A DNA stretch of 64,000 nucleotides from Pseudanabaena sp. ABRG5-3. GTDB taxonomy: Bacteria; Cyanobacteriota; Cyanobacteriia; Pseudanabaenales; Pseudanabaenaceae. The notes below the pieces were generated by a model. That model had not been told where the DNA came from. It saw nothing but the letters and a program-made list of their open reading frames with translations, and searched no databases. The DNA lies in contig NZ_AP017560.1 of assembly GCF_003967015.1 (NCBI RefSeq), positions 3,842,048 through 3,906,047 of the forward strand, given 5' to 3'. Below are positions 1 through 64,000 of the stretch, piece by piece (the stretch's first letter is position 1; each line of letters begins with the position of its first letter). The position numbers and the translations under genes were made by a program.

Positions 1-1
1 T

Positions 2-1165
2 GCGGAGGAGGGGCAGAATCAGGGATTTCTGTTGCGGGGTCAGGCGTTGGAGGAGGCGGAGGTTTGGGCGCGGGGGAAGAGGCTGAGTGATATTGATGAG
101 CAGTTTTTACTGGAAAGTCAAGAGTTTGAAAAAAACGAGAGAAATCGTGAGCTAGAATCTGAGCGATTAGCACGAGAAACTCTTGAAGAAGCGAACTGTA
201 TTCTTGCAGAAGCTAGCAAAAAAGCAGAGTTGTCACTTACTAAAGCACAAAAAAGATTACAGCACTTTGTCAAGGAAGAAATACAAGCAAAAAATCGCCT
301 ATCAATGGCAGAAAAGTTAACACGACAGATGCAATTAGCTGGAATTAGTTTAGGAGTAATAGCTGGAGTAATTGTAATAGGTGTATTGGCATGGTCTAGC
401 AATACACGTAAAGAAACATTAAGGTTGATCGAGAAAGAAAAACAGCAAGAAATAGAAAAAGCAAAACAGATTGCAGAGAAAGAAACACATGCAGCTCAGG
501 AAACAAAACAGGCGGCTGAGCAAGAGCTAAATAAAATCAAAAAAGAAATAGATAAGAGAAACTATGAAATAAAAGAGTTGAATAAATCTTACGATAACAA
601 AATAGAAGATTTAAAAAAGGAAACAAATAAGAGTATACAATCCGTGACAAATAATGCTAATAAAACTATTGAGGAAAAGGATGCAACATTAAAGAGAAAA
701 AATGTTGAGTATAGCTCTACAAGAGCACGTGAATTGATTGTTAACGGTGTAATTGCTGCTCAAAAGGGCAAAATTCAAGAAGCACTTAAGTATTTTAGTG
801 AATCCCAACAATATGATCAAAATGTAAAAATATCCTCCGAACAATGGTATCAGCTATGCTGGAATGGAAATGTTTTTAAGGTTAGCAAAGCCGTAGCATT
901 TGCTTGTGAAAAAGCTGTTGAAGAAGCTTATAAAGATAATACTTCCGAAGACAATATAGCCCTCTATCATGATAGCCGTGGAGTGTCAAGGGCAGTTTCA
1001 GGCAACCATGAAGGTGCAATTGAAGACTTTGAAAAATATATAGCAAGGTATAGAAAAAGGAGTGTTACCTTGACAGATCAGCGAAAAGAATGGATTAAAT
1101 CTTTACGCAAACAAATTAATCCATTTACAGAACAAGAGTTAGAAAATTTAAGATATGGAGAATGA
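2..1165 (+). CDS. C-terminal part of an nSTAND-type ATPase/repeat protein (5' truncated by window)
   Basis: The reading frame is open from base 2, so the gene begins outside the window. The first visible residues (LLRGQALEEAEVWARG, then LSDIDEQFLLESQE) match the conserved linker that follows the P-loop and winged-helix part of cyanobacterial nSTAND1 proteins, just before their repeat domain. One hydrophobic segment follows (about residues 105-122 counted from base 32), then a long Lys/Glu-rich coiled coil (about 130-235) and a short TPR-like end (about 240-375). The sensor here is therefore a membrane-anchored coiled coil plus TPR-like repeats instead of the usual WD40 array. STAND proteins are oligomerising switch ATPases, often in defence or signalling. 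The ATPase domain itself is not visible, so the family call is an inference from the linker. Confidence 0.7.
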   Translation, partial: AEEGQNQGFLLRGQALEEAEVWARGKRLSDIDEQFLLESQEFEKNERNRELESERLARETLEEANCILAEASKKAELSLTKAQKRLQHFVKEEIQAKNRLSMAEKLTRQMQLAGISLGVIAGVIVIGVLAWSSNTRKETLRLIEKEKQQEIEKAKQIAEKETHAAQETKQAAEQELNKIKKEIDKRNYEIKELNKSYDNKIEDLKKETNKSIQSVTNNANKTIEEKDATLKRKNVEYSSTRARELIVNGVIAAQKGKIQEALKYFSESQQYDQNVKISSEQWYQLCWNGNVFKVSKAVAFACEKAVEEAYKDNTSEDNIALYHDSRGVSRAVSGNHEGAIEDFEKYIARYRKRSVTLTDQRKEWIKSLRKQINPFTEQELENLRYGE

Positions 1166-1333
1166 GCAACTAATTATGGCTTGCTGAGAAAGTAGAAAAA
1201 AAGAACTACCAAAACATAAACGCAAAAATCAGCATGAGCCAGCAAATCATTCTAAAGGTAAAAGGTAAAAATTAGGATTAAACTAGACAACAGTAATGAC
1301 AGTCAAAATATTTACGTTATGGAGGTTTGCACT

Positions 1334-1642
1334 ATGCTCGACACGCCAACCCAATATATGCACATCCAACTTCAATGCAACGTACCCATCATTGCAGGTA
1401 CGACCATGAAAGTCGTCGAGCTAGTCACCTCCCACCTCACCTATGGCTGGAGTCCCGAAGAACTACATTTTCAATATCCCCATATCGCCCTCAGCAAAAT
1501 TTATTCCGCCCTCGCCTACTACTGGGATCACAAACAAGAAATTGATACCGATATCCAGCGCCGCCTCGACTATGCCGAACAATTGCGCCTAAATGCCCCC
1601 ATCTCACCATTGCAAGCCAAACTTCAAGCAACACCTCATTAA
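1334..1642 (+). CDS. DUF433 antitoxin-like protein
   Basis: A 102-residue protein with the DUF433 core (PIIAGTT..KVVELV, GWSPEEL, then a helix ending ALAYYWDHKQEI), a small helix-turn-helix-like fold usually acting as the antitoxin and operon repressor of DUF5615 toxins. I start it at the ATG at 1334 because GGAGG lies 8 bases upstream (1321-1325); an in-frame ATG at 1319 overlaps that ribosome site and is less likely. The partner toxin starts 4 bases after the stop codon, the expected arrangement for a toxin-antitoxin pair. Confidence 0.82.
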   Translation: MLDTPTQYMHIQLQCNVPIIAGTTMKVVELVTSHLTYGWSPEELHFQYPHIALSKIYSALAYYWDHKQEIDTDIQRRLDYAEQLRLNAPISPLQAKLQATPH

Positions 1643-1646
1643 GGCT

Positions 1647-1994
1647 ATGGCGATCGCACTATACATGGATGAAAACGTACCGCGCCAAATTTTACTTGGA
1701 TTGCGTCTGAGAGGAGTAGATGTACTCTCCGTTCAAGAAGAGCAGAGATCGGGCGATCCAGACCCTCAAGTTTTGGCAAGAGCCAATAAGTTACAAAGAG
1801 TTTTATTCACCAGAGATGATGATTTTTTAGCGATCGCCAATCAGCTTCTGCAAGAAGAGACTAACTTCATCGGCATCATTTACGCCGCACAACAGATGGC
1901 AAGCATAGGAGTTTGCGTAAGGGATTTGGAACTTATTGCCAAAGTAAGCGATTTGGAAGATTTTGCCAATCATATTCAGTACCTACCGCTATAA
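1647..1994 (+). CDS. DUF5615 PIN-like toxin
   Basis: A 115-residue PIN-like (Mut7-C type) protein. The acidic residues of the family are visible: LYMDENVP near the start and LFTRDDDFL in the middle. Proteins of this family are predicted ribonuclease toxins paired with DUF433 antitoxins. The start is the ATG at 1647, just downstream of the DUF433 stop codon; upstream in-frame codons overlap the antitoxin. Full length for the family, no damage seen. Confidence 0.82.
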   Translation: MAIALYMDENVPRQILLGLRLRGVDVLSVQEEQRSGDPDPQVLARANKLQRVLFTRDDDFLAIANQLLQEETNFIGIIYAAQQMASIGVCVRDLELIAKVSDLEDFANHIQYLPL

Positions 1995-2241
1995 AAATTT
2001 CATAGCGAAGGGTTGCTAGTTGCTGTACGACTATATCGTCAATAGCGCGATCGCCAGTGATGAGGACAGACAGGCTTGTGGCATCGCTCCAAGGCAAAAG
2101 TAAAAAGGTAAAAGGGAAAAATCTGTAGGTTTTTTGCATTTGCGCCACCATTCCCCAACACCCCACATAAACCTCCATTCGCAAATGCAGAACCCTCTTC
2201 GCCTTCACCGATCGCTTGTCCCTGCGTTGTCAGGTATTGGA

Positions 2242-2302
2242 GCATAGCATTCCCAAATCAAGGGAACCTGAAAATTTAGAAATTGTCGCGGGAATGCTAT
2301 GC
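2242..2302. repeat. Intergenic inverted repeat (13-bp arms)
   Basis: GCATAGCATTCCC (2242-2254) and its exact reverse complement (2290-2302) enclose 35 bases. It sits in a 373-base stretch (1995-2367) in which I see no convincing gene. The rest of that stretch is low-complexity A/G-rich sequence around 2095-2125 and two overlapping minus-strand reading frames without recognisable content. It resembles a small non-autonomous repeat. Confidence 0.6.
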
Positions 2303-2367
2303 CCCTACGAATGTTTACAATATTTACAGCACGAATATCTCATCAATTCAATAATTACAATGATGGG

Positions 2368-2604
2368 TTAATTAAATTCAGCACTCTCGATCAACTTAAC
2401 AATAAATTCTTGCTTCTCTTCTACAGTAAAATATTTAATAAATTTTTTGCGATTTAAAACCTGATTAAGTTCTAATAACGTTGCTTCTGAATATAAAATC
2501 ACCCCCATCTCTTCTACCTTTTTAATCACCCAAAAAGGAGCAGAATTTTTGACAAGCAAAGCACTCACTAAAATATTATTGTCTAAAACAAAATGTCTAT
2601 TCAT
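2368..2604 (-). pseudogene. PIN-domain toxin, truncated
   Basis: The visible part (about 78 residues) begins with the PIN motif RHFVLDNNILVSALL and continues through the second acidic helix (TLLELNQVL), as in COG1569-type VapC toxins. Such proteins are normally about 135-145 residues. This frame stops after LIESAEFN, so the C-terminal half with the remaining acidic residues is missing. It is probably inactive. The start lies among three ATG codons that overlap the antitoxin stop; 2604 gives the family-like N-terminus MNRHFVLD. Confidence 0.65.
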
Positions 2605-2821
2605 CATCATCTTCAAGAATCGATTGTAATATTTCTGGAGTTAATCCCCTCTTCTCTGCTTTATCAGCAATCTCCTCCATTACATCACTAAGAGTCTTTC
2701 TAGCCAAGTCAGGCTGAAAAAACAACTTAATCATCATGCCTAATTTTTGTTGCTTATTAAATTCCGCTTCTCGATAAGCCTGAGCCACTTCATTATCAAC
2801 ATTAATAGTAATTGCTTCCAT
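2597..2821 (-). CDS. Antitoxin of the truncated PIN toxin
   Basis: A 74-residue protein with an N-terminal strand (ITINVDNEVAQAYREA) and the C-terminal signature RGLTPEILQSILEDDDE that recurs in cyanobacterial antitoxins next to COG1569 PIN toxins. AGGAG lies 6 bases upstream of the ATG at 2821; a GTG at 2824 is the alternative. Its 3' end overlaps the start of the toxin fragment by 8 bases. With the toxin truncated, this antitoxin appears to have outlived its partner. Confidence 0.7.
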   Translation of the reverse strand: MEAITINVDNEVAQAYREAEFNKQQKLGMMIKLFFQPDLARKTLSDVMEEIADKAEKRGLTPEILQSILEDDDE

Positions 2822-2898
2822 CACAAACTCCTAAACTTGAAATAAAATACAATTGACTTCATTATACTCAAACCAGAGCAAATTATCAGGAGTAACTC

Positions 2899-2988
2899 AT
2901 TGCAACCTTAACCATTCGTCTACCAGATGACAAACACCTCAGACTAGGGCTAAACCTACTTGATAAATTGGATTATCTAACTGATTAA
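2899..2988 (+). pseudogene. Remnant of a ribbon-helix-helix antitoxin, start codon lost
   Basis: A short frame reads ATLTIRLPDDKHLRLG, the typical N-terminus of a VapB/RHH antitoxin, then runs to a stop after about 30 codons. A good ribosome site (AGGAG, 2888-2892) is followed at the right distance by ATT (2899-2901) where ATG would be expected. I read this as a start codon lost by one substitution plus loss of the rest of the gene. It is too short for certainty. Confidence 0.45.
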
Positions 2989-3018
2989 GAATAAGTAAAG
3001 CCATTAGAGAACATTAAA

Positions 3019-3084
3019 ATGATTACTTTAGAAACAGCGATCGCCAAAATCAAACAACTACCAATAGAATCGCAAGCATCGTAA
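3019..3084 (+). pseudogene. Stub of a DUF2281-like antitoxin gene
   Basis: A 21-codon frame, MITLETAIAKIKQLPIESQA, resembles the N-terminal helix of cyanobacterial VapB-like DUF2281 antitoxins, which normally continue for about 70 residues. Here it ends at a TAA at 3082. Together with the stub at 2899-2988 it suggests a decayed toxin-antitoxin cluster. Weak evidence because of its length. Confidence 0.35.
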
Positions 3085-3150
3085 CGAGACGATTCCTGTG
3101 ATGATGCCCAAATTATAAAGTGGCTTTTTTGTAGTAAGCTAGGACTATAT

Positions 3151-3345
3151 GAAAGGGAGTAGCTACTGACGACTAATTGTTGATGCTCGATAAACTAGAG
3201 CTTAATTAGTTAACAGTCAGTCCACTTGAGTCAACATACTGTCTTAACCGACTGGTTCAAGTGACAAGTTTTATTTAGAGATATCTAAAAGCTTGGCAGC
3301 GAGACTTTCACTGAGTTCACACCTGATGTGAGCTTGGTGAGGTCT
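3151..3345 (+). promoter_or_regulatory. yybP-ykoY manganese riboswitch (aptamer plus expression hairpin)
   Basis: The 5' signature AAAGGGAGTAGC (from 3152) and the 3' signature GCGAGACTTT (about 3299-3308) bracket two stems: ACTGAC plus ACTAATT (3165-3178) pairing with 3204-3221, and CACTTGA (3223-3229) with TCAAGTG (3257-3263), the latter enclosing the conserved GTCAACATACTG (3230-3241). These are hallmarks of the Mn2+-binding yybP-ykoY class. The closing strand (from 3302) can instead form a long hairpin with 3327-3345 (AGACTT with AGGTCT, CACTGA with TTGGTG, GTTCACA with TGTGAGC), a likely ligand-controlled switch. The downstream gene is a manganese exporter, which fits. Confidence 0.85.
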
Positions 3346-3402
3346 TTGCCTATCTCTTCAAGCTCGCTCAGGAATTTTCAAAACCTGAAGGAGTTTGCCA
3401 GA

Positions 3403-4065
3403 GTGCTAACCGCTTTTACAGCAAGTTTATTATTAATTACGATCTCAGAATTGGGCGATAAGACCTTTTTTATCGCTGTGATTTTGGCAATGCGTCACCC
3501 TCACCGCACAGTATTTTCATCGGTGTTGGCTGCCCTTGCTTTGATGACAGTGCTGTCAGTCTTATTGGGACAAGCCGTTGCTTTATTACCCAAAATCTAT
3601 ACCCACTATGGGGCGATCGCTTTATTCCTGATCTTTGGTATCAAGTTAATTTACGATGCGTCTAAAATGCCCGCAAAATCGGAGGAGGCAGTAGTTCATG
3701 AAGCAGAAGAAACTGTAGATACTCAAGATTCCCCCAATTCCATATCCAAATTACCAATTGTCGGCAAATTTTTGAGTAGCATTGCATCGCGCTATCCTTG
3801 GCTAGGAGTATGGACTCAAGCCTTTGTAATGACCTTTGTAGCGGAATGGGGCGATCGCACCCAAATTAGCACGATCGCTTTAGCGGCCGCCTATAATCCT
3901 GTTTTTGTGACCCTCGGCGCGATTTTAGGTCATGGCATTTGCACAGCGATCGCCGTAATTGGTGGTCGATTAATTGCGGGCAGAATTTCCGAACGAGTGA
4001 TTACTGCGATCGGTGGAGTTTTATTTATCATTTTTGGTATAACTACCTATTTTCAAGGAGTCTAG
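3403..4065 (+). CDS. mnx: Mn2+ exporter of the TMEM165/GDT1 (UPF0016) family
   Basis: A 220-residue membrane protein with the two family motifs E-x-G-D-(K/R)-T: ELGDKT (residues 16-21) and EWGDRT (about 148-153), each inside a hydrophobic helix and separated by an acidic loop. Cyanobacterial members (Mnx) export Mn2+ from the cytoplasm to the thylakoid lumen or periplasm and prevent Mn overload. I place the start at the GTG at 3403: AAGGAG lies 9 bases upstream and VLTAFTASLLL is the family N-terminus. The longer frame from the GTG at 3328 runs through the riboswitch hairpin and is unlikely. UCUUCA near 3353-3358 could pair with UGAAGG and partly mask the ribosome site (inference). Confidence 0.88.
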   Translation: MLTAFTASLLLITISELGDKTFFIAVILAMRHPHRTVFSSVLAALALMTVLSVLLGQAVALLPKIYTHYGAIALFLIFGIKLIYDASKMPAKSEEAVVHEAEETVDTQDSPNSISKLPIVGKFLSSIASRYPWLGVWTQAFVMTFVAEWGDRTQISTIALAAAYNPVFVTLGAILGHGICTAIAVIGGRLIAGRISERVITAIGGVLFIIFGITTYFQGV

Positions 4066-4141
4066 CCTTGAGACAGTGGAATGGGGAACTTTATGTTCCT
4101 CTCTATCTTGTCAGTTGCAATATAACAACGAAAGAGATAGC

Positions 4142-4215
4142 TAGGACACATCAAAACCCAAAAGATGAGTTGCGGCGCGAAGCGCCGCAACTCATCTTTT
4201 GGGTTTTATGTCCTA
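4142..4215. repeat. Long palindrome, family A
   Basis: Perfect 26-bp arms (4153-4178 and 4182-4207) around a 3-base loop, with outer complementary flanks TAGGACA and TGTCCTA. The same element, with inner bases changed on both arms in a matching way, occurs at 62719-62793. It may also end mnx transcription. Confidence 0.85.
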
Positions 4216-4290
4216 AGCAAGGCTTTCATTGCTATAACTATCAGAATTATGCTTAAAGTAGTTAGATATCTTAAGTGGGTTTGATCAGGT

Positions 4291-5088
4291 TTGAAAAAGC
4301 GTTTAGATGTTTTATTGGTTGACCTAGAGCTTGCCCCATCACGCGAGCAGGCTCAAAAGTTTATCCGTGCTGGTTGGGTGCAGGTCAATCAACAGGTGAT
4401 TGATAAAGTAGGCACTGAAGTTAAAGAAGATGCAGTGATTTTGGTGAAGCAGCAATCGCCTTTTGTGTCTCGTGGTGGTGAGAAGCTCGCAGGAGCCTTG
4501 TCTAAGTTTGGCATGGACTTACGCGATCGCACTTGCTTTGATGGTGGCATCTCGACGGGTGGATTTACGGACTGTATGCTGAAGCAGGGCGCAGTAAAGG
4601 TTTACGGGATTGATGTCGGCTATGGTCAGGTCGCTTGGGAAATCCGTAGTGATGAGAGGGTAATATTGCGCGAGCGGACTAATTTGCGGCATCTCACCCC
4701 AGAAGATTTGTATAGTGATGGTGATATCGTTCCTGACTTTGCCGTTTTGGATTTGTCGTTTATTTCGCTGACAAAAATTTTGCCTGCGTTATGGAATTTG
4801 CTGCGATCGCCCCGTGAGACTTTACTGCTCGTCAAACCCCAATTTGAGGCAGGTAAAGGACAAGTGGGCAAAAACGGGATTGTGCGCGAACCCAAAATTA
4901 GGGCAGAAGCGATCGCCAATGTTTTAACCACTGCTCAAGGTTTAGGATGGCAATTTCAAGGGTTAACTCCTTCTCCGATCCAAGGTCGCACTGGCAATTA
5001 TGAATATTGGCTCTGGCTCAGTGAGCAAGCTTCAGAAATACCTACACCTAGTTTTGATGAGATTCTCAAGATTACGACCTGCGTATAA
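4291..5088 (+). CDS. tlyA: TlyA family rRNA (cytidine-2'-O)-methyltransferase
   Basis: A 265-residue protein with an N-terminal S4 RNA-binding domain (about residues 2-62, RLDVLLVDLELAPSREQAQ) and a FtsJ-like methyltransferase domain with the SAM-binding loop DGGISTGGFTDC (84-95) and LDLSFISLTKILP. TlyA enzymes 2'-O-methylate cytidines of 16S and/or 23S rRNA; old names call them hemolysins. The start is a TTG at 4291 giving the family-typical MKKRLDVLL; an in-frame TGA lies just upstream, so no earlier start exists. The ribosome site is weak. The gene converges on dgkA with no spacer between the stop codons. Confidence 0.88.
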   Translation: MKKRLDVLLVDLELAPSREQAQKFIRAGWVQVNQQVIDKVGTEVKEDAVILVKQQSPFVSRGGEKLAGALSKFGMDLRDRTCFDGGISTGGFTDCMLKQGAVKVYGIDVGYGQVAWEIRSDERVILRERTNLRHLTPEDLYSDGDIVPDFAVLDLSFISLTKILPALWNLLRSPRETLLLVKPQFEAGKGQVGKNGIVREPKIRAEAIANVLTTAQGLGWQFQGLTPSPIQGRTGNYEYWLWLSEQASEIPTPSFDEILKITTCV

Positions 5089-5463
5089 CTAGTTTTTATA
5101 TAGTTGCCAAAGATGATAGGACTCAAGGATAAGTGCTGCTGCCCATGCAAAGATACTGACACCAGCGGCGGCGGCAGCAATATCCTTAATAATACCGATG
5201 TGAATATCTTCTTTGGGTTGCACAAAGTCGCACAAAATCTCGATCGCGCTATTAAATAGCTCTGAAACTAACATCATTCCTGTTGCTAGCAAAATCAACG
5301 TAACATCAACCCATTGCTGAAGAATAAACGACAGGATAAAGACAGGAACTGATAAAACAAGTTTGTATGCAACACTAAAATCAGATACGGCAAAATGAAG
5401 CCCTGAAAATATAACTTTTAACTTTCTGATTGGATCGTAGTTTGATTTAGTGGGCTTAGACAT
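5089..5463 (-). CDS. dgkA: Diacylglycerol kinase, prokaryotic DgkA type
   Basis: A 124-residue small membrane kinase with three hydrophobic segments and the active-site signature (E-L-F-N-S-A-I-E, then KDIAAAAA). Bacterial DgkA recycles diacylglycerol, and some members act on undecaprenol. The length is normal. Its stop codon abuts that of tlyA, so the two genes are transcribed towards each other. Confidence 0.88.
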   Translation of the reverse strand: MSKPTKSNYDPIRKLKVIFSGLHFAVSDFSVAYKLVLSVPVFILSFILQQWVDVTLILLATGMMLVSELFNSAIEILCDFVQPKEDIHIGIIKDIAAAAAGVSIFAWAAALILESYHLWQLYKN

Positions 5464-5512
5464 AAATACATAGATAAGTGAACTAGAAAGCTACACCAGT
5501 CTTTAATGGGAT

Positions 5513-6319
5513 TTACAGTTGTGTTGGTATCGGGAAAGTTGCGCCCTGTGAATAGACATCAAAATGCTGTTTAAAGTATTCCCATGAAGTCATTTCTGTG
5601 CCTTCAGTTTTTTTAGATGGAGCATCTTTAAACATGGGAATTCGAGTTTCGATTTCCTGCTTGAGAATGGCAGGAAGTTCATGAAAATCCTTGACCTTTT
5701 TGCCATTAGCACTATAGATCAAATTTCCAGCTCTTTGTCCCATTTTCATCCAAGGTAGCCAAGGACCTACACGATTCCAAGAGAGAGTTAACTTAGAAAC
5801 AGTGGTAGTACTGGGATCTTCGAGATCAGCAGTGGGAACCGCAAGCTTAAATAATTCCACAGCACTATACATAGGGCGATCGCAATATTCGACAAACTTA
5901 GGATCGTCAGCGAGGGGATTGGGATAGTGAGCAAAGAGATCGAAAATAAAAGTCGTGGTATCGCCATCAACTTCGGCGGGAATATTGTGGCGAAACGTTC
6001 CTTGAATTGGACTATTCGCTACATGCACTACAGGCAACATCTCACCAGTCCAAGGATTTTGCCAATGGCGCATCATCTCGCCAGTTTCAGGATCGAGATA
6101 GAGCAACACTTCACGGGAGGTAAAGTCCCAGACCCCATCGCCTTGATCAATGCAACGTCCTACACTCATCCCGACAATTTTGAAGAGCTTGCGCTTTGGC
6201 TCATCGGGCATAAAGGAATAGAGATAACCACTCCAAGCCAAAAATGACGCTGTACCATCAGTTGTACATCTGGTTTTAGCAAACTGCGTAGGCGAAAATT
6301 CTCTCGTTTCTGCAAACAT
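5513..6319 (-). CDS. DUF1838 family protein
   Basis: A 268-residue soluble protein matching the DUF1838 pattern: DGTASFLAWSGYLYSFMPDEPKRKLFKIVGMSVGR-like N-terminus, a central repeated beta region (LLYLDPETGEMM, WQNPWTG) and a Trp-rich C-terminus (PWLPWMKMGQRAG). The function of the family is unknown. No signal peptide is seen. It is in the same orientation as the polysaccharide locus but separated by 74 bases and may be independent. Confidence 0.75.
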   Translation of the reverse strand: MFAETREFSPTQFAKTRCTTDGTASFLAWSGYLYSFMPDEPKRKLFKIVGMSVGRCIDQGDGVWDFTSREVLLYLDPETGEMMRHWQNPWTGEMLPVVHVANSPIQGTFRHNIPAEVDGDTTTFIFDLFAHYPNPLADDPKFVEYCDRPMYSAVELFKLAVPTADLEDPSTTTVSKLTLSWNRVGPWLPWMKMGQRAGNLIYSANGKKVKDFHELPAILKQEIETRIPMFKDAPSKKTEGTEMTSWEYFKQHFDVYSQGATFPIPTQL

Positions 6320-6393
6320 TGATTTTCTCGCTATTTAGGTGTTGATTGCTTATATTTAGTCCTAGTGTACAAAACTTATGGCGAATAACCTAC

Positions 6394-7413
6394 CTATCTT
6401 TTATTTTTGGCGATCGCTTTACTTTGGCTCTTACCTGCGAGTTTGATCGCAAAGCTTTCAATGCTGTTGTATAGACTGCGCGGCAGTATCCAGATGAAAT
6501 AAGCCGCAAAAATCGTTAGTAGCGATCGCTGTGGCTCGTAAATCAAAATTTTCCAATTGCTCTTTAAAGCCCGATTAATTAACTGCACAGCAGATTTCCC
6601 ATCCTTATTGCGAATTGCTCGACGGCAAAGATAGCGCAATTGGTAAGCACGGGCTAAGGATTCCCACTGTGCCATGAACTCAGGAGCATAGGCACGAGTT
6701 TTCGCGATCACCTTTTCCCAAGAATCCAATTGCTTCATCATGTTTGCCGACAACCCACCTGAATTAACCCGATAGAGGGTGAGGGCATCGGCAATACCTT
6801 CGAGCTGCCATTTTGTAGTTAGGACAATACGAAGCCAACATTCAATATCTTCGGACTGGCGGAAGCGATCGTCAAAGTAGAATTTCTCTGCTGTACCGTA
6901 ATAATCTGCCGTAAACTCGATATCTTGAAATACGGCTTTGCGGATCACGGGAACTGAACCATTGCTAATCGGATTGCGACAAAGAACTAGTTCGGGCGTA
7001 ATATCTTTGAGTTTGGGAACTTGGTAATTGCCAAGCGGTTGACTGTCATCATCAATAAATTCGGAGCAGCAGAAACTCACACCTACCGATGGATTAGAAT
7101 CTAGGTGTTGAACATGTTTTTCGAGCTTTTGCGATCGCCAAACATCATCGGAATCCAAAAAAGCCAAATATTCACCTTGAGCATGGCGAATACCTGTATT
7201 TCTTGCACCTGCTAAACCTCGATTTTTTTGATGAATTATGCGAATGCGCGGATCGGCAATTCCTTGACAGATGGCAATACTTCCATCCTTTGATTCGTCA
7301 TCAATGATGATTAGTTCAAAGTCGGTAAAGGTTTGTGCTAAAACTGAGTCAATAGTTTCAGCAATATACTTCTCAACGTTATAGACAGGAACAATCACAG
7401 AAACTTTAGGCAT
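6394..7413 (-). CDS. Family 2 glycosyltransferase
   Basis: A GT-A fold glycosyltransferase: VSVIVPVYNVEKYI at the N-terminus, the nucleotide-binding ELIIIDDESKDGS, and the metal-binding DXD-type FLDSDDVW near residue 90. It transfers an activated sugar to the growing repeat unit on the cytoplasmic face of the membrane. The start is the ATG at 7413 because AGGAG lies 6 bases upstream; the TTG at 7419 is less likely. It is the last gene of the polysaccharide locus and a paralogue of its neighbour at 7498-8433. The acceptor sugar cannot be predicted. Confidence 0.85.
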   Translation of the reverse strand: MPKVSVIVPVYNVEKYIAETIDSVLAQTFTDFELIIIDDESKDGSIAICQGIADPRIRIIHQKNRGLAGARNTGIRHAQGEYLAFLDSDDVWRSQKLEKHVQHLDSNPSVGVSFCCSEFIDDDSQPLGNYQVPKLKDITPELVLCRNPISNGSVPVIRKAVFQDIEFTADYYGTAEKFYFDDRFRQSEDIECWLRIVLTTKWQLEGIADALTLYRVNSGGLSANMMKQLDSWEKVIAKTRAYAPEFMAQWESLARAYQLRYLCRRAIRNKDGKSAVQLINRALKSNWKILIYEPQRSLLTIFAAYFIWILPRSLYNSIESFAIKLAGKSQSKAIAKNKR

Positions 7414-7443
7414 ATTCAACTCCTGAGAAATAAATAGGGTAAG

Positions 7444-7490
7444 AATAAATTTTTGAAAGCGAGGCTTTGCCGCAATTTCAAAAATTTATT
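7444..7490. repeat. Palindrome between the two GT2 genes
   Basis: AATAAATTTTTGAAA (7444-7458) is matched by its exact reverse complement (7476-7490), with a 17-base spacer holding GCGAGGC/GCCGC pieces. It fills most of the gap between two co-oriented genes of one locus, so it could attenuate the last gene. Confidence 0.6.
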
Positions 7491-7497
7491 TTTTAAT

Positions 7498-8433
7498 TCA
7501 GCGCAACACGATGTATCTGCTATAGGTTGCCAATAGAGTTAGCAAAGTACGGCGTGGTTCGCGTAAAAAAATCCGCCAATCGGAACAGATGGCACGATTG
7601 ATAAAATCTCTACCAACATGGGGTGGTAGCTTTAAACGAAAGGCGCGTCTTGCTAAGTAACGCAGATGGATCGCTCTAGCAAGGCTATAGTGTCGTTTGA
7701 CTAAATCGGGAGCATATTCTCTCGCTCTGTCGATTAGCAAATCCCAGCCAGATTCCATTCGATATAGTGATGCGGATAGCCCCGATGGACTGGCACGGTA
7801 AGCAATCAATACGCGATCGATTCCTTCAATTTGCCAAGGAGAATTCTCTGGTCGCTGATAACAACTCACCCGAAATAGCCATTCAAGATCCTCAGAATAG
7901 CTCATGTCTTCGGCAAATCCACCTACCTGTGCGAAGACTTCCGCACGCACCACAAGATTAGACATTGTCGTAGTAGGATTTTCGTAGAGAAAATCTTCGG
8001 GTTTGAGGTTAATGAGGCGGGAAGTAGAAACTTGCCCCGTCGATGCCCCTGCAAAGCTGATAAATTCTACCCGACTGAAGCTAACTGCGAGGTTGGGATT
8101 GTTGGCAAAATGTTGGATATGGGCGGCTAATTTGTCATTGAGCCAGATATCATCCGCATCAAGAAAAGCGATCAATTTCCCTTTAGCCATGTTCACACCT
8201 CGGTTACGGGTAGCCGATACCCCTTGATTGACCTGTGATAGAACTTGGATACGGCGATCGTGCAGGGCATATTCCTTGGCAATCTCTAGGGTGTTATCGG
8301 TGGAGCCATCGTCAATAATTAAAAGTTCAAAATCCGCAAACGTCTGATTGAGAACTGATTCTATCGTTTGGGCGATGAAACTTGTCGCATTGTAGGCGGG
8401 CATGACGACGGATAGCATCAAATGATCGCTCAT
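7498..8433 (-). CDS. Family 2 glycosyltransferase
   Basis: A GT-A glycosyltransferase with LSVVMPAYNATSFI, FELLIIDDGSTDNT and the DXD-type FLDADDIWL. The start is the ATG at 8433, which overlaps the stop of the wzx-like gene (8430) in an ATGA arrangement typical of translational coupling; the longer frame to 8556 lies inside wzx and is rejected. The C-terminus (RYLARRAF.LK) resembles that of the GT2 at 6394-7413, suggesting paralogues. Likely role: one sugar of the repeat unit. Confidence 0.85.
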   Translation of the reverse strand: MSDHLMLSVVMPAYNATSFIAQTIESVLNQTFADFELLIIDDGSTDNTLEIAKEYALHDRRIQVLSQVNQGVSATRNRGVNMAKGKLIAFLDADDIWLNDKLAAHIQHFANNPNLAVSFSRVEFISFAGASTGQVSTSRLINLKPEDFLYENPTTTMSNLVVRAEVFAQVGGFAEDMSYSEDLEWLFRVSCYQRPENSPWQIEGIDRVLIAYRASPSGLSASLYRMESGWDLLIDRAREYAPDLVKRHYSLARAIHLRYLARRAFRLKLPPHVGRDFINRAICSDWRIFLREPRRTLLTLLATYSRYIVLR

Positions 8434-9731
8434 GGCTGCACCTCCGATGGCTTGAGCATGACTTTTGAGATGTTGCGCGTTACCCACAGGGAATACAAAG
8501 GTAAGGCGATCGCATGGGCAATCAGGACAGCAGCAGCTACGCCGATAATATTCCAATTAACGCCGATCAATAGGGCGATCGCAAAGAAGGTCGTAAAGAA
8601 CATATTCCAGCGTAGATCCCAATCAGGTTTGTCCAAAGCCCATAAAACTCTAGATGCAGCATTGGCAAAGGGGCGCGGAATTGCCGACAGACAAATCAAG
8701 ATCAAAATGGGAATCGCAGGCAGCCATTTCTGTCCAAATATAATCGGCACATAAATTGGGGCAAAAAAGGATTGCAAAAGGACAAGTGGAAAAACAATCC
8801 AAGCGATCGTTTTGAGACTACTGAAGTAGCGTTCTTTAAACTGTGCTGGATCGGAGCGGGCGGCACATAGGTGTGGAAACAAAGCCGAATCAACAGCATT
8901 GATCGCACTCATGCTAATTCCCAATCCTGCATTAAAAGCAAAGTAATAAATCCCTAAAGCTTCTACACCGAGAAATCTGCCTGCAATTAAGTAATCAAGG
9001 TTATTTCTCAGGGTATTCATTAGCTTTACCCCTAAAACACTACGCCCAAAACGCACAATTTCCTGCCAATTGACAAGGGTAAACTGTCGCGATGGTCGCC
9101 AAGGATTATTGAAATAATGCACGATTACCCAGACTGGACCAACGATTACCTTGGGTAAGACGATCGCCCACATTCCCAAGCCACAAAAAGCGAGAATAAT
9201 GGTCAAAATATTATCAATGGAAACCTGCAATCCATTAGCTAGAGCCATCACATGCAGGCGATTTTCCCGTTGGGTTAAGGAAGCCTGTACTAGGGATATG
9301 GGAATCATCAGATAAACCAATGCCATGATACAAATTGGCAGAATAATCTGGTTATCTTTGTAGAACCAAGCAACGGGTACGGAAATCAGACATTGGGTGA
9401 TAAATAGAGCGCCACAGACGATCCAGTTGAGACAATAGGCGGTTTGACAAAGTTGTTTTAAATCGCTTTCATCGGATTGAATCAGCTTGTCCCAAATTCC
9501 ATTCTGGGTAAATACATTCACAAACTCGTTGGTGGTCAAGACTAGCGCCGCCAAACCATAGTCATATTTAGAGAGTAGTCGCGCTAGGACAATCGTAGCG
9601 GCTAATCGCGAAATCCGAATGAAGAGTTCGGACAAACCTAGCCAGCCCAGATTGCGGAGAAATCGACTGGCGAGTTTTTGTTTGATCGTATCGATTAATT
9701 TGCCAATAGCTGACACAATAAAGCCTCCCAT
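8430..9731 (-). CDS. wzx: Wzx-like polysaccharide flippase (MVF superfamily)
   Basis: A hydrophobic protein of about 433 residues with the Wzx/MATE-like pattern of 12-14 membrane helices (LGLSELFIRISRLAATIVLARLL at the N-terminus, LDYLIAGRFLGVEALGIYYFAFN in the middle). It should flip lipid-linked repeat units across the inner membrane. I prefer the ATG at 9731 (MGGFIVSAIGKLI), which overlaps the upstream GT4 gene by 37 bases; the frame itself is open to 9788. The position between glycosyltransferase genes supports the role. Confidence 0.83.
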   Translation of the reverse strand: MGGFIVSAIGKLIDTIKQKLASRFLRNLGWLGLSELFIRISRLAATIVLARLLSKYDYGLAALVLTTNEFVNVFTQNGIWDKLIQSDESDLKQLCQTAYCLNWIVCGALFITQCLISVPVAWFYKDNQIILPICIMALVYLMIPISLVQASLTQRENRLHVMALANGLQVSIDNILTIILAFCGLGMWAIVLPKVIVGPVWVIVHYFNNPWRPSRQFTLVNWQEIVRFGRSVLGVKLMNTLRNNLDYLIAGRFLGVEALGIYYFAFNAGLGISMSAINAVDSALFPHLCAARSDPAQFKERYFSSLKTIAWIVFPLVLLQSFFAPIYVPIIFGQKWLPAIPILILICLSAIPRPFANAASRVLWALDKPDWDLRWNMFFTTFFAIALLIGVNWNIIGVAAAVLIAHAIALPLYSLWVTRNISKVMLKPSEVQP

Positions 9732-10693
9732 GCGGTTAAGTGTTGATCCCAAGCATTTCTCACTGATTCCCTCCCTTTGATTCCCCAAGCACTCAGGTCT
9801 GCTGGTGACATCTCACAGATCTGGACGATCGCCTGTGCCAAAGCAGGCGGATTGTCAGGGGGAACAAGCAGCCCTATTCCCTGAGCCTGCTCAACTAGAC
9901 CATCAACGGCACTGACAACGATCGGTTTACCTGCTGCCTTAGCTTCTAAGCAGACATTGCCCCAAGGCTCCCACCGTGACGGAATAATCACCACATCGCA
10001 ATCCGCAAGAAAGGATGGCACATCATCGATCTTGCCGACAAACTGAACTTTGGGATTGCCTTCGGCTAATCGTTGCAATAAGTCTTCATCGGAACCATAG
10101 CCCGCTATTTTTAAATGGAAGTCAATTTGAGGAATTAACCGACATGATTGCAGTAAAACATCAAATCCCTTTTGAGCATCAAATCTTCCATAGGCAGCGA
10201 AAATCAAGGGCTTGGTAATTGGCTTGAGGGGAAGTCCTAAAAAGCGATCGCAGTTGAGACCTTGCTGAATGACGGTTAGTTTTGAGGGTCTGACTAATTG
10301 ATATTTGAGTATCCATGCTGCCTGAGCCTGAGAAACTACTAATATGCGATCGGCGCACCAATGACAGAGCTTTAACATCAGTCGAAATCTAGATGGCAAA
10401 GGCACTTGCAATCGTTCAAAAGCAGCCGAATAATGGTGGTCTTGGATGACCAATTTCGACTTTTGCTTCAGGAACTTAAGTACTAACAGGCGAGGTAAGA
10501 TCTTCCAAGAGCAAGCATCATGGACAAAAATAATATCTGGTTGAAAGTTACGGATACTTGCCTTAGCACGGTGCAATGGCGCGATCACCAATTCAAACTG
10601 TTCCTTTAGTCGTGAAGCCATCAAACTACTGAGACTAGTCTTAACCCCCCCCATCCGCTCATCGCTGATTAAATTGATGATTTTCGCTTTCAT
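9695..10693 (-). CDS. Family 4 glycosyltransferase (first of a tandem pair)
   Basis: A GT-B glycosyltransferase with the C-terminal donor-site motif PSRWEPWGNVCLEA (the E-x7-E signature) and GRFDAQKGFDVLL. The start is the ATG at 10693 (MKAKIINLISD), preceded by GAGG 9 bases upstream; a TTG at 10708 is the alternative. It is clearly homologous along its whole length to the next gene (10713-11705): both begin ...LLSD/LISD..(L/M)GGV and share the entire donor-site block, so they arose by tandem duplication and probably add two successive sugars. Confidence 0.86.
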   Translation of the reverse strand: MKAKIINLISDERMGGVKTSLSSLMASRLKEQFELVIAPLHRAKASIRNFQPDIIFVHDACSWKILPRLLVLKFLKQKSKLVIQDHHYSAAFERLQVPLPSRFRLMLKLCHWCADRILVVSQAQAAWILKYQLVRPSKLTVIQQGLNCDRFLGLPLKPITKPLIFAAYGRFDAQKGFDVLLQSCRLIPQIDFHLKIAGYGSDEDLLQRLAEGNPKVQFVGKIDDVPSFLADCDVVIIPSRWEPWGNVCLEAKAAGKPIVVSAVDGLVEQAQGIGLLVPPDNPPALAQAIVQICEMSPADLSAWGIKGRESVRNAWDQHLTAWEALLCQLLAN

Positions 10694-10712
10694 GGTTACG
10701 ATCCTCAAGATC

Positions 10713-11705
10713 CTATGATGTTGCTAAAACTTCCCAAAGTATGGATTCCCATGCTTCCAGATACTTACTTCCTGCCGAACTAACGGCGCGGCGACCGCTT
10801 TGTCCCCAATTAGCGAGCGTTGCATCAGAGAGTGAAGCAACTTGGATAATTGCTTTGGCTAAAGCTTCAGGATCTTCCACGGGTACGACTAGCCCACAAG
10901 CCTCGACCTGCTCGACTAGCCCATCAGTAGCAGTGACGATTACGGGTTTACCCGCAGCTTTCGCTTCTAAACAAACATTGCCCCAAGGCTCCCACCGTGA
11001 AGGAATAACCACCACATCACATTGAGATAGAAATGATGGGACATCACGAATGGTTCCTAAAAACTGGACATTTTCTAAACCCTGTGCGATCTGTTTGAGC
11101 ATCATTTCATCGGAGCCATAACCACCTAATAACAGTTGGACTTGCTCCGATGGAACTTGCTGCATGGCTCGTAATAGCAGGTCAAATCCTTTTTGTTGGC
11201 TAAATCTACCGTAAGCACCCAAAACTAAAGGTCGATCGCGGGGTTTCGGAGCAATCTCCAGAAATTTAGCGATCGGTGGGGATTGCTGAATCACGGCAAG
11301 ATTTTCTGGCTTAGCGAGATGATGTTCTCGCATCCATTGCCCCTGAGCGTGGGAGACAGCAACGACACGGTGAGCAGTGCCATAGGTCAGTTGCAGCATC
11401 AGCCGAAAGCGAAATTTAGAAGGCACATTGTAATCTTCAAAGCCCTTGGAATAATGGTGATCGTGAATGATTAACCGCGTCTGTCTGGCAATCTTCCATA
11501 GAGAGGTAAGATTTTGCCAATTACAGGGATCGTGAAAAATGGCGATGTCAGGTTTGAGTGATCGCAAAGCTGTTTGCGCTTCACTTACATTCGCAGTCAA
11601 AAATTCAAACTTCTCGCCTAGGGGTGAACTAATTAGACCCTCCATAGTCTTATTGACTCCACCGAGATTGCGATCGCTTAATAGTTTTAATACTTTAGGT
11701 CTCAT
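10713..11705 (-). CDS. Family 4 glycosyltransferase (second of a tandem pair)
   Basis: A 330-residue GT-B glycosyltransferase with GRFSQQKGFDLLL, GGYGSDEMML and the E-x7-E donor motif PSRWEPWGNVCLEAKAAGKP. GGAG lies 7 bases before the ATG at 11705. It is a tandem paralogue of 9695-10693, with 19 bases between them. A 76-base gap separates it from the polymerase gene upstream. Confidence 0.86.
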   Translation of the reverse strand: MRPKVLKLLSDRNLGGVNKTMEGLISSPLGEKFEFLTANVSEAQTALRSLKPDIAIFHDPCNWQNLTSLWKIARQTRLIIHDHHYSKGFEDYNVPSKFRFRLMLQLTYGTAHRVVAVSHAQGQWMREHHLAKPENLAVIQQSPPIAKFLEIAPKPRDRPLVLGAYGRFSQQKGFDLLLRAMQQVPSEQVQLLLGGYGSDEMMLKQIAQGLENVQFLGTIRDVPSFLSQCDVVVIPSRWEPWGNVCLEAKAAGKPVIVTATDGLVEQVEACGLVVPVEDPEALAKAIIQVASLSDATLANWGQSGRRAVSSAGSKYLEAWESILWEVLATS

Positions 11706-11781
11706 GGCTTATCTCCATTTATTTATAAGAATTTTTATAAGGATTTTGAATGTGGCATTGGACGTTGGCTCAGCCGCAAGG

Positions 11782-13083
11782 TCATGAATGTTCAGAAACC
11801 TCCTTTAGCGCCACGACTCTTGGCTTATCTTCTTGGAGACGATCTTTGGCATTAAAGCCAATTCCCATCATTACTAGCCCTGGCCAAAATAGATAGGCAA
11901 GAATTTCTAGATTCTCACCAAAGGTGTAGAACATTAGAACTAAAACCATACTTAATCCCACCTGTGCGGATTCGCTTTTTTGGGCTTTGACCGTCAGATC
12001 CCCAAAACTCCAAGCCATCGGTACTGCCAGCGCAAAGAAGCCAACAATTCCTTTGACATAGAGCAGTCCAAACCAACTGTGATGAGAGCCAATTGGCATA
12101 TGCTCAACAAGGTGTGGGCCCTTTTCAACCACACCATGTCCCCAGATTGGTGCTTCCTTTTCCCAACGATAGCGAGCAATTCTACCCAGAGCCGCCCGCA
12201 CTCTCGAAGAATCCTTTCTTGCTGCTGTAAATTTCTCATTGAAAGTTTCGATCGCTTCTAAAATTTCATTTAAGGTGATACTACTAATAAAGCTCACAAT
12301 CCCTAAGCCAATCAATGTTAAAGGACGGCTGAGTTTAGAGAGTAGTAATGTGATTAACCAAACCGCAGGCATAGCAATGAGAGCCAGCCTTGATGCCGAA
12401 ATCTGACACATCACAAGGCATCCTGCTATGCCTAGCCAACGTAACTTGCGATCGCTATCCCGTAGAACCATAAAGAAATAGATATTGGCAACAAATCCGA
12501 GGGCTGGAGCCCAAGGTGTAAATAAGCGCCATCTCGGTTTATGCTCCCCTGGATCAATTTCGTATAGCATCACCTCAAAAAAGTCGGGACCTGGACCTCC
12601 CACAGCGCGAAGTGGTGAGACATAAAGCTTCTGAGGTAAATGGACATAAAAGGCGAGAACAAAGGGTACGGAAATCGCAAGGGTAAAGGCACAGATGCGA
12701 GAAGCAGCACGGTACATTAGCTGCGGTCTAATGTTTAAACAACCAATCAAAGGATATAGAGCCAATAAAGCCCATCCCTTTGCCCACCCGATTGTTGATT
12801 TAATGATTTCGCCTAAGCCCAGATTGAAATCTAGATGTCCCATAACGAGGGCAACTTGCATTACTAACATGCTCACGACCCAAATCCTCACCCCCCAAGG
12901 AATTGTAATTCTTTCTTCTACGGGAGTTTCGTCATTTTGTTGCCATAATTTAACGCAAAGATGCCCAAATAAAAGCCAAGCTAATACTGCACCTAGAATA
13001 TAGAGTCCACCGATCGCATAAAAACCATAGGTCCAAATGATGGAAATCCAGATTGCTTTTTCCGCAAAGTTTTGTGGCTTCAT
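11782..13083 (-). CDS. O-antigen ligase/Wzy-type polymerase
   Basis: A polytopic membrane protein of 433 residues with about ten hydrophobic segments and a large loop in the C-terminal half (roughly residues 290-355). The segment RARALGRIARYRWEKEAPIWGHG-like followed by HHSWFGLLYVKGIVG is the pattern of the WaaL/Wzy_C family. The loop His of GSHHSW matches the conserved His of this family. The start is the ATG at 13083 (MKPQNF), overlapping the stop of the upstream gene by 4 bases (ATGA). It likely polymerises or ligates repeat units in the periplasm; the two functions cannot be told apart from sequence. Confidence 0.78.
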   Translation of the reverse strand: MKPQNFAEKAIWISIIWTYGFYAIGGLYILGAVLAWLLFGHLCVKLWQQNDETPVEERITIPWGVRIWVVSMLVMQVALVMGHLDFNLGLGEIIKSTIGWAKGWALLALYPLIGCLNIRPQLMYRAASRICAFTLAISVPFVLAFYVHLPQKLYVSPLRAVGGPGPDFFEVMLYEIDPGEHKPRWRLFTPWAPALGFVANIYFFMVLRDSDRKLRWLGIAGCLVMCQISASRLALIAMPAVWLITLLLSKLSRPLTLIGLGIVSFISSITLNEILEAIETFNEKFTAARKDSSRVRAALGRIARYRWEKEAPIWGHGVVEKGPHLVEHMPIGSHHSWFGLLYVKGIVGFFALAVPMAWSFGDLTVKAQKSESAQVGLSMVLVLMFYTFGENLEILAYLFWPGLVMMGIGFNAKDRLQEDKPRVVALKEVSEHS

Positions 13084-14534
13084 GATTCTAGGATATTGGG
13101 TTGATTTGGCTTGATTTTGCCTTTGATGTAGGTTGCGGTTTCTTTGCGCCACCACAGCAAGACTAAGCCAGTGGTAATGAAAATTGAGGCAACCCCAGCA
13201 CCTACAAACACAATCGATGGTTTGGGAGAGGTTTTCTCATCGGGTAGGGTTGGCTCTGCCAGTAACTGCGTAATGGGATAGGAGATAAAAATATCGGACT
13301 TTCCAAGGTCTAACTTAGCTAAAGTGGAAGCGAATACCGCCTCAGCAATTTGGACTTCTCGTTGCAGATTATCCAATTTGGATTGTTTTTGAACGAGAAT
13401 TTTTAACCTTGCCTCTAATTCTTCGATCTGATTACCAAGAGCTTCATTTTGAGCAACTATGCCCTGCTGGTCTGTCTGGATTGCCACTAAATCACGGAAG
13501 AGACTCTCGCGACTAGAGCCAGATTCGCTCTTGATATTGAGGTGCTGAAGGATGGAAAGATTAACCCTGCGTCCTAACAGAGAACTAGCGCGATCGAGCA
13601 TTGCTGCACGCGCCGCTTCTCTTCTCGCCGCTTCCTTGATCACTAAAGGATGGTTATCTCCCCACTTAGCCTTTAAAACCACCAATGTGGAACTAGATTC
13701 ATTGTAATCCTTTAAATTCTGCTGAAATAACTGATCGGCTTGGAGAAGGAAGGCATTGGCGGCTTCAGGGACAGTGATATCGAGGTCAGAGGATAACTGA
13801 GATAAACGGGTAGTAGATTGTTGGACTTGAGCATAGCTTTCTGCCCTTTGCTTACGAAGTTGTTCGATATTGTTTGATAGATCTTTCACCTGATCGCCAG
13901 AACTGAGTCCCGATGAGGCTTTATATTCGGAGAGCGTCTTTTGAGCTTGTTGCAGTTTTTCCCTTGCGGAGGTTAAGGTTGCTTGACTTCCCTGTTCACG
14001 TTTGGCAACTTCCTCTAAGCGCAATTGACTTAATTTTGTCTGGAGAGCCTCGTAAATAGCGTGCGATCGCAATTGGGCATCCTTGGCTGTAGGACCTGTA
14101 ACTTCAAATTCCATAATTGAAGTGTTATCCACTAATTTGACCTTGGGTTTGCCCAGTTGCTTGAGGGGAATCTTCAACTGATTCGCCGCTTCTTCTAACA
14201 CCGACTCATTGGTAATCAGAAATTGATAGTTTGCACGAGGATCCATCGAGGCACTACCAAAGGGAGAGCTACTAGACGAACTGGCTTGTCCGATTTCAGG
14301 TAAATTGACACTCACACCCGAACCAGCTCCCGGCACAATCACTGCCCAACTGCTGGTATAGACTGGCTTTGCTGTTTTGAGATAGGCTAATGTGATTCCC
14401 CATAAAGCCACATTAGCAGCTAAGCCGATCGCCGCATATCTGGCATATCGCCAGAACTTATTTTTCTGCTCGACAGGATGTGCATCAGAGCTACTGGCTA
14501 TAGATAGGGATTTGATGGGGTCATTGATGGTCAT
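13080..14534 (-). CDS. Chain-length determinant (Wzz/GumC-like polysaccharide co-polymerase)
   Basis: A 484-residue protein with one membrane helix near residues 31-52 and another near 445-465, separated by a long periplasmic coiled coil (about 165-405, many heptads). This is the layout of the Wzz domain without a C-terminal tyrosine kinase. It starts with the typical cytoplasmic tail and YTSSWAVIVPG after the first helix. Such proteins set polymer length and link polymerase and exporter. A Ser-rich stretch (QASSSSSSPFGS) near residue 82-93 is unusual. Four-base spacing to the wza-like gene and overlap with the polymerase gene indicate one operon. Confidence 0.85.
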   Translation of the reverse strand: MTINDPIKSLSIASSSDAHPVEQKNKFWRYARYAAIGLAANVALWGITLAYLKTAKPVYTSSWAVIVPGAGSGVSVNLPEIGQASSSSSSPFGSASMDPRANYQFLITNESVLEEAANQLKIPLKQLGKPKVKLVDNTSIMEFEVTGPTAKDAQLRSHAIYEALQTKLSQLRLEEVAKREQGSQATLTSAREKLQQAQKTLSEYKASSGLSSGDQVKDLSNNIEQLRKQRAESYAQVQQSTTRLSQLSSDLDITVPEAANAFLLQADQLFQQNLKDYNESSSTLVVLKAKWGDNHPLVIKEAARREAARAAMLDRASSLLGRRVNLSILQHLNIKSESGSSRESLFRDLVAIQTDQQGIVAQNEALGNQIEELEARLKILVQKQSKLDNLQREVQIAEAVFASTLAKLDLGKSDIFISYPITQLLAEPTLPDEKTSPKPSIVFVGAGVASIFITTGLVLLWWRKETATYIKGKIKPNQPNILES

Positions 14535-14537
14535 ACC

Positions 14538-15665
14538 TCATTTTCCCCCCCTAAATATCAAATTAAAAGGAGTCAAGAGAATATCGGTAATTGTCCGCAC
14601 GACATCCCTGACATCGGTCACAGTAGAGTCATAGCAACCAACACCATCTTCGGGCATGAGAAAAGGATTATTGGTGTCATCGGTAGAATTACGGATAATT
14701 TCTTCAACATCGCGATCAAAAACCTTCGTCGCTCCCGTCTGGCGATCGGTGCGAACTAGTACGGCTCTGCGGGGTGCATTGGTGGGTGATGTACCACCAA
14801 CGCAGTTAGCAGCAATCACCGCTTGAGATAATCTTGCCCCATAGGGAAATGCGGAACCGTCGGATTTAATCGAAGAACTGGCATTACTAGTCGCAGGAGT
14901 CGTTAAATTCGATAGAAATACGCGAATTCCGGGAGGCGTGATTTGCGAAGGTCGGACTAAACTGTTCTGCTGCTGAGGTAACTCAGGCACAATCACGCGA
15001 TCGCCAGCAATCAGAGCTACATCTTCGACTTCCTCGCCTGTAAATATGCCAGATAGATCGACAATTTGCTCTAGCCCATCTCTAATCACCCGAATCTCTT
15101 TGACATTTGCCATTGGGGTAATGCCACCTGCACCACGCAAAGCCGCCGTCAGATAACGCTCTGGAGGATTATCCCCCGATGATTGATTTTGCTGTAAGCT
15201 ACGGTCTTCCGCAGAGCGATTATTGATCGATACTCGACCTGCCTGAAAAGTTGCCCCAGAAACACTTACTTGAATGGCTGCCCATTGCAAAATACTGACA
15301 TTGACTTGCAAAAATGTCGGCTGAAAGAACTTGCGATCGATTAATGTGTGATAGATTTTTTGCTTGACTTCGGATATTTCCAACCCTTTGACAGCCAAAG
15401 GATCAAGATAGGGAATTTGAATATTGCCATCGATGTTAACTTCATAAACGCCACTAAATAATTCGCCTTCAGGGATAAGTAGCCTAATGCGATCACCGGG
15501 GGATAGGGGCAATGCTAGGGCTGGTTTTACCCCAAGTAAGTCGATAAAATGTATGGAGAGTGCAGCAATCATGAAAATTGACCAAAACCTAAGGTGACTC
15601 CAATCGTCTTTGACCATCGAAGCGCGTTTAGATTTTGTGTCAAACTGATTGCCCATCTTATCCAT
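14538..15665 (-). CDS. Wza-like polysaccharide export protein
   Basis: A 375-residue exported protein: an N-terminal signal/membrane segment (about residues 26-50, FWSIFMIAALSIHF), then a Poly_export domain beginning LSPGDRIRLLIPEGELFSG and a SLBB-like region (VAVSGATF-type strand, RGAGGITPMANVKEI). No lipobox cysteine is visible, unlike E. coli Wza. It should form the periplasmic/outer-membrane conduit. Two further in-frame ATGs (15656 and 15617) could be the true start; I keep the first. It lies 2 bases downstream of the priming transferase gene. Confidence 0.85.
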   Translation of the reverse strand: MDKMGNQFDTKSKRASMVKDDWSHLRFWSIFMIAALSIHFIDLLGVKPALALPLSPGDRIRLLIPEGELFSGVYEVNIDGNIQIPYLDPLAVKGLEISEVKQKIYHTLIDRKFFQPTFLQVNVSILQWAAIQVSVSGATFQAGRVSINNRSAEDRSLQQNQSSGDNPPERYLTAALRGAGGITPMANVKEIRVIRDGLEQIVDLSGIFTGEEVEDVALIAGDRVIVPELPQQQNSLVRPSQITPPGIRVFLSNLTTPATSNASSSIKSDGSAFPYGARLSQAVIAANCVGGTSPTNAPRRAVLVRTDRQTGATKVFDRDVEEIIRNSTDDTNNPFLMPEDGVGCYDSTVTDVRDVVRTITDILLTPFNLIFRGGK

Positions 15666-15667
15666 CT

Positions 15668-17818
15668 TTAGACAGCACTATTTCTACGATTAAATAAAAC
15701 AGCGATCGTTTTGAAGATTAGCAGGAGGTCATATTGCAAGCTCCACTTTTGTTTATATGCTAAGTCAAACTCCATTACTTCTTCAAAGCTTTTGACGCTA
15801 GATCGACCATTCACTTGCCATACACCAGTCATCCCCGGTTTGACATCGAGACGACTCCATTCTGTCATTTTGGCATCGGTATATTCATTCTCTAGCTCAT
15901 AGAGTCCAACTTCATTAAAGGTCGGTGGTCTTGTCCCCACAAGGCTCATATCACCTACCAAGACATTAAAAAACTGGGGAAGCTCATCTAAGCTAGTTTT
16001 ACGCAGAATTTTGCCTACTCCTGTGACTCGCGGATCGTTACTGTTCTTAAAGAACTTACCGCTATTTGCATCTGTACCGTTGGCAGAATCAGCGATCTGA
16101 TTGGTCACTTTTTGTTTGAGCATTTCGGCATTTTTGACCATAGAGCGAAATTTCCAGATACCAAAAGGCTTACTCATCAGTCCTGCACGTTTTTGCTTAA
16201 ATAGTACTGAGCCATGACTTTCTAATTTAATGGCGATCGCAAGGGGGATGAATAAAATTGCGGTGATGGTGAGCCCAACTAAGGAGCCAAAAATATCGAT
16301 GATGCGTTTGGGAAAACTGCGTACAGAGGGATGTACGGGTACTCTCGGATCCAACTCGATCGCAGGATAAAGAAAATACATCACATACGCAATCACACAT
16401 AGGATGGGAATACCGATGAGGAAGTGATAGAGGCGATGAAAAATTGTAGCAAGGCGATGAAATTGTCTTTTCTCCGAGCGTTGACTTTTTCTACTTGGTA
16501 AACGGTTAGTGCGTGTAGATGGTTCAATATAAAAAATGTTATCGAGATTGGTCATTTTTAAAATCGAAATCACCTGTGGATTCACACTCCAAAGTACTAG
16601 TTCCGTTGTTTCAGTTTTGCCTGATTGAATATCAGTTTGGCGCAGGATTTTCAAACAGGAGATCAATGCGCCAATACCTGAGCTATCAATAAACTCGGTA
16701 TTGGACATATCAATAATAATTTTGCGAAAACTCTCATCTTCTTGGCATAATTCTCGAAAATTTTCCTTGAGTCTTCGCGCTTCGGGATTAAAGATGTTTT
16801 TTGGGGTACTGATTAAAGCGGTATCTTGAAAACTCGTAATTTGGACATTAGATAAACCCGATTTTAATGATGGCTGATCATTACCCGTAGGAATATAGAC
16901 TGACTCAGGATAACGGGTTGCAATTTCTTCTGAACGGACGATCAGGAGGTCTAAAGCTCTCAATGAGCGCAGCAGTCTCGCCGAAAGACTCAAATCACGA
17001 ATGCGGGTTTTGGATTCGACAAAGACGACTTGACTTCTACATAGATATTTGGCAGCAACTAAAAAGGGGACAGCAACCCCAGCACCAGTCGAAATTGTCA
17101 ATGCGGGACGTTTTTTAGAAAATACGCGAATGGCTAATAGTAGGTTACGGACTAAGTTCGGCAAATTTCGATTAGTGGGACTATGCGCCCAATAGGCTTT
17201 TTCATCCTTAAGTTCTGATTGGGTCGTACCAGTTTTAAAGGTAATCCAATCGCGTTGCTCGAATTGCTGCCAATATTGACTTAAGCCCTGCATGGCTTTG
17301 AAATGTCCCCCCGATGAGCAGACCAGCATGATTTTGCGGTAGTCTTGGCTAGGATAGCGATCGCTAAGATATTCACATAGGGGACTGTCTTCTCCAAAAC
17401 TAGGAGAACTATGGGGTATCGTAATTAACTTTAGAAATTTAACTAAGTCAGCAGGCGATCGGGCGATGAGTATGCCTTGGTTTTCGAGATCATCTGCCAT
17501 CTCTATTTGATGATCGTCAACATGCTCATGGAATTGGGCTGTACGTGGTACTAAGATATAGGGCTTATCAAATTCTTCCAGTAATAGTGCTGTCCCTTCC
17601 CCACAGTGGGCTATCACGGCACTTGCTTGTTCAACGTTTTTCTTGAATTGGTTTTCAGGCATTACTTTGCTAACCTTTACATCGTCAGGTAAGCGAGTTG
17701 CTGCCCCATATTGGATAGTCACTTCTTCAGTAATGATCCCCTCTTTCATTAATAGACTGATCCAATCCATTAAGGCATTGAATGGATACTGCTCAGTTCC
17801 GACTGTAACTAGTATCAT
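15668..17818 (-). CDS. Four-part fusion: Alg13-like + Alg14-like + STAS + polyprenyl-P sugar-phosphate transferase
   Basis: A 716-residue protein with domains in this order: a GT28 C-terminal/Alg13-like domain (1-135, [28 protein letters not shown]); an Alg14-like domain (160-312, [21 protein letters not shown]); a STAS domain (325-435, [10 protein letters not shown] with the usual phospho-Ser position 379-380); a membrane helix (463-483); and a WcaJ/RfbP-type bacterial sugar transferase (503-716, [57 protein letters not shown]). The last domain primes polymer synthesis by moving a hexose-1-phosphate to undecaprenyl phosphate. The Alg13/14 pair would add the second sugar. It is the first gene of the operon; the STAS domain suggests regulation. 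All key motifs look intact. Confidence 0.88.
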
Positions 17819-18041
17819 AGTTAATAAATCCTCAATAGATATTTATAAGTTGTTTGGCACAGAATTTATCTAGATAACATTAAATGATTTACTAAGAAAA
17901 CATTATATAACTAGTAGCTTAAAAGTCATAAAAAATTGAAAATAGAACAGCAATTTTTTGTAAATTAATATTTCTACTGTTCTAATCTTATTTTTTTAAA
18001 CCTATAGTAATAAGTAGCTGGGCATAATAAAGAACAGAGCT

Positions 18042-18080
18042 AAAACCTGTGGCGCACGCTGCGCGTACGCCACAGGTTTT
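18042..18080. repeat. Palindrome in the 17819-18295 gap
   Basis: AAAACCTGTGGCG and its reverse complement flank a short GC-rich centre. The left flank AATAAAGAACAG recurs beside the palindromes at 18822 and 37672 (family B). The rest of the 477-base gap is AT-rich; it must hold the promoter of the polysaccharide operon, and GAGGA lies 11 bases before that ATG (17818), but I see no clear -35/-10 pair and no gene. Confidence 0.65.
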
Positions 18081-18295
18081 GGGATTTTATATTTAATTGC
18101 GTCCATCTACTTAGTAATGATTTCTAAGTTTTAAGTTTATCCCCCGTTTATAAATTTCTAAAATCATGAATTAAAGAAATTTATCTATATCTTAATCTAT
18201 CTTATGCCTGATTGTTATTACATCAGCATAAAGTACTATCGCTGAAGTAGTTATATTGAGATATCCCCCCCAACGCTTAAATTTAGGGCGATTAC

Positions 18296-18727
18296 CTACC
18301 GCAAAAATTGAAAATGCTGCTTAATTACATCAAATTTGCTGCATTCCCAATAGTCGATGTGGGAAATAATTAATTCGCGATCGCTTTCACCATTACCTAA
18401 ATCACCCGCAAATTTATCCACAGTCAAATCACTCCAACCTGTGACGCTAATTCGGGGCTTCCAAGGTAATGGGGCATCCCAACTCATTGTCCAGCTAGCC
18501 TTAACGAGATTTTCGGTACGGGAAATATCATGGAGTTCTAGTTTGAGATTTTTAAACCAAAAGGTAATAAACCCAATCATCTTTTGATATTGCTTAATCC
18601 CACGAAAGTTATAGACGGGATCTTTAAAATAGACATCTTCGCTATAGATGCTATAGGTTTGCGCCTCAGGGAATTTGGCATAATCTGCCTTAATGATGTC
18701 GAGAATATTGGTCATTGATGTAGTCAT
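18296..18727 (-). CDS. DUF2358 family protein
   Basis: A 143-residue SnoaL-like (NTF2-fold) protein with the family pattern IIKADYAKFPEAQTYSIYSEDVYFKDP and FRGIKQYQKMI. DUF2358 proteins are found in cyanobacteria and plastids; their function is unknown. A second ATG at 18715 (MTNILDI) is an equally good start. It stands alone with a 173-base spacer to the divergent DUF2214 gene. Confidence 0.8.
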   Translation of the reverse strand: MTTSMTNILDIIKADYAKFPEAQTYSIYSEDVYFKDPVYNFRGIKQYQKMIGFITFWFKNLKLELHDISRTENLVKASWTMSWDAPLPWKPRISVTGWSDLTVDKFAGDLGNGESDRELIISHIDYWECSKFDVIKQHFQFLR

Positions 18728-18821
18728 TAGCGATCGCCTCTTCTAAAAATTATGGCTCTGGACTCTGATGATAACCTTGAGAAACCTCAGCGCTAAGAAT
18801 CTCAAGAGAGATTCAGTACTT

Positions 18822-18884
18822 ACAGTAAAATAAAGAACCAGTTTTTGCGCTGTGGCAAAGCCGCAGCGCAAAACTAGTTTTTTA
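18822..18884. repeat. Palindrome, family B
   Basis: CAGTAAAATAAAGAACCAG followed by the inverted arms TTTTTGCGCTG.GGC and GCCGCAGCGCAAAA. It shares its left flank with 37672-37733 (CAGTAAAATAAGGAACAG), while the arm sequences differ completely but stay self-complementary. Confidence 0.65.
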
Positions 18885-18900
18885 TTATGAGGAGACCATT

Positions 18901-19368
18901 ATGTGGGCTAATGCGATCGCTGCCTATCTACATTATTTGAGCTTAGGGCTAATTTTTGCCGCCCTTTCTACAGAATTATTTACGCTCAAACAAGACCTAA
19001 CCAATCGTGATGGATGGCGAATTCTGATTGCCGATACTATTTATGGAATCGCAGGAATTACAGTCTTAGTAACGGGGATCTTAAGATATTTATATTTTGA
19101 AAAAGGTGCAGATTACTATTCCCATCAACCTGTTTTCTGGATGAAAATATCTGTATTTATTGTGGTTGGCTTATTGTCTCTATATCCCACAGTTTCATTC
19201 TTGATGTGGATTAAAAATCTTCGTGCAGAAAAGCCTCCAGAGGCAAGTCCAGAAAAAATCAAAATCCTCAAAACTATTGTTCATATAGAGCTTTTCGGGT
19301 TTAGTTTAATTCCACTGCTTGCATCGATGATGGCAAGAGGTATCGGCGCAAACTGGTTCCATTCATAA
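18901..19368 (+). CDS. DUF2214 family membrane protein
   Basis: A 155-residue protein with four hydrophobic helices (AIAAYLHYLSLGLIFAALSTEL; GIAGITVLVTGILRYLYFEKG; MKISVFIVVGLLSLYPT; LFGFSLIPLLASMMARG). The HYLSL..IFAALSTEL and ADTIYGIAG motifs identify DUF2214; function unknown. AGGAG lies 8 bases before the ATG at 18901. It ends in a terminator shared with arsR. Confidence 0.82.
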   Translation: MWANAIAAYLHYLSLGLIFAALSTELFTLKQDLTNRDGWRILIADTIYGIAGITVLVTGILRYLYFEKGADYYSHQPVFWMKISVFIVVGLLSLYPTVSFLMWIKNLRAEKPPEASPEKIKILKTIVHIELFGFSLIPLLASMMARGIGANWFHS

Positions 19369-19397
19369 AAAAAGCGTCGCTAAGCGACGCTTTTTTT
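19367..19397. terminator. Bidirectional terminator between DUF2214 and arsR
   Basis: A7, then AGCGTCGC-TAA-GCGACGCT, then T7: a GC-rich stem with A/T tracts on both sides, placed between convergent genes, so it can stop transcription from both strands. Confidence 0.9.
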
Positions 19398-19722
19398 ATG
19401 ACAAAGCATCTCGTAACATCGCTAACTTTTCAGGCAAAATGCGATAGTAAATCCAAGTCCCACGACGTTCTTTAGTAAGCAAACCTGATTCATATAAAAC
19501 TTTGAGATGGTGGCTGACCGTTGGCTGGGCTAAACCTAAAGTCTCTACCAATTCACAGGCGCATACTTCTTGACTGGGCTGAGCCGCAATTAAGCTCAAG
19601 ATTTGTAAACGTGCAGGTTCCCCCAAGACACGGAATATCGTGGCTAAATAACTTGCCTCATCAGAGGTCAAGCGACCTTCTAGCAAAGGAGGGCAACAGG
19701 TAATCGATGGATTTGGCTTCAT
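19396..19722 (-). CDS. arsR: ArsR-family arsenic-responsive repressor
   Basis: A 108-residue winged-helix repressor. The recognition helix reads LAQPTVSHHLKVLYESGLL, and EVCACELVE carries the C-x-C pair that binds arsenite in ArsR. An additional CC pair near the N-terminus (SITCCPPLLEG) is usual in cyanobacterial ArsR/SmtB relatives and may supply the third thiol. The start chosen is the ATG at 19722; a TTG at 19758 is possible. It is divergent from acr3, with the operator between them. Without metalloid it should repress acr3 and, from the matching operator, gapdh-arsJ. Confidence 0.88.
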   Translation of the reverse strand: MKPNPSITCCPPLLEGRLTSDEASYLATIFRVLGEPARLQILSLIAAQPSQEVCACELVETLGLAQPTVSHHLKVLYESGLLTKERRGTWIYYRILPEKLAMLRDALS

Positions 19723-19765
19723 AAACTTATAGTGCCATGAATTAATGTAAGGTAACAAAATATCG

Positions 19766-19797
19766 ATTATTATAAATATTGATATTAATCAATATTT
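19766..19797. promoter_or_regulatory. ArsR operator at arsR/acr3
   Basis: AATATTGAT (19775-19783) and ATCAATATT (19788-19796) are perfect 9-bp inverted arms with a 4-base spacer, the layout of ArsR/SmtB sites, 13 bases before the acr3 start. The 32-base block is 28/32 identical to 26669-26700 upstream of gapdh. Confidence 0.82.
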
Positions 19798-19809
19798 GGC
19801 AAATCAATC

Positions 19810-20874
19810 ATGGCACATATACAGCCGATTAAACGACTCTCCATACTCGATCGCTTTTTGACGGTCTGGATTTTTCTGGCAATGGCGATCGGTGTGACCA
19901 TTGGCGCACTTTTTCCTGCGGTTGATCGGGTGATCAATCAGTTTCAAGTTGGCACTACCAATATCCCGATCGCGATCGGCTTAATTTTAATGATGTATCC
20001 ACCCTTCGCCAAGGTACGTTACGAAGAATTAGGCGATGTCTTCCGCAATGGCAAAATCTTAGCGCTAGCCCTATTTCAGAGTTGGATAGTTGCGCCGAGT
20101 TTCATGTTTCTCTTGGCGATCGCCTTTTTTCGAGACTCACCCGAATATATGGTGGGTTTGATGCTGATCGGGATTGCGCCATGTATCGCGATGGTAGTGG
20201 TATGGAGCGATCTCGCTAAGGGTAATGCTGAATATACGGCGGGACTAGTTGCCTTTAATAGCATCTTCCAAGTCATGTTCTACAGTTTTTATGCTTGGTT
20301 TTTTATTACGGTATTACCACCGCTATTTGGTTTGCAAAGTACTGTGGTCAATGTGAGTATTATCGAGATTGGACAGACAGTTTCGATCTATCTTGGCATT
20401 CCCTTTATTGCAGGTTTTTTGACGCGCTTTTTCTTGAGCAAAGCTAAGGGGAGAGATTGGTATCAGAATGTATTTATTCCCAAAATTAGCCCGATCACTC
20501 TCATTTCACTTCTATTTACGATTGTGGTGATGTTCAGTCTCAAGGGAAGCTTGATGTTAAAAATCCCTTTAGATGTCTTCAGAATTTCGATTCCATTATT
20601 GATTTACTTTGTTGTGATGTTTGTCGTCAGCTTCTATTTTGCTTGGCTCATCAAGGCAGACTACGACAAAGCGGCAAGTGTCGCTTTTACAGCAGCAAGT
20701 AACAATTTTGAATTAGCGATCGCTGTTGCAGTCGGCGTATTTGGCATTAATTCTGGCGCAGCTTTTGTAGCGGTCGTTGGTCCTCTAATCGAAGTTCCAG
20801 TTTTAATTAGCCTTGTGAATCTATCTTTTTGGTTCAAACGACATTACTTTGATAGAGCAGATCGGACTAAGTAA
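19810..20874 (+). CDS. acr3: Arsenite efflux transporter Acr3
   Basis: A 354-residue transporter of the BASS/Acr3 fold with about ten membrane helices. Family marks: [23 protein letters not shown] near residue 50-72, and [20 protein letters not shown], which carries the essential Cys of Acr3. The C-terminal helix pair ([18 protein letters not shown]) is also typical. It expels arsenite (and often antimonite) using the proton gradient. It lies directly behind the ArsR operator. Confidence 0.92.
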
Positions 20875-20916
20875 ATTGATGCGATCGCCCCTAATCGCAT
20901 AAAGTCACAAATCGCT

Positions 20917-20950
20917 GCGAATATTAGCTAAAATGTTGTAGTGCTATAAT
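20917..20950 (+). promoter_or_regulatory. Promoter-like direct repeat, copy 1
   Basis: A 34-base block ending in TGCTATAAT, an extended -10 element (TGnTATAAT), about 48 bases before the RelB-like gene. The same block, with one change (TGCTACAAT), recurs at 21522-21555 before the next antitoxin-like gene. I see no clear -35. Confidence 0.55.
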
Positions 20951-20997
20951 CACCTTAAATTTGTATTCCCAAATATACTAAGTTGAATTCTAAGTGT

Positions 20998-21225
20998 ATG
21001 AATATCAAGCTAGATTTACCCAATCTATTAGAGCAAGAATTATCTATAGAAGCTTCAAGGCTAAATGTGTCCCTTCCTGATTATATTCTCAAGGTGTTGA
21101 TGCTGAGGCGAGATTGGTTAGAGGAAGTGGAAGATGCTGAAGATCTTGCCGATGCTAGAATTGCTTTACTGGAAGATGGCTTTATTCCTTTAGCAGATGT
21201 TAAAAGGGAATTAGGAATTAACTAG
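20998..21225 (+). CDS. RelB-like antitoxin
   Basis: A 75-residue protein with an N-terminal ribbon-helix-helix-like segment (IKLDLPNLLEQELSIEASRLNVSLPDYIL) and an acidic C-terminal tail (EDAEDLADARIALLEDGF) of the kind that wraps RelE-type toxins. The stop codon TAG is followed directly by the ATG of the toxin. The start is the ATG at 20998; a TTG at 20983 is less likely. Confidence 0.75.
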   Translation: MNIKLDLPNLLEQELSIEASRLNVSLPDYILKVLMLRRDWLEEVEDAEDLADARIALLEDGFIPLADVKRELGIN

Positions 21226-21486
21226 ATGTCCTACGAGGTTGGATTTAAGCCGTCTGCTTTGCGTGAGATTCGGAAGTTGGATGAGGTTACGCGCAAGGCT
21301 ATTATTTCAGAAGTTGAGTTGCTTGCGGATAATCCGCGTCCTGATGGTTGCAAGAAGTTAAAGGGAGAGAGTAATTTATATAGAATTCGGGTTTTGGGTA
21401 ATTATCGTGTTATTTACGAAATTCAGGATCGCAGGTTGATTGTGACTGTTGTTAAGGTTGGTCATCGGCGTGATGTGTATCGATAG
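21226..21486 (+). CDS. relE: RelE/ParE-type toxin
   Basis: An 86-residue toxin with the RelE pattern: YEVGFKPSALREIRKLD, then NPRPDGCKKLKG, YRIRVLGNYRVIYEI and a basic tail (KVGHRRDVYR). RelE toxins cut mRNA at the ribosome. It abuts its antitoxin with no spacer, so the two are co-translated. Confidence 0.87.
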   Translation: MSYEVGFKPSALREIRKLDEVTRKAIISEVELLADNPRPDGCKKLKGESNLYRIRVLGNYRVIYEIQDRRLIVTVVKVGHRRDVYR

Positions 21487-21521
21487 CGATCGCCTCTAAT
21501 CCGACCTCATCAAAAATTACC

Positions 21522-21555
21522 GCGAATATTAGCTAAAATGTTGTAGTGCTACAAT
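21522..21555 (+). repeat. Promoter-like direct repeat, copy 2
   Basis: 33/34 identical to 20917-20950. The single change turns the extended -10 into TGCTACAAT. It lies 39 bases before the small gene at 21594. Confidence 0.55.
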
Positions 21556-21593
21556 TGATTGGCGATCGCTCAAGTTAACCAACGCAAACGATT

Positions 21594-21800
21594 ATGTTAC
21601 AGACAATCCAAGGAATGTATCGGAACGGTAAAGTCGAGTTAGCAGAAATATCCCAAGATATTACGGAGAGCCAAGTTTTTGTGACTTTCTTTAAGCCTGA
21701 GTCAGTTAGTCTTGCTAGTCAGTTTATGTCGTTTGGGATGTTTTCAGGTTCTCAACAATCGACTGAAGCTGATTTTAGAGATGATGAGAAAATCAGGTAG
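21594..21800 (+). CDS. Small antitoxin-like protein
   Basis: A 68-residue protein starting MLQTIQGMYRNGKVELAEI, a short beta-sheet N-terminus found in many cyanobacterial antitoxin candidates of the AF2212/DUF104 type, followed by a hydrophilic, acidic tail. No toxin follows: 232 bases downstream of its stop the IS4 transposase begins. The partner may have been lost. Family assignment is tentative. Confidence 0.5.
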   Translation: MLQTIQGMYRNGKVELAEISQDITESQVFVTFFKPESVSLASQFMSFGMFSGSQQSTEADFRDDEKIR

Positions 21801-21953
21801 CTCTTTTGAGTTGTGACCAAATATTTGTGCTGCGAATTTGGTTAGGATTGTTTGGTAGTTGACTAGGGAGAGCACCTAAAATATTTATTTTCAATATTAT
21901 TGTTACAAAATAGCTATATTTGAAATCCTGCCTAAAAAAGTTTTGTTAATTCT

Positions 21954-23094
21954 CTTAGTACAGGACAAAAAGTTGCAAAAGTAGAGAGGAAGGGGTTTTA
22001 TAAAAGATAACCACATCACAAATAAAACCCCTGTGAAAGAGATTAACCTATTTCGCGAAAAGTTGCATGAGCATCTGCAATGGAATGGAGCAAGACTAGC
22101 ATTTGTATCGATGTTCTTGATTGCACTAATGCGAGTAAAGACAGTAAACCTAACCGAAATCGCTACAGGATTTAGTGGTAAAGCCAAAGTCGAATCGCAC
22201 TATAAGCGGTTACAGAGATTTTTTCGAGAGTTTGAAGTGGACTATGAAAGCATCGCTTTAATGGTCGTCAAAGTGATGAAAATACCCGAACCATGGGTAA
22301 TTTCCATCGACCGCACCGATTGGAAATTCGGCAAGATGGTGTTTAATGTGCTGACCTTGGGAGTAGTGCATCACGGTATCGCCTTCCCGTTGGTATGGAT
22401 GATGCTGGACAAAAAAGGTAACTCGAACACCCGTGAACGATGTGAATTGTGTAATCGATTTCTGGAAATATTTGGAGACGGCAAAATCGACTTTTTGACC
22501 GCAGACCGTGAATTTGTGGGGGAAGAATGGTTTGATTACTTGCTTTGTGACCCATCTACCCGTTTTCGTATCCGTATTCGCAAAAACACCTTGCTTGATG
22601 ATGGGCAGAAACAACTACGGGCTGATGTTTGTTTCCAAGATCTCCAAGTTGGTCAATCAAAAGTATTGTCCAAGCCCAGACTAGTTTGGCAACATTGGCT
22701 TTATATTGCGGCTATGCGTCTTGATGATGGTGATTTGTTAATTGTTGCCACTGCTCATGACCATAATAGGGCTATTGCTGACTATGCTAAGCGTTGGGCG
22801 ATTGAGACTTTATTTGGGTGTTTTAAATCTCGTGGCTTTTGTTTGGAGGCTACTCACATTCAACACCCTGAACGCCTTTCTAAACTTATTGCTTTACTAA
22901 CTCTGGCTTTATGTTGGGCTTTTTCTTCTGGGCTTTGGCTTGCTCAAATCAATCCCCTCAAACCTAAAAAACATGGTCGCTTACCTAAAAGTATTTTTCG
23001 TCTTGGTTTTGATTTCCTGCGTCACTTCATCTTTGACTTACATCTCAATTCCCAAGCCTTCTTTAACTCCATTAAATTTTTGTCCTGTACTTAG
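21954..23094 (+). mobile_element. IS4-family insertion sequence, intact, 1141 bp
   Basis: The ends are 18-bp inverted repeats with one mismatch (CT[T/A]AGTACAGGACAAAAA). The element is flanked by a perfect 9-bp direct repeat GTTAATTCT (21945-21953 and 23095-23103), a target-site duplication. One transposase gene fills it; its stop codon TAG is the last three bases. The perfect duplication and open transposase indicate a recent insertion. Confidence 0.93.
22033..23094 (+). CDS. IS4-family transposase
   Basis: A 353-residue DDE transposase. The catalytic residues are visible: ISIDRTDWKFG (first Asp), LTADREFVG (second Asp) and the IS4 signature Y-x2-R-x3-E-x6-K as YAKRWAIETLFGCFK. The start is a GTG at 22033 (MKEINLFREKL); no strong ribosome site is seen. 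No frameshift or stop. It catalyses cut-and-paste transposition of the element that carries it. Confidence 0.92.
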   Translation: MKEINLFREKLHEHLQWNGARLAFVSMFLIALMRVKTVNLTEIATGFSGKAKVESHYKRLQRFFREFEVDYESIALMVVKVMKIPEPWVISIDRTDWKFGKMVFNVLTLGVVHHGIAFPLVWMMLDKKGNSNTRERCELCNRFLEIFGDGKIDFLTADREFVGEEWFDYLLCDPSTRFRIRIRKNTLLDDGQKQLRADVCFQDLQVGQSKVLSKPRLVWQHWLYIAAMRLDDGDLLIVATAHDHNRAIADYAKRWAIETLFGCFKSRGFCLEATHIQHPERLSKLIALLTLALCWAFSSGLWLAQINPLKPKKHGRLPKSIFRLGFDFLRHFIFDLHLNSQAFFNSIKFLSCT

Positions 23095-23109
23095 GTTAAT
23101 TCTATTAAA

Positions 23110-24084
23110 ATGTCATCAGTAAAGTGTAAAGGTACGACAAAATCTGGCACAAAATGTAATCGTGACGCAGGTTCTTCAGGATATTGCTATGCTCACGATC
23201 CTAAAGCCATCGCTGATCGTGAGACTCAAAATCAAGCGTTAAAGTTAAAATCTAAATTTGCGATACCATCTAAAAGATTTAGCGAAAGACAGGGGTTTAA
23301 ACCTGTATCTGAAGTAATTCAAGTTGATGATATAAGTAAAGATTTAAGACATTCACTTTGGAATGTCTTAAGTAACAATTTTTTACTCCAGTATTCTAAT
23401 TCTATAACATGGATGTTTTATGGGAAGAGAATTGATGAATTTATTAAATATTTGTGGATAGATTTTTTTAAAAAGCCAATAGATGATTTGTCATCTTTTA
23501 AGAGTGGACAAGTAAATGAATTGCGAGAACTCTTTGATAGATTTGAATGGTTTGAAGTTTATGATTTTCTTGAAGTTACCCTTAACTATTTTGAAAGTGT
23601 GACATTAGTAGAAGAAGTGAATAACATCTTAAATAGAGAGTTTTCAGGCTTTAGGTTTGTTGGAGGTGTACTTACAAATATAACAACTGAACAAGAGGTT
23701 AAGATGCTAGAGGAAGCATTGACTGGCAAGCGATTTCCTGCTGTATCGAGCCATCTCCAACGTGCTCTTACGCTGATGAGTGATCGAAAAAATCCAGATT
23801 ATCGAAACTCTATAAAGGAATCTATCTCTGCTGTAGAAAGTATTGCAAAAGAGATTACTGGTAAGCCCAAAGCAACTCTAGGAGAAGCCCTTAAAGTTTT
23901 GGGAGTTTCCAACAAAATCCATCCGTCTTTAAAAGAATCTTTCTCAAAATTGTACGGTTATACTAGCGATGAAGGAGGCATTAGGCACGCTATGCTAAGT
24001 GAACCTAATCTTACTGCTGCTGACGCAAAATTTTTTCTACTTTCATGTACATCTTTTATCAATTATCTAAAGTCAAAAATTTAA
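23110..24084 (+). CDS. AbiJ-like abortive-infection protein with an N-terminal Cys/His motif
   Basis: A 324-residue protein in three parts. Residues 5-30 form a small metal-site-like motif, C6-x9-C16-x9-C26-x2-H29 (CKGTTKSGTKC...GYCYAH). Residues about 57-160 resemble AbiJ-NTD4 (FSERQGF, DLRHSLWNVL). Residues about 200-324 resemble the C-terminal domain shared by AbiJ-like proteins (NPDYRNSIKESISAVES, HPSLKESFSKLYGYTSDEGGIRHA). AbiJ-type proteins are phage-defence effectors; the activity is unknown. The IS4 element sits 15 bases before the ATG, so the native promoter and ribosome site were probably displaced. The frame is intact. Low GC and few HIP1 sites suggest transfer. Confidence 0.72.
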   Translation: MSSVKCKGTTKSGTKCNRDAGSSGYCYAHDPKAIADRETQNQALKLKSKFAIPSKRFSERQGFKPVSEVIQVDDISKDLRHSLWNVLSNNFLLQYSNSITWMFYGKRIDEFIKYLWIDFFKKPIDDLSSFKSGQVNELRELFDRFEWFEVYDFLEVTLNYFESVTLVEEVNNILNREFSGFRFVGGVLTNITTEQEVKMLEEALTGKRFPAVSSHLQRALTLMSDRKNPDYRNSIKESISAVESIAKEITGKPKATLGEALKVLGVSNKIHPSLKESFSKLYGYTSDEGGIRHAMLSEPNLTAADAKFFLLSCTSFINYLKSKI

Positions 24085-24147
24085 TTCTTCAATTGTCTTG
24101 ACCTATTTTAGAATGTTTAAATTGAATCGCTGTGACCAACTTATTAG

Positions 24148-24297
24148 GAACAATGTGAAGAACATTTACAAAAACTGGCAAAAGAAAGAGAAAAGCCAAT
24201 TGAAAATCAAGATTTAGGATTAATCGCCCACTGGGAGAAAACCGTAGCAAACTGTCATAACCAAATTGCAAAATTAGAAAGGAGACTCAAAAGATGA
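24148..24297 (+). pseudogene. 3' remnant of a small gene ahead of 24294
   Basis: After a stop at 24145 the frame reads about 49 codons (EQCEEHLQKLAKEREKP... ending QIAKLERRLKR) with no start codon and finishes with TGA overlapping the next ATG (ATGA). Codon use and the coupled junction suggest the end of a former operon gene whose 5' part was lost. Family unknown. Confidence 0.4.
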
Positions 24298-24536
24298 ATA
24301 CAACTTATAAACAACCAATCGATCGCCTCAAGCGACACATGGCAGAATATCAACCCCAACTAAAACGCGCCCTTGCAGCCATTGACATTCTCAAAACAGC
24401 TAATCCAGATTCCGATGAGTTCTGTAATGCTCTCGCAGAACTTCACGTTTGCACCACCATCTTAGAGCCTTACTCAGAGGGAATGCTAGAAGCGATCGAG
24501 CAGTTTACAGAAGATGACAGCGATCGCCCATCATAA
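24294..24536 (+). CDS. Small hypothetical protein
   Basis: An 80-residue, mostly helical protein (MNTTYKQPIDRLKRHMAEYQP...). I do not recognise the family. AAAGGAGA lies 11 bases upstream. Its first 27 bases closely match the 5' region of the DUF433 frame at 25832 (MNTAYKQP), pointing to a local duplication. It lies between the AbiJ-like gene and xisH and may be part of a decayed antitoxin operon. Confidence 0.5.
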   Translation: MNTTYKQPIDRLKRHMAEYQPQLKRALAAIDILKTANPDSDEFCNALAELHVCTTILEPYSEGMLEAIEQFTEDDSDRPS

Positions 24537-24618
24537 TTAGCATCCTGAAGCAATGCGCCATTTAATGAGACTTTTAAAAGCAATACAATGACATCAACGC
24601 AATCTCAGCGCAATCTTT

Positions 24619-25047
24619 ATGCCCGCTAAAGACATCTATCACGATAACGTTTGTAACGCCCTCATCAAAGACGGATGGACAATCACCGACGATCCTCTTG
24701 TTCTCAGCATAGGAACACGTTCTGTCTATATTGACTTGGGTGCAGAAAAACTAATCGCCGCCGAACGAGACAATCAAAAAATTGCCGTTGAAATCAAAAG
24801 TTTTCTGAGTTCTTCTCCCATCCGCGATCTGGAAAATGCTTGGGGACAATTCTTTTTATATGCCAGAGCGCTCAAAAAAAGAGAACCAGATCGTTCTCTA
24901 TACTTAGCGATTAGCCTCAGTACATTTGAGACAATATTTCAAGAAGAAGCTGGAAAGCTTATAATGGAAGAACCTGATTTTCGTCTTATTGTTTTTGACC
25001 CAGATCATGAGGACATAATTCAATGGCAACCACAGATAATACCCTAG
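24619..25047 (+). CDS. xisH: XisH family protein
   Basis: A 142-residue protein matching XisH: MPAKDIYHDNVCNALIKDGWTITDDPL, YIDLGAEKLIAAER, and IAVEIKSFL, whose E-x-K fits the PD-(D/E)XK nuclease-like fold known for the family. In Anabaena, XisH and XisI are needed for excision of the fdxN element. Here no fdxN element or XisF recombinase is present, as in most genomes that carry these genes, so the real role is open. It overlaps xisI by 25 bases. Confidence 0.88.
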   Translation: MPAKDIYHDNVCNALIKDGWTITDDPLVLSIGTRSVYIDLGAEKLIAAERDNQKIAVEIKSFLSSSPIRDLENAWGQFFLYARALKKREPDRSLYLAISLSTFETIFQEEAGKLIMEEPDFRLIVFDPDHEDIIQWQPQIIP

Positions 25048-25370
25048 ACGCATGGCGCAAAACCCTAGAAACTTTGCTCCAATACTATGCCGATCTTCCC
25101 TATCGCTATGGAAACGTGAGTGCTTACGTTGTTGTTAGCCGCGATCGCAACCACTTTATGCTGATGCGCGAAGGATGGGAAAACAGTCGGCGAGTACATG
25201 GATGTGTTGTTCATGCCGAAATTCGTAACGACAAAATCTGGATTCACTATGATGGTATCGAAGATGGCATTACTGATGAACTGGTTGCAGCAGGAGTTCC
25301 TAAAGATCATATTGTCCTAGCTTTTCATCCACCTCAAGTGAGAGTGCATACTGGATATGCTTTGGCATAA
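25023..25370 (+). CDS. xisI: XisI family protein
   Basis: A 115-residue protein with the XisI pattern: a helical N-terminus (TLDAWRKTLETLLQYYADLPY), then VVSRDRNHFMLMREGWENSRRVHGC and the C-terminal IEDGITDELVAAGVPKDHIVLAFHPP. It always pairs with XisH and is translated from an overlapping start. The tight overlap resembles toxin-antitoxin pairs, but that function is not shown. Confidence 0.9.
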   Translation: MATTDNTLDAWRKTLETLLQYYADLPYRYGNVSAYVVVSRDRNHFMLMREGWENSRRVHGCVVHAEIRNDKIWIHYDGIEDGITDELVAAGVPKDHIVLAFHPPQVRVHTGYALA

Positions 25371-25511
25371 AATCTGAGATGATCGCATCGTAAAACAGCG
25401 ATTGTCCTTAATTTACCGAAAAAACAGCGACTACAACAAACTCGTCTCAAGATGCGATCGCACATCATAGTCAGCATCCTCAAACACGAGCGATCGCACT
25501 CTAGATTTAGC

Positions 25512-25565
25512 GATCAGCGATATAAAATATAACAATGATAAGAGGATGATCTTCATGGCGATCGC
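25512..25565 (+). repeat. Antitoxin leader repeat, copy 1
   Basis: A 54-base block with ATAAAAT, then GATAAGAGGATGA (ribosome site) and the start ATGGCGATCGC. It matches 26517-26570 at 42/54 positions. The copy at 26517 has ATA instead of ATG. Confidence 0.6.
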
Positions 25566-25848
25566 AACACCAAACACGCTAACAGATAACCGTATCCGCT
25601 ACGTCACAAACACCGAAGGCAAAACAATCGATGTAATTGTTCCCATTGAACTTTGGTAACAAATCATCAACTCCATTAATCTTGATAGCACCATATCTCA
25701 ACAAGAATATAATTTAGAATCCTTCGCTTTGCAAAACTTAGAACAATGCTATGGAGAAGATGAACCTGAATACTCATTAGAGCTAATCAAAGAACACAAC
25801 AGCAATAACCCAGCTAAATATTTGCTCCAAAATGAATACAGCTTATAA
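25555..25848 (+). pseudogene. Antitoxin gene with an in-frame stop
   Basis: The frame starts at ATG 25555 behind AGAGGA and reads RIRYVTNTEGKTIDVIVPIELW, the standard N-terminus of a cyanobacterial antitoxin family, then hits TAA (25657-25659). The same frame continues for 62 more codons (QIINSINLDST... to LLQNEYSL) without disruption. The family usually reads ELWQQII here, so a single CAA-to-TAA change explains the break. The end overlaps the following DUF433 gene. Confidence 0.7.
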
Positions 25849-25867
25849 ACAACCAAAAAATAAAGTC

Positions 25868-26116
25868 ATGAAACAAAAAGAACTGCTAAACCGAATCTCG
25901 ATTAACCCTAATATTTGTTTTGGAAAACCCTGTATTCGCGGACATCGCATCTGGGTATCCCTAATTCTCGACTTTCTCGCTAGTGGTACTAGCGTCCCTG
26001 AACTACTAGAAGAATACCCCCAACTGCAACCAGAAGACATTTATGCTTGCATTGCCTATGGAGCCGCCATGTCAAGTGATCGTTATATTGATATTCCTAT
26101 CGAGCAATCAGCATGA
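25868..26116 (+). CDS. DUF433 antitoxin-like protein
   Basis: An 82-residue DUF433 protein: LLNRISINPNICFGKPCIRGHRIWVSLILDFLASG, then VPELLEEYPQLQPEDIYACIAYGA. It is the likely antitoxin of the DUF5615 protein, whose ATG overlaps its stop by 4 bases. I prefer the ATG at 25868 because the family starts MK..ELL.RI; an in-frame ATG at 25832 would add 12 residues and would be coupled to the preceding pseudogene. Confidence 0.85.
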   Translation: MKQKELLNRISINPNICFGKPCIRGHRIWVSLILDFLASGTSVPELLEEYPQLQPEDIYACIAYGAAMSSDRYIDIPIEQSA

Positions 26117-26481
26117 AATTTAAACTAGACGAGAACATCGGTCAAAGAGGAATCAACCAACTAAAACAAGCGGGTTACGATGTTTCTACAGTACTTGAAC
26201 AAGGACTAACATCAGCATCCGATCCAACTGTAATCAAAGTATGTCAAGCAGAAGATCGCTGCCTTGTGACTCTAGACCTAGACTTTAGCAACCCTCTACA
26301 ATACGTTCCATCTGAATACAAAGGAATTGCTGTTCTCAGGCTTCCTAATAGAGCAACAATAGATGATTTGACTGATGCTATTCAAACTCTAATCGGAGGA
26401 TTACAGCGCGAGAATATCATAGGCAATCTCTGGATAATTCAGCGTGGACGTATCCGCATTTATCAGCAAAATGATCGGTAA
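26113..26481 (+). CDS. DUF5615 PIN-like toxin
   Basis: A 122-residue PIN-like protein with FKLDENIGQRGINQLKQAGYDVSTV at the N-terminus and the acidic site TLDLDFSNP. Predicted ribonuclease toxin partner of the DUF433 protein upstream, with start/stop overlap. A second, sequence-distant pair of the same type lies at 1334-1994. Confidence 0.85.
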   Translation: MKFKLDENIGQRGINQLKQAGYDVSTVLEQGLTSASDPTVIKVCQAEDRCLVTLDLDFSNPLQYVPSEYKGIAVLRLPNRATIDDLTDAIQTLIGGLQRENIIGNLWIIQRGRIRIYQQNDR

Positions 26482-26516
26482 AAACAATGTAAATGTGCTT
26501 ATACTGTAGATTTAAA

Positions 26517-26570
26517 GATCATCGGCATAAAATGTGACTACGATAAGAGGATGAGAATTATAGCGATCGC
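26517..26570 (+). repeat. Antitoxin leader repeat, copy 2 (start codon lost)
   Basis: Degenerate copy of 25512-25565. The ribosome site GAGGATGA is kept, but the start reads ATAGCGATCGC. No open frame follows, so this is a leftover of a second antitoxin gene. Confidence 0.5.
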
Positions 26571-26668
26571 CTATTTCTAAGCTGGCTTAACATCCAACCG
26601 ATGACTAATCCTAATTCAACTTTTGATGTTGACAGATTTCCATTAGTATAGCCAGAATAAATATATTG

Positions 26669-26700
26669 ATTATCACAAATATTTATCTTAATCAATATTT
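26669..26700. promoter_or_regulatory. ArsR operator upstream of gapdh
   Basis: AATATTTAT (26678-26686) and ATCAATATT (26691-26699) form an inverted repeat with one mismatch and a 4-base spacer. The 32-base block matches the arsR/acr3 operator at 28 positions. It lies 28 bases before the gapdh start. Confidence 0.8.
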
Positions 26701-26727
26701 AAAGCATACTTAACCTTTAGATAATCT

Positions 26728-27732
26728 ATGGCTGTGCGTGTTGGTATTAATGGCTTTGGCAGAATTGGCAGATTGGCTCTGCGGGCTGCTTGGGAATTTC
26801 CTGAATTAGAATTTGTCCATATTAATGAAATCAATGGTGGCATAGAAGCTGCCGCGCATTTACTTAAGTTTGACTCGGTACATGGACGTTGGTTGCCTAA
26901 TGTGATGGTGGAAGGCGATCGCATCCAAATTGATAGTAAATCCCTTAGCTTTAGCGAATATGCCAAACCCGAATTAGTCAACTGGCAAGAATTAGGCGTT
27001 GATCTAGTTCTGGAATGCTCTGGCAAATTTCGCACTCCTGAAACCCTCAATCCCTATTTTACAAAAGGCGTAAAGAAAGTAATCGTCGCGGCTCCTGTCA
27101 AAGAAGAAGCTCTAAATATCGTGATGGGAATTAATGATCATCTCTACAATCCTGAAAAGCATCATCTATTAACCGCCGCTTCTTGCACTACCAACTGTCT
27201 TGCGCCTGTCGTTAAAGTGATCCATGAAGGCTTAGGTATTAAGCATGGTGTGATTACCACGATTCATGACAATACAAATACCCAAACCCTTGTTGATGCG
27301 CCACATAAGGATCTGCGTCGGGCTAGAGCCACTAGCTTATCGCTCATTCCAACAACAACGGGTTCCGCAACCGCAATCACCTTAATCTATCCCGAACTCA
27401 AAGGGAAATTAAATGGCTTAGCCGTAAGAGTGCCTTTACTGAATGCTTCGCTTACTGATTGTGTGTTTGAAGTAGAAAGAGAAACCACAATCGAGGAAGT
27501 CAATCAATTATTAAAAACAGCCGCCGAAGGTGAACTGAAAGGGATTTTAGGTTATGAAGAAAGGCCTTTAGTTTCCATTGATTACAAGGACAATCCGCGA
27601 TCTTCAATTATTGATGCTCTTTCTACGATGGTTGTAGATGGGACTCAGGTGAAGATTCTCGCTTGGTATGACAACGAATGGGGTTATTCCTGCCGTATGG
27701 CGGAATTAGCGAGAAAAGTGGCTTCGTTCTAA
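26728..27732 (+). CDS. gapdh: ArsJ-associated glyceraldehyde-3-phosphate dehydrogenase
   Basis: A 334-residue GAPDH with the NAD-binding [10 protein letters not shown], the catalytic SCTTNC (Cys153) and the usual C-terminal [12 protein letters not shown]. The N-terminal [25 protein letters not shown] differs from housekeeping GAPDHs and fits the arsenic-linked subgroup. In that pathway GAPDH couples glyceraldehyde-3-phosphate with arsenate to 1-arseno-3-phosphoglycerate, which ArsJ exports. The ArsR operator upstream and arsJ downstream support this over a glycolytic role. Confidence 0.9.
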
Positions 27733-27734
27733 GA

Positions 27735-27875
27735 CCCTCACCCCCCAGCCCCCTCTCCCGCAGGAGAGGGGGAGCGAAGAAGATATTTTACTTGTTCTTC
27801 TCTCTATGAGAGAGCGAAGAATATATATTTCTTTCTTGTTCCCCTCTCCTGCGGGAGAGGGGCTAGGGGTGAGGG
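27735..27875. repeat. MITE-like inverted repeat between gapdh and arsJ
   Basis: Near-identical inverted arms (CCCTCACCCC..AGCCCC..TCTCCCGCAGGAGAGGGG and its complement) each form their own hairpin, with a third small hairpin (CTTCTCTC-TATG-AGAGAGCGAAG) between them. The CCCTCACCCC...CCCTCTCCC text is a common dispersed repeat in cyanobacterial spacers. Confidence 0.75.
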
Positions 27876-27902
27876 CAAATCATCTAACCTTTGAGAAAAC
27901 CT

Positions 27903-29162
27903 ATGACCTCTTCTACTACATCTCAAGCGAACTTCAAAAACTATGTTCTCGTCACCCTCACCTATTGGGGATTCACGATTACCGATGGCGCTTTGCGACT
28001 CTTGGTACTGCTTTATTTTAATAATATTGGCTATACCCCGATGCAAATTGCTTCCCTATTTCTATTCTATGAAATCTTTGGAGTCGTTACTAACTTCTTA
28101 GGCGGATGGATTGGTTCGCAATTAGGGCTGAAAGTTACTCTCTATACAGGGATCTGTTTACAGATTTTTTCTTTAGTGATGTTATCCTTTCGCAATCCTG
28201 AGTGGGCGCAGTGGTTAGCAGTTCTCTATGTGATGATTGCTCAGGCTTTTTCAGGAATTGCCAAAGACTTGACGAAAATGAGTACCAAAAGCGCAATTCG
28301 CCTAGTTGTACCGCAAGATGCTCAATCAGCTTTATTCAAATGGGTTGCGATTCTCACAGGTTCTAAGAATGCCCTCAAAGGTGTGGGCTTTTTTGTCGGT
28401 AGTGCTTTGTTAGGACTGTTTGGATTTGTTACTTCTTTGTGGATGATGGCGGGATGTCTATTCCTGCTCTTGTTCACAGGCTTATTCTTACCAAAGGGAA
28501 TGGGAAAAATCAAAGCAAAAGTTAAGTTCAAACAACTCTTGTCCAAAAGCCCTGAAATTAATCTTCTATCCGCAGCTAGATTCTTTCTCTTTGGTTCCAG
28601 AGATGTATGGTTTGTGGTGGGACTGCCTGTATTTTTGCGAAGTGTTTTAGGCTGGTCGTTTTATCAAGTTGGTGGATTTCTCGCCTGTTGGGTAATTGGC
28701 TATGGCATCATTCAATCCCTCGCACCGACATTAATTAAGCGCTTTGGTGATGGTCAGCCGCCGCGATCGCAAACTGTGCGATTTTGGACAACCTCCCTTG
28801 TTGCGGTTCCTGCGATCATTGCGATCGCTTTACAATTAAATCTCCCCGCGAACTTAGTAATTATTAGCGGCTTACTAATTTTTGGCGTAGTTTTTGCCTT
28901 TAACTCATCAGTGCATTCTTATTTAGTCCTCGCCTTTACCGATGATGACAAAGTAGCCCTAAATGTCGGCTTCTATTACATGGCAAATTCGGGCGGACGC
29001 TTAGCAGGAACTGTTCTATCGGGTTTGATTTATGAATTTTATGGATTGATTGGCTGTTTGTGGGTATCGGCAATCATGGTTTTAGCTGCGGCTGTGATTA
29101 CGCGCAAGTTACCCGATCCTCAGACGAGTAAAGCGATCGCATGGAAATCTGATGGAGAATAA
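27903..29162 (+). CDS. arsJ: Organoarsenical efflux MFS transporter ArsJ
   Basis: A 419-residue MFS permease with 12 predicted helices. NYVLVTLTYWGFTITDGALRLLVLLYF and IAKDLTKMSTKSAIR are the ArsJ family marks. It exports 1-arseno-3-phosphoglycerate made by the adjacent GAPDH, giving arsenate resistance without prior reduction. The start is the ATG at 27903; an upstream TTG at 27891 is less likely. A repeat element lies between it and gapdh, but both genes are co-oriented and probably co-transcribed. Confidence 0.92.
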   Translation: MTSSTTSQANFKNYVLVTLTYWGFTITDGALRLLVLLYFNNIGYTPMQIASLFLFYEIFGVVTNFLGGWIGSQLGLKVTLYTGICLQIFSLVMLSFRNPEWAQWLAVLYVMIAQAFSGIAKDLTKMSTKSAIRLVVPQDAQSALFKWVAILTGSKNALKGVGFFVGSALLGLFGFVTSLWMMAGCLFLLLFTGLFLPKGMGKIKAKVKFKQLLSKSPEINLLSAARFFLFGSRDVWFVVGLPVFLRSVLGWSFYQVGGFLACWVIGYGIIQSLAPTLIKRFGDGQPPRSQTVRFWTTSLVAVPAIIAIALQLNLPANLVIISGLLIFGVVFAFNSSVHSYLVLAFTDDDKVALNVGFYYMANSGGRLAGTVLSGLIYEFYGLIGCLWVSAIMVLAAAVITRKLPDPQTSKAIAWKSDGE

Positions 29163-29218
29163 AGTATCGGACGAATCTTTGTAGATTCCTGTACGACGCA
29201 AAATCAAAAAACAGTACC

Positions 29219-30568
29219 ATGCCAATCTCTATTGCTTTCATCGCCCATGACACCCAAAAAGCAGATATGGTCGCACTGGCGCAAAAGTACCACGTAACTT
29301 TGTCTCGCTATAATTCCCTTGCGACTGCAAATACTGGTAAGCAAATTCAATCCGCCACAGGGCTACCTATTGAGCTAGTGCGATCGCAACGGGATGGTGG
29401 TGATATTGAAATTGCAGCCCGTGTAATTGCAGGGGAAGTTGCCTGTGTTATCTGGCTATTCGATCCCGATCATGCTCAACTCTTCGGAGCCAATCTTCTG
29501 AATTTATTGAGAATATGTAAAATCTATAATGTTCCTCTTGCGACGAACCTTGCCACCGCAGATATGGTGCTGCAATCACTAGGCAAAAGTCGGATTGCCC
29601 ATCTGATCTTTAACCCCATTGCAGGACAGGGCAATCCTGACGCGGATCTCGCCATGATTCGCCAAATTTTGGAACCCCATGTGCAACTAAAAATTATTTT
29701 CACAAAGCCCAATCTGAATCCTACCGATCAAGCCAAAACTGCGATCGCGACAATTCAAGAGAGGAACTCCACAGTTGCTGACACCGATTTTATTATTGCT
29801 TCTGGTGGCGATGGGACAGTTTCCGCAGTAGCCAATGCTTTAATTGGCACAGGCATTCCCCTTGGGATTATTCCTAGAGGTACTGCCAATGCCTTCTCCG
29901 TAGCATTGGGCATTCCCACGGGGTTAAAGGCAGCTTGCGAAAACATCCTCACGGGCAATACCTGTATTGTCGATGCAGCCCGTTGTAATGACTTGCCGAT
30001 GATTTTGCTAGCTGGTATTGGCTTTGAAGCGGAAACCGTGGAACGAGCTGATCGAGATATGAAAAATCTCTTGGGAGCCTTTGCCTATTTCCTCGCAGGG
30101 GCGCAACAACTTTTAGAACAGAAGCTCTTTACCGTTGAAGTGGAAATTGATGGATCAGTCACTCAGTTTCAATGTGGAGCGATGACTATTGCCAATGCTG
30201 CCCCTCCGACTTCAGTGCTTGCCCAAGGTTGGGGAGAGGTGATTCCTAACGATGGGTTACTTGATGTGACGATCGCCATTTCCAAAAATGAGAGCCTCAA
30301 TCTTTCCGATCGCCTATTAGCGATCGATGTCATCGGCAAGCTATTTGCTTCTGCATTAGTCAAAACCCCCATCGAGAATGAAGTCTTAGTCTGTTTCCGA
30401 ACTAACAAAATCAAAGTTACGGCAATTCCACCGCAAAAAGTGGTAGTAGATGGCGAGATCATTGGTACAACTCCCGTTGAAGTAGTTTGTATACCTAACG
30501 GATTAACGGTTTTTGCTCCCCTAGTTAATAGTTTGCTGCCAGTGAAAAAAACAGCCGAATCCCATTAA
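29219..30568 (+). CDS. Methylglyoxal-synthase-like domain fused to a YegS/DAGK-type lipid kinase
   Basis: A 449-residue fusion. Residues 1-120 align with methylglyoxal synthase: IAHDTQK (H10, D11, K14), GGD (D62), DP at 82-83, then VPLATNLATAD. The E. coli catalytic H98 and D101 positions are F89 and N92 here, so this half may bind phosphate ligands without catalysis. Residues about 125-449 are a diacylglycerol/sphingosine-type lipid kinase with IFNPIAGQGN, ASGGDGTVSAV (GGDGT 196-200) and GTANAFSVAL. It likely phosphorylates a lipid, perhaps sensing a triose-phosphate-like metabolite. It follows arsJ by 57 bases but lacks an ars operator of its own. Confidence 0.83.
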   Translation: MPISIAFIAHDTQKADMVALAQKYHVTLSRYNSLATANTGKQIQSATGLPIELVRSQRDGGDIEIAARVIAGEVACVIWLFDPDHAQLFGANLLNLLRICKIYNVPLATNLATADMVLQSLGKSRIAHLIFNPIAGQGNPDADLAMIRQILEPHVQLKIIFTKPNLNPTDQAKTAIATIQERNSTVADTDFIIASGGDGTVSAVANALIGTGIPLGIIPRGTANAFSVALGIPTGLKAACENILTGNTCIVDAARCNDLPMILLAGIGFEAETVERADRDMKNLLGAFAYFLAGAQQLLEQKLFTVEVEIDGSVTQFQCGAMTIANAAPPTSVLAQGWGEVIPNDGLLDVTIAISKNESLNLSDRLLAIDVIGKLFASALVKTPIENEVLVCFRTNKIKVTAIPPQKVVVDGEIIGTTPVEVVCIPNGLTVFAPLVNSLLPVKKTAESH

Positions 30569-30591
30569 CTTACAGCACTTTGCGCTCAAAC

Positions 30592-30636
30592 AGGGATTTT
30601 TGAAAGGCTTGCTTCGCAAGCCTTTCAAAAATCCCT
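30592..30636. repeat. Perfect palindrome, 21-bp arms
   Basis: AGGGATTTTTGAAAGGCTTGC, loop TTC, then its exact complement. The 30569-30874 gap also carries TTACAGCACTTTGC (from 30570), which recurs inverted at about 33935. No gene is seen in this gap. Confidence 0.8.
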
Positions 30637-30874
30637 TATGGTTCGTTTGATTGGCAACTGCTGTTAGTGCGCGGAGTGATGTCAAGGATTTTCTAGCCTG
30701 CTTGACTTAGGCTTTGAGCCAATAAGTTCTTGATTTGCTTTCGCAATTCCTAAAGACTTTTAAGTGATTTTTTATGTAAGCTTTAGAGCCAAGTAAAATA
30801 AGGACTATATTCCCAGACGCAATGATCGACTTCTAAACCCTACCAAATCTTTGTATTGTTGTAGGAGAGGCAAA

Positions 30875-32404
30875 ATGAAGACAGATTATTTGATTGTTGG
30901 TAGCGGTATATCCGCTTTAGTATTTGCAGCCTTGATGGCAAAATCTGGTAAAAAAGTCCAACTCCTAGAAGCCCATGAACATGCAGGAGGTTTTGGACAT
31001 ACTTTTACGATGGCAAATAAATATAAATTTAATGCTCAACTTCATTATGTGTGGAACTGTGGTGAAGGGCAACCTGTGCATCAAGTTCTACAAAAGCTAG
31101 ATCTGGACAAGTCAGTTACCTTTGAGCATTACGATCGCGATGGTTTTGACCATATGCACATGCCCAATTACTCGCTGCAAATTCCATCCTCATCGGAGGA
31201 GTTAAGCCGTAGATTGTCCGACTTGTTTCCCCAAGCTACACCTCAAATTAGGAAGTTTATTGACGAAGTACAAACCACAAGTGAAGGATTAGAAAATTTA
31301 GCACCACCCATCATTCCTCTTCAGTTGTTTCAAAATTTTGGAGCAGTCTTCTGTGCTTTAAAATATTTGAATAGTACGCTCCAAGATGTTTTTGACAAAT
31401 TCCAATTACCTGTAGAGGCGCAAACCCTGTTGGCTTTGCAATGGCCAGATTTTTTATTACCGCCGAATCAACTCTCTTTTTATGCTTGGGTGATTTTATT
31501 CACGGGCTATCAAAAAGGAGCATTTTATCCGACTAAGCACTTTGAGCATGTGATTAATTCCTTAGTAAAAGTCATTCAGGAAAATGGCGGCGAGGTTTTG
31601 CTCAATCATGAAGTGACCAATTTCCAAGTTCAAGGTGGCGCAGTAATTGGTGTCGAGGCAAAGGATTTGCGATCGCATCAAACCCATGAATTTACAGGCA
31701 AAACCGTGATTTGTAATATCGATCCACAAAAAGCCGCACATATGATTGGTCTAGAGAAATTCTCTAAACCAATTCGCCAAAAGCTGAGCTATGACTACTC
31801 ACCCTCTAACTTTATGGCGTACTGCGTTGTCAAGGATCTTGATTTGCAGAAATATGGCTTTGGGAAATGGAATACTTTTCATTCAGGACATCGAGATCTC
31901 AATGAATCCTTTGAGCAGATGTATACCAAGCATGACTTCTCTAATCCTAGCTTTGCGATTACGACACCCACACTTTTGACTGAAGAAGATCGTGATTGCC
32001 CTGAAGGATGCCAAGTCATGGAATTCCTGACAGTAGCTAATTACAAGTATTTCAAGCAATTGCAAGATATTGACCCCAAAGCCTATCGTCAGAAAAAAGA
32101 AGAGATCTTAGAATCAATTCTTGATGTTGTCGAAAAGAACTATATTCCTAATTTGCGCCAACATATCGTTTTCAAAATCACTGGTAGTCCCACCACCAAC
32201 GAAAGATTTTGTGGCTGTCCCGATGGTAATTCCTATGGTTCAAGCTTAACGCCTCGGAATATGGGGCTTAGTCGGCTGAATTACGAATCATCACTTAAGA
32301 ATTTCTATTTTTGCAATGCTTCCTCTGGTTATCCCGGTTTTGCACCCACCTTTTGGACAGGAGCAAGGCTATATCAACATTTATCAGGAGATACGATTCC
32401 TTAA
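30875..32404 (+). CDS. FAD-dependent oxidoreductase, CrtI/retinol-saturase-like
   Basis: A 509-residue flavoprotein. It starts with the dinucleotide fold (DYLIVGSGISALVFAALMAKSGKKVQLLEAHEHAGGFGHTF pattern) and ends with the CrtI-type C-terminus NASSGYPGFAPTFWTGARLYQHL. These features place it in the phytoene-desaturase-like family; the substrate could be a carotenoid or another polyene. I cannot say which. GGAGAGG lies 6 bases before the ATG at 30875. Confidence 0.78.
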   Translation: MKTDYLIVGSGISALVFAALMAKSGKKVQLLEAHEHAGGFGHTFTMANKYKFNAQLHYVWNCGEGQPVHQVLQKLDLDKSVTFEHYDRDGFDHMHMPNYSLQIPSSSEELSRRLSDLFPQATPQIRKFIDEVQTTSEGLENLAPPIIPLQLFQNFGAVFCALKYLNSTLQDVFDKFQLPVEAQTLLALQWPDFLLPPNQLSFYAWVILFTGYQKGAFYPTKHFEHVINSLVKVIQENGGEVLLNHEVTNFQVQGGAVIGVEAKDLRSHQTHEFTGKTVICNIDPQKAAHMIGLEKFSKPIRQKLSYDYSPSNFMAYCVVKDLDLQKYGFGKWNTFHSGHRDLNESFEQMYTKHDFSNPSFAITTPTLLTEEDRDCPEGCQVMEFLTVANYKYFKQLQDIDPKAYRQKKEEILESILDVVEKNYIPNLRQHIVFKITGSPTTNERFCGCPDGNSYGSSLTPRNMGLSRLNYESSLKNFYFCNASSGYPGFAPTFWTGARLYQHLSGDTIP

Positions 32405-32431
32405 CTAAAAATGGCATAGCCATTTTTAGTT
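32403..32431. terminator. Terminator after the FAD oxidoreductase
   Basis: AACTAAAAATGGC-ATA-GCCATTTTTAGTT directly after the stop codon; weak GC stem with T tract. Confidence 0.6.
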
Positions 32432-32462
32432 TTAAAAACTCTTACTGGGTTTGGTTTTAATT

Positions 32463-32513
32463 CACGAAATTTTGTAAAAGTTTTGCTTTGCAAAACTTTT
32501 ACAAAATTTCGTG
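32463..32513. repeat. Perfect palindrome, 24-bp arms
   Basis: CACGAAATTTTGTAAAAG continuing to TTTTGC, loop TTT, then the exact complement. AT-rich, so not a classical terminator. Confidence 0.8.
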
Positions 32514-32547
32514 TAATTCGTTCTAATACTTCATTTAGGTGATGAAT

Positions 32548-33765
32548 ATGAAAATAGCAGTTATTGGTGGCGGCGCAAGTGGCATGGTGACGGCTTATCT
32601 GCTGGATAAACAGGGTCATTTTGTAACTGTTGTAGAAGAACAACCGATGTTGGGTGGTCATATTCGGACATTGAATAAAAATGTAAAAGCAAGTCATACT
32701 GATTGCGAATTTTTATTGGAAAGCGGGGTGCTAGAGTTTCCCGTTGCATTTCATAGCTTTTTGGATTTAATGCAGGAATTAGAAGTTGAATTAGAGCCTG
32801 TACAGGTTGGTTCAGGGCTGTTTTTAGCAGATGGTCGCCATTTGCTGTCGGCGGTAATGATTCAAAAAAACTTCACAGGCTTACAGCGACTGATCGAATA
32901 TCTGCGAATAGATACAATCTATGCGCGATCGGCAGGACTATGGATTACGTTACATTCTGCTCAAGCGAAAGAACTCCACGATCACCCCATGTCCTATTAC
33001 TTGAAGCCTAAATGTATTCGCTGTGATTGGTTAAAACTGCTGACGATGTATAGTTACTCGATGCCCTTGGAATTGATTGATGATTTTCCTGCCGAATTAG
33101 TCATCCCTGCATTACGCGATTATGTGTTTGCTAAATGGGTAAGAATTAAGGGAGGTGTCTATTCCTATATCGAAAAAATCCTCGCAAGATTTCGGGGTAA
33201 AATTCTGCTCGATACTAAAATCACCGAAATTAGACGCAGCGATACATCAGTAAAAATTCAATTTTCCGATGGCAGAATTGAACTATTTGACAAAGTAGTT
33301 TTTGCCACGCCGCCCGATCGCATTCTCAAGTTACTGGTTGATCCAACTTTTGAGGAATCAAAACGGTTCTCCGCTTGGCAAAGCAATCATGCCCAAACCA
33401 TAATCCATACTGATACATCCATGTATAACCAATATGGTATTAAGCAAGCTTCGGAGTTTGATTTCTTTCAAATGTCCGATGGTTGGGGATATAACGCTTC
33501 TTTAAATCAACTATGCGGTTTGCGATCGCCCCAGCAATATAGCCTCGCTTTTCATTTAGATCAGGCGATCGCCACAGATAAAATTATTCATGTTCAGAAG
33601 CATGATACGCCGCTATATACAGTGGAAGCTTTGCATTATCGCAATGAAGTTATGGAGACCAATGGCGAAAATCATACCTATTATGTGGGAGCCTATCTTG
33701 GTGATGGTTTGCATGAAGGGGCGATCGCCTCGGCAATGCGAGTTGCCCAATTAATTGGTGTGTAA
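32548..33765 (+). CDS. FAD/NAD(P)-binding amine-oxidase-like protein
   Basis: About 405 residues, beginning MKIAVIGGGASGMVTAYLLDKQGHFVTVVEEQPMLGGH-type dinucleotide fold and ending YVGAYLGDGLHEGAIASAM, the C-terminal FAD contact of COG2907-type flavoproteins. The substrate is unknown. AGGTGA precedes the ATG at 32548 by 5 bases, which favours it over the ATG at 32542 and the GTG at 32539. It follows another flavoprotein gene but a long palindrome separates them. Confidence 0.75.
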   Translation: MKIAVIGGGASGMVTAYLLDKQGHFVTVVEEQPMLGGHIRTLNKNVKASHTDCEFLLESGVLEFPVAFHSFLDLMQELEVELEPVQVGSGLFLADGRHLLSAVMIQKNFTGLQRLIEYLRIDTIYARSAGLWITLHSAQAKELHDHPMSYYLKPKCIRCDWLKLLTMYSYSMPLELIDDFPAELVIPALRDYVFAKWVRIKGGVYSYIEKILARFRGKILLDTKITEIRRSDTSVKIQFSDGRIELFDKVVFATPPDRILKLLVDPTFEESKRFSAWQSNHAQTIIHTDTSMYNQYGIKQASEFDFFQMSDGWGYNASLNQLCGLRSPQQYSLAFHLDQAIATDKIIHVQKHDTPLYTVEALHYRNEVMETNGENHTYYVGAYLGDGLHEGAIASAMRVAQLIGV

Positions 33766-33778
33766 TCAATAAAAATAG

Positions 33779-33913
33779 GTAAGGATGGGCGACGCTTCGC
33801 GCCGCCCATCCTTACCATCTTGTATATAGCAGTCCTAAATCATTTGTAGATTTTGGGGTTTGTGGAAGCGTACCCCTTCGGGATGCGCTTCCACAAACCG
33901 TTTAGGATTGCTA
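33779..33913. repeat. Two adjacent palindromes
   Basis: First, GTAAGGATGGGCG and its complement (33779-33816). Second, AGCAGTCCTAAA and TTTAGGATTGCT (33828-33913) enclosing GGTTTGTGGAAGCG and its complement. Together with GGCAAAGTGCTGTAA (about 33934) they fill the 279-base gap before the HNH gene. No gene seen. Confidence 0.75.
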
Positions 33914-34044
33914 TAGGTATAGTTCTAGTTTTAGGGCAAAGTGCTGTAAAAATCAGCAAACCTGATTTTTATTGTAGTTACCCAAGATGTGTGTAGATTT
34001 TTGGTTAGCTGTGCTAGCATCTTTTGTGAGTTCGCTGGATAGTA

Positions 34045-34539
34045 ATGGCAAAAGTCCTTGTACTAAACGCATCCTATGAGCCGCTGAACATTACCAATTG
34101 GCAGCGTGCAATTGTGTTGGTCATAAAAGGTAAAGCGGAACAAGTCGAACATAATGGCAAGATGGTCTACCCCGGAATGCCCTTGCCCAGCGTGATCCGA
34201 ATGTTGCAATATGTCAGCATTCCCTACAAAGAAATTCCCCTCACTCGCCGCAATATTCTCCATCGCGATGCCCATTCCTGTCAGTACTGTGGATATACTG
34301 GCGATGGTTTGACCCTTGATCATGTACTACCGCGATCGCGTGGTGGTGCTGATAGTTGGGACAATATTATTACGGCCTGTGTGCGTTGCAATGTCAAGAA
34401 AGGCAATCGCACTCCTAAGGAGGCATCAATGCCTCTAAAAAAACAACCCCGTCGCCCCCATAGTGGCTTGCATTTTGAAGTAACCAAATATTTGCGATCA
34501 GGCAATCACGATGAATGGCAAAAATACATTATTCACTAA
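34045..34539 (+). CDS. HNH endonuclease family protein
   Basis: A 164-residue protein with an HNH domain: CQYCGYTGDGLTLDHVLPRSRGG...WDNIITACVRCNVKKGN, i.e. two C-x2-C zinc pairs around the catalytic His. The N-terminal 75 residues (VLVLNASYEPLNITNWQRAIVLVIKGKAE) are typical of stand-alone cyanobacterial HNH proteins. Its role (restriction, repair or housekeeping) is unknown. No associated methylase or intron is visible. Confidence 0.87.
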   Translation: MAKVLVLNASYEPLNITNWQRAIVLVIKGKAEQVEHNGKMVYPGMPLPSVIRMLQYVSIPYKEIPLTRRNILHRDAHSCQYCGYTGDGLTLDHVLPRSRGGADSWDNIITACVRCNVKKGNRTPKEASMPLKKQPRRPHSGLHFEVTKYLRSGNHDEWQKYIIH

Positions 34540-34625
34540 AAATTAGTGTCGCTACGCGACACTAATTTTTAGATACCTCTGAAATTTGAGAGGTAAAAGC
34601 CTTGCTAAGCAAGGCTTTTATTTTT
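34538..34625. terminator. Two terminators between HNH and M16 genes
   Basis: AAAAATTAGTGTCGC-TA-GCGACACTAATTTTT (34538-34570) and TAAAAGCCTTGC-TAA-GCAAGGCTTTTA plus T5 (34594-34625) lie between convergent genes and can serve both strands. Confidence 0.8.
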
Positions 34626-34662
34626 GGGCTTTTAAAATTTGCCAGCTTAACCCGAACTGACG

Positions 34663-37500
34663 TTATTTAGGAACTACAGAAACAATTAAGAGGTTGTCAG
34701 GCTGTAATAACTCCTTTGCCGCACGGTTAACCTGTTCAAGCGTTACCGATTGAATGCGCTGGGGATACTTGTAAAAATCGCCAACGGGTAAGCCATAGAT
34801 TTCATCGCTGAGTAGAGAATTAGCAATGCTATCAGGATCGGCAAATTCCGTCGCAAAATTATTAATCAAGCTCTTTTTTGCCACATCAAATTCTGATTGG
34901 GTGATGCCTTTATCACGCACATCCTTAAGCAATCCTATGGTTGCCGCGATCGCCTTTTGTGTATCCTTACCACTAGTTTGCATTTGGACGATAAATGCCC
35001 CCTGTGGCGGTCTGCCTGCTTGGAAGAAACTGTAAATGCCATAGGTCAAGCCAAGGCGATCGCGAATTTCGGTTCCAAGACGACTAGCCAAAGTATCACC
35101 ACCGAGAACTTGATTAAGTACTAATGCAGGATAGTATTGGGGATCAGAACGAGAGATGCTCGGATGTCCAATAATTGTGACCGCTTGGGTTTTACCAGCA
35201 AGAGCTTCTTGTTTCTCCGTGATTTTGACAAGCTTCTGAATTTTGGGGAATTGGAATTTAGGCGCATTGCCCTTGGCTTGCCATTTGCCCAGCTTCTCCT
35301 CTAGGAGACTTCTTACAGTTGCAGGATCAAAGTCTCCTGTCAGGGTGAGAACCGTATTATCAGGACGATAAAAAGTTTTATAGAAGGTAATTAAATCTTC
35401 CCGCTTCAAAGATTTGAGCGTCTCTTCCGTTTTCATCGCATTAAAGGGATGACCTTTGGGATAGAGCGTTGATTGGAAGATGCGCCGCGCTAACGAATTG
35501 GGGTTATCTAATTCTGATTTAAAGGCTAATAAATTACGCTGAAGGTTAAGTTCAAATTCCTTATTGGGGAAAGTGGCATTTTGCAGCAGATCCGCTAATT
35601 GGTCGATCACAATTGGTAAGTCCTTTGCCATCGAAATTGCCGAAACACCAACACTTTCGCGTCCTGCGGAAAATCCTAATCTCGCGCCTAGATTTTCTAA
35701 ACGGGAGGCAAGGGTGAGTGCATCTTTAGTTGTCGTACCATTGGTAAGATTTTGGGCGGTAATTCCTGCTAAGCCTGCTTTCTCAATCGTGTCAAAACCT
35801 GCACCTGCATTGATTTCACCAACGAGAGTAACCGTAGGCGTACTGCGATCGCGCAATAGCAAAACCTTCAAGCCATTGGATAGCGTGAATTTGTCAGGCT
35901 GTACTGCCGTTGGTGTTTCTGCCTTGGCAATCAAAGCACTCTCTGGTAAATACTTCGCAACTTCCGCAGGATCAACGGGAGAACTAGGCTTAAAGGATTC
36001 CGATGAATGAGGGTTGCTAGGAGTTGTACCTGCCCCAGCCGTGATCACCGAAGGCTCAAAATATCCCACCACACGGCGATCGCTTTGCAGATATTGCTTA
36101 GCGACTCTTTGCACATCCGCGATTGTGACTTTTTCAACCGCATCTAGATAGCGATCACTATAGCGATAATCCTTAGCAACGGTTTGGTTGTAACCAATTT
36201 GAACAGCTTGGGAGCTAATATCACGATTTCCGAGAATATAGCTTGCCCGCATATTAGTTTTGGCACGTTCGAGTTCGGCGGTTGTAACAGGCTGCGTTTT
36301 TATTTTCTCAATTTCCTCAAGGATCAAGCGATCGAGATCTTCGAGAGACTTTCCTTCCGTTGGAGTCGCACTTACCAAATACCAGCCTGTGCCAATCTGC
36401 GTGGATGAATTACCACTGACACTACTAGCTAAACCTGTTTCCACTAGAGCTTGATAAAAGCGAGAACTCCGACCTGATGTCAAAATGCTATCCAACACAT
36501 CAACTGCGGCGACATCAGGATCATTGGTTTTCGGTAGATTAGGATAAACCGCTTGCAAAAATGGCACACTACCGGGTTCTTTAAGGCGAATTGGTTCCTT
36601 ACTAGATTGTGGTTCTGGCGGCTTAGGCTTTTTCTGCTGTGCTTCTATCGTGATAATCTCTTTAGGCTTGGGTGGAGCCTGAATTGCGCCAAAGATTTCC
36701 TTCACTTTTTTGAGCATATCTTGCGTCTCAAAATTACCCACAATTACTAATGTGGCATTATCAGGACGATAAAAAGTACGGTAATAATTTTGAATATCTT
36801 CAACAGTATAGTTCTCAACGTCAGGACGATAGCCAATTACGGGCCATCCATAGGAGCTATTGGGATAGGCTGCCAGCATCACTTGACGATACAGTCTGGT
36901 TCCAGGATTGTTATTACCGCCATCTAGCTCTGACAAAACTACGCTGCGTTCGCTTTTGAGTTCTTTTTCACCTGCGACCGTGTTCACCATGCGATCAGCT
37001 TCCAGTTTTAGCATCGCTTCCAGTTTATCGCTGCCCGTTGTTCCGAAATAGGCAGTCATGTCATAACTGGTAAAGGCATTGAAGTTGCTGCCTAAGGCAC
37101 TAAATAAGCGCCCAAACTGAATTGGACGCTCCTTTGTACCTTTAAACATCAAGTGTTCAAGTTGGTGGGAAATACCTGTAATGCCAAGTTTTTCATTTTG
37201 TGACCCCACACGATACCAAACTTGGACGCTAACGACAGGAGCAGTATTGACCTCTTTAGTTAGAACTGTTAACCCATTATCTAGAACTGTTTTGACAACA
37301 TCGCCCGTGAGTGAATCCTTTGACGATACAGGCGATCTCGTCGGAGTTTTGGCAACTAGATCGGGCTGAGCAGCCTGTGCTTGACCTCCCCCTAGTTGTA
37401 GAAATGATTGCGACCATAGTGGCAAGTTACCAAGCATCACTACAGCGATCACTGTAGCTAAACTACGACTCAAAAAAGAGAGCATAAAATTACGCTTCAC
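34663..37500 (-). CDS. M16 (insulinase/pitrilysin) family zinc peptidase, double-domain
   Basis: About 945 residues with an N-terminal signal segment (FMLSFLSRSLATVIAVVML) and two M16 units. The first carries the inverted zinc motif H-x-x-E-H (SHQLEHLMFKG) plus the downstream ERSVVLSELD glutamate. The second (from about residue 525) lacks H-x-x-E-H, reading GLAGITAQNL there, as in the inactive half of processing peptidases. It is probably a periplasmic peptidase. I prefer the GTG at 37500, preceded by GGAG at 6 bases; the frame is open to a GTG at 37512. Confidence 0.88.
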   Translation of the reverse strand: MKRNFMLSFLSRSLATVIAVVMLGNLPLWSQSFLQLGGGQAQAAQPDLVAKTPTRSPVSSKDSLTGDVVKTVLDNGLTVLTKEVNTAPVVSVQVWYRVGSQNEKLGITGISHQLEHLMFKGTKERPIQFGRLFSALGSNFNAFTSYDMTAYFGTTGSDKLEAMLKLEADRMVNTVAGEKELKSERSVVLSELDGGNNNPGTRLYRQVMLAAYPNSSYGWPVIGYRPDVENYTVEDIQNYYRTFYRPDNATLVIVGNFETQDMLKKVKEIFGAIQAPPKPKEIITIEAQQKKPKPPEPQSSKEPIRLKEPGSVPFLQAVYPNLPKTNDPDVAAVDVLDSILTSGRSSRFYQALVETGLASSVSGNSSTQIGTGWYLVSATPTEGKSLEDLDRLILEEIEKIKTQPVTTAELERAKTNMRASYILGNRDISSQAVQIGYNQTVAKDYRYSDRYLDAVEKVTIADVQRVAKQYLQSDRRVVGYFEPSVITAGAGTTPSNPHSSESFKPSSPVDPAEVAKYLPESALIAKAETPTAVQPDKFTLSNGLKVLLLRDRSTPTVTLVGEINAGAGFDTIEKAGLAGITAQNLTNGTTTKDALTLASRLENLGARLGFSAGRESVGVSAISMAKDLPIVIDQLADLLQNATFPNKEFELNLQRNLLAFKSELDNPNSLARRIFQSTLYPKGHPFNAMKTEETLKSLKREDLITFYKTFYRPDNTVLTLTGDFDPATVRSLLEEKLGKWQAKGNAPKFQFPKIQKLVKITEKQEALAGKTQAVTIIGHPSISRSDPQYYPALVLNQVLGGDTLASRLGTEIRDRLGLTYGIYSFFQAGRPPQGAFIVQMQTSGKDTQKAIAATIGLLKDVRDKGITQSEFDVAKKSLINNFATEFADPDSIANSLLSDEIYGLPVGDFYKYPQRIQSVTLEQVNRAAKELLQPDNLLIVSVVPK

Positions 37501-37671
37501 CGAAATCTCCACGAAATACAGCTTTTATTATAGTTGGGCAAACATGTTAACGTGAGTTCAATATCGCCTGTGCCGTGCAAAGCAAGGCAAAAATGGCGAA
37601 AAATGCTAATAATTGCCGATTAATTCTCTAATTTTTCGCGTTCGTTGAACTAACATTAGGTTAGGGACACG

Positions 37672-37733
37672 CAGTAAAATAAGGAACAGATTTTTGGTAG
37701 CTCAGCCACGCTACCAAAAATCTATTTCCTTAT
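37672..37733. repeat. Palindrome, family B
   Basis: CAGTAAAATAAGGAACAG leads into ATTTTTGGTAGC and GCTACCAAAAAT. It shares the left flank with 18822-18884. Confidence 0.7.
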
Positions 37734-37770
37734 CAAATCGCAGAACCCTAAGCAATTTAGGCTATCCCAA

Positions 37771-37935
37771 TTAGTTTTTAGGCTGTTCAATAATGCGAAT
37801 ATTCACATACTGATCATTTTTCAGCTTTTCCTTAATTTTTTTCTCCATCTCTTGTTCTTTCTTCTTATCGGAATCATTCATATGTTGGGAAAGCCATAGA
37901 CATCCAGTAACTAACAAAGCCCCAATAATTTCCAT
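37771..37935 (-). CDS. Small single-pass membrane protein (54 aa)
   Basis: A short frame encodes MEIIGALLVTGCLWLSQHMND followed by a highly charged tail (DKKKEQEMEKKIKEKLK) and a beta-like end (QYVNIRIIEQP). One N-terminal membrane helix plus a charged amphipathic helix is a coherent small-protein layout. No ribosome site is evident. It lies in the 790-base gap between the M16 gene and ftsH, otherwise filled by palindromes and AT-rich sequence. Family not recognised. Confidence 0.45.
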   Translation of the reverse strand: MEIIGALLVTGCLWLSQHMNDSDKKKEQEMEKKIKEKLKNDQYVNIRIIEQPKN

Positions 37936-38062
37936 ATAAATTTTTATGTAAATTCGTGATGGCGAATATTAAGCCTTTTAAATTTTATGAGTCAAGTAAA
38001 TTACATATAAAATCTATAAAATTGTCAGAACTTAACATACATAAAATAACGGGAGTTCAATA

Positions 38063-38101
38063 TTGCCATTTGAGACATGCGAAGCATTTCTCAAATGGCA
38101 A
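38063..38101. repeat. Palindrome upstream of ftsH
   Basis: TTGCCATTTGAGA and TCTCAAATGGCAA. The preceding GGGAGTTCAATATTGCC resembles GTGAGTTCAATATCGCC at 37551, where the arms are degenerate. Confidence 0.65.
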
Positions 38102-38304
38102 AAATAGTAAGAATCACTAAGCAATTCTTGCTATTTGTCGTGTTGTCAAACCGATGTCAAAACAGCAGCAAGTAACACCTTCGATCAGGGTATGGAGCGC
38201 TTTCCTTTGGATAGATATTTGCGATCGCACGATTACATTACTTGAGGATCGTGGTAAGTTAAGTTTAGTTAAGAAATTATTTTGAACATCAGGCTCTTTG
38301 CTAT

Positions 38305-40191
38305 ATGAAATCCTCTTGGAGAACTGCACTGCTGTGGTTACTGCCCATAGCGATAATTGGCTTTTTTGGCTGGCAGACATTAGTTGCTCGTCCTGCCCCT
38401 AGTCGTCCAACGGTGAATGCAGCAAACACCCGCATCGCCTATGGAAGATTTCTTGAGTATCTTGATGAACATCGAGTACGCAAGGTCGATATTTTTGATG
38501 GTGGTCGCACGGCAGTAATTGTAGCAAGCGATCCCCAAATTGAGGGCAAAGAGCAACGCGCTAGAGTTGACTTGCCACTATATGCCCCAGAATTGATGGA
38601 CAAACTCAATGAAGGTGGCGTGGATTTAGCAATTTATCCACCTAGCAACAATGGCGCGATCTGGAGTGTTCTTAGCAATTTAGTTTTCCCAGTCGCTTTA
38701 ATCGCAGGTTTATTTTTCCTATTCCGTCGTTCCAATCAAATGGGCGGTCCTGGACAAGCTATGGACTTTGGTAAGTCTAAGGCGCGTTTTGCTATGGATG
38801 CCAAGACAGGCGTAATGTTTGACGATGTTGCTGGCATTGAAGAAGCTAAGGAAGAACTACAGGAAGTTGTTACTTTCTTGAAAAAACCTGAACGCTTTAC
38901 TGCCGTGGGCGCAAAAATTCCTAAGGGCGTTTTGTTGATTGGTCCTCCCGGAACTGGTAAAACCTTACTTGCCAAAGCGATCGCTGGTGAAGCTGGCGTA
39001 CCTTTCTTCTCCGTATCAGGTTCTGAGTTCGTGGAAATGTTCGTTGGCGTTGGCGCATCCCGTGTCCGTGACTTGTTCAAGAAGGCTAAGGAAAATGCAC
39101 CTTGCATTATCTTTATCGATGAAATTGATGCGGTCGGTCGTCAGCGTGGCGCTGGTATCGGTGGCGGTAATGACGAGCGCGAACAAACCCTCAACCAAAT
39201 CCTCACGGAAATGGATGGTTTTGAAGGTAACTCTGGTGTCATCGTGATTGCGGCAACTAACCGCGCTGATGTCCTTGACTCCGCACTGTTACGTCCCGGT
39301 CGATTCGATCGCCAAATCGGTGTTGATCCACCTGATATCAAAGGTCGTTTGCAAGTTCTTAACGTTCATGCCCGTGACAAAAAGATTAGCCCTGAAGTTT
39401 CCCTAGAAGCGATCGCTCGTCGTACCCCCGGTTTTGCGGGTGCTGACCTTGCTAACTTACTTAATGAGGCTGCAATTCTCACTGCTCGTCGTCGTAAGGA
39501 TGCGATGACTATGGCGGAAATTGATGATGCCGTAGACAGAATCATTGCTGGCTTAGAAGGTAAGGCTCTCGTCGATAGCCGTAACAAACGCTTGATTGCC
39601 TATCACGAAGTTGGTCATGCGATCGTGGGTACATTACTCAAAGATCATGATCCAGTTCAAAAAGTTACCCTCATTCCTAGAGGTCAAGCGGCTGGTTTGA
39701 CATGGTTCACTCCCGATGAAGAACAAACCCTGATCTCCCGTGGTCAAATCCTTGCTCGCATCACGGCGGCCCTCGGTGGACGCGCTGCGGAAGAAGCAGT
39801 ATTCGGTTCTGCGGAGGTAACTACTGGTGCGGGTGGTGACTTACAACAGGTAAGCGGCATGGCGCGTCAGATGGTGACAAGATTTGGTATGTCAAATATT
39901 GGTCAACTTGCCCTCGAAGGTCAAAGCTCGGAGGTATTCCTCGGACGTAGCATGGGTGGCGGATCGCAATATTCTGAAGATATTTCGGCAAAGATCGATC
40001 AACAAGTTCGTGAAATCGTGCAGAAATGCTATCAAACGGCTCTGCAAATCGTGTATGAAAATCGCACAGCGATTGATCGCGTAGTCGATCTGCTAGTTGA
40101 GAATGAAACTCTCGATGGTGATGAATTCCGTCGCATCATCTCTGAGTACACATCCGTTCCTGTAAAAGAACGCTTTGTCCCTCAAATTTAA
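38305..40191 (+). CDS. ftsH: ATP-dependent zinc metalloprotease FtsH
   Basis: A 628-residue membrane AAA+ protease: two N-terminal helices (about 8-25 and 120-142) around a lumenal/periplasmic domain, Walker A GPPGTGKT (213-220), Walker [10 protein letters not shown] (about 268-276), the second region of homology ([19 protein letters not shown]) and the zinc site HEVGH (434-438). Cyanobacterial FtsH complexes degrade damaged photosystem II D1 protein and other membrane proteins. The length and ends fit the FtsH2/FtsH8 type, but which paralogue this is cannot be settled here. A strong terminator follows. Confidence 0.95.
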
Positions 40192-40200
40192 AAATCGCAA

Positions 40201-40235
40201 AAAAAGAGAGGACACAAGGTGTCCTCTCTTTTTTT
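40201..40235 (+). terminator. ftsH terminator
   Basis: AGAGAGGACAC-AAG-GTGTCCTCTCT followed by T7. Confidence 0.9.
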
Positions 40236-40311
40236 GTTTTAATTTTTTGTCCCGAACTCACGTTAACTAAATACTCTACTAAACTCCATTTTTATATACG
40301 AAGGATAGACT

Positions 40312-40749
40312 CTAGCTATACTCTCTTGGGTTTTCTTCATCACGGACACGAAAACGAAATCTCGCCTCTTGAATACATGGACGCATCTGCTCGTATAGTT
40401 CCCTGACATCTATGGGTAAGCGTTCTAATAATATTTTTGGAGCTGATAGATCGCGGGTAATCAAGAGCATATTGCCACTACCCATAATCCTTTGATTTAA
40501 TGGCTTTTCAAGATGGATGTCATCAATTTGATAAATTTCTAAGGTCTCGATCGCTCTCGAAAAGATCCCAGTTTCGATCACAATTCGCTGTGAAGTAATT
40601 AAATATTGCGTATTGATCGATTTTAGCCAAAACCAAAGCGCTCCAATTCCTAAAGTAAACACAGAAATCATTAATCTAGTCACACTACCAATTACAGCAG
40701 GATGACCTTTAAACAGAATGCGTTCTTCATGTAAAGGAACTTTTGTCAT
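40312..40749 (-). CDS. Bacterial PH (bPH2) domain membrane protein
   Basis: A 145-residue protein with one or two hydrophobic helices near residues 22-43 and a bPH2 domain (YLITSQRIVIETGIFSRAIETLEIYQIDDIHLEKPL). Such proteins are membrane-associated and of unknown function. Terminators on both sides isolate it from ftsH and argG. Confidence 0.8.
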   Translation of the reverse strand: MTKVPLHEERILFKGHPAVIGSVTRLMISVFTLGIGALWFWLKSINTQYLITSQRIVIETGIFSRAIETLEIYQIDDIHLEKPLNQRIMGSGNMLLITRDLSAPKILLERLPIDVRELYEQMRPCIQEARFRFRVRDEENPREYS

Positions 40750-40759
40750 AGTAGCTAGA

Positions 40760-40798
40760 TAAACTAAAAAGGAGCGCTAAGCGCTCCTTTTTAGTTTA
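40760..40798 (-). terminator. argG terminator
   Basis: AAAAAGGAGCGC-TAA-GCGCTCCTTTTT, overlapping the argG stop codon; symmetric enough to work in both directions. Confidence 0.85.
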
Positions 40799-41995
40799 TC
40801 TGGTTTTCTGCGCCCATACACGGATTGGCAGACCCCAAACATAAATAAAGCCTTCGGCAGCTTTATGATCGAACTGGTCGGCGCTGGTGTAAGTTGCTAA
40901 TTCTTCATCGTAGAGAGAATTAACTGATTTACGACCAACGATGGTGGCGTTACCTTTATGGAATTTGACGCGAACCACACCTGTCACGCGCTCTTGGCTC
41001 TTATCAATAAAAGCATCAAGGGCCGCTTTGAGAGGGCTATACCATAGTCCGTTATAAATGATCTTGCCGTAGGTTTCTTCAACACTGCGCTTATACTGTG
41101 CCAAGTCGGATGGCAAGGCAAGACTTTCGAGGTCGCGGTGAGCATGGATTAAGACCAGCATTGCAGGTGCTTCGTAGATCTCGCGAGACTTGATTCCAAC
41201 GAGACGATTTTCTACCATGTCGATGCGTCCATAGCCGTTACTGCCAGCGATCGCATTGAGTTGGGTGATTAATTCCACTGGCTCAAGGGCTTGACCATCA
41301 AGAGATACGGGCAGCCCTTTCTCAAAACCAATTTCGGTGTAGGTTGGCTCATCGGGAGTATCGGCGATCGCCTTGGTGAAGTCATAAATTTCTTCAGGTG
41401 GCTCATTCCAAGCATCTTCGAGAGGACCTGCCTCAATGCTGCGTCCGAGCAGGTTGCGATCAATACTGAAAGGAGAAGATTTTTTTACTGGGGAAGGAAT
41501 CCCAAACTTTTCACCATAGGCGATCGTCTCTTCGCGGCTCATCCCCCATTCACGGGCGGGGGCTAGCACCTTAATATCAGGGTTAAGTGCAGCGATCGAC
41601 ACATCAAATCGCACTTGGTCATTACCCTTACCTGTACAGCCGTGGGCTACTGCATCCGCACCATATTCTTCGGCTGCCTCAACCAAAATCTTGGCAATGA
41701 GAGGACGTGCTAGAGCCGTAGTTAAAGGATAGCGATTTTCATAAAGCGCATTTGCCTTAATCGCAGGAAAGGCATAGTCTGTAACAAATTCTTTAGTGAC
41801 ATCTCTAACTAGAGAAACCGAAGCTCCTGAATCTAGAGCCTTTTGTTTAATCGGTGCTAATTCATCGCCTTGTCCTAGATCTGCCGCAAGGGTAATGACT
41901 TCTTCAACACCCCATTCTTGCTTGAGATAAGGAATGCAAACAGATGTATCAACGCCGCCCGAATACGCAAGTACGACTTTTTTCGCCCGACCCAT
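40796..41995 (-). CDS. argG: Argininosuccinate synthase
   Basis: A 399-residue enzyme with the PP-loop [15 protein letters not shown] at residues 7-21, [13 protein letters not shown] and the C-terminal [18 protein letters not shown]. It ligates citrulline and aspartate with ATP in arginine synthesis. Full length for the family, ATG start, standing alone. Confidence 0.97.
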
Positions 41996-42026
41996 GGATC
42001 TCTCCTAAACCGATTTCTAAACCTAA

Positions 42027-42130
42027 AAAAAGTAGCCCGGGTACTACGCCTACCTCAAGCATCCCTTAGTGCTGCTGTCTTCCGACCCTGACACGATTCG
42101 GGCGTTAAGATCGCATAGATCCGAGCCACT
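42027..42130 (-). ncRNA. ffs: Signal recognition particle RNA (small, 4.5S type)
   Basis: On the minus strand the RNA carries the SRP domain IV core: CAGG-GUC-GGAA-GAC-AGCAG, i.e. a GGAA tetraloop on a 3-bp stem with the conserved CAGG/AGCAG internal loop that binds Ffh. The outer strands (GUGGCUCGGAUCUAUGCG and CGUAGUACCCGGGCUAC) pair over about 20 bp with G-U wobbles. T7 follows the 3' end as a terminator. About 100 nt is normal for this class. It lies between argG and the DUF7219 gene. Confidence 0.9.
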
Positions 42131-42257
42131 TATAAGAGTAGCACTAAGCGGGGAACTTAAACTAAAAACTTGCCAATTGTTGGCAAATCCATACATAAGT
42201 TCTGAGAATATCCTAAATTCAAGAAAGCAGCACAATATGCTGCCTTTTTTATATGGT

Positions 42258-42479
42258 TTAGATGGCAAGGTTTTGTTTAGAGCGTTCGAGTTGCTGCCAT
42301 AGCTCTGTAATCTGCGTGTATGCCTCTTGAGCCGAAATCTTGCCACCCGTTTCTAAGGCACAAATAATACTGACTCGATGCGAGAATTCTTGCAAGTTAG
42401 CATTAAACATCAAGTTCTCTGGGGTAAATTTGCCGTAGTAACGGGACTGGGGAAACATAACTTGGGTTGTGGTAGGCAT
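42258..42479 (-). CDS. DUF7219 family small protein
   Basis: A 73-residue cyanobacterial protein with the conserved PQSRYYGKFTPENLMFNANLQEFSHRV and ETGGKISAQEAYTQITELWQQL. Its function is unknown. AAGGAGG lies about 5 bases before the ATG at 42479. The 320-base spacer to the next gene (42480-42799) contains no gene or structure that I recognise. Confidence 0.75.
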   Translation of the reverse strand: MPTTTQVMFPQSRYYGKFTPENLMFNANLQEFSHRVSIICALETGGKISAQEAYTQITELWQQLERSKQNLAI

Positions 42480-42799
42480 AATTCCCTCCTTAAGATTGCA
42501 AATCAGGGTGACTGTTCGGTAGCCTTAAGATCCTGAAAGGTGAGATAGCACAAGAGTGCGGGTTATAACCTTTTTTGGCAGCTATTTTGGTTTGATAGGC
42601 GTGAGCAATTTTATTAACCTAATCTTAACCTAGATTTAATTTATTATGATGGTCTTGTTTGCGATAAGTTCCCGACATAACTTGGAATTGCTATTTAGCC
42701 CAGTCTATGTAGAATCCTGCAAAGTTAGCGATCGCGAAGTTCTAACAAGGTCTACGGTATGACAGGCAATAGCATTATGAAGAGGCATGTGAGCCAAAT

Positions 42800-45181
42800 A
42801 TGACGCTATTTAAACCTGCGATCGCGTTGATGAACCATCTCAAATACCCCCAAAAATTCTTGCTGATCAGCCTGCTATTTGTTTTGCCACTAGCGTTCGT
42901 GATGAACTTGCTACTGTCAGAAATCAATAGCCGCATTGACTTTACCCAAAAAGAAATCTATGGCAACACTTACCTCCGTCCTCTAAATCAACTATGGCGA
43001 CATATCCCCCGTAGACAGTTAATCTTACAGCGCCAGTTCTATAAGGATACCCAGAATTTAGGTGGATTATCTCAGTCACAATCAGCAGAATTGCTAGATT
43101 TACAAAATAAGATCGAGCAGGAATTTAATAACCTTGCAGAGATTGATCGTTATTTAGCTAGAGTCGTCAAAACTGGAGAAAAACTACAAGAAATCAAGTT
43201 TTCATGGCAAAGCTTGCTAGATAGTCAGGAGTTTTTAGAATTTCGTAGTCATGATCGATTGATTGATCAAATTGATCGGTTTCATATCCATATCGTTGAT
43301 TTCTCTAATTTAATTCTTGATCCCGATTTAGATACTTACTATCTAATGGATGCGATCGCCAATAAGCTGCCAGAAATGCAGAAAATTTTGTATAAGATCA
43401 TACAAATAGAGGCGGAGGTCGTATTTAAAAAAGCAATTACGAATGAACAAAAGCAAATCCTAATTTCTTTGATCAGTTTACTGCGTAATTACAACCATGA
43501 GATCGAGGCAAATCTGGAACGAGCTTTTAACAATAATCCTCGTAATAATCTGCGTAATTCTTTAAGTATTCCTCTCCGTAACTTTGTAGTTAGTATTAGT
43601 GAGATTAATGAATATACATATCAATTAGTTAATTTAGTTAATCAGGAAAATAGAGATGCTTTTAAGGGCAGCTTTTATCAACAGGAGATGGAAAGTACTC
43701 TAGAGGATAGTTTTACGCTCTGGCAGCAACTGGTTGATCACTTAGATGAGCTATTAGCTTACCGCCTTCAAGGATTTGAGCAACGCAAACAATTTATCTT
43801 AATGTTTGTAGCGGTTATTTTGATCGCGATCATCTATTTATTTATTGGCTTTTATCTATCGGTAATGCGAACTGTTAATCAACTAGATATTGCCTCCAAA
43901 CAAATGACTAGTAATGGTGCGATATCGATACATCTTGATAGTAAAGATGAATTATCGATGGTTGTGCGCTCGTTTAATAATGTGGCGATCGCTTTACGTG
44001 AATCTGAGGAGAAATATCGCAGCATTTTTGAAAATTCGGTTGATGGCATCTTTCAAACTACGGTTGATGGCAAATATATCAGTGTGAATCCTGCCCTAGC
44101 CAAAATTTATGGCTACACGTCAGTTGAGCAGATGCTGGAGGAAATCGTTGATATTCAGTCACAGCTTTATGTGGATCGCGATCGCCGTCAACAGTTTCAG
44201 ACCTTAATGAATGCAAATGACACCATTACCAACTTTGAATCACAAATATATAAACGCGATCGCAGCAAGATCTGGATTAGTGAAAATGTACGCGCAATCC
44301 GTGATGGCAATGGCAAAATAATTTATTACGAAGGCACAGTGGCAGATATTACACAAAGAAAGCTTGCCGAAATAGCATTAGAAAAAGCTAATCAACAGAT
44401 TTTATCGCTGAATAACCGCCTCAAAGAAGAGAATTTACGCATGAGTAGTGAGCTAGAAGTGACGCGAAAACTTCAGCAGATGATTTTGCCAAAAGAACAA
44501 GAACTATCCTTGATTTTAGGATTAGATATTGCAGGATTTATGGAACCTGCGGCTGAAGTGGGTGGTGATTACTATGATGTGCTGCAACAACATGGGCGGA
44601 TTAAAATCGGCATTGGTGACGTTACGGGACATGGCTTAGAAAGTGGAATGCTAATGATTATGGTGCAGACCGCCGTGCGTACTCTATTACAAAGTGAAGA
44701 AAATGATCCTGTCCGTTTTTTAGACACACTCAATCGCACTATTTATGGAAATGTGCAGCGTATGTCATCGGATAAAAATTTAACGCTCGCTCTAATTGAT
44801 TACGAACATGGCAAATTGACCTTAAGTGGTCAACATGAAGAACTTATTGTGGTACGCAAAAATGGAACTCTAGAACGATTTGATACAATCGATCTTGGGT
44901 TCCCCATTGGTCTAGAGGAAGAGATTTCTGATTTCCTCGCTCAAAAGCAAATTCATTTAGATTTAGGTGATGTCATGGTGCTATATACCGATGGGATTAC
45001 GGAAGCAGAAAATGAATCCCGTCAACTCTATGGTGTAGATCGCTTATGTGAAGTAGTCCGTCAACATGTAGATGAATCGGCAAGTAGCATTCGGCAGGCA
45101 GTTATCGATGATTTGAGATCGCATATCGGCACACAAAAAATCTATGACGACATCACATTGCTAGTTCTCAAACAAAAATAA
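42800..45181 (+). CDS. Membrane PAS-SpoIIE (PP2C-type) serine phosphatase
   Basis: 793 residues: membrane helix near 20-40, a periplasmic helical sensor (about 45-330), second helix (331-352), HAMP (353-405), PAS (405-520, EEKYRSIFENSVDGIFQTTVDGKYISVNPAL), a coiled coil (about 530-565), and a SpoIIE/PP2C phosphatase (575-793) with AEVGGDYYDV, GIGDVTGHGLESG and VLYTDGITEAEN, which supply the metal-binding aspartates. Such proteins dephosphorylate STAS-type anti-sigma antagonists. A STAS domain occurs in the fusion at 15668-17818, but a link between the two is only a guess. Confidence 0.88.
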   Translation: MTLFKPAIALMNHLKYPQKFLLISLLFVLPLAFVMNLLLSEINSRIDFTQKEIYGNTYLRPLNQLWRHIPRRQLILQRQFYKDTQNLGGLSQSQSAELLDLQNKIEQEFNNLAEIDRYLARVVKTGEKLQEIKFSWQSLLDSQEFLEFRSHDRLIDQIDRFHIHIVDFSNLILDPDLDTYYLMDAIANKLPEMQKILYKIIQIEAEVVFKKAITNEQKQILISLISLLRNYNHEIEANLERAFNNNPRNNLRNSLSIPLRNFVVSISEINEYTYQLVNLVNQENRDAFKGSFYQQEMESTLEDSFTLWQQLVDHLDELLAYRLQGFEQRKQFILMFVAVILIAIIYLFIGFYLSVMRTVNQLDIASKQMTSNGAISIHLDSKDELSMVVRSFNNVAIALRESEEKYRSIFENSVDGIFQTTVDGKYISVNPALAKIYGYTSVEQMLEEIVDIQSQLYVDRDRRQQFQTLMNANDTITNFESQIYKRDRSKIWISENVRAIRDGNGKIIYYEGTVADITQRKLAEIALEKANQQILSLNNRLKEENLRMSSELEVTRKLQQMILPKEQELSLILGLDIAGFMEPAAEVGGDYYDVLQQHGRIKIGIGDVTGHGLESGMLMIMVQTAVRTLLQSEENDPVRFLDTLNRTIYGNVQRMSSDKNLTLALIDYEHGKLTLSGQHEELIVVRKNGTLERFDTIDLGFPIGLEEEISDFLAQKQIHLDLGDVMVLYTDGITEAENESRQLYGVDRLCEVVRQHVDESASSIRQAVIDDLRSHIGTQKIYDDITLLVLKQK

Positions 45182-45183
45182 AA

Positions 45184-45240
45184 GGACTGGTAGCACAAAG
45201 AGCTACCAGTCCTCAACAAGCCTCGCAATGCGAGGCTTTC
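45184..45240. terminator. Two hairpins between convergent genes
   Basis: GGACTGGTAGC...GCTACCAGTCC (45184-45212) and AAGCCTCGC-AAT-GCGAGGCTTTC (45218-45240). Confidence 0.85.
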
Positions 45241-45243
45241 TTT

Positions 45244-46305
45244 CTATACGCTAACAGGGGTAGGGATACTGCTGAAAGCGTTAACAGATGGCTTGTTGAA
45301 AACTTGGGCTAAATGGCGAGGAGCGCGATCGCACCAGTTCTTCTTACCATAAACATAGCCTGCAATCAGAGGTAGAGCTACAGTTGCTTCTGAGAACACC
45401 ATCTGCTCTTGAACGATATCTACCTTACCCCAAGAATGTGCTTCCTTCAAAGTAGAACCCGATAGAGCACCGTCACGTTCGTCAGCAACGGTAATTTGGA
45501 CTGCATACTTATGCATTGCTGCATCAAAACCGAGCAATTCAGCAGCAACTACAGTATCTTGAGCAAAGTTCTTGGGAACACCACCACCGATCATGAATAG
45601 ACCAGTGTGAGGGCTTGCCAACTTGCACTGAGTGAGTTCACGGAAGTCTTTTACAGAGTCAATGCTGACATGCTCTTCGGGAGAGTTCCACTGATGATGC
45701 ACTAAGCCAAAACCTGCGGAACAATCGCTAAAGGCAGGAACGAAGATAGGAATTTGATGCTCATAAGCTGCCAAAACGACGGAGTGGCGATTCTTGGCAT
45801 TCTTATCTAGATATGCACCCATTTCATGGATGAATTCGCGAGAGGAGTAAGCACGAGGAGGAAGAGAATTCGCAATTTCGGCGATCGTCATGTCGCAAAC
45901 GCGCAGTTCGTCTTCGTCGATGTAGGTGTCATAGATGCGATCGATCGCATTTTCGCGGAGTACAGTATCGTCTGCAAAGGTATCACCCACATAGTGACGG
46001 AAGCCGAGAGCCTCAAAGAAGTCTTGATCAACGATATTTGCGCCTGTAGAGACAATCATGTCTACCATGTTGTTGACGATCAGATCGTAGATGACTCCCT
46101 TAAGTCCTGCACTAAATAAAGAACCTGCTAAACATAGGATGATTGCACAGTCCTTGTCTTGGATCATGTTGTCATAGATACGGGCAGCACGTCCAAGATT
46201 ACGACCTTGAAAAGCGGTATTTGCCATAGCATCAACCAATCCCACAACATCAAAAGCCTTGATGTCAATATGTTCAACAGTCTGTTTAAGTAGTTCGCGT
46301 TTCAT
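45244..46305 (-). CDS. Deoxyhypusine synthase-like protein (probable homospermidine synthase)
   Basis: A 353-residue enzyme of the deoxyhypusine synthase family: LAGSLFSAGLKGVIYDLI, VSTGANIVDQDFFEALG, FVPAFSDCSAGFGL and AHSWGKVD, which carries the active-site lysine. Bacteria lack the eIF5A substrate; characterised bacterial members make homospermidine from putrescine and/or spermidine with NAD. That role is inferred here. It stands alone with an ATG start at 46305. Confidence 0.88.
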   Translation of the reverse strand: MKRELLKQTVEHIDIKAFDVVGLVDAMANTAFQGRNLGRAARIYDNMIQDKDCAIILCLAGSLFSAGLKGVIYDLIVNNMVDMIVSTGANIVDQDFFEALGFRHYVGDTFADDTVLRENAIDRIYDTYIDEDELRVCDMTIAEIANSLPPRAYSSREFIHEMGAYLDKNAKNRHSVVLAAYEHQIPIFVPAFSDCSAGFGLVHHQWNSPEEHVSIDSVKDFRELTQCKLASPHTGLFMIGGGVPKNFAQDTVVAAELLGFDAAMHKYAVQITVADERDGALSGSTLKEAHSWGKVDIVQEQMVFSEATVALPLIAGYVYGKKNWCDRAPRHLAQVFNKPSVNAFSSIPTPVSV

Positions 46306-46570
46306 GGTTTTCTCTAGTCCTAGATGTTTATGTGTTAGTAGAGGTATGCAAATGGATGCAAAAAAATTTGAGCAAGCTTCAAAAACTGAACAAGCAAAAT
46401 TGAACGTTGTAGAACTGAAACTTTGTGATACGGCGCAAGATCATCATTGACAGCCTAATACTTAAGCAAAATACTAGGTGCTGCCAAGCTAAAACCTTGA
46501 ACATGAAAAAATTCCTGCTCAAACAGTTCTTTGTGCTAACTATTCAGTTTTGAAAATATTTATTCTTCCC

Positions 46571-46757
46571 ATTGGTGAGAAGCGATCGACCTAGGCTATC
46601 AACAGTGGTTACAGCCCTAATAGTTAGAAGGTCGATCGGAACATACTGGGACCTTCACAGGCATCATCCCAAGAAAGAGTAGGGTCAGACTCACGTCTGT
46701 CGCCTAGCTTTTCGTTGAGGAGCCAATCACATCCAAGCAATAAAACCAGCTTTTTCA
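46571..46757 (+). ncRNA. Structured RNA candidate, 6S-RNA-like
   Basis: Within a 633-base gap (46306-46938) six nested helices can be read: 46571-46575/46723-46727, 46581-46585/46712-46716, 46591-46596/46702-46707, 46602-46605/46697-46700, 46615-46619/46680-46684 and 46627-46633/46650-46656 (GAAGGTC/GACCTTC). A G-U pair in the second helix favours the plus strand. The fourth and fifth helices enclose a large 9/12-nt bubble, like the open-promoter mimic of 6S RNA. TATTCT (46561-46566) could be the -10; GCTTTTT near 46749 could mark the end, giving about 185 nt. The class is not certain. The rest of the gap shows no gene. Confidence 0.5.
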
Positions 46758-46938
46758 ATTTCTATATAACTGAGAGTAACAAGTCCTTAAATACAATAGC
46801 ACTTTTTTTAATAAACACAAGCAAAATGGCGCTAGAGGATTTACATATTAATGCGTTTAATTGTGTATTAGGAGGCTTGTAGAGACCTAAGACTCCTTAT
46901 TTGAAACAAGTATAGACGTATTTCATACAGGGACGATC

Positions 46939-49900
46939 ATGATGACAGCGCAGTATCAGGCGGCTCTACACTCCTATGCAGAGGGGCGGTATGAAGAGGC
47001 AATGCAGCAGTTCTCGGAATTGTTGTATGAAGATCCTCGTAATCCCAAACTGCATATCTGGTTGGGCGCAACTTTTCGCAAGGCAGGTAAAATTGAATAT
47101 GCTAAGGTTCAGTACCAGCAAGTATTAACCCTTACCGATGATCCAGATTTACTTGATCTTGCTAGTACTTCGCTGGCACAAATTCAAAATAAGTTAGCTC
47201 ATGGAGAAAAAAAATCGGCTTCTAAGGCTATACCTCCAAAAGGGATCCAGAAGGATTTAGATAATATCCGTGATTTTAATATTTTAGTGCCACCGCAGGA
47301 AGTGACGCAAATCATTGAACCAAAGACCCCTGAATTGGCGAATATTAATACTGCTAGCCATATAATTTCCCCTGATCAAAACTGGACTGCTGAGGATGTA
47401 ACTGTATTAGCAGTTAAGCCTGATGAGACCGAATCAACTACACCTCAAGTTGCCATGAGGGTGCAAAGTGGTAATGGACTGATTCCCCCTCCTCCTGCGA
47501 TCGCGGCACTGTTTCAGCAACAGCAACAATATCAGGAAGAATATACGACTGAACCGTTTTTAAGTAACGAGGAACCTACGGAAAACTCTAGTACTTCCTC
47601 AATTTTGCAGGATACGATCGCTGATATTCAGAAGGTAAATCAGAAAGATACTCAGAAAAATAAAAAAGCGAAAAAGTCCAAACAGAAGAAAGCTCAAATT
47701 GAATTTCCTCCTTTAGATGTAGATACAGATTTATTGGCAGATGGTCAGGAAAGTGTAGAAATTCCCCAGATAGTTGGGAATGACCTTGCCAAACCTTCAG
47801 CGATCGCTTTGGAGGATATGTTGAAATTCTCCACAGTTGGTCAAAAAATCACCCTATGGGGAGCTTTTGTTGCCACTATTCCTGCAATTATTTTGGGGGT
47901 AGCAGCCTATAAGGTAGGTGACGGGTTGCTCTTAACTAAAGTTAAGCAGGGTCAGCATTCTGAGGCGATCGCCCTTGCCAAAGCCACTGAAAGTTTCTTG
48001 CTTAAGCAAACGGGGGATGTGGGAGTTCTAAAGACTCTACTGATATCGGCAGAGGTAGGACAAAACACCTTGCAAAATGCTGGACAGATTGCTGTAACTA
48101 CCAATCCATCAGAACCGAATAAGACAATTAAGTTGCTGTCATCTTTACCAATCACACAGCAACGTCAATATAAGCAGCTATTAACTAATCGGCTAAACCT
48201 CTATAGCCAAGCTTATCCACAGTACACCAGCATTGCGGTATTTAGTGTCAAGGGGGAATTAATTGCCCAGTCCACTAATTCTAAAACTCTGCAAACTATT
48301 AATCAGAATACTCTTAGCAAAGTATCTACCATTGATAATCCACTGATTGGTAGCCCTGTAGTTAGTAAAGATGGTGCTAATTTATATGTATTAACATCGG
48401 TTAAGAGTTCCGTTTCCCAAAAAGTTAGTATGGTTTTACAGGTAGAGATTCCTGTAAAGACTTTAGTCACCAATTTAACTAAAACTAAAGGTGGTAATGA
48501 AAGTAGTAACTTCTATGTTATTGATAGCAACAACAAATATGTTGCTAGTTCTCAAAATGTTACGGTGGGGGAGGATGCGTTAGCAGATTTTGCAGTACTA
48601 CCAAATTTACGATCTTTACCCTCTAATGATTTTCCCGATCTAATGAAGGGCGATCGCAATGCTCAGCTTCTTGCCTATGCACCTGTGGCTAATATGCAGA
48701 GCTACGGCATGACTTGGGATGTACTAACGACTATTGACAAGGCGACAGCCATTGCTGGCAATCAAAATCTATTGTTGGTAGTAGGTGTGGGAATTGCCGC
48801 AACACCTCTATTGGTAGCAGCGATCGCCTATGCTTTATCGCGACGCTTGAGTACTAGACTCAAAGATATTCGGGCGGCTTTACGAGATCTAAGACAAGGG
48901 AATACTGACATTAGTTTTGGAGCTTTGAGTATAGAAGGTAATGATGAACTTGCCGATATTTCCTTAAGTATTAACAAGATGTCTGAACAGTTTCAGACTA
49001 TGCGGCAGAAACAGGAACAGGAACAGCAACGGTTGCATTTACAAGTAGTCAAGCTATTTAAAGTGTTATCTAAACTCGCAAGAGAAGAAAAGCACGAAGT
49101 TCAAGAATCTGATTTATCCGACGAAAACATCTTGCTATTGGGCAAGAAAATTCGTGGTGAGATGGTGCAACGCAATGCTGAAGTTGAGAGCTATCGCCAG
49201 CAGAAGGCAGATTTGCAAATTCAGTTAATGAACATGCTGCGAGATATGCAAGCCTTGGCTGATGGGGACTTAACAGTTTCTACTAAATCCCTTGATGGCA
49301 ATCTCAATGATGTGACGATCTTTTTTGATGATGTCATGCGTGGATTGCAAAATATTGTTAGTCAAGTTAAGTCTTCGGCTAGTCAAGTTAATTTATCCCT
49401 TGGTCAAAATGAGCAGGCGATCGCCAATCTCACTAGTGTCTCGCAAAGACAAGTGGATACAGTGACACGCTCCCTCAACACAGTGCAAATGGCGAAAATA
49501 TCGGCGAACTCAATTACCACTAATAGTCAGCATGTATTGCAGTCATCACAAATGGTAGTCGAAAAACTATTGGATAGCGATCGCTCCATTGACGCAGTAG
49601 TACAAAAGGTTAGTGCATTGCAGGGTACTGTCGCCAATACAGCCAAGAGAGTTAAGCATTTAGGGGAAGTATCTCAAAAAATTGCCAAGGCTATTTCCTC
49701 AATTAATGAGATTGCGATTAAGACTAACTTTCTCGCAATTAATGCCACCCTTGAATCTTCTCGTTCAGGAGGAATGGGTGGTGGATTTGTGATGGTTGCA
49801 GAAGAGGTAGGAGAATTAGCTGCCCGTTCAGTAGCTGCTACTAAGGAAGTAGAAAGCTTACTGAGTAGCATTCAGAGTGAGACTAACGCAGTGATGACAG

Positions 49901-50199
49901 CAGTTGAGTCTGGCAGCAATCAAGTTTTAGAAAGCGCTACATTAGCGATCGCAGCCAAAGATAGCTTGCTGCAAATCTCTGACATCTCCCATCAAATTGA
50001 TGAGCTAGTATCATCGATTTCTGATGCCACTATTTCCCAAGTGCAAACATCAGAAGGAGTTGCCAACTTGATGAAAGACATCTCTCACATTGCTAAGAGG
50101 AATCTAGCTGCTTCTTCAGAAGTATCTAAATCCCTAAAAGCAACCAAGAAATACTCTGGGGAATTACAACAATCTTTGGCGCATTTTAAAACCCGATAG
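46939..50199 (+). CDS. pilJ: PilJ-like methyl-accepting chemoreceptor with N-terminal TPR
   Basis: 1086 residues: TPR-like repeats (about 5-90), a Lys/Gln-rich linker, membrane helix (about 303-325), an extracytoplasmic sensor region (about 330-605), second helix (608-632), HAMP (632-690) and a long MCP signalling coiled coil (about 800-1060) with the hairpin tip VAEEVGELAARS. Long linkers and the partner kinase downstream fit the cyanobacterial type IV pilus chemotaxis systems (PilJ/HmpD). ATGATG at 46939 gives two adjacent starts. The kinase gene follows after 61 bases. Confidence 0.87.
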   Translation: MMTAQYQAALHSYAEGRYEEAMQQFSELLYEDPRNPKLHIWLGATFRKAGKIEYAKVQYQQVLTLTDDPDLLDLASTSLAQIQNKLAHGEKKSASKAIPPKGIQKDLDNIRDFNILVPPQEVTQIIEPKTPELANINTASHIISPDQNWTAEDVTVLAVKPDETESTTPQVAMRVQSGNGLIPPPPAIAALFQQQQQYQEEYTTEPFLSNEEPTENSSTSSILQDTIADIQKVNQKDTQKNKKAKKSKQKKAQIEFPPLDVDTDLLADGQESVEIPQIVGNDLAKPSAIALEDMLKFSTVGQKITLWGAFVATIPAIILGVAAYKVGDGLLLTKVKQGQHSEAIALAKATESFLLKQTGDVGVLKTLLISAEVGQNTLQNAGQIAVTTNPSEPNKTIKLLSSLPITQQRQYKQLLTNRLNLYSQAYPQYTSIAVFSVKGELIAQSTNSKTLQTINQNTLSKVSTIDNPLIGSPVVSKDGANLYVLTSVKSSVSQKVSMVLQVEIPVKTLVTNLTKTKGGNESSNFYVIDSNNKYVASSQNVTVGEDALADFAVLPNLRSLPSNDFPDLMKGDRNAQLLAYAPVANMQSYGMTWDVLTTIDKATAIAGNQNLLLVVGVGIAATPLLVAAIAYALSRRLSTRLKDIRAALRDLRQGNTDISFGALSIEGNDELADISLSINKMSEQFQTMRQKQEQEQQRLHLQVVKLFKVLSKLAREEKHEVQESDLSDENILLLGKKIRGEMVQRNAEVESYRQQKADLQIQLMNMLRDMQALADGDLTVSTKSLDGNLNDVTIFFDDVMRGLQNIVSQVKSSASQVNLSLGQNEQAIANLTSVSQRQVDTVTRSLNTVQMAKISANSITTNSQHVLQSSQMVVEKLLDSDRSIDAVVQKVSALQGTVANTAKRVKHLGEVSQKIAKAISSINEIAIKTNFLAINATLESSRSGGMGGGFVMVAEEVGELAARSVAATKEVESLLSSIQSETNAVMTAVESGSNQVLESATLAIAAKDSLLQISDISHQIDELVSSISDATISQVQTSEGVANLMKDISHIAKRNLAASSEVSKSLKATKKYSGELQQSLAHFKTR

Positions 50200-50260
50200 A
50201 CGATTAATACCAGTCTAACTAGTATTTCAAAGGTAAAACAGTTCACTAGAGCTAGATATA

Positions 50261-53200
50261 ATGACTTATTCAATGATTGAAATAGGATTACAGCAAATCA
50301 AGCAAACCTTTTCTGAGGAGGCTCAGGTTTATACTAACGAGCTTGCCAATCAAGTCTCTAAATTAGACGCAAGTTCACCAAATTTTAGTCAACAGATTGA
50401 TCAATTACTTGATACCCATAAATTGCTGAAAGATGCAGCGATCAAAGCTGATTTTTATATCCAAGACTCGAATTTTGTTATTATTACCAATCGTTTGGAG
50501 AAAGTGATCAACTTATTGCGTGATCGCCCTGCCCATGTTGATCAGCTTACTAAAGATTTACTCTTTGAACTAATCAAAATAATTTGCCAGATCATTAACG
50601 AATATTGCTTTGACTCAGATCCAGATCCAAACTGTATAGAGTTACAAAATCAAGTATTTACTCAAATAGATGAGCATTTCTATCTCAAAAATTATGGGAT
50701 AGAGGCTTTGATCAACTATTCTCAAACAGATCAAGCTAATGATCCTTTTCATTTAGATGATACATCAGAGGCTTTACATTTATTTGATATAGAAGATTTT
50801 GAATTTACTAACTCTGATGATTTACTTGCCGTAAACCAATTGGAGCAATTAGATGATTCAGACACTTTTTTTATGCTCCAACTGGATGATCAGCAGCTAG
50901 AAGATAGTGAATTAACTCAAGATCATAACAACTTTCTAAATCTAGATCAGAATCTGTCTCAAAGCTCTAATGAACAAACAGTCTTTCCTAGCTTATTGAC
51001 AGAGATTTTTACAGAAGATTTCGATCATCAGCTTGATCAACACATTCAACCTAGTCATCATGAAGAAAAACTGCCAATGCCAGAGTTACTCAAGGATATA
51101 TTTCCACTAGTATCCACTGAACAGTTATTAGGGCATGAAGATGAAACATCCCTACAGGGAATTGATTGGAATCATAGCGAAGATGATTTGGATAATCCTT
51201 GGCATAAATTGGTATCGTTACAACCTTGGATGGAGGAAGATCAAGATCATGATATTGAAGCTCAAACCTTGACAAATACTTCTGTAGGAGAGCCCTCGAC
51301 AGATCAGCAGAACTCAGAGAATCAGAACAATAGTTTAGATATCGATAATGTTGTTTTAGACAATGGCATATACAATAGTTATTTTGATTCATTAGAATTT
51401 GAACCTCTAGAAGATGATGATGAGGTATTGTGGGATTCAATAGAATCAATGCAATTAATAGATCCAATTGAGTCTATTGATGAATTGGATCTACCTGAAG
51501 CTTTAACTGAGCCAATGCCTAGTTTAGACAATCCCCATTCTCAGGTGTATGAGACTGCAACTGAGCTAATAACGAGTCTAGAGAACTCACAACCAGAAGA
51601 GAATGTTAATTTGCTAGATATGCTCGAAAATCAAGGTTTTTCGACTTCAGATGTGGATACAGCGATCGAGGAATCTCCGATTTATCAGAATAAAGTTAAG
51701 GATGTTCATGCTGCAAGTCATGATCGTGCATTTGTAAATGGGAATAATCAAGTTAATAATCACACAGACTTAAATTCAGACAATAGTCTTCATCCTATTC
51801 TTTCGGCAGCGATCGCTTTAAACAAAAATGATCTAAATCTAGATTTATATACAAATTTAGATTTAGAGACAGAAATCAGTAAGCAGTCATACGATGCTTC
51901 TCTAACTCCTGTCGATAATGATGCTACTATTCGTATTCCTTTAAATCATTTAGAAGTTTGGGAAGATTTGTCAGAGGAATTATTAGTAAGAAAGGGAAGT
52001 TTAGATATTTATGTAGGCGAAATGCGTCTATTGTTGGCAGAAGTTCAAAAGAACTTGCAGTTTCTAGATCCTCAAGCTGTTATTCATAATCAAGGAACGG
52101 TCGCTAGTTTACAAAGTAATCTAGTAAGTTTCACTAATATTCTTGAGCAGACAGAACAGCAAACCAATGCAATGAACCATGATGTTCTGAATTTAAGAAA
52201 AAGCTTTCGACAAGCTCTCAAATATCCTATCTCTACTCTTGTCAGAGGATTTCCTCGCATTTTGCGCGATCTGTCATTGGAGCATGGTAAGCAGGTTGAG
52301 TTAATTGTCCAAGGAGCTGAGATCGGTATTGATAGATCTCTTTCGGGTCTGGTTTTAGAGACCCTTGAGATATTAATTCGCAATGCGTTTGAGCATAGTA
52401 TAGAATCTCCCATCGAACGCCAACAACAAGGAAAATTATCGCAAGGTCAAATTGAAGTTGTGGCTATACAGACTGATGACAACACGATTATTAAAGTTAA
52501 TGATGATGGTCGTGGGCTAGATAATTTGCCCAATAACACCGCCTATTTAGAACATATTTCTCAATTAAGTGAGATTAGAAAAAGATTATGGGATAGGGGT
52601 GGAAGGATCTCTATTCAGTCTCAGTTAGGTAAAGGGACGCAAGTAACAGTAACCTTGCCAAGTATGCAATCTTTGTTGCGAATATTGCTGATTGACATCG
52701 ATCAAATCTGTTTAGCAATTTCGAGTAAGGTCATTATTGAGGTAATTCCGATTGATGACGATGACAATTTCTCCAAGGCAGAACAGGAAACTTTGCTGTG
52801 GCGCGATCGCCAAATTCCTATTGTGCGTCTAGATTCTTTGCTACAGCTCAATTGTCCACATAATTTACACAAGTCTGTCAATAGTCAGCCTTCGCAATTT
52901 GCAGGTCAGATAGATAGCTATAAACCTGCGATCGCTGTTCCCTCATTTGCCATTATCCAGCATGAGCATCATGTGTTTGCACTCCAAACTGAGGGTTGTT
53001 GGTATGAGCAAGAAGCAACTTTTCACCAAATAGAGGGAGATATTTCCCTACCTCAAATTTTCCTCGGTGCGGTGATCTTAGGGAATAATCAGGCGGTAGC
53101 GTTGATAAATCATGCGGAAGTAGTCAACCAATGCTTGAGATCGCCTAATCTTGATATGCCAAGCTCGCAGGCTAATGTAAGTCCTAACACTCCACAATTG

Positions 53201-53776
53201 CATAGTCCTAAAGTAGATAGTTTGAGTAGTCTATCTGATTTCTTTTGGACAGGTGCGCCATCACAAGATACCGATATATCTGAATTCTTAGAACAGCCAT
53301 TACGCTCTGTCGGCAGCTCTTCTGAGCCTGAGAATCTAGAAAGCTCGGGAGTCTTTATGAGTGATCTGGATAATGGACAAAAAAGGCGATCGCATCAGCC
53401 TAAAGTCCTGATAGTTGAGTCTTCTGCCAATATTCGGCGCTATCTCGCAATGACACTCGCAAAATCAGGTTTTTTGACCGAGCAGGTACAGGATGGTAAA
53501 GAGGCGATCGCTTTTCTTAAGGATCGCCATAATCACAATCTTGGTATTGATATTGTGATTACTGATTTGGAGATGCCTCAAATGGATGGATTTAAGCTTT
53601 TATCTGGTATCCGCTCCGATGCAGATCTTCATAATCTTCCGATAGTGGTTCTAACAGCTCGAAATAATGAGAATGATCAAAAGCTTGCCTTAGAACTTGG
53701 TGCTAATGCCTACTTCTGTAAACCCTACCGCGAGCAGGAATTAATCAAAACTCTGCAAGAGCTGGTCTCCAAATAG
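50261..53776 (+). CDS. CheA/PilL-like hybrid histidine kinase
   Basis: 1171 residues. The N-terminus (about 1-130) is helical with THKLLKDAAI, only loosely like an Hpt site: the standard H-x-L-K-G is absent. Residues about 150-560 are very acidic and Gln/Asn-rich with no domain I recognise. The CheA-type catalytic part follows (about 590-805): FPRILRDLSLEHGKQVEL, N-box LIRNAFEH, DDGRGLD, GGRISIQSQLGKGTQV; then a CheW-like region (about 805-955) and a receiver (1047-1171, phospho-Asp in VITDLEMP, Lys in CKPY; the usual acidic DD pair reads ES). It should signal to pilus motility together with the PilJ-like receptor upstream. No cheW or cheY lies nearby. Confidence 0.86.
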   Translation: MTYSMIEIGLQQIKQTFSEEAQVYTNELANQVSKLDASSPNFSQQIDQLLDTHKLLKDAAIKADFYIQDSNFVIITNRLEKVINLLRDRPAHVDQLTKDLLFELIKIICQIINEYCFDSDPDPNCIELQNQVFTQIDEHFYLKNYGIEALINYSQTDQANDPFHLDDTSEALHLFDIEDFEFTNSDDLLAVNQLEQLDDSDTFFMLQLDDQQLEDSELTQDHNNFLNLDQNLSQSSNEQTVFPSLLTEIFTEDFDHQLDQHIQPSHHEEKLPMPELLKDIFPLVSTEQLLGHEDETSLQGIDWNHSEDDLDNPWHKLVSLQPWMEEDQDHDIEAQTLTNTSVGEPSTDQQNSENQNNSLDIDNVVLDNGIYNSYFDSLEFEPLEDDDEVLWDSIESMQLIDPIESIDELDLPEALTEPMPSLDNPHSQVYETATELITSLENSQPEENVNLLDMLENQGFSTSDVDTAIEESPIYQNKVKDVHAASHDRAFVNGNNQVNNHTDLNSDNSLHPILSAAIALNKNDLNLDLYTNLDLETEISKQSYDASLTPVDNDATIRIPLNHLEVWEDLSEELLVRKGSLDIYVGEMRLLLAEVQKNLQFLDPQAVIHNQGTVASLQSNLVSFTNILEQTEQQTNAMNHDVLNLRKSFRQALKYPISTLVRGFPRILRDLSLEHGKQVELIVQGAEIGIDRSLSGLVLETLEILIRNAFEHSIESPIERQQQGKLSQGQIEVVAIQTDDNTIIKVNDDGRGLDNLPNNTAYLEHISQLSEIRKRLWDRGGRISIQSQLGKGTQVTVTLPSMQSLLRILLIDIDQICLAISSKVIIEVIPIDDDDNFSKAEQETLLWRDRQIPIVRLDSLLQLNCPHNLHKSVNSQPSQFAGQIDSYKPAIAVPSFAIIQHEHHVFALQTEGCWYEQEATFHQIEGDISLPQIFLGAVILGNNQAVALINHAEVVNQCLRSPNLDMPSSQANVSPNTPQLHSPKVDSLSSLSDFFWTGAPSQDTDISEFLEQPLRSVGSSSEPENLESSGVFMSDLDNGQKRRSHQPKVLIVESSANIRRYLAMTLAKSGFLTEQVQDGKEAIAFLKDRHNHNLGIDIVITDLEMPQMDGFKLLSGIRSDADLHNLPIVVLTARNNENDQKLALELGANAYFCKPYREQELIKTLQELVSK

Positions 53777-53800
53777 AAAATTCTTTCCATTAAATCCATT

Positions 53801-53830
53801 AAAAAAGGGCGCATAGCGCCCTTTTTTAAA
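53801..53830. terminator. Bidirectional terminator
   Basis: AAAAAAGGGCGC-ATA-GCGCCCTTTTTT between convergent cheA-like and livH genes; it covers the livH stop codon. Confidence 0.9.
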
Positions 53831-54725
53831 TCGTTCCTTTAAATAATCCCTGCGGTTTAAAGAGTAAAACCAAAATCATAATCACTAAGCCTACGCCTAG
53901 CTTGTAGTCTGTGCCGATGCAATATTTTTGTAAATCGCCCAATGCTGCTGGACAGGTGGTAGCAACCTCTTGGGAAATACCGACAATCAGCGCCCCTGCG
54001 ATCGCGCCATAGGGGTTGCCAATCCCGCCGAGAATTACTGCCGCAAACATGGGCAAAATCAAGAACCAACCCATATTTGGGCGCAAGTTGGTAATAAGTC
54101 CATACATACTGCCACCAAAGGCGGTCATGCCTCCTGCGATTACCCATGTCCATAAAATCACAGCATTGACATTAATTCCTGCGACCTTGGCAAGTTCAGG
54201 GTTATCGGCAACAGCCCGCATTGCCTTACCGATCTTGGTGTTTTGCAGTAGATAATAAAGTCCTGCAATTACTGCGATCGCGGCTACAATTACCACCATT
54301 TTATTGCGGGTGATGGCTAAGCCAAAGACATCGATCGCAGGGAAAGTTGGCAGATTATATTTCTGTGGTTTTGCGCCCCAAGCAAGGACAATTGAGTTAC
54401 GCATCACTAGTGCTAAACCAATGGAGACGATCATCATCGTAGTTGCAGTGGCTCGTTTGGCGCGTAACGGCTGCCAGAGGATTTTTTCGCAAAGTAAAAC
54501 TATGGCGATAGAGATACCACTACCTAAGGCGATCGATAACCAAATATCGAGTTTGAGGGTGGTATTGGCGAGAAAGGCAAGGTATGCGCCGAGGGTGAGA
54601 ATATCACCGTGGGCGAAGTTGGCAAGGCGTAAGATGCCATAGGTAAGCGTTAACCCGACTGCGGCAAGGGCAATAATGCTGCCAACAGCGATACCATCAA
54701 TGGTTGATTGCAGGACTTCCAGCAT
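53826..54725 (-). CDS. livH: Branched-chain/neutral amino acid ABC transporter permease (LivH type)
   Basis: A 299-residue permease with eight or more helices and LivH marks: GLTLTYGILRLANFAHGD at residues 24-41 and TKIGKAMRAVADNPELAKVAGIN (the ATPase-contact EAA-like loop), ending LGGIGNPYGAIAGALIVG. In cyanobacteria this subunit (NatD) works in neutral amino acid uptake. No other transporter subunits are in the window, which is common for cyanobacteria with scattered genes. Confidence 0.9.
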   Translation of the reverse strand: MLEVLQSTIDGIAVGSIIALAAVGLTLTYGILRLANFAHGDILTLGAYLAFLANTTLKLDIWLSIALGSGISIAIVLLCEKILWQPLRAKRATATTMMIVSIGLALVMRNSIVLAWGAKPQKYNLPTFPAIDVFGLAITRNKMVVIVAAIAVIAGLYYLLQNTKIGKAMRAVADNPELAKVAGINVNAVILWTWVIAGGMTAFGGSMYGLITNLRPNMGWFLILPMFAAVILGGIGNPYGAIAGALIVGISQEVATTCPAALGDLQKYCIGTDYKLGVGLVIMILVLLFKPQGLFKGTI

Positions 54726-54768
54726 TAAGAAATTTTGATAGAGCTTGATTGCTATTCATAGTAACGCT

Positions 54769-54882
54769 TTAAAGTTCTCTTCGACTACTAGCGATCGCTG
54801 CATTAACATAGCTAAAAATCTCGTCCAGTTCTGCGATCGCTTCTAGCTCAAGATTTTCTGTAGCGGTAAGAGTGCGAAAAAG
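54769..54882 (-). pseudogene. Possible 3' gene remnant
   Basis: Between livH and the TPR gene a minus-strand frame without start codon reads about 37 residues (LEAIAELDEIFSYVNAAIASSREEL) to a TAA. It may be the tail of a lost gene; too short to identify. Confidence 0.2.
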
Positions 54883-54900
54883 TCAGGAGCTTAACCTCAA

Positions 54901-56613
54901 TCAAGTAACGTCCTGCCCGAAAATAGGTTGGCTTTGATGATTTGCTTGGATATAAGCGAGATTTTCTTTAGTCTTTTGTGTGTCAGGATGATTGTCACCA
55001 AGAGCAATTTCTTGAATTTTTAGAGCTTGTATCAATAGAGCTTTAGCCTCATCATATCGATTTTGTTCGTAACGTAAAATTGCGAGATTGTGGAGACTGA
55101 TAGCGACATTGGGATGGTTTACGCCTAGTTGACATTCTGTGATTTTGAGCGATCGCAAATAGAGAGGTTCGGCTTCGCTGTACTTCCCTTGTGAATTGTA
55201 AAGTAATGCGAGATTGTTGAGACTAGCGGCGACATCGGGATGGTTTACGCCTAGTTGACGTTCCCAGATTGCGAGAGATCCCAAATAGAGAAGTTCAGCT
55301 TCACTGTACCTCCCTTGCAAATCGTAAATTCCTGCGAGATTGTTGAGACTAGCGGCGACATATGGATGCTTTACTCCTAGTTTCTCTTTTCTTATTTCGA
55401 GTGATCTCAGATAGAGCGGTTCGGCTTCACTATACTTCCCTTGCAATTCATAAAGTTCTGCAAGATTGTTAAGACCTACTGCAATATCAAGATGGTCTTC
55501 TCCATAGATACGCTTATTTATTTCCAATGATTTCAGATAGAGGTGTTCAGCTTCGGTATACTTACCTTGTGATTTGTAAAGTATTGCGAGATTGTTGAAA
55601 CTATTAGCAATATCGGGATGATCTTCTCCTAGTTGCTGCTTCCTTATTTCGAGTGATCTCAGATAGAGCGGTTCGGCTTCACTATACTTCCCTTGCACTC
55701 GGTAAAGTTCTGCAAGATTATTAAGACTAGTAGCGACATCGAGATGCTTTATGCCTAGTTTCTGTTCCCTGATTGCAAGCGATCTCAAATATAGAGGTTC
55801 GGATTTGCTGTATTTTCCTTGATAGTGATACAAAATTGCTAAACTATTCAGGCTAGTAGCAAGTTGTAGAGAAATTTTAAGCTTTTCTTGAAGATGAATC
55901 GCTTTTTGCCATATAGCAATCGCATGGTCAATTTGATTATCCCGTTCGTAGGCTTTCGCTAATAACGTATAAAACGTAGCCAAACTCGCATCTTCTTGAC
56001 CAGTCGCCTCCCGTTGAGCAATATAAACCAACAACTCATCAATCGGTAGATCCAAATCATCAGTCTCAGGATCTGATAGAAGAATTGGCTCAACAACAAT
56101 CGGTACAATCGGCTCCTCTTGAATTGACTCAAAGAAAAATACACCCTCTCGCCAACTGTAGAAATCTTGGGCTTTGCGCGAAATCTCATTGTGAATATGT
56201 TCCGTTACCCAAATCACAATCGGAAACGCAAACTGACGCATTCCCTCCCTAGTCCATTGCAAATATCCCAAAAACTTATCAACAGGCGATCGCTCACCCT
56301 CTGACGCAAAACTCGACAAACTCGCCGCCCCCTCCACCGTAATCACCGCAGGATTCCCAGCCTGTAAATAGGGTTCTGCTTCAACTAGTTGATTAATCGC
56401 CGCAAATAAACTTGGTTCTTGGCGATCAATCGTTACCCGATAGGCATTGATCCCCTCTGATGCTAACTCCTGCTCATAGCGCTCAGTTAAAGAATTTCGC
56501 AAGCGATCGCGATCGCACACAGCCAGCAACAAACTCAAATGCTGATTACTCGTCTCAATCGCAACGAGCAAATCTAGAAAAGCAACTTCATTATCGACTT
56601 CATTCTGTTCCAT
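54901..56613 (-). CDS. Kinesin-light-chain-type TPR protein with an N-terminal NTPase-like domain
   Basis: 570 residues. The first about 175 residues (LLVAIETSNQHLSLLLAVCDRD, PAVITVEGAASLSSF, FPIVIWVTEHIHNEISRKAQDFYSWREGVFFFES) are the domain often found ahead of TPRs in cyanobacterial proteins; it looks like a NTPase-like fold but has no Walker A. Residues about 205-555 hold one ordinary TPR and seven 42-residue KLC-type TPRs (pattern SLNNLA.LY..QGKYSEAEPLYLRSL.I). It lies 15 bases downstream of the ATPase gene, on the same strand, so the two form an operon. Likely a scaffold or target-recognition partner of the ATPase. Confidence 0.8.
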   Translation of the reverse strand: MEQNEVDNEVAFLDLLVAIETSNQHLSLLLAVCDRDRLRNSLTERYEQELASEGINAYRVTIDRQEPSLFAAINQLVEAEPYLQAGNPAVITVEGAASLSSFASEGERSPVDKFLGYLQWTREGMRQFAFPIVIWVTEHIHNEISRKAQDFYSWREGVFFFESIQEEPIVPIVVEPILLSDPETDDLDLPIDELLVYIAQREATGQEDASLATFYTLLAKAYERDNQIDHAIAIWQKAIHLQEKLKISLQLATSLNSLAILYHYQGKYSKSEPLYLRSLAIREQKLGIKHLDVATSLNNLAELYRVQGKYSEAEPLYLRSLEIRKQQLGEDHPDIANSFNNLAILYKSQGKYTEAEHLYLKSLEINKRIYGEDHLDIAVGLNNLAELYELQGKYSEAEPLYLRSLEIRKEKLGVKHPYVAASLNNLAGIYDLQGRYSEAELLYLGSLAIWERQLGVNHPDVAASLNNLALLYNSQGKYSEAEPLYLRSLKITECQLGVNHPNVAISLHNLAILRYEQNRYDEAKALLIQALKIQEIALGDNHPDTQKTKENLAYIQANHQSQPIFGQDVT

Positions 56614-56628
56614 CGCTTTGTCATATCC

Positions 56629-57936
56629 TTAAGATGTCAATCGTTCTTGAACTAATTGCCACAATAACGGATGCACATCATGCCATTCCCGCGCATTGCG
56701 ATATTCCAAAACTGGCAAACCCTTCAGTAATCCCAAAAACTCACTATCACGGGGATCATCAGGCGCATAGTTTTGATAGACCGTTTTTAAAATCTCGTAG
56801 TCTACCTTTCCCAAAGGACGCGACATTTGCAACCGTAGATTATTCGCCGCTTCCTCAACCACTGTCAGCGAAATTTTTAAATTGCTCACATCCGCATCTT
56901 CAGGTAGCGATCGCAACTGACGCAAACAAATTCGACAGGACTGCTGCACAATCCGAATCACCTCGCGCAACACGCCGCCACTATAGGCAATCACTTTCTG
57001 CAATGCATCTGGTTCAAATAGTTCTAAATCAATTCGCTTTGCCAATAACTTCTCAAGCGTAGAAACGACTTCCGCAACAGGAGTAGGATCGGGATGGCGA
57101 CTCTCACCTTTTTTATATAGCTTCAAAACTCGCATCGGCACTATGCGATCGCTAGTTTCTGTCTCTAATACAGGCACAATATCTTTGTCATGCAAAGCCG
57201 AGATCGGTAATGTGTAAATAATTTGCAAATTAGGCAGAAATAGCGCCTTGATATTATTGATAAAAACATCGCGAATTACTGGTATCTCTAGCTTATCGAT
57301 ATCATCAATAATTACCAGAATATTCTTACCACTTGCCCCATTAGCGATCGCTGCAATCTCATTTAACTTCGCAACTAATTCCGATACCTTTCTCTCAAAC
57401 TCTTGCTTGATTTCCTGCCGAATAACAGCATCAACTTTGAGTTTTAAGCCAATTAATTCTAATAGTTTTGCCCCAATGCTAGCCTCACCTGTTACTTTCA
57501 CCTCTTCAGATTTTGTCTTTTTCGCAAACCAATTGAGTAAACCCTCTTTGGTTTTGGGCAAAATTTTCACATTCTGAATTTCTGCCTCCTGCATAATCTT
57601 TAAGGCGATCGTAAACAAAATCGTAACGTGATTCACATCTGCATTCTCGATGGTATTCGCAATGGAAAAACGCACTACAAAAAAGCGATCGTGTAATTTC
57701 CGTGCTAAAGCAGCAAGTAAAGTGGATTTTCCGCAACCAGTGTGACCACTAAAAATAATTTTGCTAGACTGGCTAGGACTATCTTCCACCAATGCCGCCA
57801 GTTCTTCTAAAGTTTCTTGATCGTACTCAATGGCAAACCGATCTAACGTAGACGCATTATCTAAGGGAAACAATTCTAAGTTATTAGCTGCTTCCCTGAA
57901 AATCTCAATTAGTTGATTGCGAGTACGTTGTGACAT
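56629..57936 (-). CDS. KAP/STAND-like AAA ATPase
   Basis: 435 residues with Walker A GHTGCGKS (64-71), Walker B NILVIIDDIDK (206-216), a basic central helical insert (about 130-190) and a C-terminal winged-helix-like part (about 350-435, LGKVDYEILKTVYQNYAPDD). The Walker B with DDIDK and the long insert resemble KAP-family and other STAND-like P-loop NTPases found in bacterial conflict systems. No effector domain is fused to it. The TPR gene follows 15 bases downstream. The precise subfamily is uncertain. Confidence 0.75.
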   Translation of the reverse strand: MSQRTRNQLIEIFREAANNLELFPLDNASTLDRFAIEYDQETLEELAALVEDSPSQSSKIIFSGHTGCGKSTLLAALARKLHDRFFVVRFSIANTIENADVNHVTILFTIALKIMQEAEIQNVKILPKTKEGLLNWFAKKTKSEEVKVTGEASIGAKLLELIGLKLKVDAVIRQEIKQEFERKVSELVAKLNEIAAIANGASGKNILVIIDDIDKLEIPVIRDVFINNIKALFLPNLQIIYTLPISALHDKDIVPVLETETSDRIVPMRVLKLYKKGESRHPDPTPVAEVVSTLEKLLAKRIDLELFEPDALQKVIAYSGGVLREVIRIVQQSCRICLRQLRSLPEDADVSNLKISLTVVEEAANNLRLQMSRPLGKVDYEILKTVYQNYAPDDPRDSEFLGLLKGLPVLEYRNAREWHDVHPLLWQLVQERLTS

Positions 57937-58103
57937 CGGAATACTTTGCTGTACTTAGCTTATAAATTCACTTTTACATTGTATAGCGTATTGCTTTTTT
58001 CGTATTGAGTAGGGTTGGTAGGCGATCGCATTAACAAAATAACACTCTTGCTATAATGCTCAACAAGACTATGTAATCTACAACCTTACAAAGGTCACTA
58101 CAC

Positions 58104-58397
58104 ATGACTACAGTTCAGTTTAAAACGGATAACAGCGTAGAACTTGAACTACTGCAAAAAATAAATCAGGCTTTACCAGAGGAGTTGCAGCAACAATACA
58201 ACGATTTGAGTGCAAAGATGCGATCGCAAACTATTACTCCTGAAGAACATCAAGACTTGCTTACGCTGATTGATATTGTCGAGCAAGCTGATGGTGATCG
58301 CCTCCAACATCTTATCCAGTTATCACAGTTACGGAATATTTCGTTAGCCGAATTGATGAAGCAACTACAAATTCATCCTCAACTAGTCTATGTCTAG
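58104..58397 (+). CDS. Orphan antitoxin-like small protein
   Basis: A 97-residue helical protein of a cyanobacterial family (LLQKINQALPEELQQQYNDLSAKMRSQTITPEEHQDLL, ending RNISLAELMKQLQI). Elsewhere such proteins often precede an HNH nuclease or PIN-type gene and are regarded as antitoxin candidates. Here no such gene follows; the next gene is on the other strand. Function unproven. Confidence 0.6.
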   Translation: MTTVQFKTDNSVELELLQKINQALPEELQQQYNDLSAKMRSQTITPEEHQDLLTLIDIVEQADGDRLQHLIQLSQLRNISLAELMKQLQIHPQLVYV

Positions 58398-58467
58398 GCG
58401 ATACATTACACAGAAGAGAGTGAGATGGTAGGACTCCATCCTCCAAATAACGAATAATCTTAAGGAT

Positions 58468-58950
58468 TTACAAAAGGTTAAAAAATGTTGAATCTATCTC
58501 ATAGCCGAGGCTTTGAGTCATTTGTTGTAACTTTGCCGTACTTTCAATACCGCGTGACTTGAGCCAAAGCGAAATCGTGAAAACCTTCTGCATCACAAAA
58601 AGCTCCAGTGCTTCAGGATTGTATTGCAACACATAGCCATCACCTTCGCGCTTGAATTCGTGGGGAACCAGCATCGCTGCATAGCGACTGAGTTCTAAAC
58701 GCCAATCGAGGAGATAGCTAAACCAAGGATAGGTCGCATCAAGACGCACAAACCAGAGACGGACTTCTGAGATTTCCGATAATTCGCGAGGGTCGCCATC
58801 TTCCTTATCCCATACAAGTTCGATTTGAAATTGGCGATCGCTTTCTGGAGTTTCATCCCAATTGGCTAATAACTTCTCGATCGCAATTTTGGCAGGAGTA
58901 ATATCGAGGGATTCAATGCAGGCTTGATTGATATAGATGATGGTAGACAT
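58468..58950 (-). CDS. crr6: CRR6-family NdhI maturation factor
   Basis: A 160-residue protein with the family core GDPRELSEISEVRLWFVRLDATYPWFSYLLDW, ELSRYAAMLVPHEF and NPEALELFVMQKVF. CRR6 (DUF1817) is needed for assembly of the NdhI subunit of the photosynthetic NDH-1 complex in plants and cyanobacteria. The start is the ATG at 58950 (MSTIIYINQ); a longer frame to 58989 has no family support. Confidence 0.85.
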   Translation of the reverse strand: MSTIIYINQACIESLDITPAKIAIEKLLANWDETPESDRQFQIELVWDKEDGDPRELSEISEVRLWFVRLDATYPWFSYLLDWRLELSRYAAMLVPHEFKREGDGYVLQYNPEALELFVMQKVFTISLWLKSRGIESTAKLQQMTQSLGYEIDSTFFNLL

Positions 58951-59010
58951 AGTAGTTTCTAGATAGATAATTAATGCGGCGCAATGCACCGCATTAATGG
59001 TTATTAACGT

Positions 59011-59982
59011 TTATTTTTTTAGTAAATTTTCACGCGGATCGAAGGATTGAACTTTGAGCAATTGTTCGTAAAGTTCTCTTTCTCGATTGCTTGGATTTTT
59101 GGGAACGACAATCTGGATTTCTACATACTGATCGCCAAAGGTTCTGGCATCTTTAGGGAATCCTTTACCAGAAAGGCGTAATTGCTGCCCTGACTTCACC
59201 GCAGGTGGAATCGTCAGTTTGACTAATCCGCTTAGGGTTGGTACTTCCACTTGCACACCCAAAACAGATTCACTAGGAGAAATCGGTAATTGACAGCGAA
59301 TATCAGAACCTTCAAGGGTAAAGAAAGGATGGGGTTTAAGGATGATTTTCAGATAGAGATCGCCACCTGATGCACCTTGTCCCTTGAGGCGAATTCTTTG
59401 ACCAGAGAGGACACCTGCGGGCATATTGACCTCTAGCGATCGCCCATCTTCGAGGCGGATTCTTTCACGACCACCGACATAGGCACGTTCGAGGGGTAAT
59501 TCTAAGACTGCTTCCGAATCGCGGCGAGGATTGGGACGGGGTGGGGCTTGGGTACTGGTGCGATAGGAGGATGCACCACCTGTATCTTGGGCGCGTTCGT
59601 TGGTGCGGAATTTGCCCAGCAATTGATCAACAAATTCTTGGAAATCGTTGTATTGGCTAAAGTCCACATCGCCTGTGTAGCCACCACGTTCAAAGTCGGG
59701 CGTGTAGGGTTCGCGGGAGGAGGGAGCACGTCCGCCTGATCCTTGGAATCCACCTTGTTTCCAATATTGCCCAAAGCGATCATACTGTTGCCGCTTCGTG
59801 GTGTCAGACAGTACCTCATAGGCTTCACCAATATCTTTGAAGCGTTCTTCGGCTGCCTTGTCATTGGGATTCAGGTCGGGATGATATTTCCGCGCTAACC
59901 TGCGATAGGAGCGCTTGATTTCGTCAGCCGTAGCTGTCTTCGGTACACCGAGGATTTCATAGTAATTGCGAAAGTTTTGCAT
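59011..59982 (-). CDS. dnaJ: DnaJ-type co-chaperone without zinc finger (CbpA-like)
   Basis: 323 residues: J domain (1-70) with the HPD motif (RKYHPDLNP) that stimulates DnaK; a Gly/Phe/Arg-rich linker (about 75-165); and the two beta-barrel C-terminal substrate-binding domains ([44 protein letters not shown]). The central CxxCxGxG zinc domain is absent. It works with a DnaK in protein folding. Confidence 0.93.
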
Positions 59983-60062
59983 ATTTCCCGAACTGCAAAC
60001 AAGGAGATAACTTAGCTTACCCTATCGTTGCTTTTGGAAACGCCAAGGGCATTTTCAAAAGA

Positions 60063-61409
60063 TTAGATCCAGCTACGCAACCACATTAACATGGGCAAAT
60101 AACCTGAGGAGATCGGTAAACCGATATAAATCGGCAACCAGAATAAAAAGGCGATCGCCACAATTGCAAAAATCCCACCACTGATCGCTCGAATATGGGG
60201 CAAAGGCGATCGCCACAGGAGCGATACCAAAAGGGCAAGAGCCGCAAAGGCAAATACGGAGGCAGGCATATAGTGATACAAAAAAATGCAGCGTTTGCTC
60301 AAGCTCCAAGGCAACCAATGGGCTAAGAAACTAGCAGTTACATAAAACATCAGCCAAAATAATTGCGATCGCTCCCGCAATGGTATCTGGGCTATGGCTT
60401 TAGGGGGAAACCTAAATTTCGAGGCAATGACAAAACTGAGGCAAAGTAGCAAGGCGATCGCACTGAGCCAATATAAAAAGGGATTGCCCATCGCATGAAC
60501 AAATTCCACCATGCTATTGGGACGGTTTTCAAAAAAGTAAGCGATCGGGCGAATTAATAACACCCAACTCCACCAAGGCGAACAGTAGGGATGAATGGGT
60601 TCAGTTTTACCGACTCCTAAGTTTTGATGAAAACCAATGATCTGGCGATGCAATTCCCAAATATCGCGCTCAGGATTAATCATCAAATGGGGAATCCACT
60701 GCGCGAAATAGAAAGCGATCGGCACAATGATTAACCCAATGACGATCTGAGCCGCATTTAAGGTTTGGCGATAACGTGACCATGCGTAACCCGCGATCGC
60801 CACAATGCCGATGATATAAGCCAAGCCTGTCCATTTCACACTCACCGATGCACCTAGCATCAAGCCCGTAATGATCGTCCAGAACCAACGTTGTCGCGAT
60901 CGCTTCAGGGCTAAGACCATACATAACTGGCTAAGCATCCCGAATAGCAAGATGTAAATATTGATCAAGCCAAATCGTGACTCCACCAATAACAACCCAT
61001 CCATCGCAATAAACCAACCCGTCAGCCACGCCCAACTGCGGCGATCGCTCAGTTGCCACACAAATTCATAGGTAATTAAGGGTAGCAACGAACCCGCTAG
61101 CGCCGTCATGCAGCGATAGCCCAAGGGCGCATAACCCAAAAGTTGAATCCCTAAAGCAATGATGTATTTCGCTAGGGGTGGATGCGCGTCGAATAGAGGC
61201 TCACCACGGAGATAGTTTTGAGCAAACTTAGGATAGTAAACCTCATCAAAAACAATATCGGCTGTGCCATCAATATTCCAAAATCTTGTCCCAAAGGCAA
61301 CCAATGCGATCGCCATTACTCCAAATACAGGATGCTCCGATAGCCAAATCAAGCGATCGGTTAAACGAGCAAGGGGAGTAATAGTTTTTTGTTCTCTCCA
61401 ATTGCTCAT
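60063..61409 (-). CDS. PMT-family dolichyl/polyprenyl-phosphate mannosyltransferase-like protein
   Basis: A 448-residue polytopic membrane protein. The first loop, IVFDEVYYPKFAQNYLRGEPLFDAHPPLAKY, carries the Asp-Glu pair and HPPLAK of the PMT (GT39) family. About ten helices follow, ending with WLPIYIGLPIS. Such enzymes transfer a sugar from a polyprenyl-phosphate carrier to proteins outside the cytoplasm. The substrate is unknown. It stands alone. Confidence 0.85.
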   Translation of the reverse strand: MSNWREQKTITPLARLTDRLIWLSEHPVFGVMAIALVAFGTRFWNIDGTADIVFDEVYYPKFAQNYLRGEPLFDAHPPLAKYIIALGIQLLGYAPLGYRCMTALAGSLLPLITYEFVWQLSDRRSWAWLTGWFIAMDGLLLVESRFGLINIYILLFGMLSQLCMVLALKRSRQRWFWTIITGLMLGASVSVKWTGLAYIIGIVAIAGYAWSRYRQTLNAAQIVIGLIIVPIAFYFAQWIPHLMINPERDIWELHRQIIGFHQNLGVGKTEPIHPYCSPWWSWVLLIRPIAYFFENRPNSMVEFVHAMGNPFLYWLSAIALLLCLSFVIASKFRFPPKAIAQIPLRERSQLFWLMFYVTASFLAHWLPWSLSKRCIFLYHYMPASVFAFAALALLVSLLWRSPLPHIRAISGGIFAIVAIAFLFWLPIYIGLPISSGYLPMLMWLRSWI

Positions 61410-61441
61410 AACTAAGAATAATTATTTAGAATATTTTGGGA

Positions 61442-61478
61442 TTAATCATGTCCCTCGCAGAGCGAGGGACATGATTAA
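61442..61478. terminator. Palindrome/terminator upstream of the PMT gene
   Basis: TTAATCATGTCCCTCGC-AGA-GCGAGGGACATGATTAA, a perfect 17-bp stem between two co-oriented minus-strand genes; it can end the dsbA-like transcript. Confidence 0.75.
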
Positions 61479-61489
61479 TCCGACTACCA

Positions 61490-62251
61490 TTATTTACCTG
61501 CTTTAATTTGAGCAATTAACTCTTCTAAACTCTTGAGATCGGGAACTCCAGAGAAAAATGTGCCATTGACCAAAAACGAAGGTGTACCGCGTACTCCCAA
61601 AGACTTACCAAGTTCAAAATCTTTCTTAATCGCTTCCTTAGCTTCATTGCTCTTGCGATCGCGATTAAATTTATCGATATCAAGTTTTAAATTCTTGGCT
61701 AATTCCACATAAAACTCTTCGCCCAATTTACTCTGTTGCTCGAATAAAGCATTATGGTATTCCCAAAACTTGCCTTGTTGGAAAGCAGCCCATGACGCAA
61801 GCGCAGCAGGTTCTGCCTGTGCATGAATTTCCTTAAGTGGAAAATGCTTGTACACCAAAGTGACATCATTACCATTTTTTGCCATGAATTCCTTCACCAC
61901 TTCATGAGCCTTCGCACAATAAGGACATTCAAAATCAGAGAATTCCGCCAGAATAATTTTCTGACTAGTTGAACCTGTTACGGGTGCATTACGAAGTAAC
62001 AAACGTGGTTCTTGGCGGATTTGTGCTAGTACCTTATCGCGAGCCTGCTCTTCCTTTTGAGCTTGCGATCTTTGATAAGCCTGTACTGAATCCAAAATCA
62101 CCTGTGGATTTTTACGAATAATCTCTAAAACTTTTGCTTCAAACTGAGCATCGGACAATTGAGCATTAGCCGATTGTCCTAAAGAGGTACAACTTGTAGC
62201 GACCAATAAGAGCGCAACTAAGGCAGGTAGGAAATAGGGTTTGAGACGCAT
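61490..62251 (-). CDS. DsbA-family thiol oxidoreductase lipoprotein
   Basis: About 253 residues. The N-terminus (MRLKPYFLPALVALLLVATSC) is a signal peptide ending in a possible lipobox Cys. A helical segment then precedes a thioredoxin_4/DsbA domain with the active site FECPYCAKAH and the cis-Pro loop GTPSFLV. It likely forms or reshuffles disulfides in periplasmic or thylakoid-lumen proteins. I prefer the ATG at 62251; the frame extends to 62332 but the added residues are not signal-like. Confidence 0.88.
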   Translation of the reverse strand: MRLKPYFLPALVALLLVATSCTSLGQSANAQLSDAQFEAKVLEIIRKNPQVILDSVQAYQRSQAQKEEQARDKVLAQIRQEPRLLLRNAPVTGSTSQKIILAEFSDFECPYCAKAHEVVKEFMAKNGNDVTLVYKHFPLKEIHAQAEPAALASWAAFQQGKFWEYHNALFEQQSKLGEEFYVELAKNLKLDIDKFNRDRKSNEAKEAIKKDFELGKSLGVRGTPSFLVNGTFFSGVPDLKSLEELIAQIKAGK

Positions 62252-62414
62252 TGCCAAAATATCACAAATACTAAGGTGTAATTCTTTTCGTTTTAGTTTA
62301 CCTTTGAACCTTAGTGGGTGATGGTGATACATGTTAAGTTATACTAAGCTAAATGAACACGGGAACCGAGGCGATTGATTTAAGACTTAATCAAAACCTT
62401 TTATAGACATAGAA

Positions 62415-62681
62415 ATGACTGCTACTATTGATAATTACAACGACACTCAAGCTTTAGTTATTGCAGGTAACTATTCTGAGTATTTAAATTGGCGCAAAGA
62501 AAATCCTTCTATTAGATACTGTACCTATGTAGAACGGATTGAAGATTTACAAGGCATCAATGGATTTTTAGCTAAGGTTATTCTTTATGGGAATTACGAG
62601 AATAATCCTGTGTACCATACCAAACAGATGCGAAAACTCCTAGCAGAAAACAAATCTCCATTTCGCTCGTATGTCAACTAA
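62415..62681 (+). CDS. Small hypothetical protein
   Basis: 88 residues (MTATIDNYNDTQALVIAGNYS...), hydrophilic, no motif or membrane helix recognised. Clear ATG and coherent codon use, divergent from the dsbA-like gene. Possibly a cyanobacteria-specific small protein. Confidence 0.55.
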   Translation: MTATIDNYNDTQALVIAGNYSEYLNWRKENPSIRYCTYVERIEDLQGINGFLAKVILYGNYENNPVYHTKQMRKLLAENKSPFRSYVN

Positions 62682-62718
62682 GTAGCTCAGCATAGTGATA
62701 TGGCTGCCGCTAGTCATG

Positions 62719-62793
62719 TTAGGACAAAATCAAAACCCAAAAGAGAGTTGCGGTGCTTCGCACCGCAACTCTCTTTTGGGTTTTACGTCCTAA
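62719..62793. repeat. Long palindrome, family A
   Basis: TTAGGACAAAATC, then AAAACCCAAAAGAGAG and TTGCGGTGC, loop TTC, exact complement, then ACGTCCTAA. Same family as 4142-4215. Confidence 0.85.
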
Positions 62794-62817
62794 TACACTT
62801 GGCGGCAACTATAAAAC

Positions 62818-62874
62818 AAAAGCCGAGATTGCTGTACCGCCCGCTTAGCAGGCGGTACAGCAATCTCGGCTTTT
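62818..62874. terminator. Terminator at the end of the hybrid kinase gene
   Basis: AAAAGCCGAGATTGC continuing to TGTACCGCC, loop, exact complement and T4: about 24-bp arms around CGCTTAGCA, three bases before the kinase stop codon. Confidence 0.8.
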
Positions 62875-62876
62875 AG

Positions 62877-64000
62877 TTACAAAATACTGGTCTGACTGTA
62901 GATATATTTCAGATTTAAATACTCAGCCATTTTTGAAAAGATCTTATCTTCTGTGAATGGTTTAGCAATCAGTCCATCGAATCCATGAAGATACAAATCC
63001 TCTTCCCTAAGATCAACAAGATTTGCAGTTAGGGCAATGATCCGAACTTTTTGAGAGGCTGAAATTTTTCTCTTTGATTCAATTTCTCTAATCGCTGATG
63101 CTGCTTCATGTCCATTTAATATCGGCATTCTGACATCCATCCAAATCAGGTGTGGCGACCAATTTTGCCAAAGGGCGATCGCATCTTGACCATTGCTCAC
63201 TTCACGGACTTCAAAGCCCAAAGGCGATAGAATTCTATTTAAAAGTTGGCGATTCAGACGGATATCTTCAGCAATGAGAATACGATAGGATGGATTCCCC
63301 TCAATACCAATTACTCGATTTGATGACTTAGTAGTTAAATCTTCATCAAAGAGATCGAGAGATTTTAAGGGAATATGAAATCTAAAGGTAGAGCCTTCCC
63401 CTAATTTACTAGTTACGGACATGTCTCCACCCATTAGCTTCACATAGTTATGACTAATCGATAGACCTAGCCCAGTACCTTCTTGCGATCGCCGACCAGA
63501 TGCGGTTTGAACAAATGGTTGAAATAGCGTTTTTTGTTCTGCTTCAGATATACCTAAACCTGTATCTTCAACTTCAAAATAAAGGTATTGACTAGTTTCC
63601 GAACTGTCACCATCTCCTGTATTGACTATTTCTGGAAAAACTCGGACATAAATGTGACCTGTATTGGTGAACTTAATGGCATTGCCAATCAGATTAATTA
63701 AAACTTGGCGTAATTTACCTTCATCGATATAAATATAAGCAGGTACATCAGGAGCAATCTTAAAATCCAATAACAATTCTTTTTCTTGAGCTTTCAGAGA
63801 TAACATGTCTCTGGCAGTATCAACAATGTCATAGAAATTGCATTCCTTGGCTTTCAACATGACACTTCCAGCTTCTAGCTTGGACATTTCTAAGATGTCG
63901 TTAATCATTGTGAGGAGATGATTACCGCTATTACAGATAGTCTGGAGATCCGATTGATGTTGGGCATTGAGTTCTTGGTCATACAACATCAGTTGCGCGA
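62877..64000 (-). CDS. Hybrid histidine kinase, C-terminal part (5' truncated by window)
   Basis: The frame is open to the window edge (AQLMLYDQEL), inside the HisKA helix just after the missing phospho-His. Visible: the HATPase domain with LINLIGNAIKFTNTG (N-box), DTGLGISEAEQ, GTGLGLSISHNYVKLMGG (about residues 45-215 from 63989), then a receiver domain (about 235-360) with AEDIRLNRQLL, phospho-Asp in IWMDVRMP and Lys in AKPF. The sensor half lies outside, so the signal is unknown. Confidence 0.9.
   Translation of the reverse strand, partial: AQLMLYDQELNAQHQSDLQTICNSGNHLLTMINDILEMSKLEAGSVMLKAKECNFYDIVDTARDMLSLKAQEKELLLDFKIAPDVPAYIYIDEGKLRQVLINLIGNAIKFTNTGHIYVRVFPEIVNTGDGDSSETSQYLYFEVEDTGLGISEAEQKTLFQPFVQTASGRRSQEGTGLGLSISHNYVKLMGGDMSVTSKLGEGSTFRFHIPLKSLDLFDEDLTTKSSNRVIGIEGNPSYRILIAEDIRLNRQLLNRILSPLGFEVREVSNGQDAIALWQNWSPHLIWMDVRMPILNGHEAASAIREIESKRKISASQKVRIIALTANLVDLREEDLYLHGFDGLIAKPFTEDKIFSKMAEYLNLKYIYSQTSIL

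Follow-up and report, generated by a model that had tools for sequence, protein, structure and literature searches.

One gene of Pseudanabaena sp. ABRG5-3 encodes a 716-residue protein, P0001, in which an Alg13-like, an Alg14-like, a STAS and a monotopic PGT domain are fused. The gene lies on the minus strand at positions 15668–17818 of the analysed stretch of DNA (64,000 nucleotides; referred to as the window). P0001 is probably the initiating enzyme of Wzx/Wzy exopolysaccharide synthesis. It would unite a priming PGT, an Alg13/14-type transfer of the second sugar and a STAS domain switched at Ser379, and it would have originated by fusion of the three neighbouring genes alg14, alg13 and STAS-PGT.

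We infer the activities, the sugar identities, the phosphorylation with its effect and the channelling as follows. The C-terminal monotopic PGT would move hexose-1-phosphate (probably glucose) from a UDP-sugar to undecaprenyl phosphate. The N-terminal Alg13/Alg14 pair resembles PssD/PssE (EpsE/EpsF) with the two halves swapped and would be a split GT-B enzyme related to MurG. It would then add the second sugar to the lipid-linked product, which may be channelled between the two steps; this sugar is probably glucuronic acid, galactose or glucose in a beta-1,4 linkage; the donor sugar of this step is not readable from the sequence. The STAS domain between the GT pair and the PGT would be regulatory, an RsbW-type kinase most likely phosphorylating Ser379 and a PP2C phosphatase removing the phosphate. 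Together they would gate the drain on undecaprenyl phosphate at its first step.

ORF calling gave a frame with an ATG start and no internal stop. A plus-strand reading of 15668–17818 was dropped, as it is full of stops. An earlier reading made from the letters of the window (the sequence-only reading) had proposed the four-part order in one 716-residue protein, and the Pfam search confirmed it. From the N-terminus, the search placed an Alg13/PssE-like domain at residues 1–130 (17429–17818; PF04101, Glyco_tran_28_C, E-value 7e-9), an Alg14/PssD-like domain at about residues 160–310 (16889–17341; PF08660, Alg14, 6e-13 over residues 220–309), a STAS domain at residues 330–435 (16514–16831; PF01740, 1e-12) and the monotopic PGT catalytic domain at residues 504–709 (15692–16309; PF02397, Bac_transf, 3e-62). 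All four exceed their gathering scores, with 209.9 bits vs 27 for Bac_transf and 47.8 vs 22.6 for STAS.

The motifs are also in place. Both half-domains of the Alg13/Alg14 (EpsF/EpsE-like) GT-B pair carry their H-x-G and GGH motifs: HCGEG at residues 71–75 (17594–17608) in the Alg13-like part and SSGGH at residues 168–172 (17303–17317) in the Alg14-like part. The Asp-Glu dyad (SLDE, residues 609–612) marks P0001, together with the Bac_transf score, as a monotopic PGT. This dyad is a functional motif of PGTs, as GGH and H-x-G are of the GT-B pair. The intact serine motif that had been read in the STAS domain, DSSG, is present at residues 378–381. Its Ser379 (16682–16684) is the candidate phosphoserine, which we take to correspond to the phosphorylated serine of SpoIIAA/RsbV.

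Narrower family models matched at lower scores than their cut-offs. The NCBIfam models PssE (residues 2–120), PssD (residues 164–308) and WelK all stayed below the equivalog cut-off (PssD: 83.0 vs 110 bits; PssE: 78.0 vs 120 bits), and the Alg13/14 half is therefore counted as a relative and not filed as an equivalog. The same applied to the EPS_sugtrans subfamily (TIGR03025: 262.9 vs a curated cut-off of 295.55 bits) and to TIGR00377 for the STAS domain (44.7 vs 53.45 bits). PF13727, which as an N-terminal domain with a membrane bundle marks large monotopic PGTs of the WbaP type, was absent among the six Pfam families seen in P0001 at E-values up to 1, and P0001 is not counted with that type.

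In the PDB, the PGT sequence matched WbaP and PglC, and the STAS sequence matched anti-sigma-antagonist proteins. The AlphaFold model had a mean pLDDT of 76 and a pTM of 0.49, was weak at residues 638–680 and is unreliable in its inter-domain geometry. Taken one by one, its domains matched PglC, the MurG N-domain (Z 15, Alg14-like part) and STAS proteins of the RsbV/SpoIIAA type (Z 14–16), whose fold the STAS domain shares; these matches did not separately resolve the Alg13 part.

The sequence-only reading had placed the fusion at the head of a Wzx/Wzy locus, and this proved correct. P0001 is the first gene of a same-strand polysaccharide run reaching position 6394. Only 2 nt downstream lies a Poly_export/Wza-like gene (14538–15665), followed by a PCP/Wzc-like chain-length gene (13080–14534; 484 aa, weak NCBIfam EPS-transport matches), a Wzy_C polymerase-like gene (11782–13155), two GT4 glycosyltransferases (10713–11705 and 9695–10708), a Wzx-type flippase of the MOP family (8430–9788) and two GT2 glycosyltransferases (7498–8556 and 6394–7419), all on the minus strand. 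The PCP/Wzc-like product had no Pfam match at an E-value of 0.001 and no tyrosine-kinase domain was found in it, so CapAB-like tyrosine control is seemingly not encoded by that gene.

A survey of the architecture, which the sequence-only reading had suggested, covered 38 genomes of the order, 26 of them from the genus. Besides P0001, the window's own genome encodes a second four-part protein, a paralogue with 53% identity (G000:C1:2671375-2673519; L002, L098). Orthologues of P0001 (group A; 73–100% identity over the first 452 residues) were found in 22 genomes, comprising 21 of the 26 of the genus and one of another genus (G386). Paralogues (group B; 44–48% identity) were found in 22 of the 26. 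Either A or B was present in 25 of the 26 genus genomes, and the exception (G411) is 82% complete. Two genomes of other genera, G390 and G415, also encode four-part proteins. Among the matches listed, Pseudanabaena accounted for seven of the ten named genomes with a four-part ORF. Phylum-wide (386 genomes), the whole Alg13-Alg14 query lay in one frame only in the four of this genus. A contig scan used a peptide pattern containing D[SG][SA]G; 80 of its 399 confirmed stretches were listed, and their DSSG counts were not used.

Wza-Wzc-Wzy homologues directly follow the gene in the window and in 12 of 14 orthologue contexts; of the two exceptions, L144 is without them and L151 encodes them on the opposite strand. 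In the 20 group-B contexts, no match to any gene of the window's cluster was found. At the three group-B loci that were read, a trpD-like gene adjoins.

Sequence comparison identified a hydrophobic segment between the STAS and PGT domains (about residues 466–488; 16355–16423). It was present in all 14 genus proteins examined (eight of group A and six of group B, less hydrophobic in the latter) and missing in all six other proteins compared (G390, G415 and four STAS-PGTs). In groups A and B, the stretch would more probably lie at the membrane interface or re-enter than cross the membrane, because one span would place the UDP-sugar-using domains outside.

Motif conservation was counted on 22 group-A rows (23 were printed; L055 was dropped, being from the same genome as L153). 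HCGEG and SSGGH were kept in all 22, DSSG in 21 (one NSSG), a serine at the place of Ser379 in all 22, and the PGT Asp-Glu in all 21 rows reaching it (L156 stops short). In group B, HCDE replaces HCGE, meaning that the first glycine of HCGEG is gone, and GGH is lost, both in 22 of 22. The STAS motif there reads DSAG (14), DGAG (7) or DTSG (1), so that DSSG is lost in all 22 and the first serine in eight, while the PGT Asp-Glu is kept in 22 of 22. The motifs are intact in G390 and degraded in G415. Loss of catalytic residues across homologues had been named as a result that would speak against the fusion enzyme. The orthologues keep them throughout, and the reading of P0001 stands; in the paralogue group, the loss did occur.

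All four domains of P0001 are under purifying selection. The NG86 dN/dS medians of group A (eight pairs, which share sequences and are not independent) were 0.046 for Alg13, 0.043 for Alg14, 0.071 for STAS and 0.039 for PGT, with 0.224 for the linker. Group B (nine pairs, likewise not independent) gave 0.039, 0.103, 0.050 and 0.048, with 0.065 for the linker. These low values indicate that B is a conserved protein and not a decaying gene.

The role of the STAS domain was approached through STAS-PGT proteins of other loci. We used 46 loci chosen by PGT similarity, namely the 26 best-scoring and 20 hand-picked ones with open frames of 333–377 aa, a choice that favours STAS-holding proteins. The motif was DSSG in 45 and DSCG in one; hence the first serine was present in 46 of 46. 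An RsbW-type kinase homologue lay within 0.9–1.5 kb downstream at 21 loci. Of these, 20 shared the strand of the STAS-PGT gene, 17 of them no more than 130 nt past its stop and three at 322–765 nt (distances measured to stop-to-stop frames), and the remaining one (L019) was on the other strand. No RsbW-type gene was found within the 0.9–1.5 kb searched downstream of the other 25 loci, 20 of which belong to family f7. By family, linkage was thus 0/20 in f7 and 21/26 in the other loci, though operon-type f7 loci (e.g. L117–L121) carry an RsbW-type gene. Four scanned kinases were HATPase_c_2 proteins; three adjoin the STAS-PGT gene, and that of L128 is about 2.5 kb away. The scanned neighbours also included one STAS-only protein and two SpoIIE-type phosphatases with receiver or PAS domains.

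RsbW-type kinase genes follow STAS-PGT genes in many cyanobacteria, for example at L117:9270-11558, L223:9475-9912, L241:8896-9348 and L235:9181-12089. Some kinase-linked loci add STAS-only and SpoIIE phosphatase genes, the phosphatase of L117 being on the other strand.

Near the fusion itself, the picture differed. With own-genome and linked kinases as queries, no RsbW-type gene was found in 14 orthologue contexts (11.6–19.5 kb), and the same two kinds of query gave no match in 20 group-B contexts. A larger kinase/phosphatase-like protein (L157 type) was matched about 8 kb off in L154 and, in the window, at position 42800, which is 25 kb away. The kinase tree, from which L281 and L298 dropped out, placed 21 of 24 linked kinases in a single clade (support 81); L254 and L220 were outside the main clade and L301 was among the unlinked kinases. 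The only place in the window's genome matched by the linked-kinase query was L159 (39% identity). It was dropped as an orthologue of the linked kinases: it groups with the unlinked ones (SH-aLRT 95) and occurs in 37 of the 38 genomes of the order, including some without the fused protein. Kinases of the general type exist elsewhere in the window's genome.

Partner-switch control, as proposed from the sequence, was therefore borne out more firmly for the family than for P0001. For the STAS-PGT family, the kept serine and the adjoining RsbW-type genes, joined in some loci by STAS-only and SpoIIE-phosphatase genes, are good evidence for such a switch. For P0001 itself, with 0/14 contexts and L159 outside the linked clade, phospho-control is more weakly suggested, by the kept serine and by likeness to that family.

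It is possible, though rather unlikely, that the STAS domain of an otherwise bifunctional enzyme does not switch at all and is a structural or docking module for dimerisation or for membrane or partner recruitment. The missing kinase gene beside the orthologues and the position of L159 fit such a module, and so does paralogue B, which stays under purifying selection although DSSG is lost throughout and its first serine in 8 of 22. However, a structural role predicts neither the first serine in 22/22 orthologues and 46/46 loci nor the RsbW-type genes beside 21 of the 46.

The two-step enzyme that had been proposed is well supported by inference, from the resemblance to PssE/PssD (EpsF/EpsE) and to PGTs and from the relatives encoded by neighbouring genes. 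P0001 resembles Rhizobium PssD/PssE, EpsE/EpsF, Cps14F/Cps14G and WelK, half-enzyme pairs for the second sugar on lipid-linked glucose; Cps14F/Cps14G and WelK act in second-sugar addition. It differs from PssD/PssE, EpsE/EpsF and Cps14F/Cps14G in being fused, in its Alg13-Alg14 order and in being joined to STAS and PGT. Two homologues of nucleotide-sugar dehydrogenases are encoded in the window's genome, which fits UDP-GlcA as a donor. PssD and PssE are regarded as jointly providing the second-step GlcA transferase (PMC1403797), and EpsE/EpsF transfer Glc or Gal to lipid-linked Glc in a beta-1,4 linkage (PMC8993221). The logic of gene fusion suggests which glycosyltransferase adds the second sugar, and both steps and their possible channelling would sit in a single polypeptide, where they can be assayed.

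Alternatively, only the PGT could be active and the Alg13/Alg14 half could be a pseudo-enzyme for regulation or scaffolding, which we consider improbable. Paralogue B does look like this: with the GT motifs lost and the PGT motif retained in all 22 genomes and a low dN/dS, it is apparently a GT-dead priming enzyme. As B keeps the architecture, the GT half can persist without these motifs. In group A, however, all 22 genomes hold both motifs, and P0001 is the sole PssD/PssE-like pair with intact motifs found in the window's genome, since only A and B matched there (E-values up to 1e-6). Moreover, GGH is present in 27 of 28 separate-gene relatives, by which A looks ancestral and B derived.

On a wider view, which we put forward tentatively, partner switching in cyanobacteria may act on a priming enzyme and not on a sigma factor: a kinase/phosphatase pair would set the PGT-borne STAS domain and gate undecaprenyl phosphate. 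In Pseudanabaena, the switch might sit within a polypeptide that makes a lipid-linked disaccharide, the kinase might act in trans, and the GT-dead paralogue might serve as a competing or regulatory primer. The PGT-borne STAS domain and the adjoining RsbW-type kinases would give polysaccharide switches a concrete, testable target, the first membrane step.

Known systems offer partial parallels. The STAS-glycosyltransferase all4160 of Anabaena, on our reading a PGT, has its STAS domain N-terminal to the sugar transferase, as P0001 does, and is listed among the genes on which the heterocyst envelope polysaccharide depends (PMC8256260, PMC4390870). P0001 differs from such STAS-PGTs: 45 of the 46 loci are without Alg13/Alg14 (L019 has Alg13), and the four examined are without the hydrophobic segment. 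Like the Bi-PGTs, it has a functional domain fused to a monoPGT core (PMC10942596). By its domain content, with Alg13/Alg14 and STAS in the same ORF as the PGT core, P0001 is a bifunctional monotopic PGT; STAS-PGT itself was already known. In the freely readable literature covered, STAS-glycosyltransferase appeared only as all4160, and no four-part protein, no kinase linkage and no Bi-PGT example with Alg13, Alg14 and STAS was found described.

As for regulation, Myxococcus EpsW-EpsZ is similar in that a signalling domain acts on a priming PGT after translation (PMC12802240), but EpsW is a response regulator acting in trans on a large PGT, while the STAS domain of P0001 is fused. CapM phosphorylation is another control of a PGT after translation (PMC10942596). 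SypA/SypE of Vibrio and HmpV/HmpW/HmpU of Nostoc are kinase/phosphatase-run STAS systems with polysaccharide or motility output (PMC4517449, PMC8256260). SypA and HmpV are stand-alone STAS proteins, unlike the built-in STAS of P0001, and those papers call the mechanism of SypA (PMC4517449) and the target of HmpV (PMC8256260) unknown.

Other cyanobacteria hint at the ancestry of the fusion. In 11 of 20 regions chosen by Alg13/Alg14 similarity, a 3.5-kb stretch of a single strand holds alg14, then alg13, then STAS-PGT; in the L121 region, 1.4 kb separates alg13 from STAS-PGT. Of the other nine, one has these genes with STAS and PGT encoded as two overlapping ORFs, two combine alg13 with STAS-PGT, and in six the alg14/alg13 pair has no STAS-PGT beside it. 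Many separate-gene regions belong to a cluster that shares homologous Wzx, GT2, GT4, Wza and Wzc genes with the window; no homologues of these were found in the regions of L127, L128, L129 and L134. P0001 would accordingly be a fused operon in which these neighbouring genes were joined, and the comparison suggests fusion as the direction of change. In the fusion, Alg13 precedes Alg14, opposite to the operon order. Alg13 and Alg14 are inferred to have fused again on several occasions, in Amoebozoa with inversion, and Entamoeba and Dictyostelium are reported to have reversed Alg13-14 fusions (PMC8993221).

Two trees were calculated, one of STAS-PGT (73 rows) and one of Alg14+Alg13 (46 rows). In both, a branch (SH-aLRT 99 each) separated the fused proteins of the P0001 family from the rest, and group A (99) and group B (100) were each likewise set apart. 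Both trees come from quick searches, have SH-aLRT as their sole branch support and are displayed with midpoint rooting, and the Alg14+Alg13 tree has long branches, L138 among them. That an assembly join or frameshift merely joined neighbours, as the sequence-only reading had asked one to consider, is next to impossible: four-part ORFs occur across many separate assemblies (22 A genomes, 22 B genomes, G390 and G415), and their Alg13/Alg14 order is opposite to that of the operon.

Other combinations of these domains were also seen. A protein of G109 is Alg13-STAS-PGT and, by its place in the trees, an independent fusion, because it groups elsewhere. At L124:7253-8286 (G175), STAS and PGT are two overlapping ORFs vs one in relatives, which may be a natural split, a frameshift or an assembly error. 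Two Alg13-STAS proteins (L139:6523-7836 and L140:5050-6375) have a PGT-like tail in which the Asp-Glu aligns as RLER, so their PGT may be dead.
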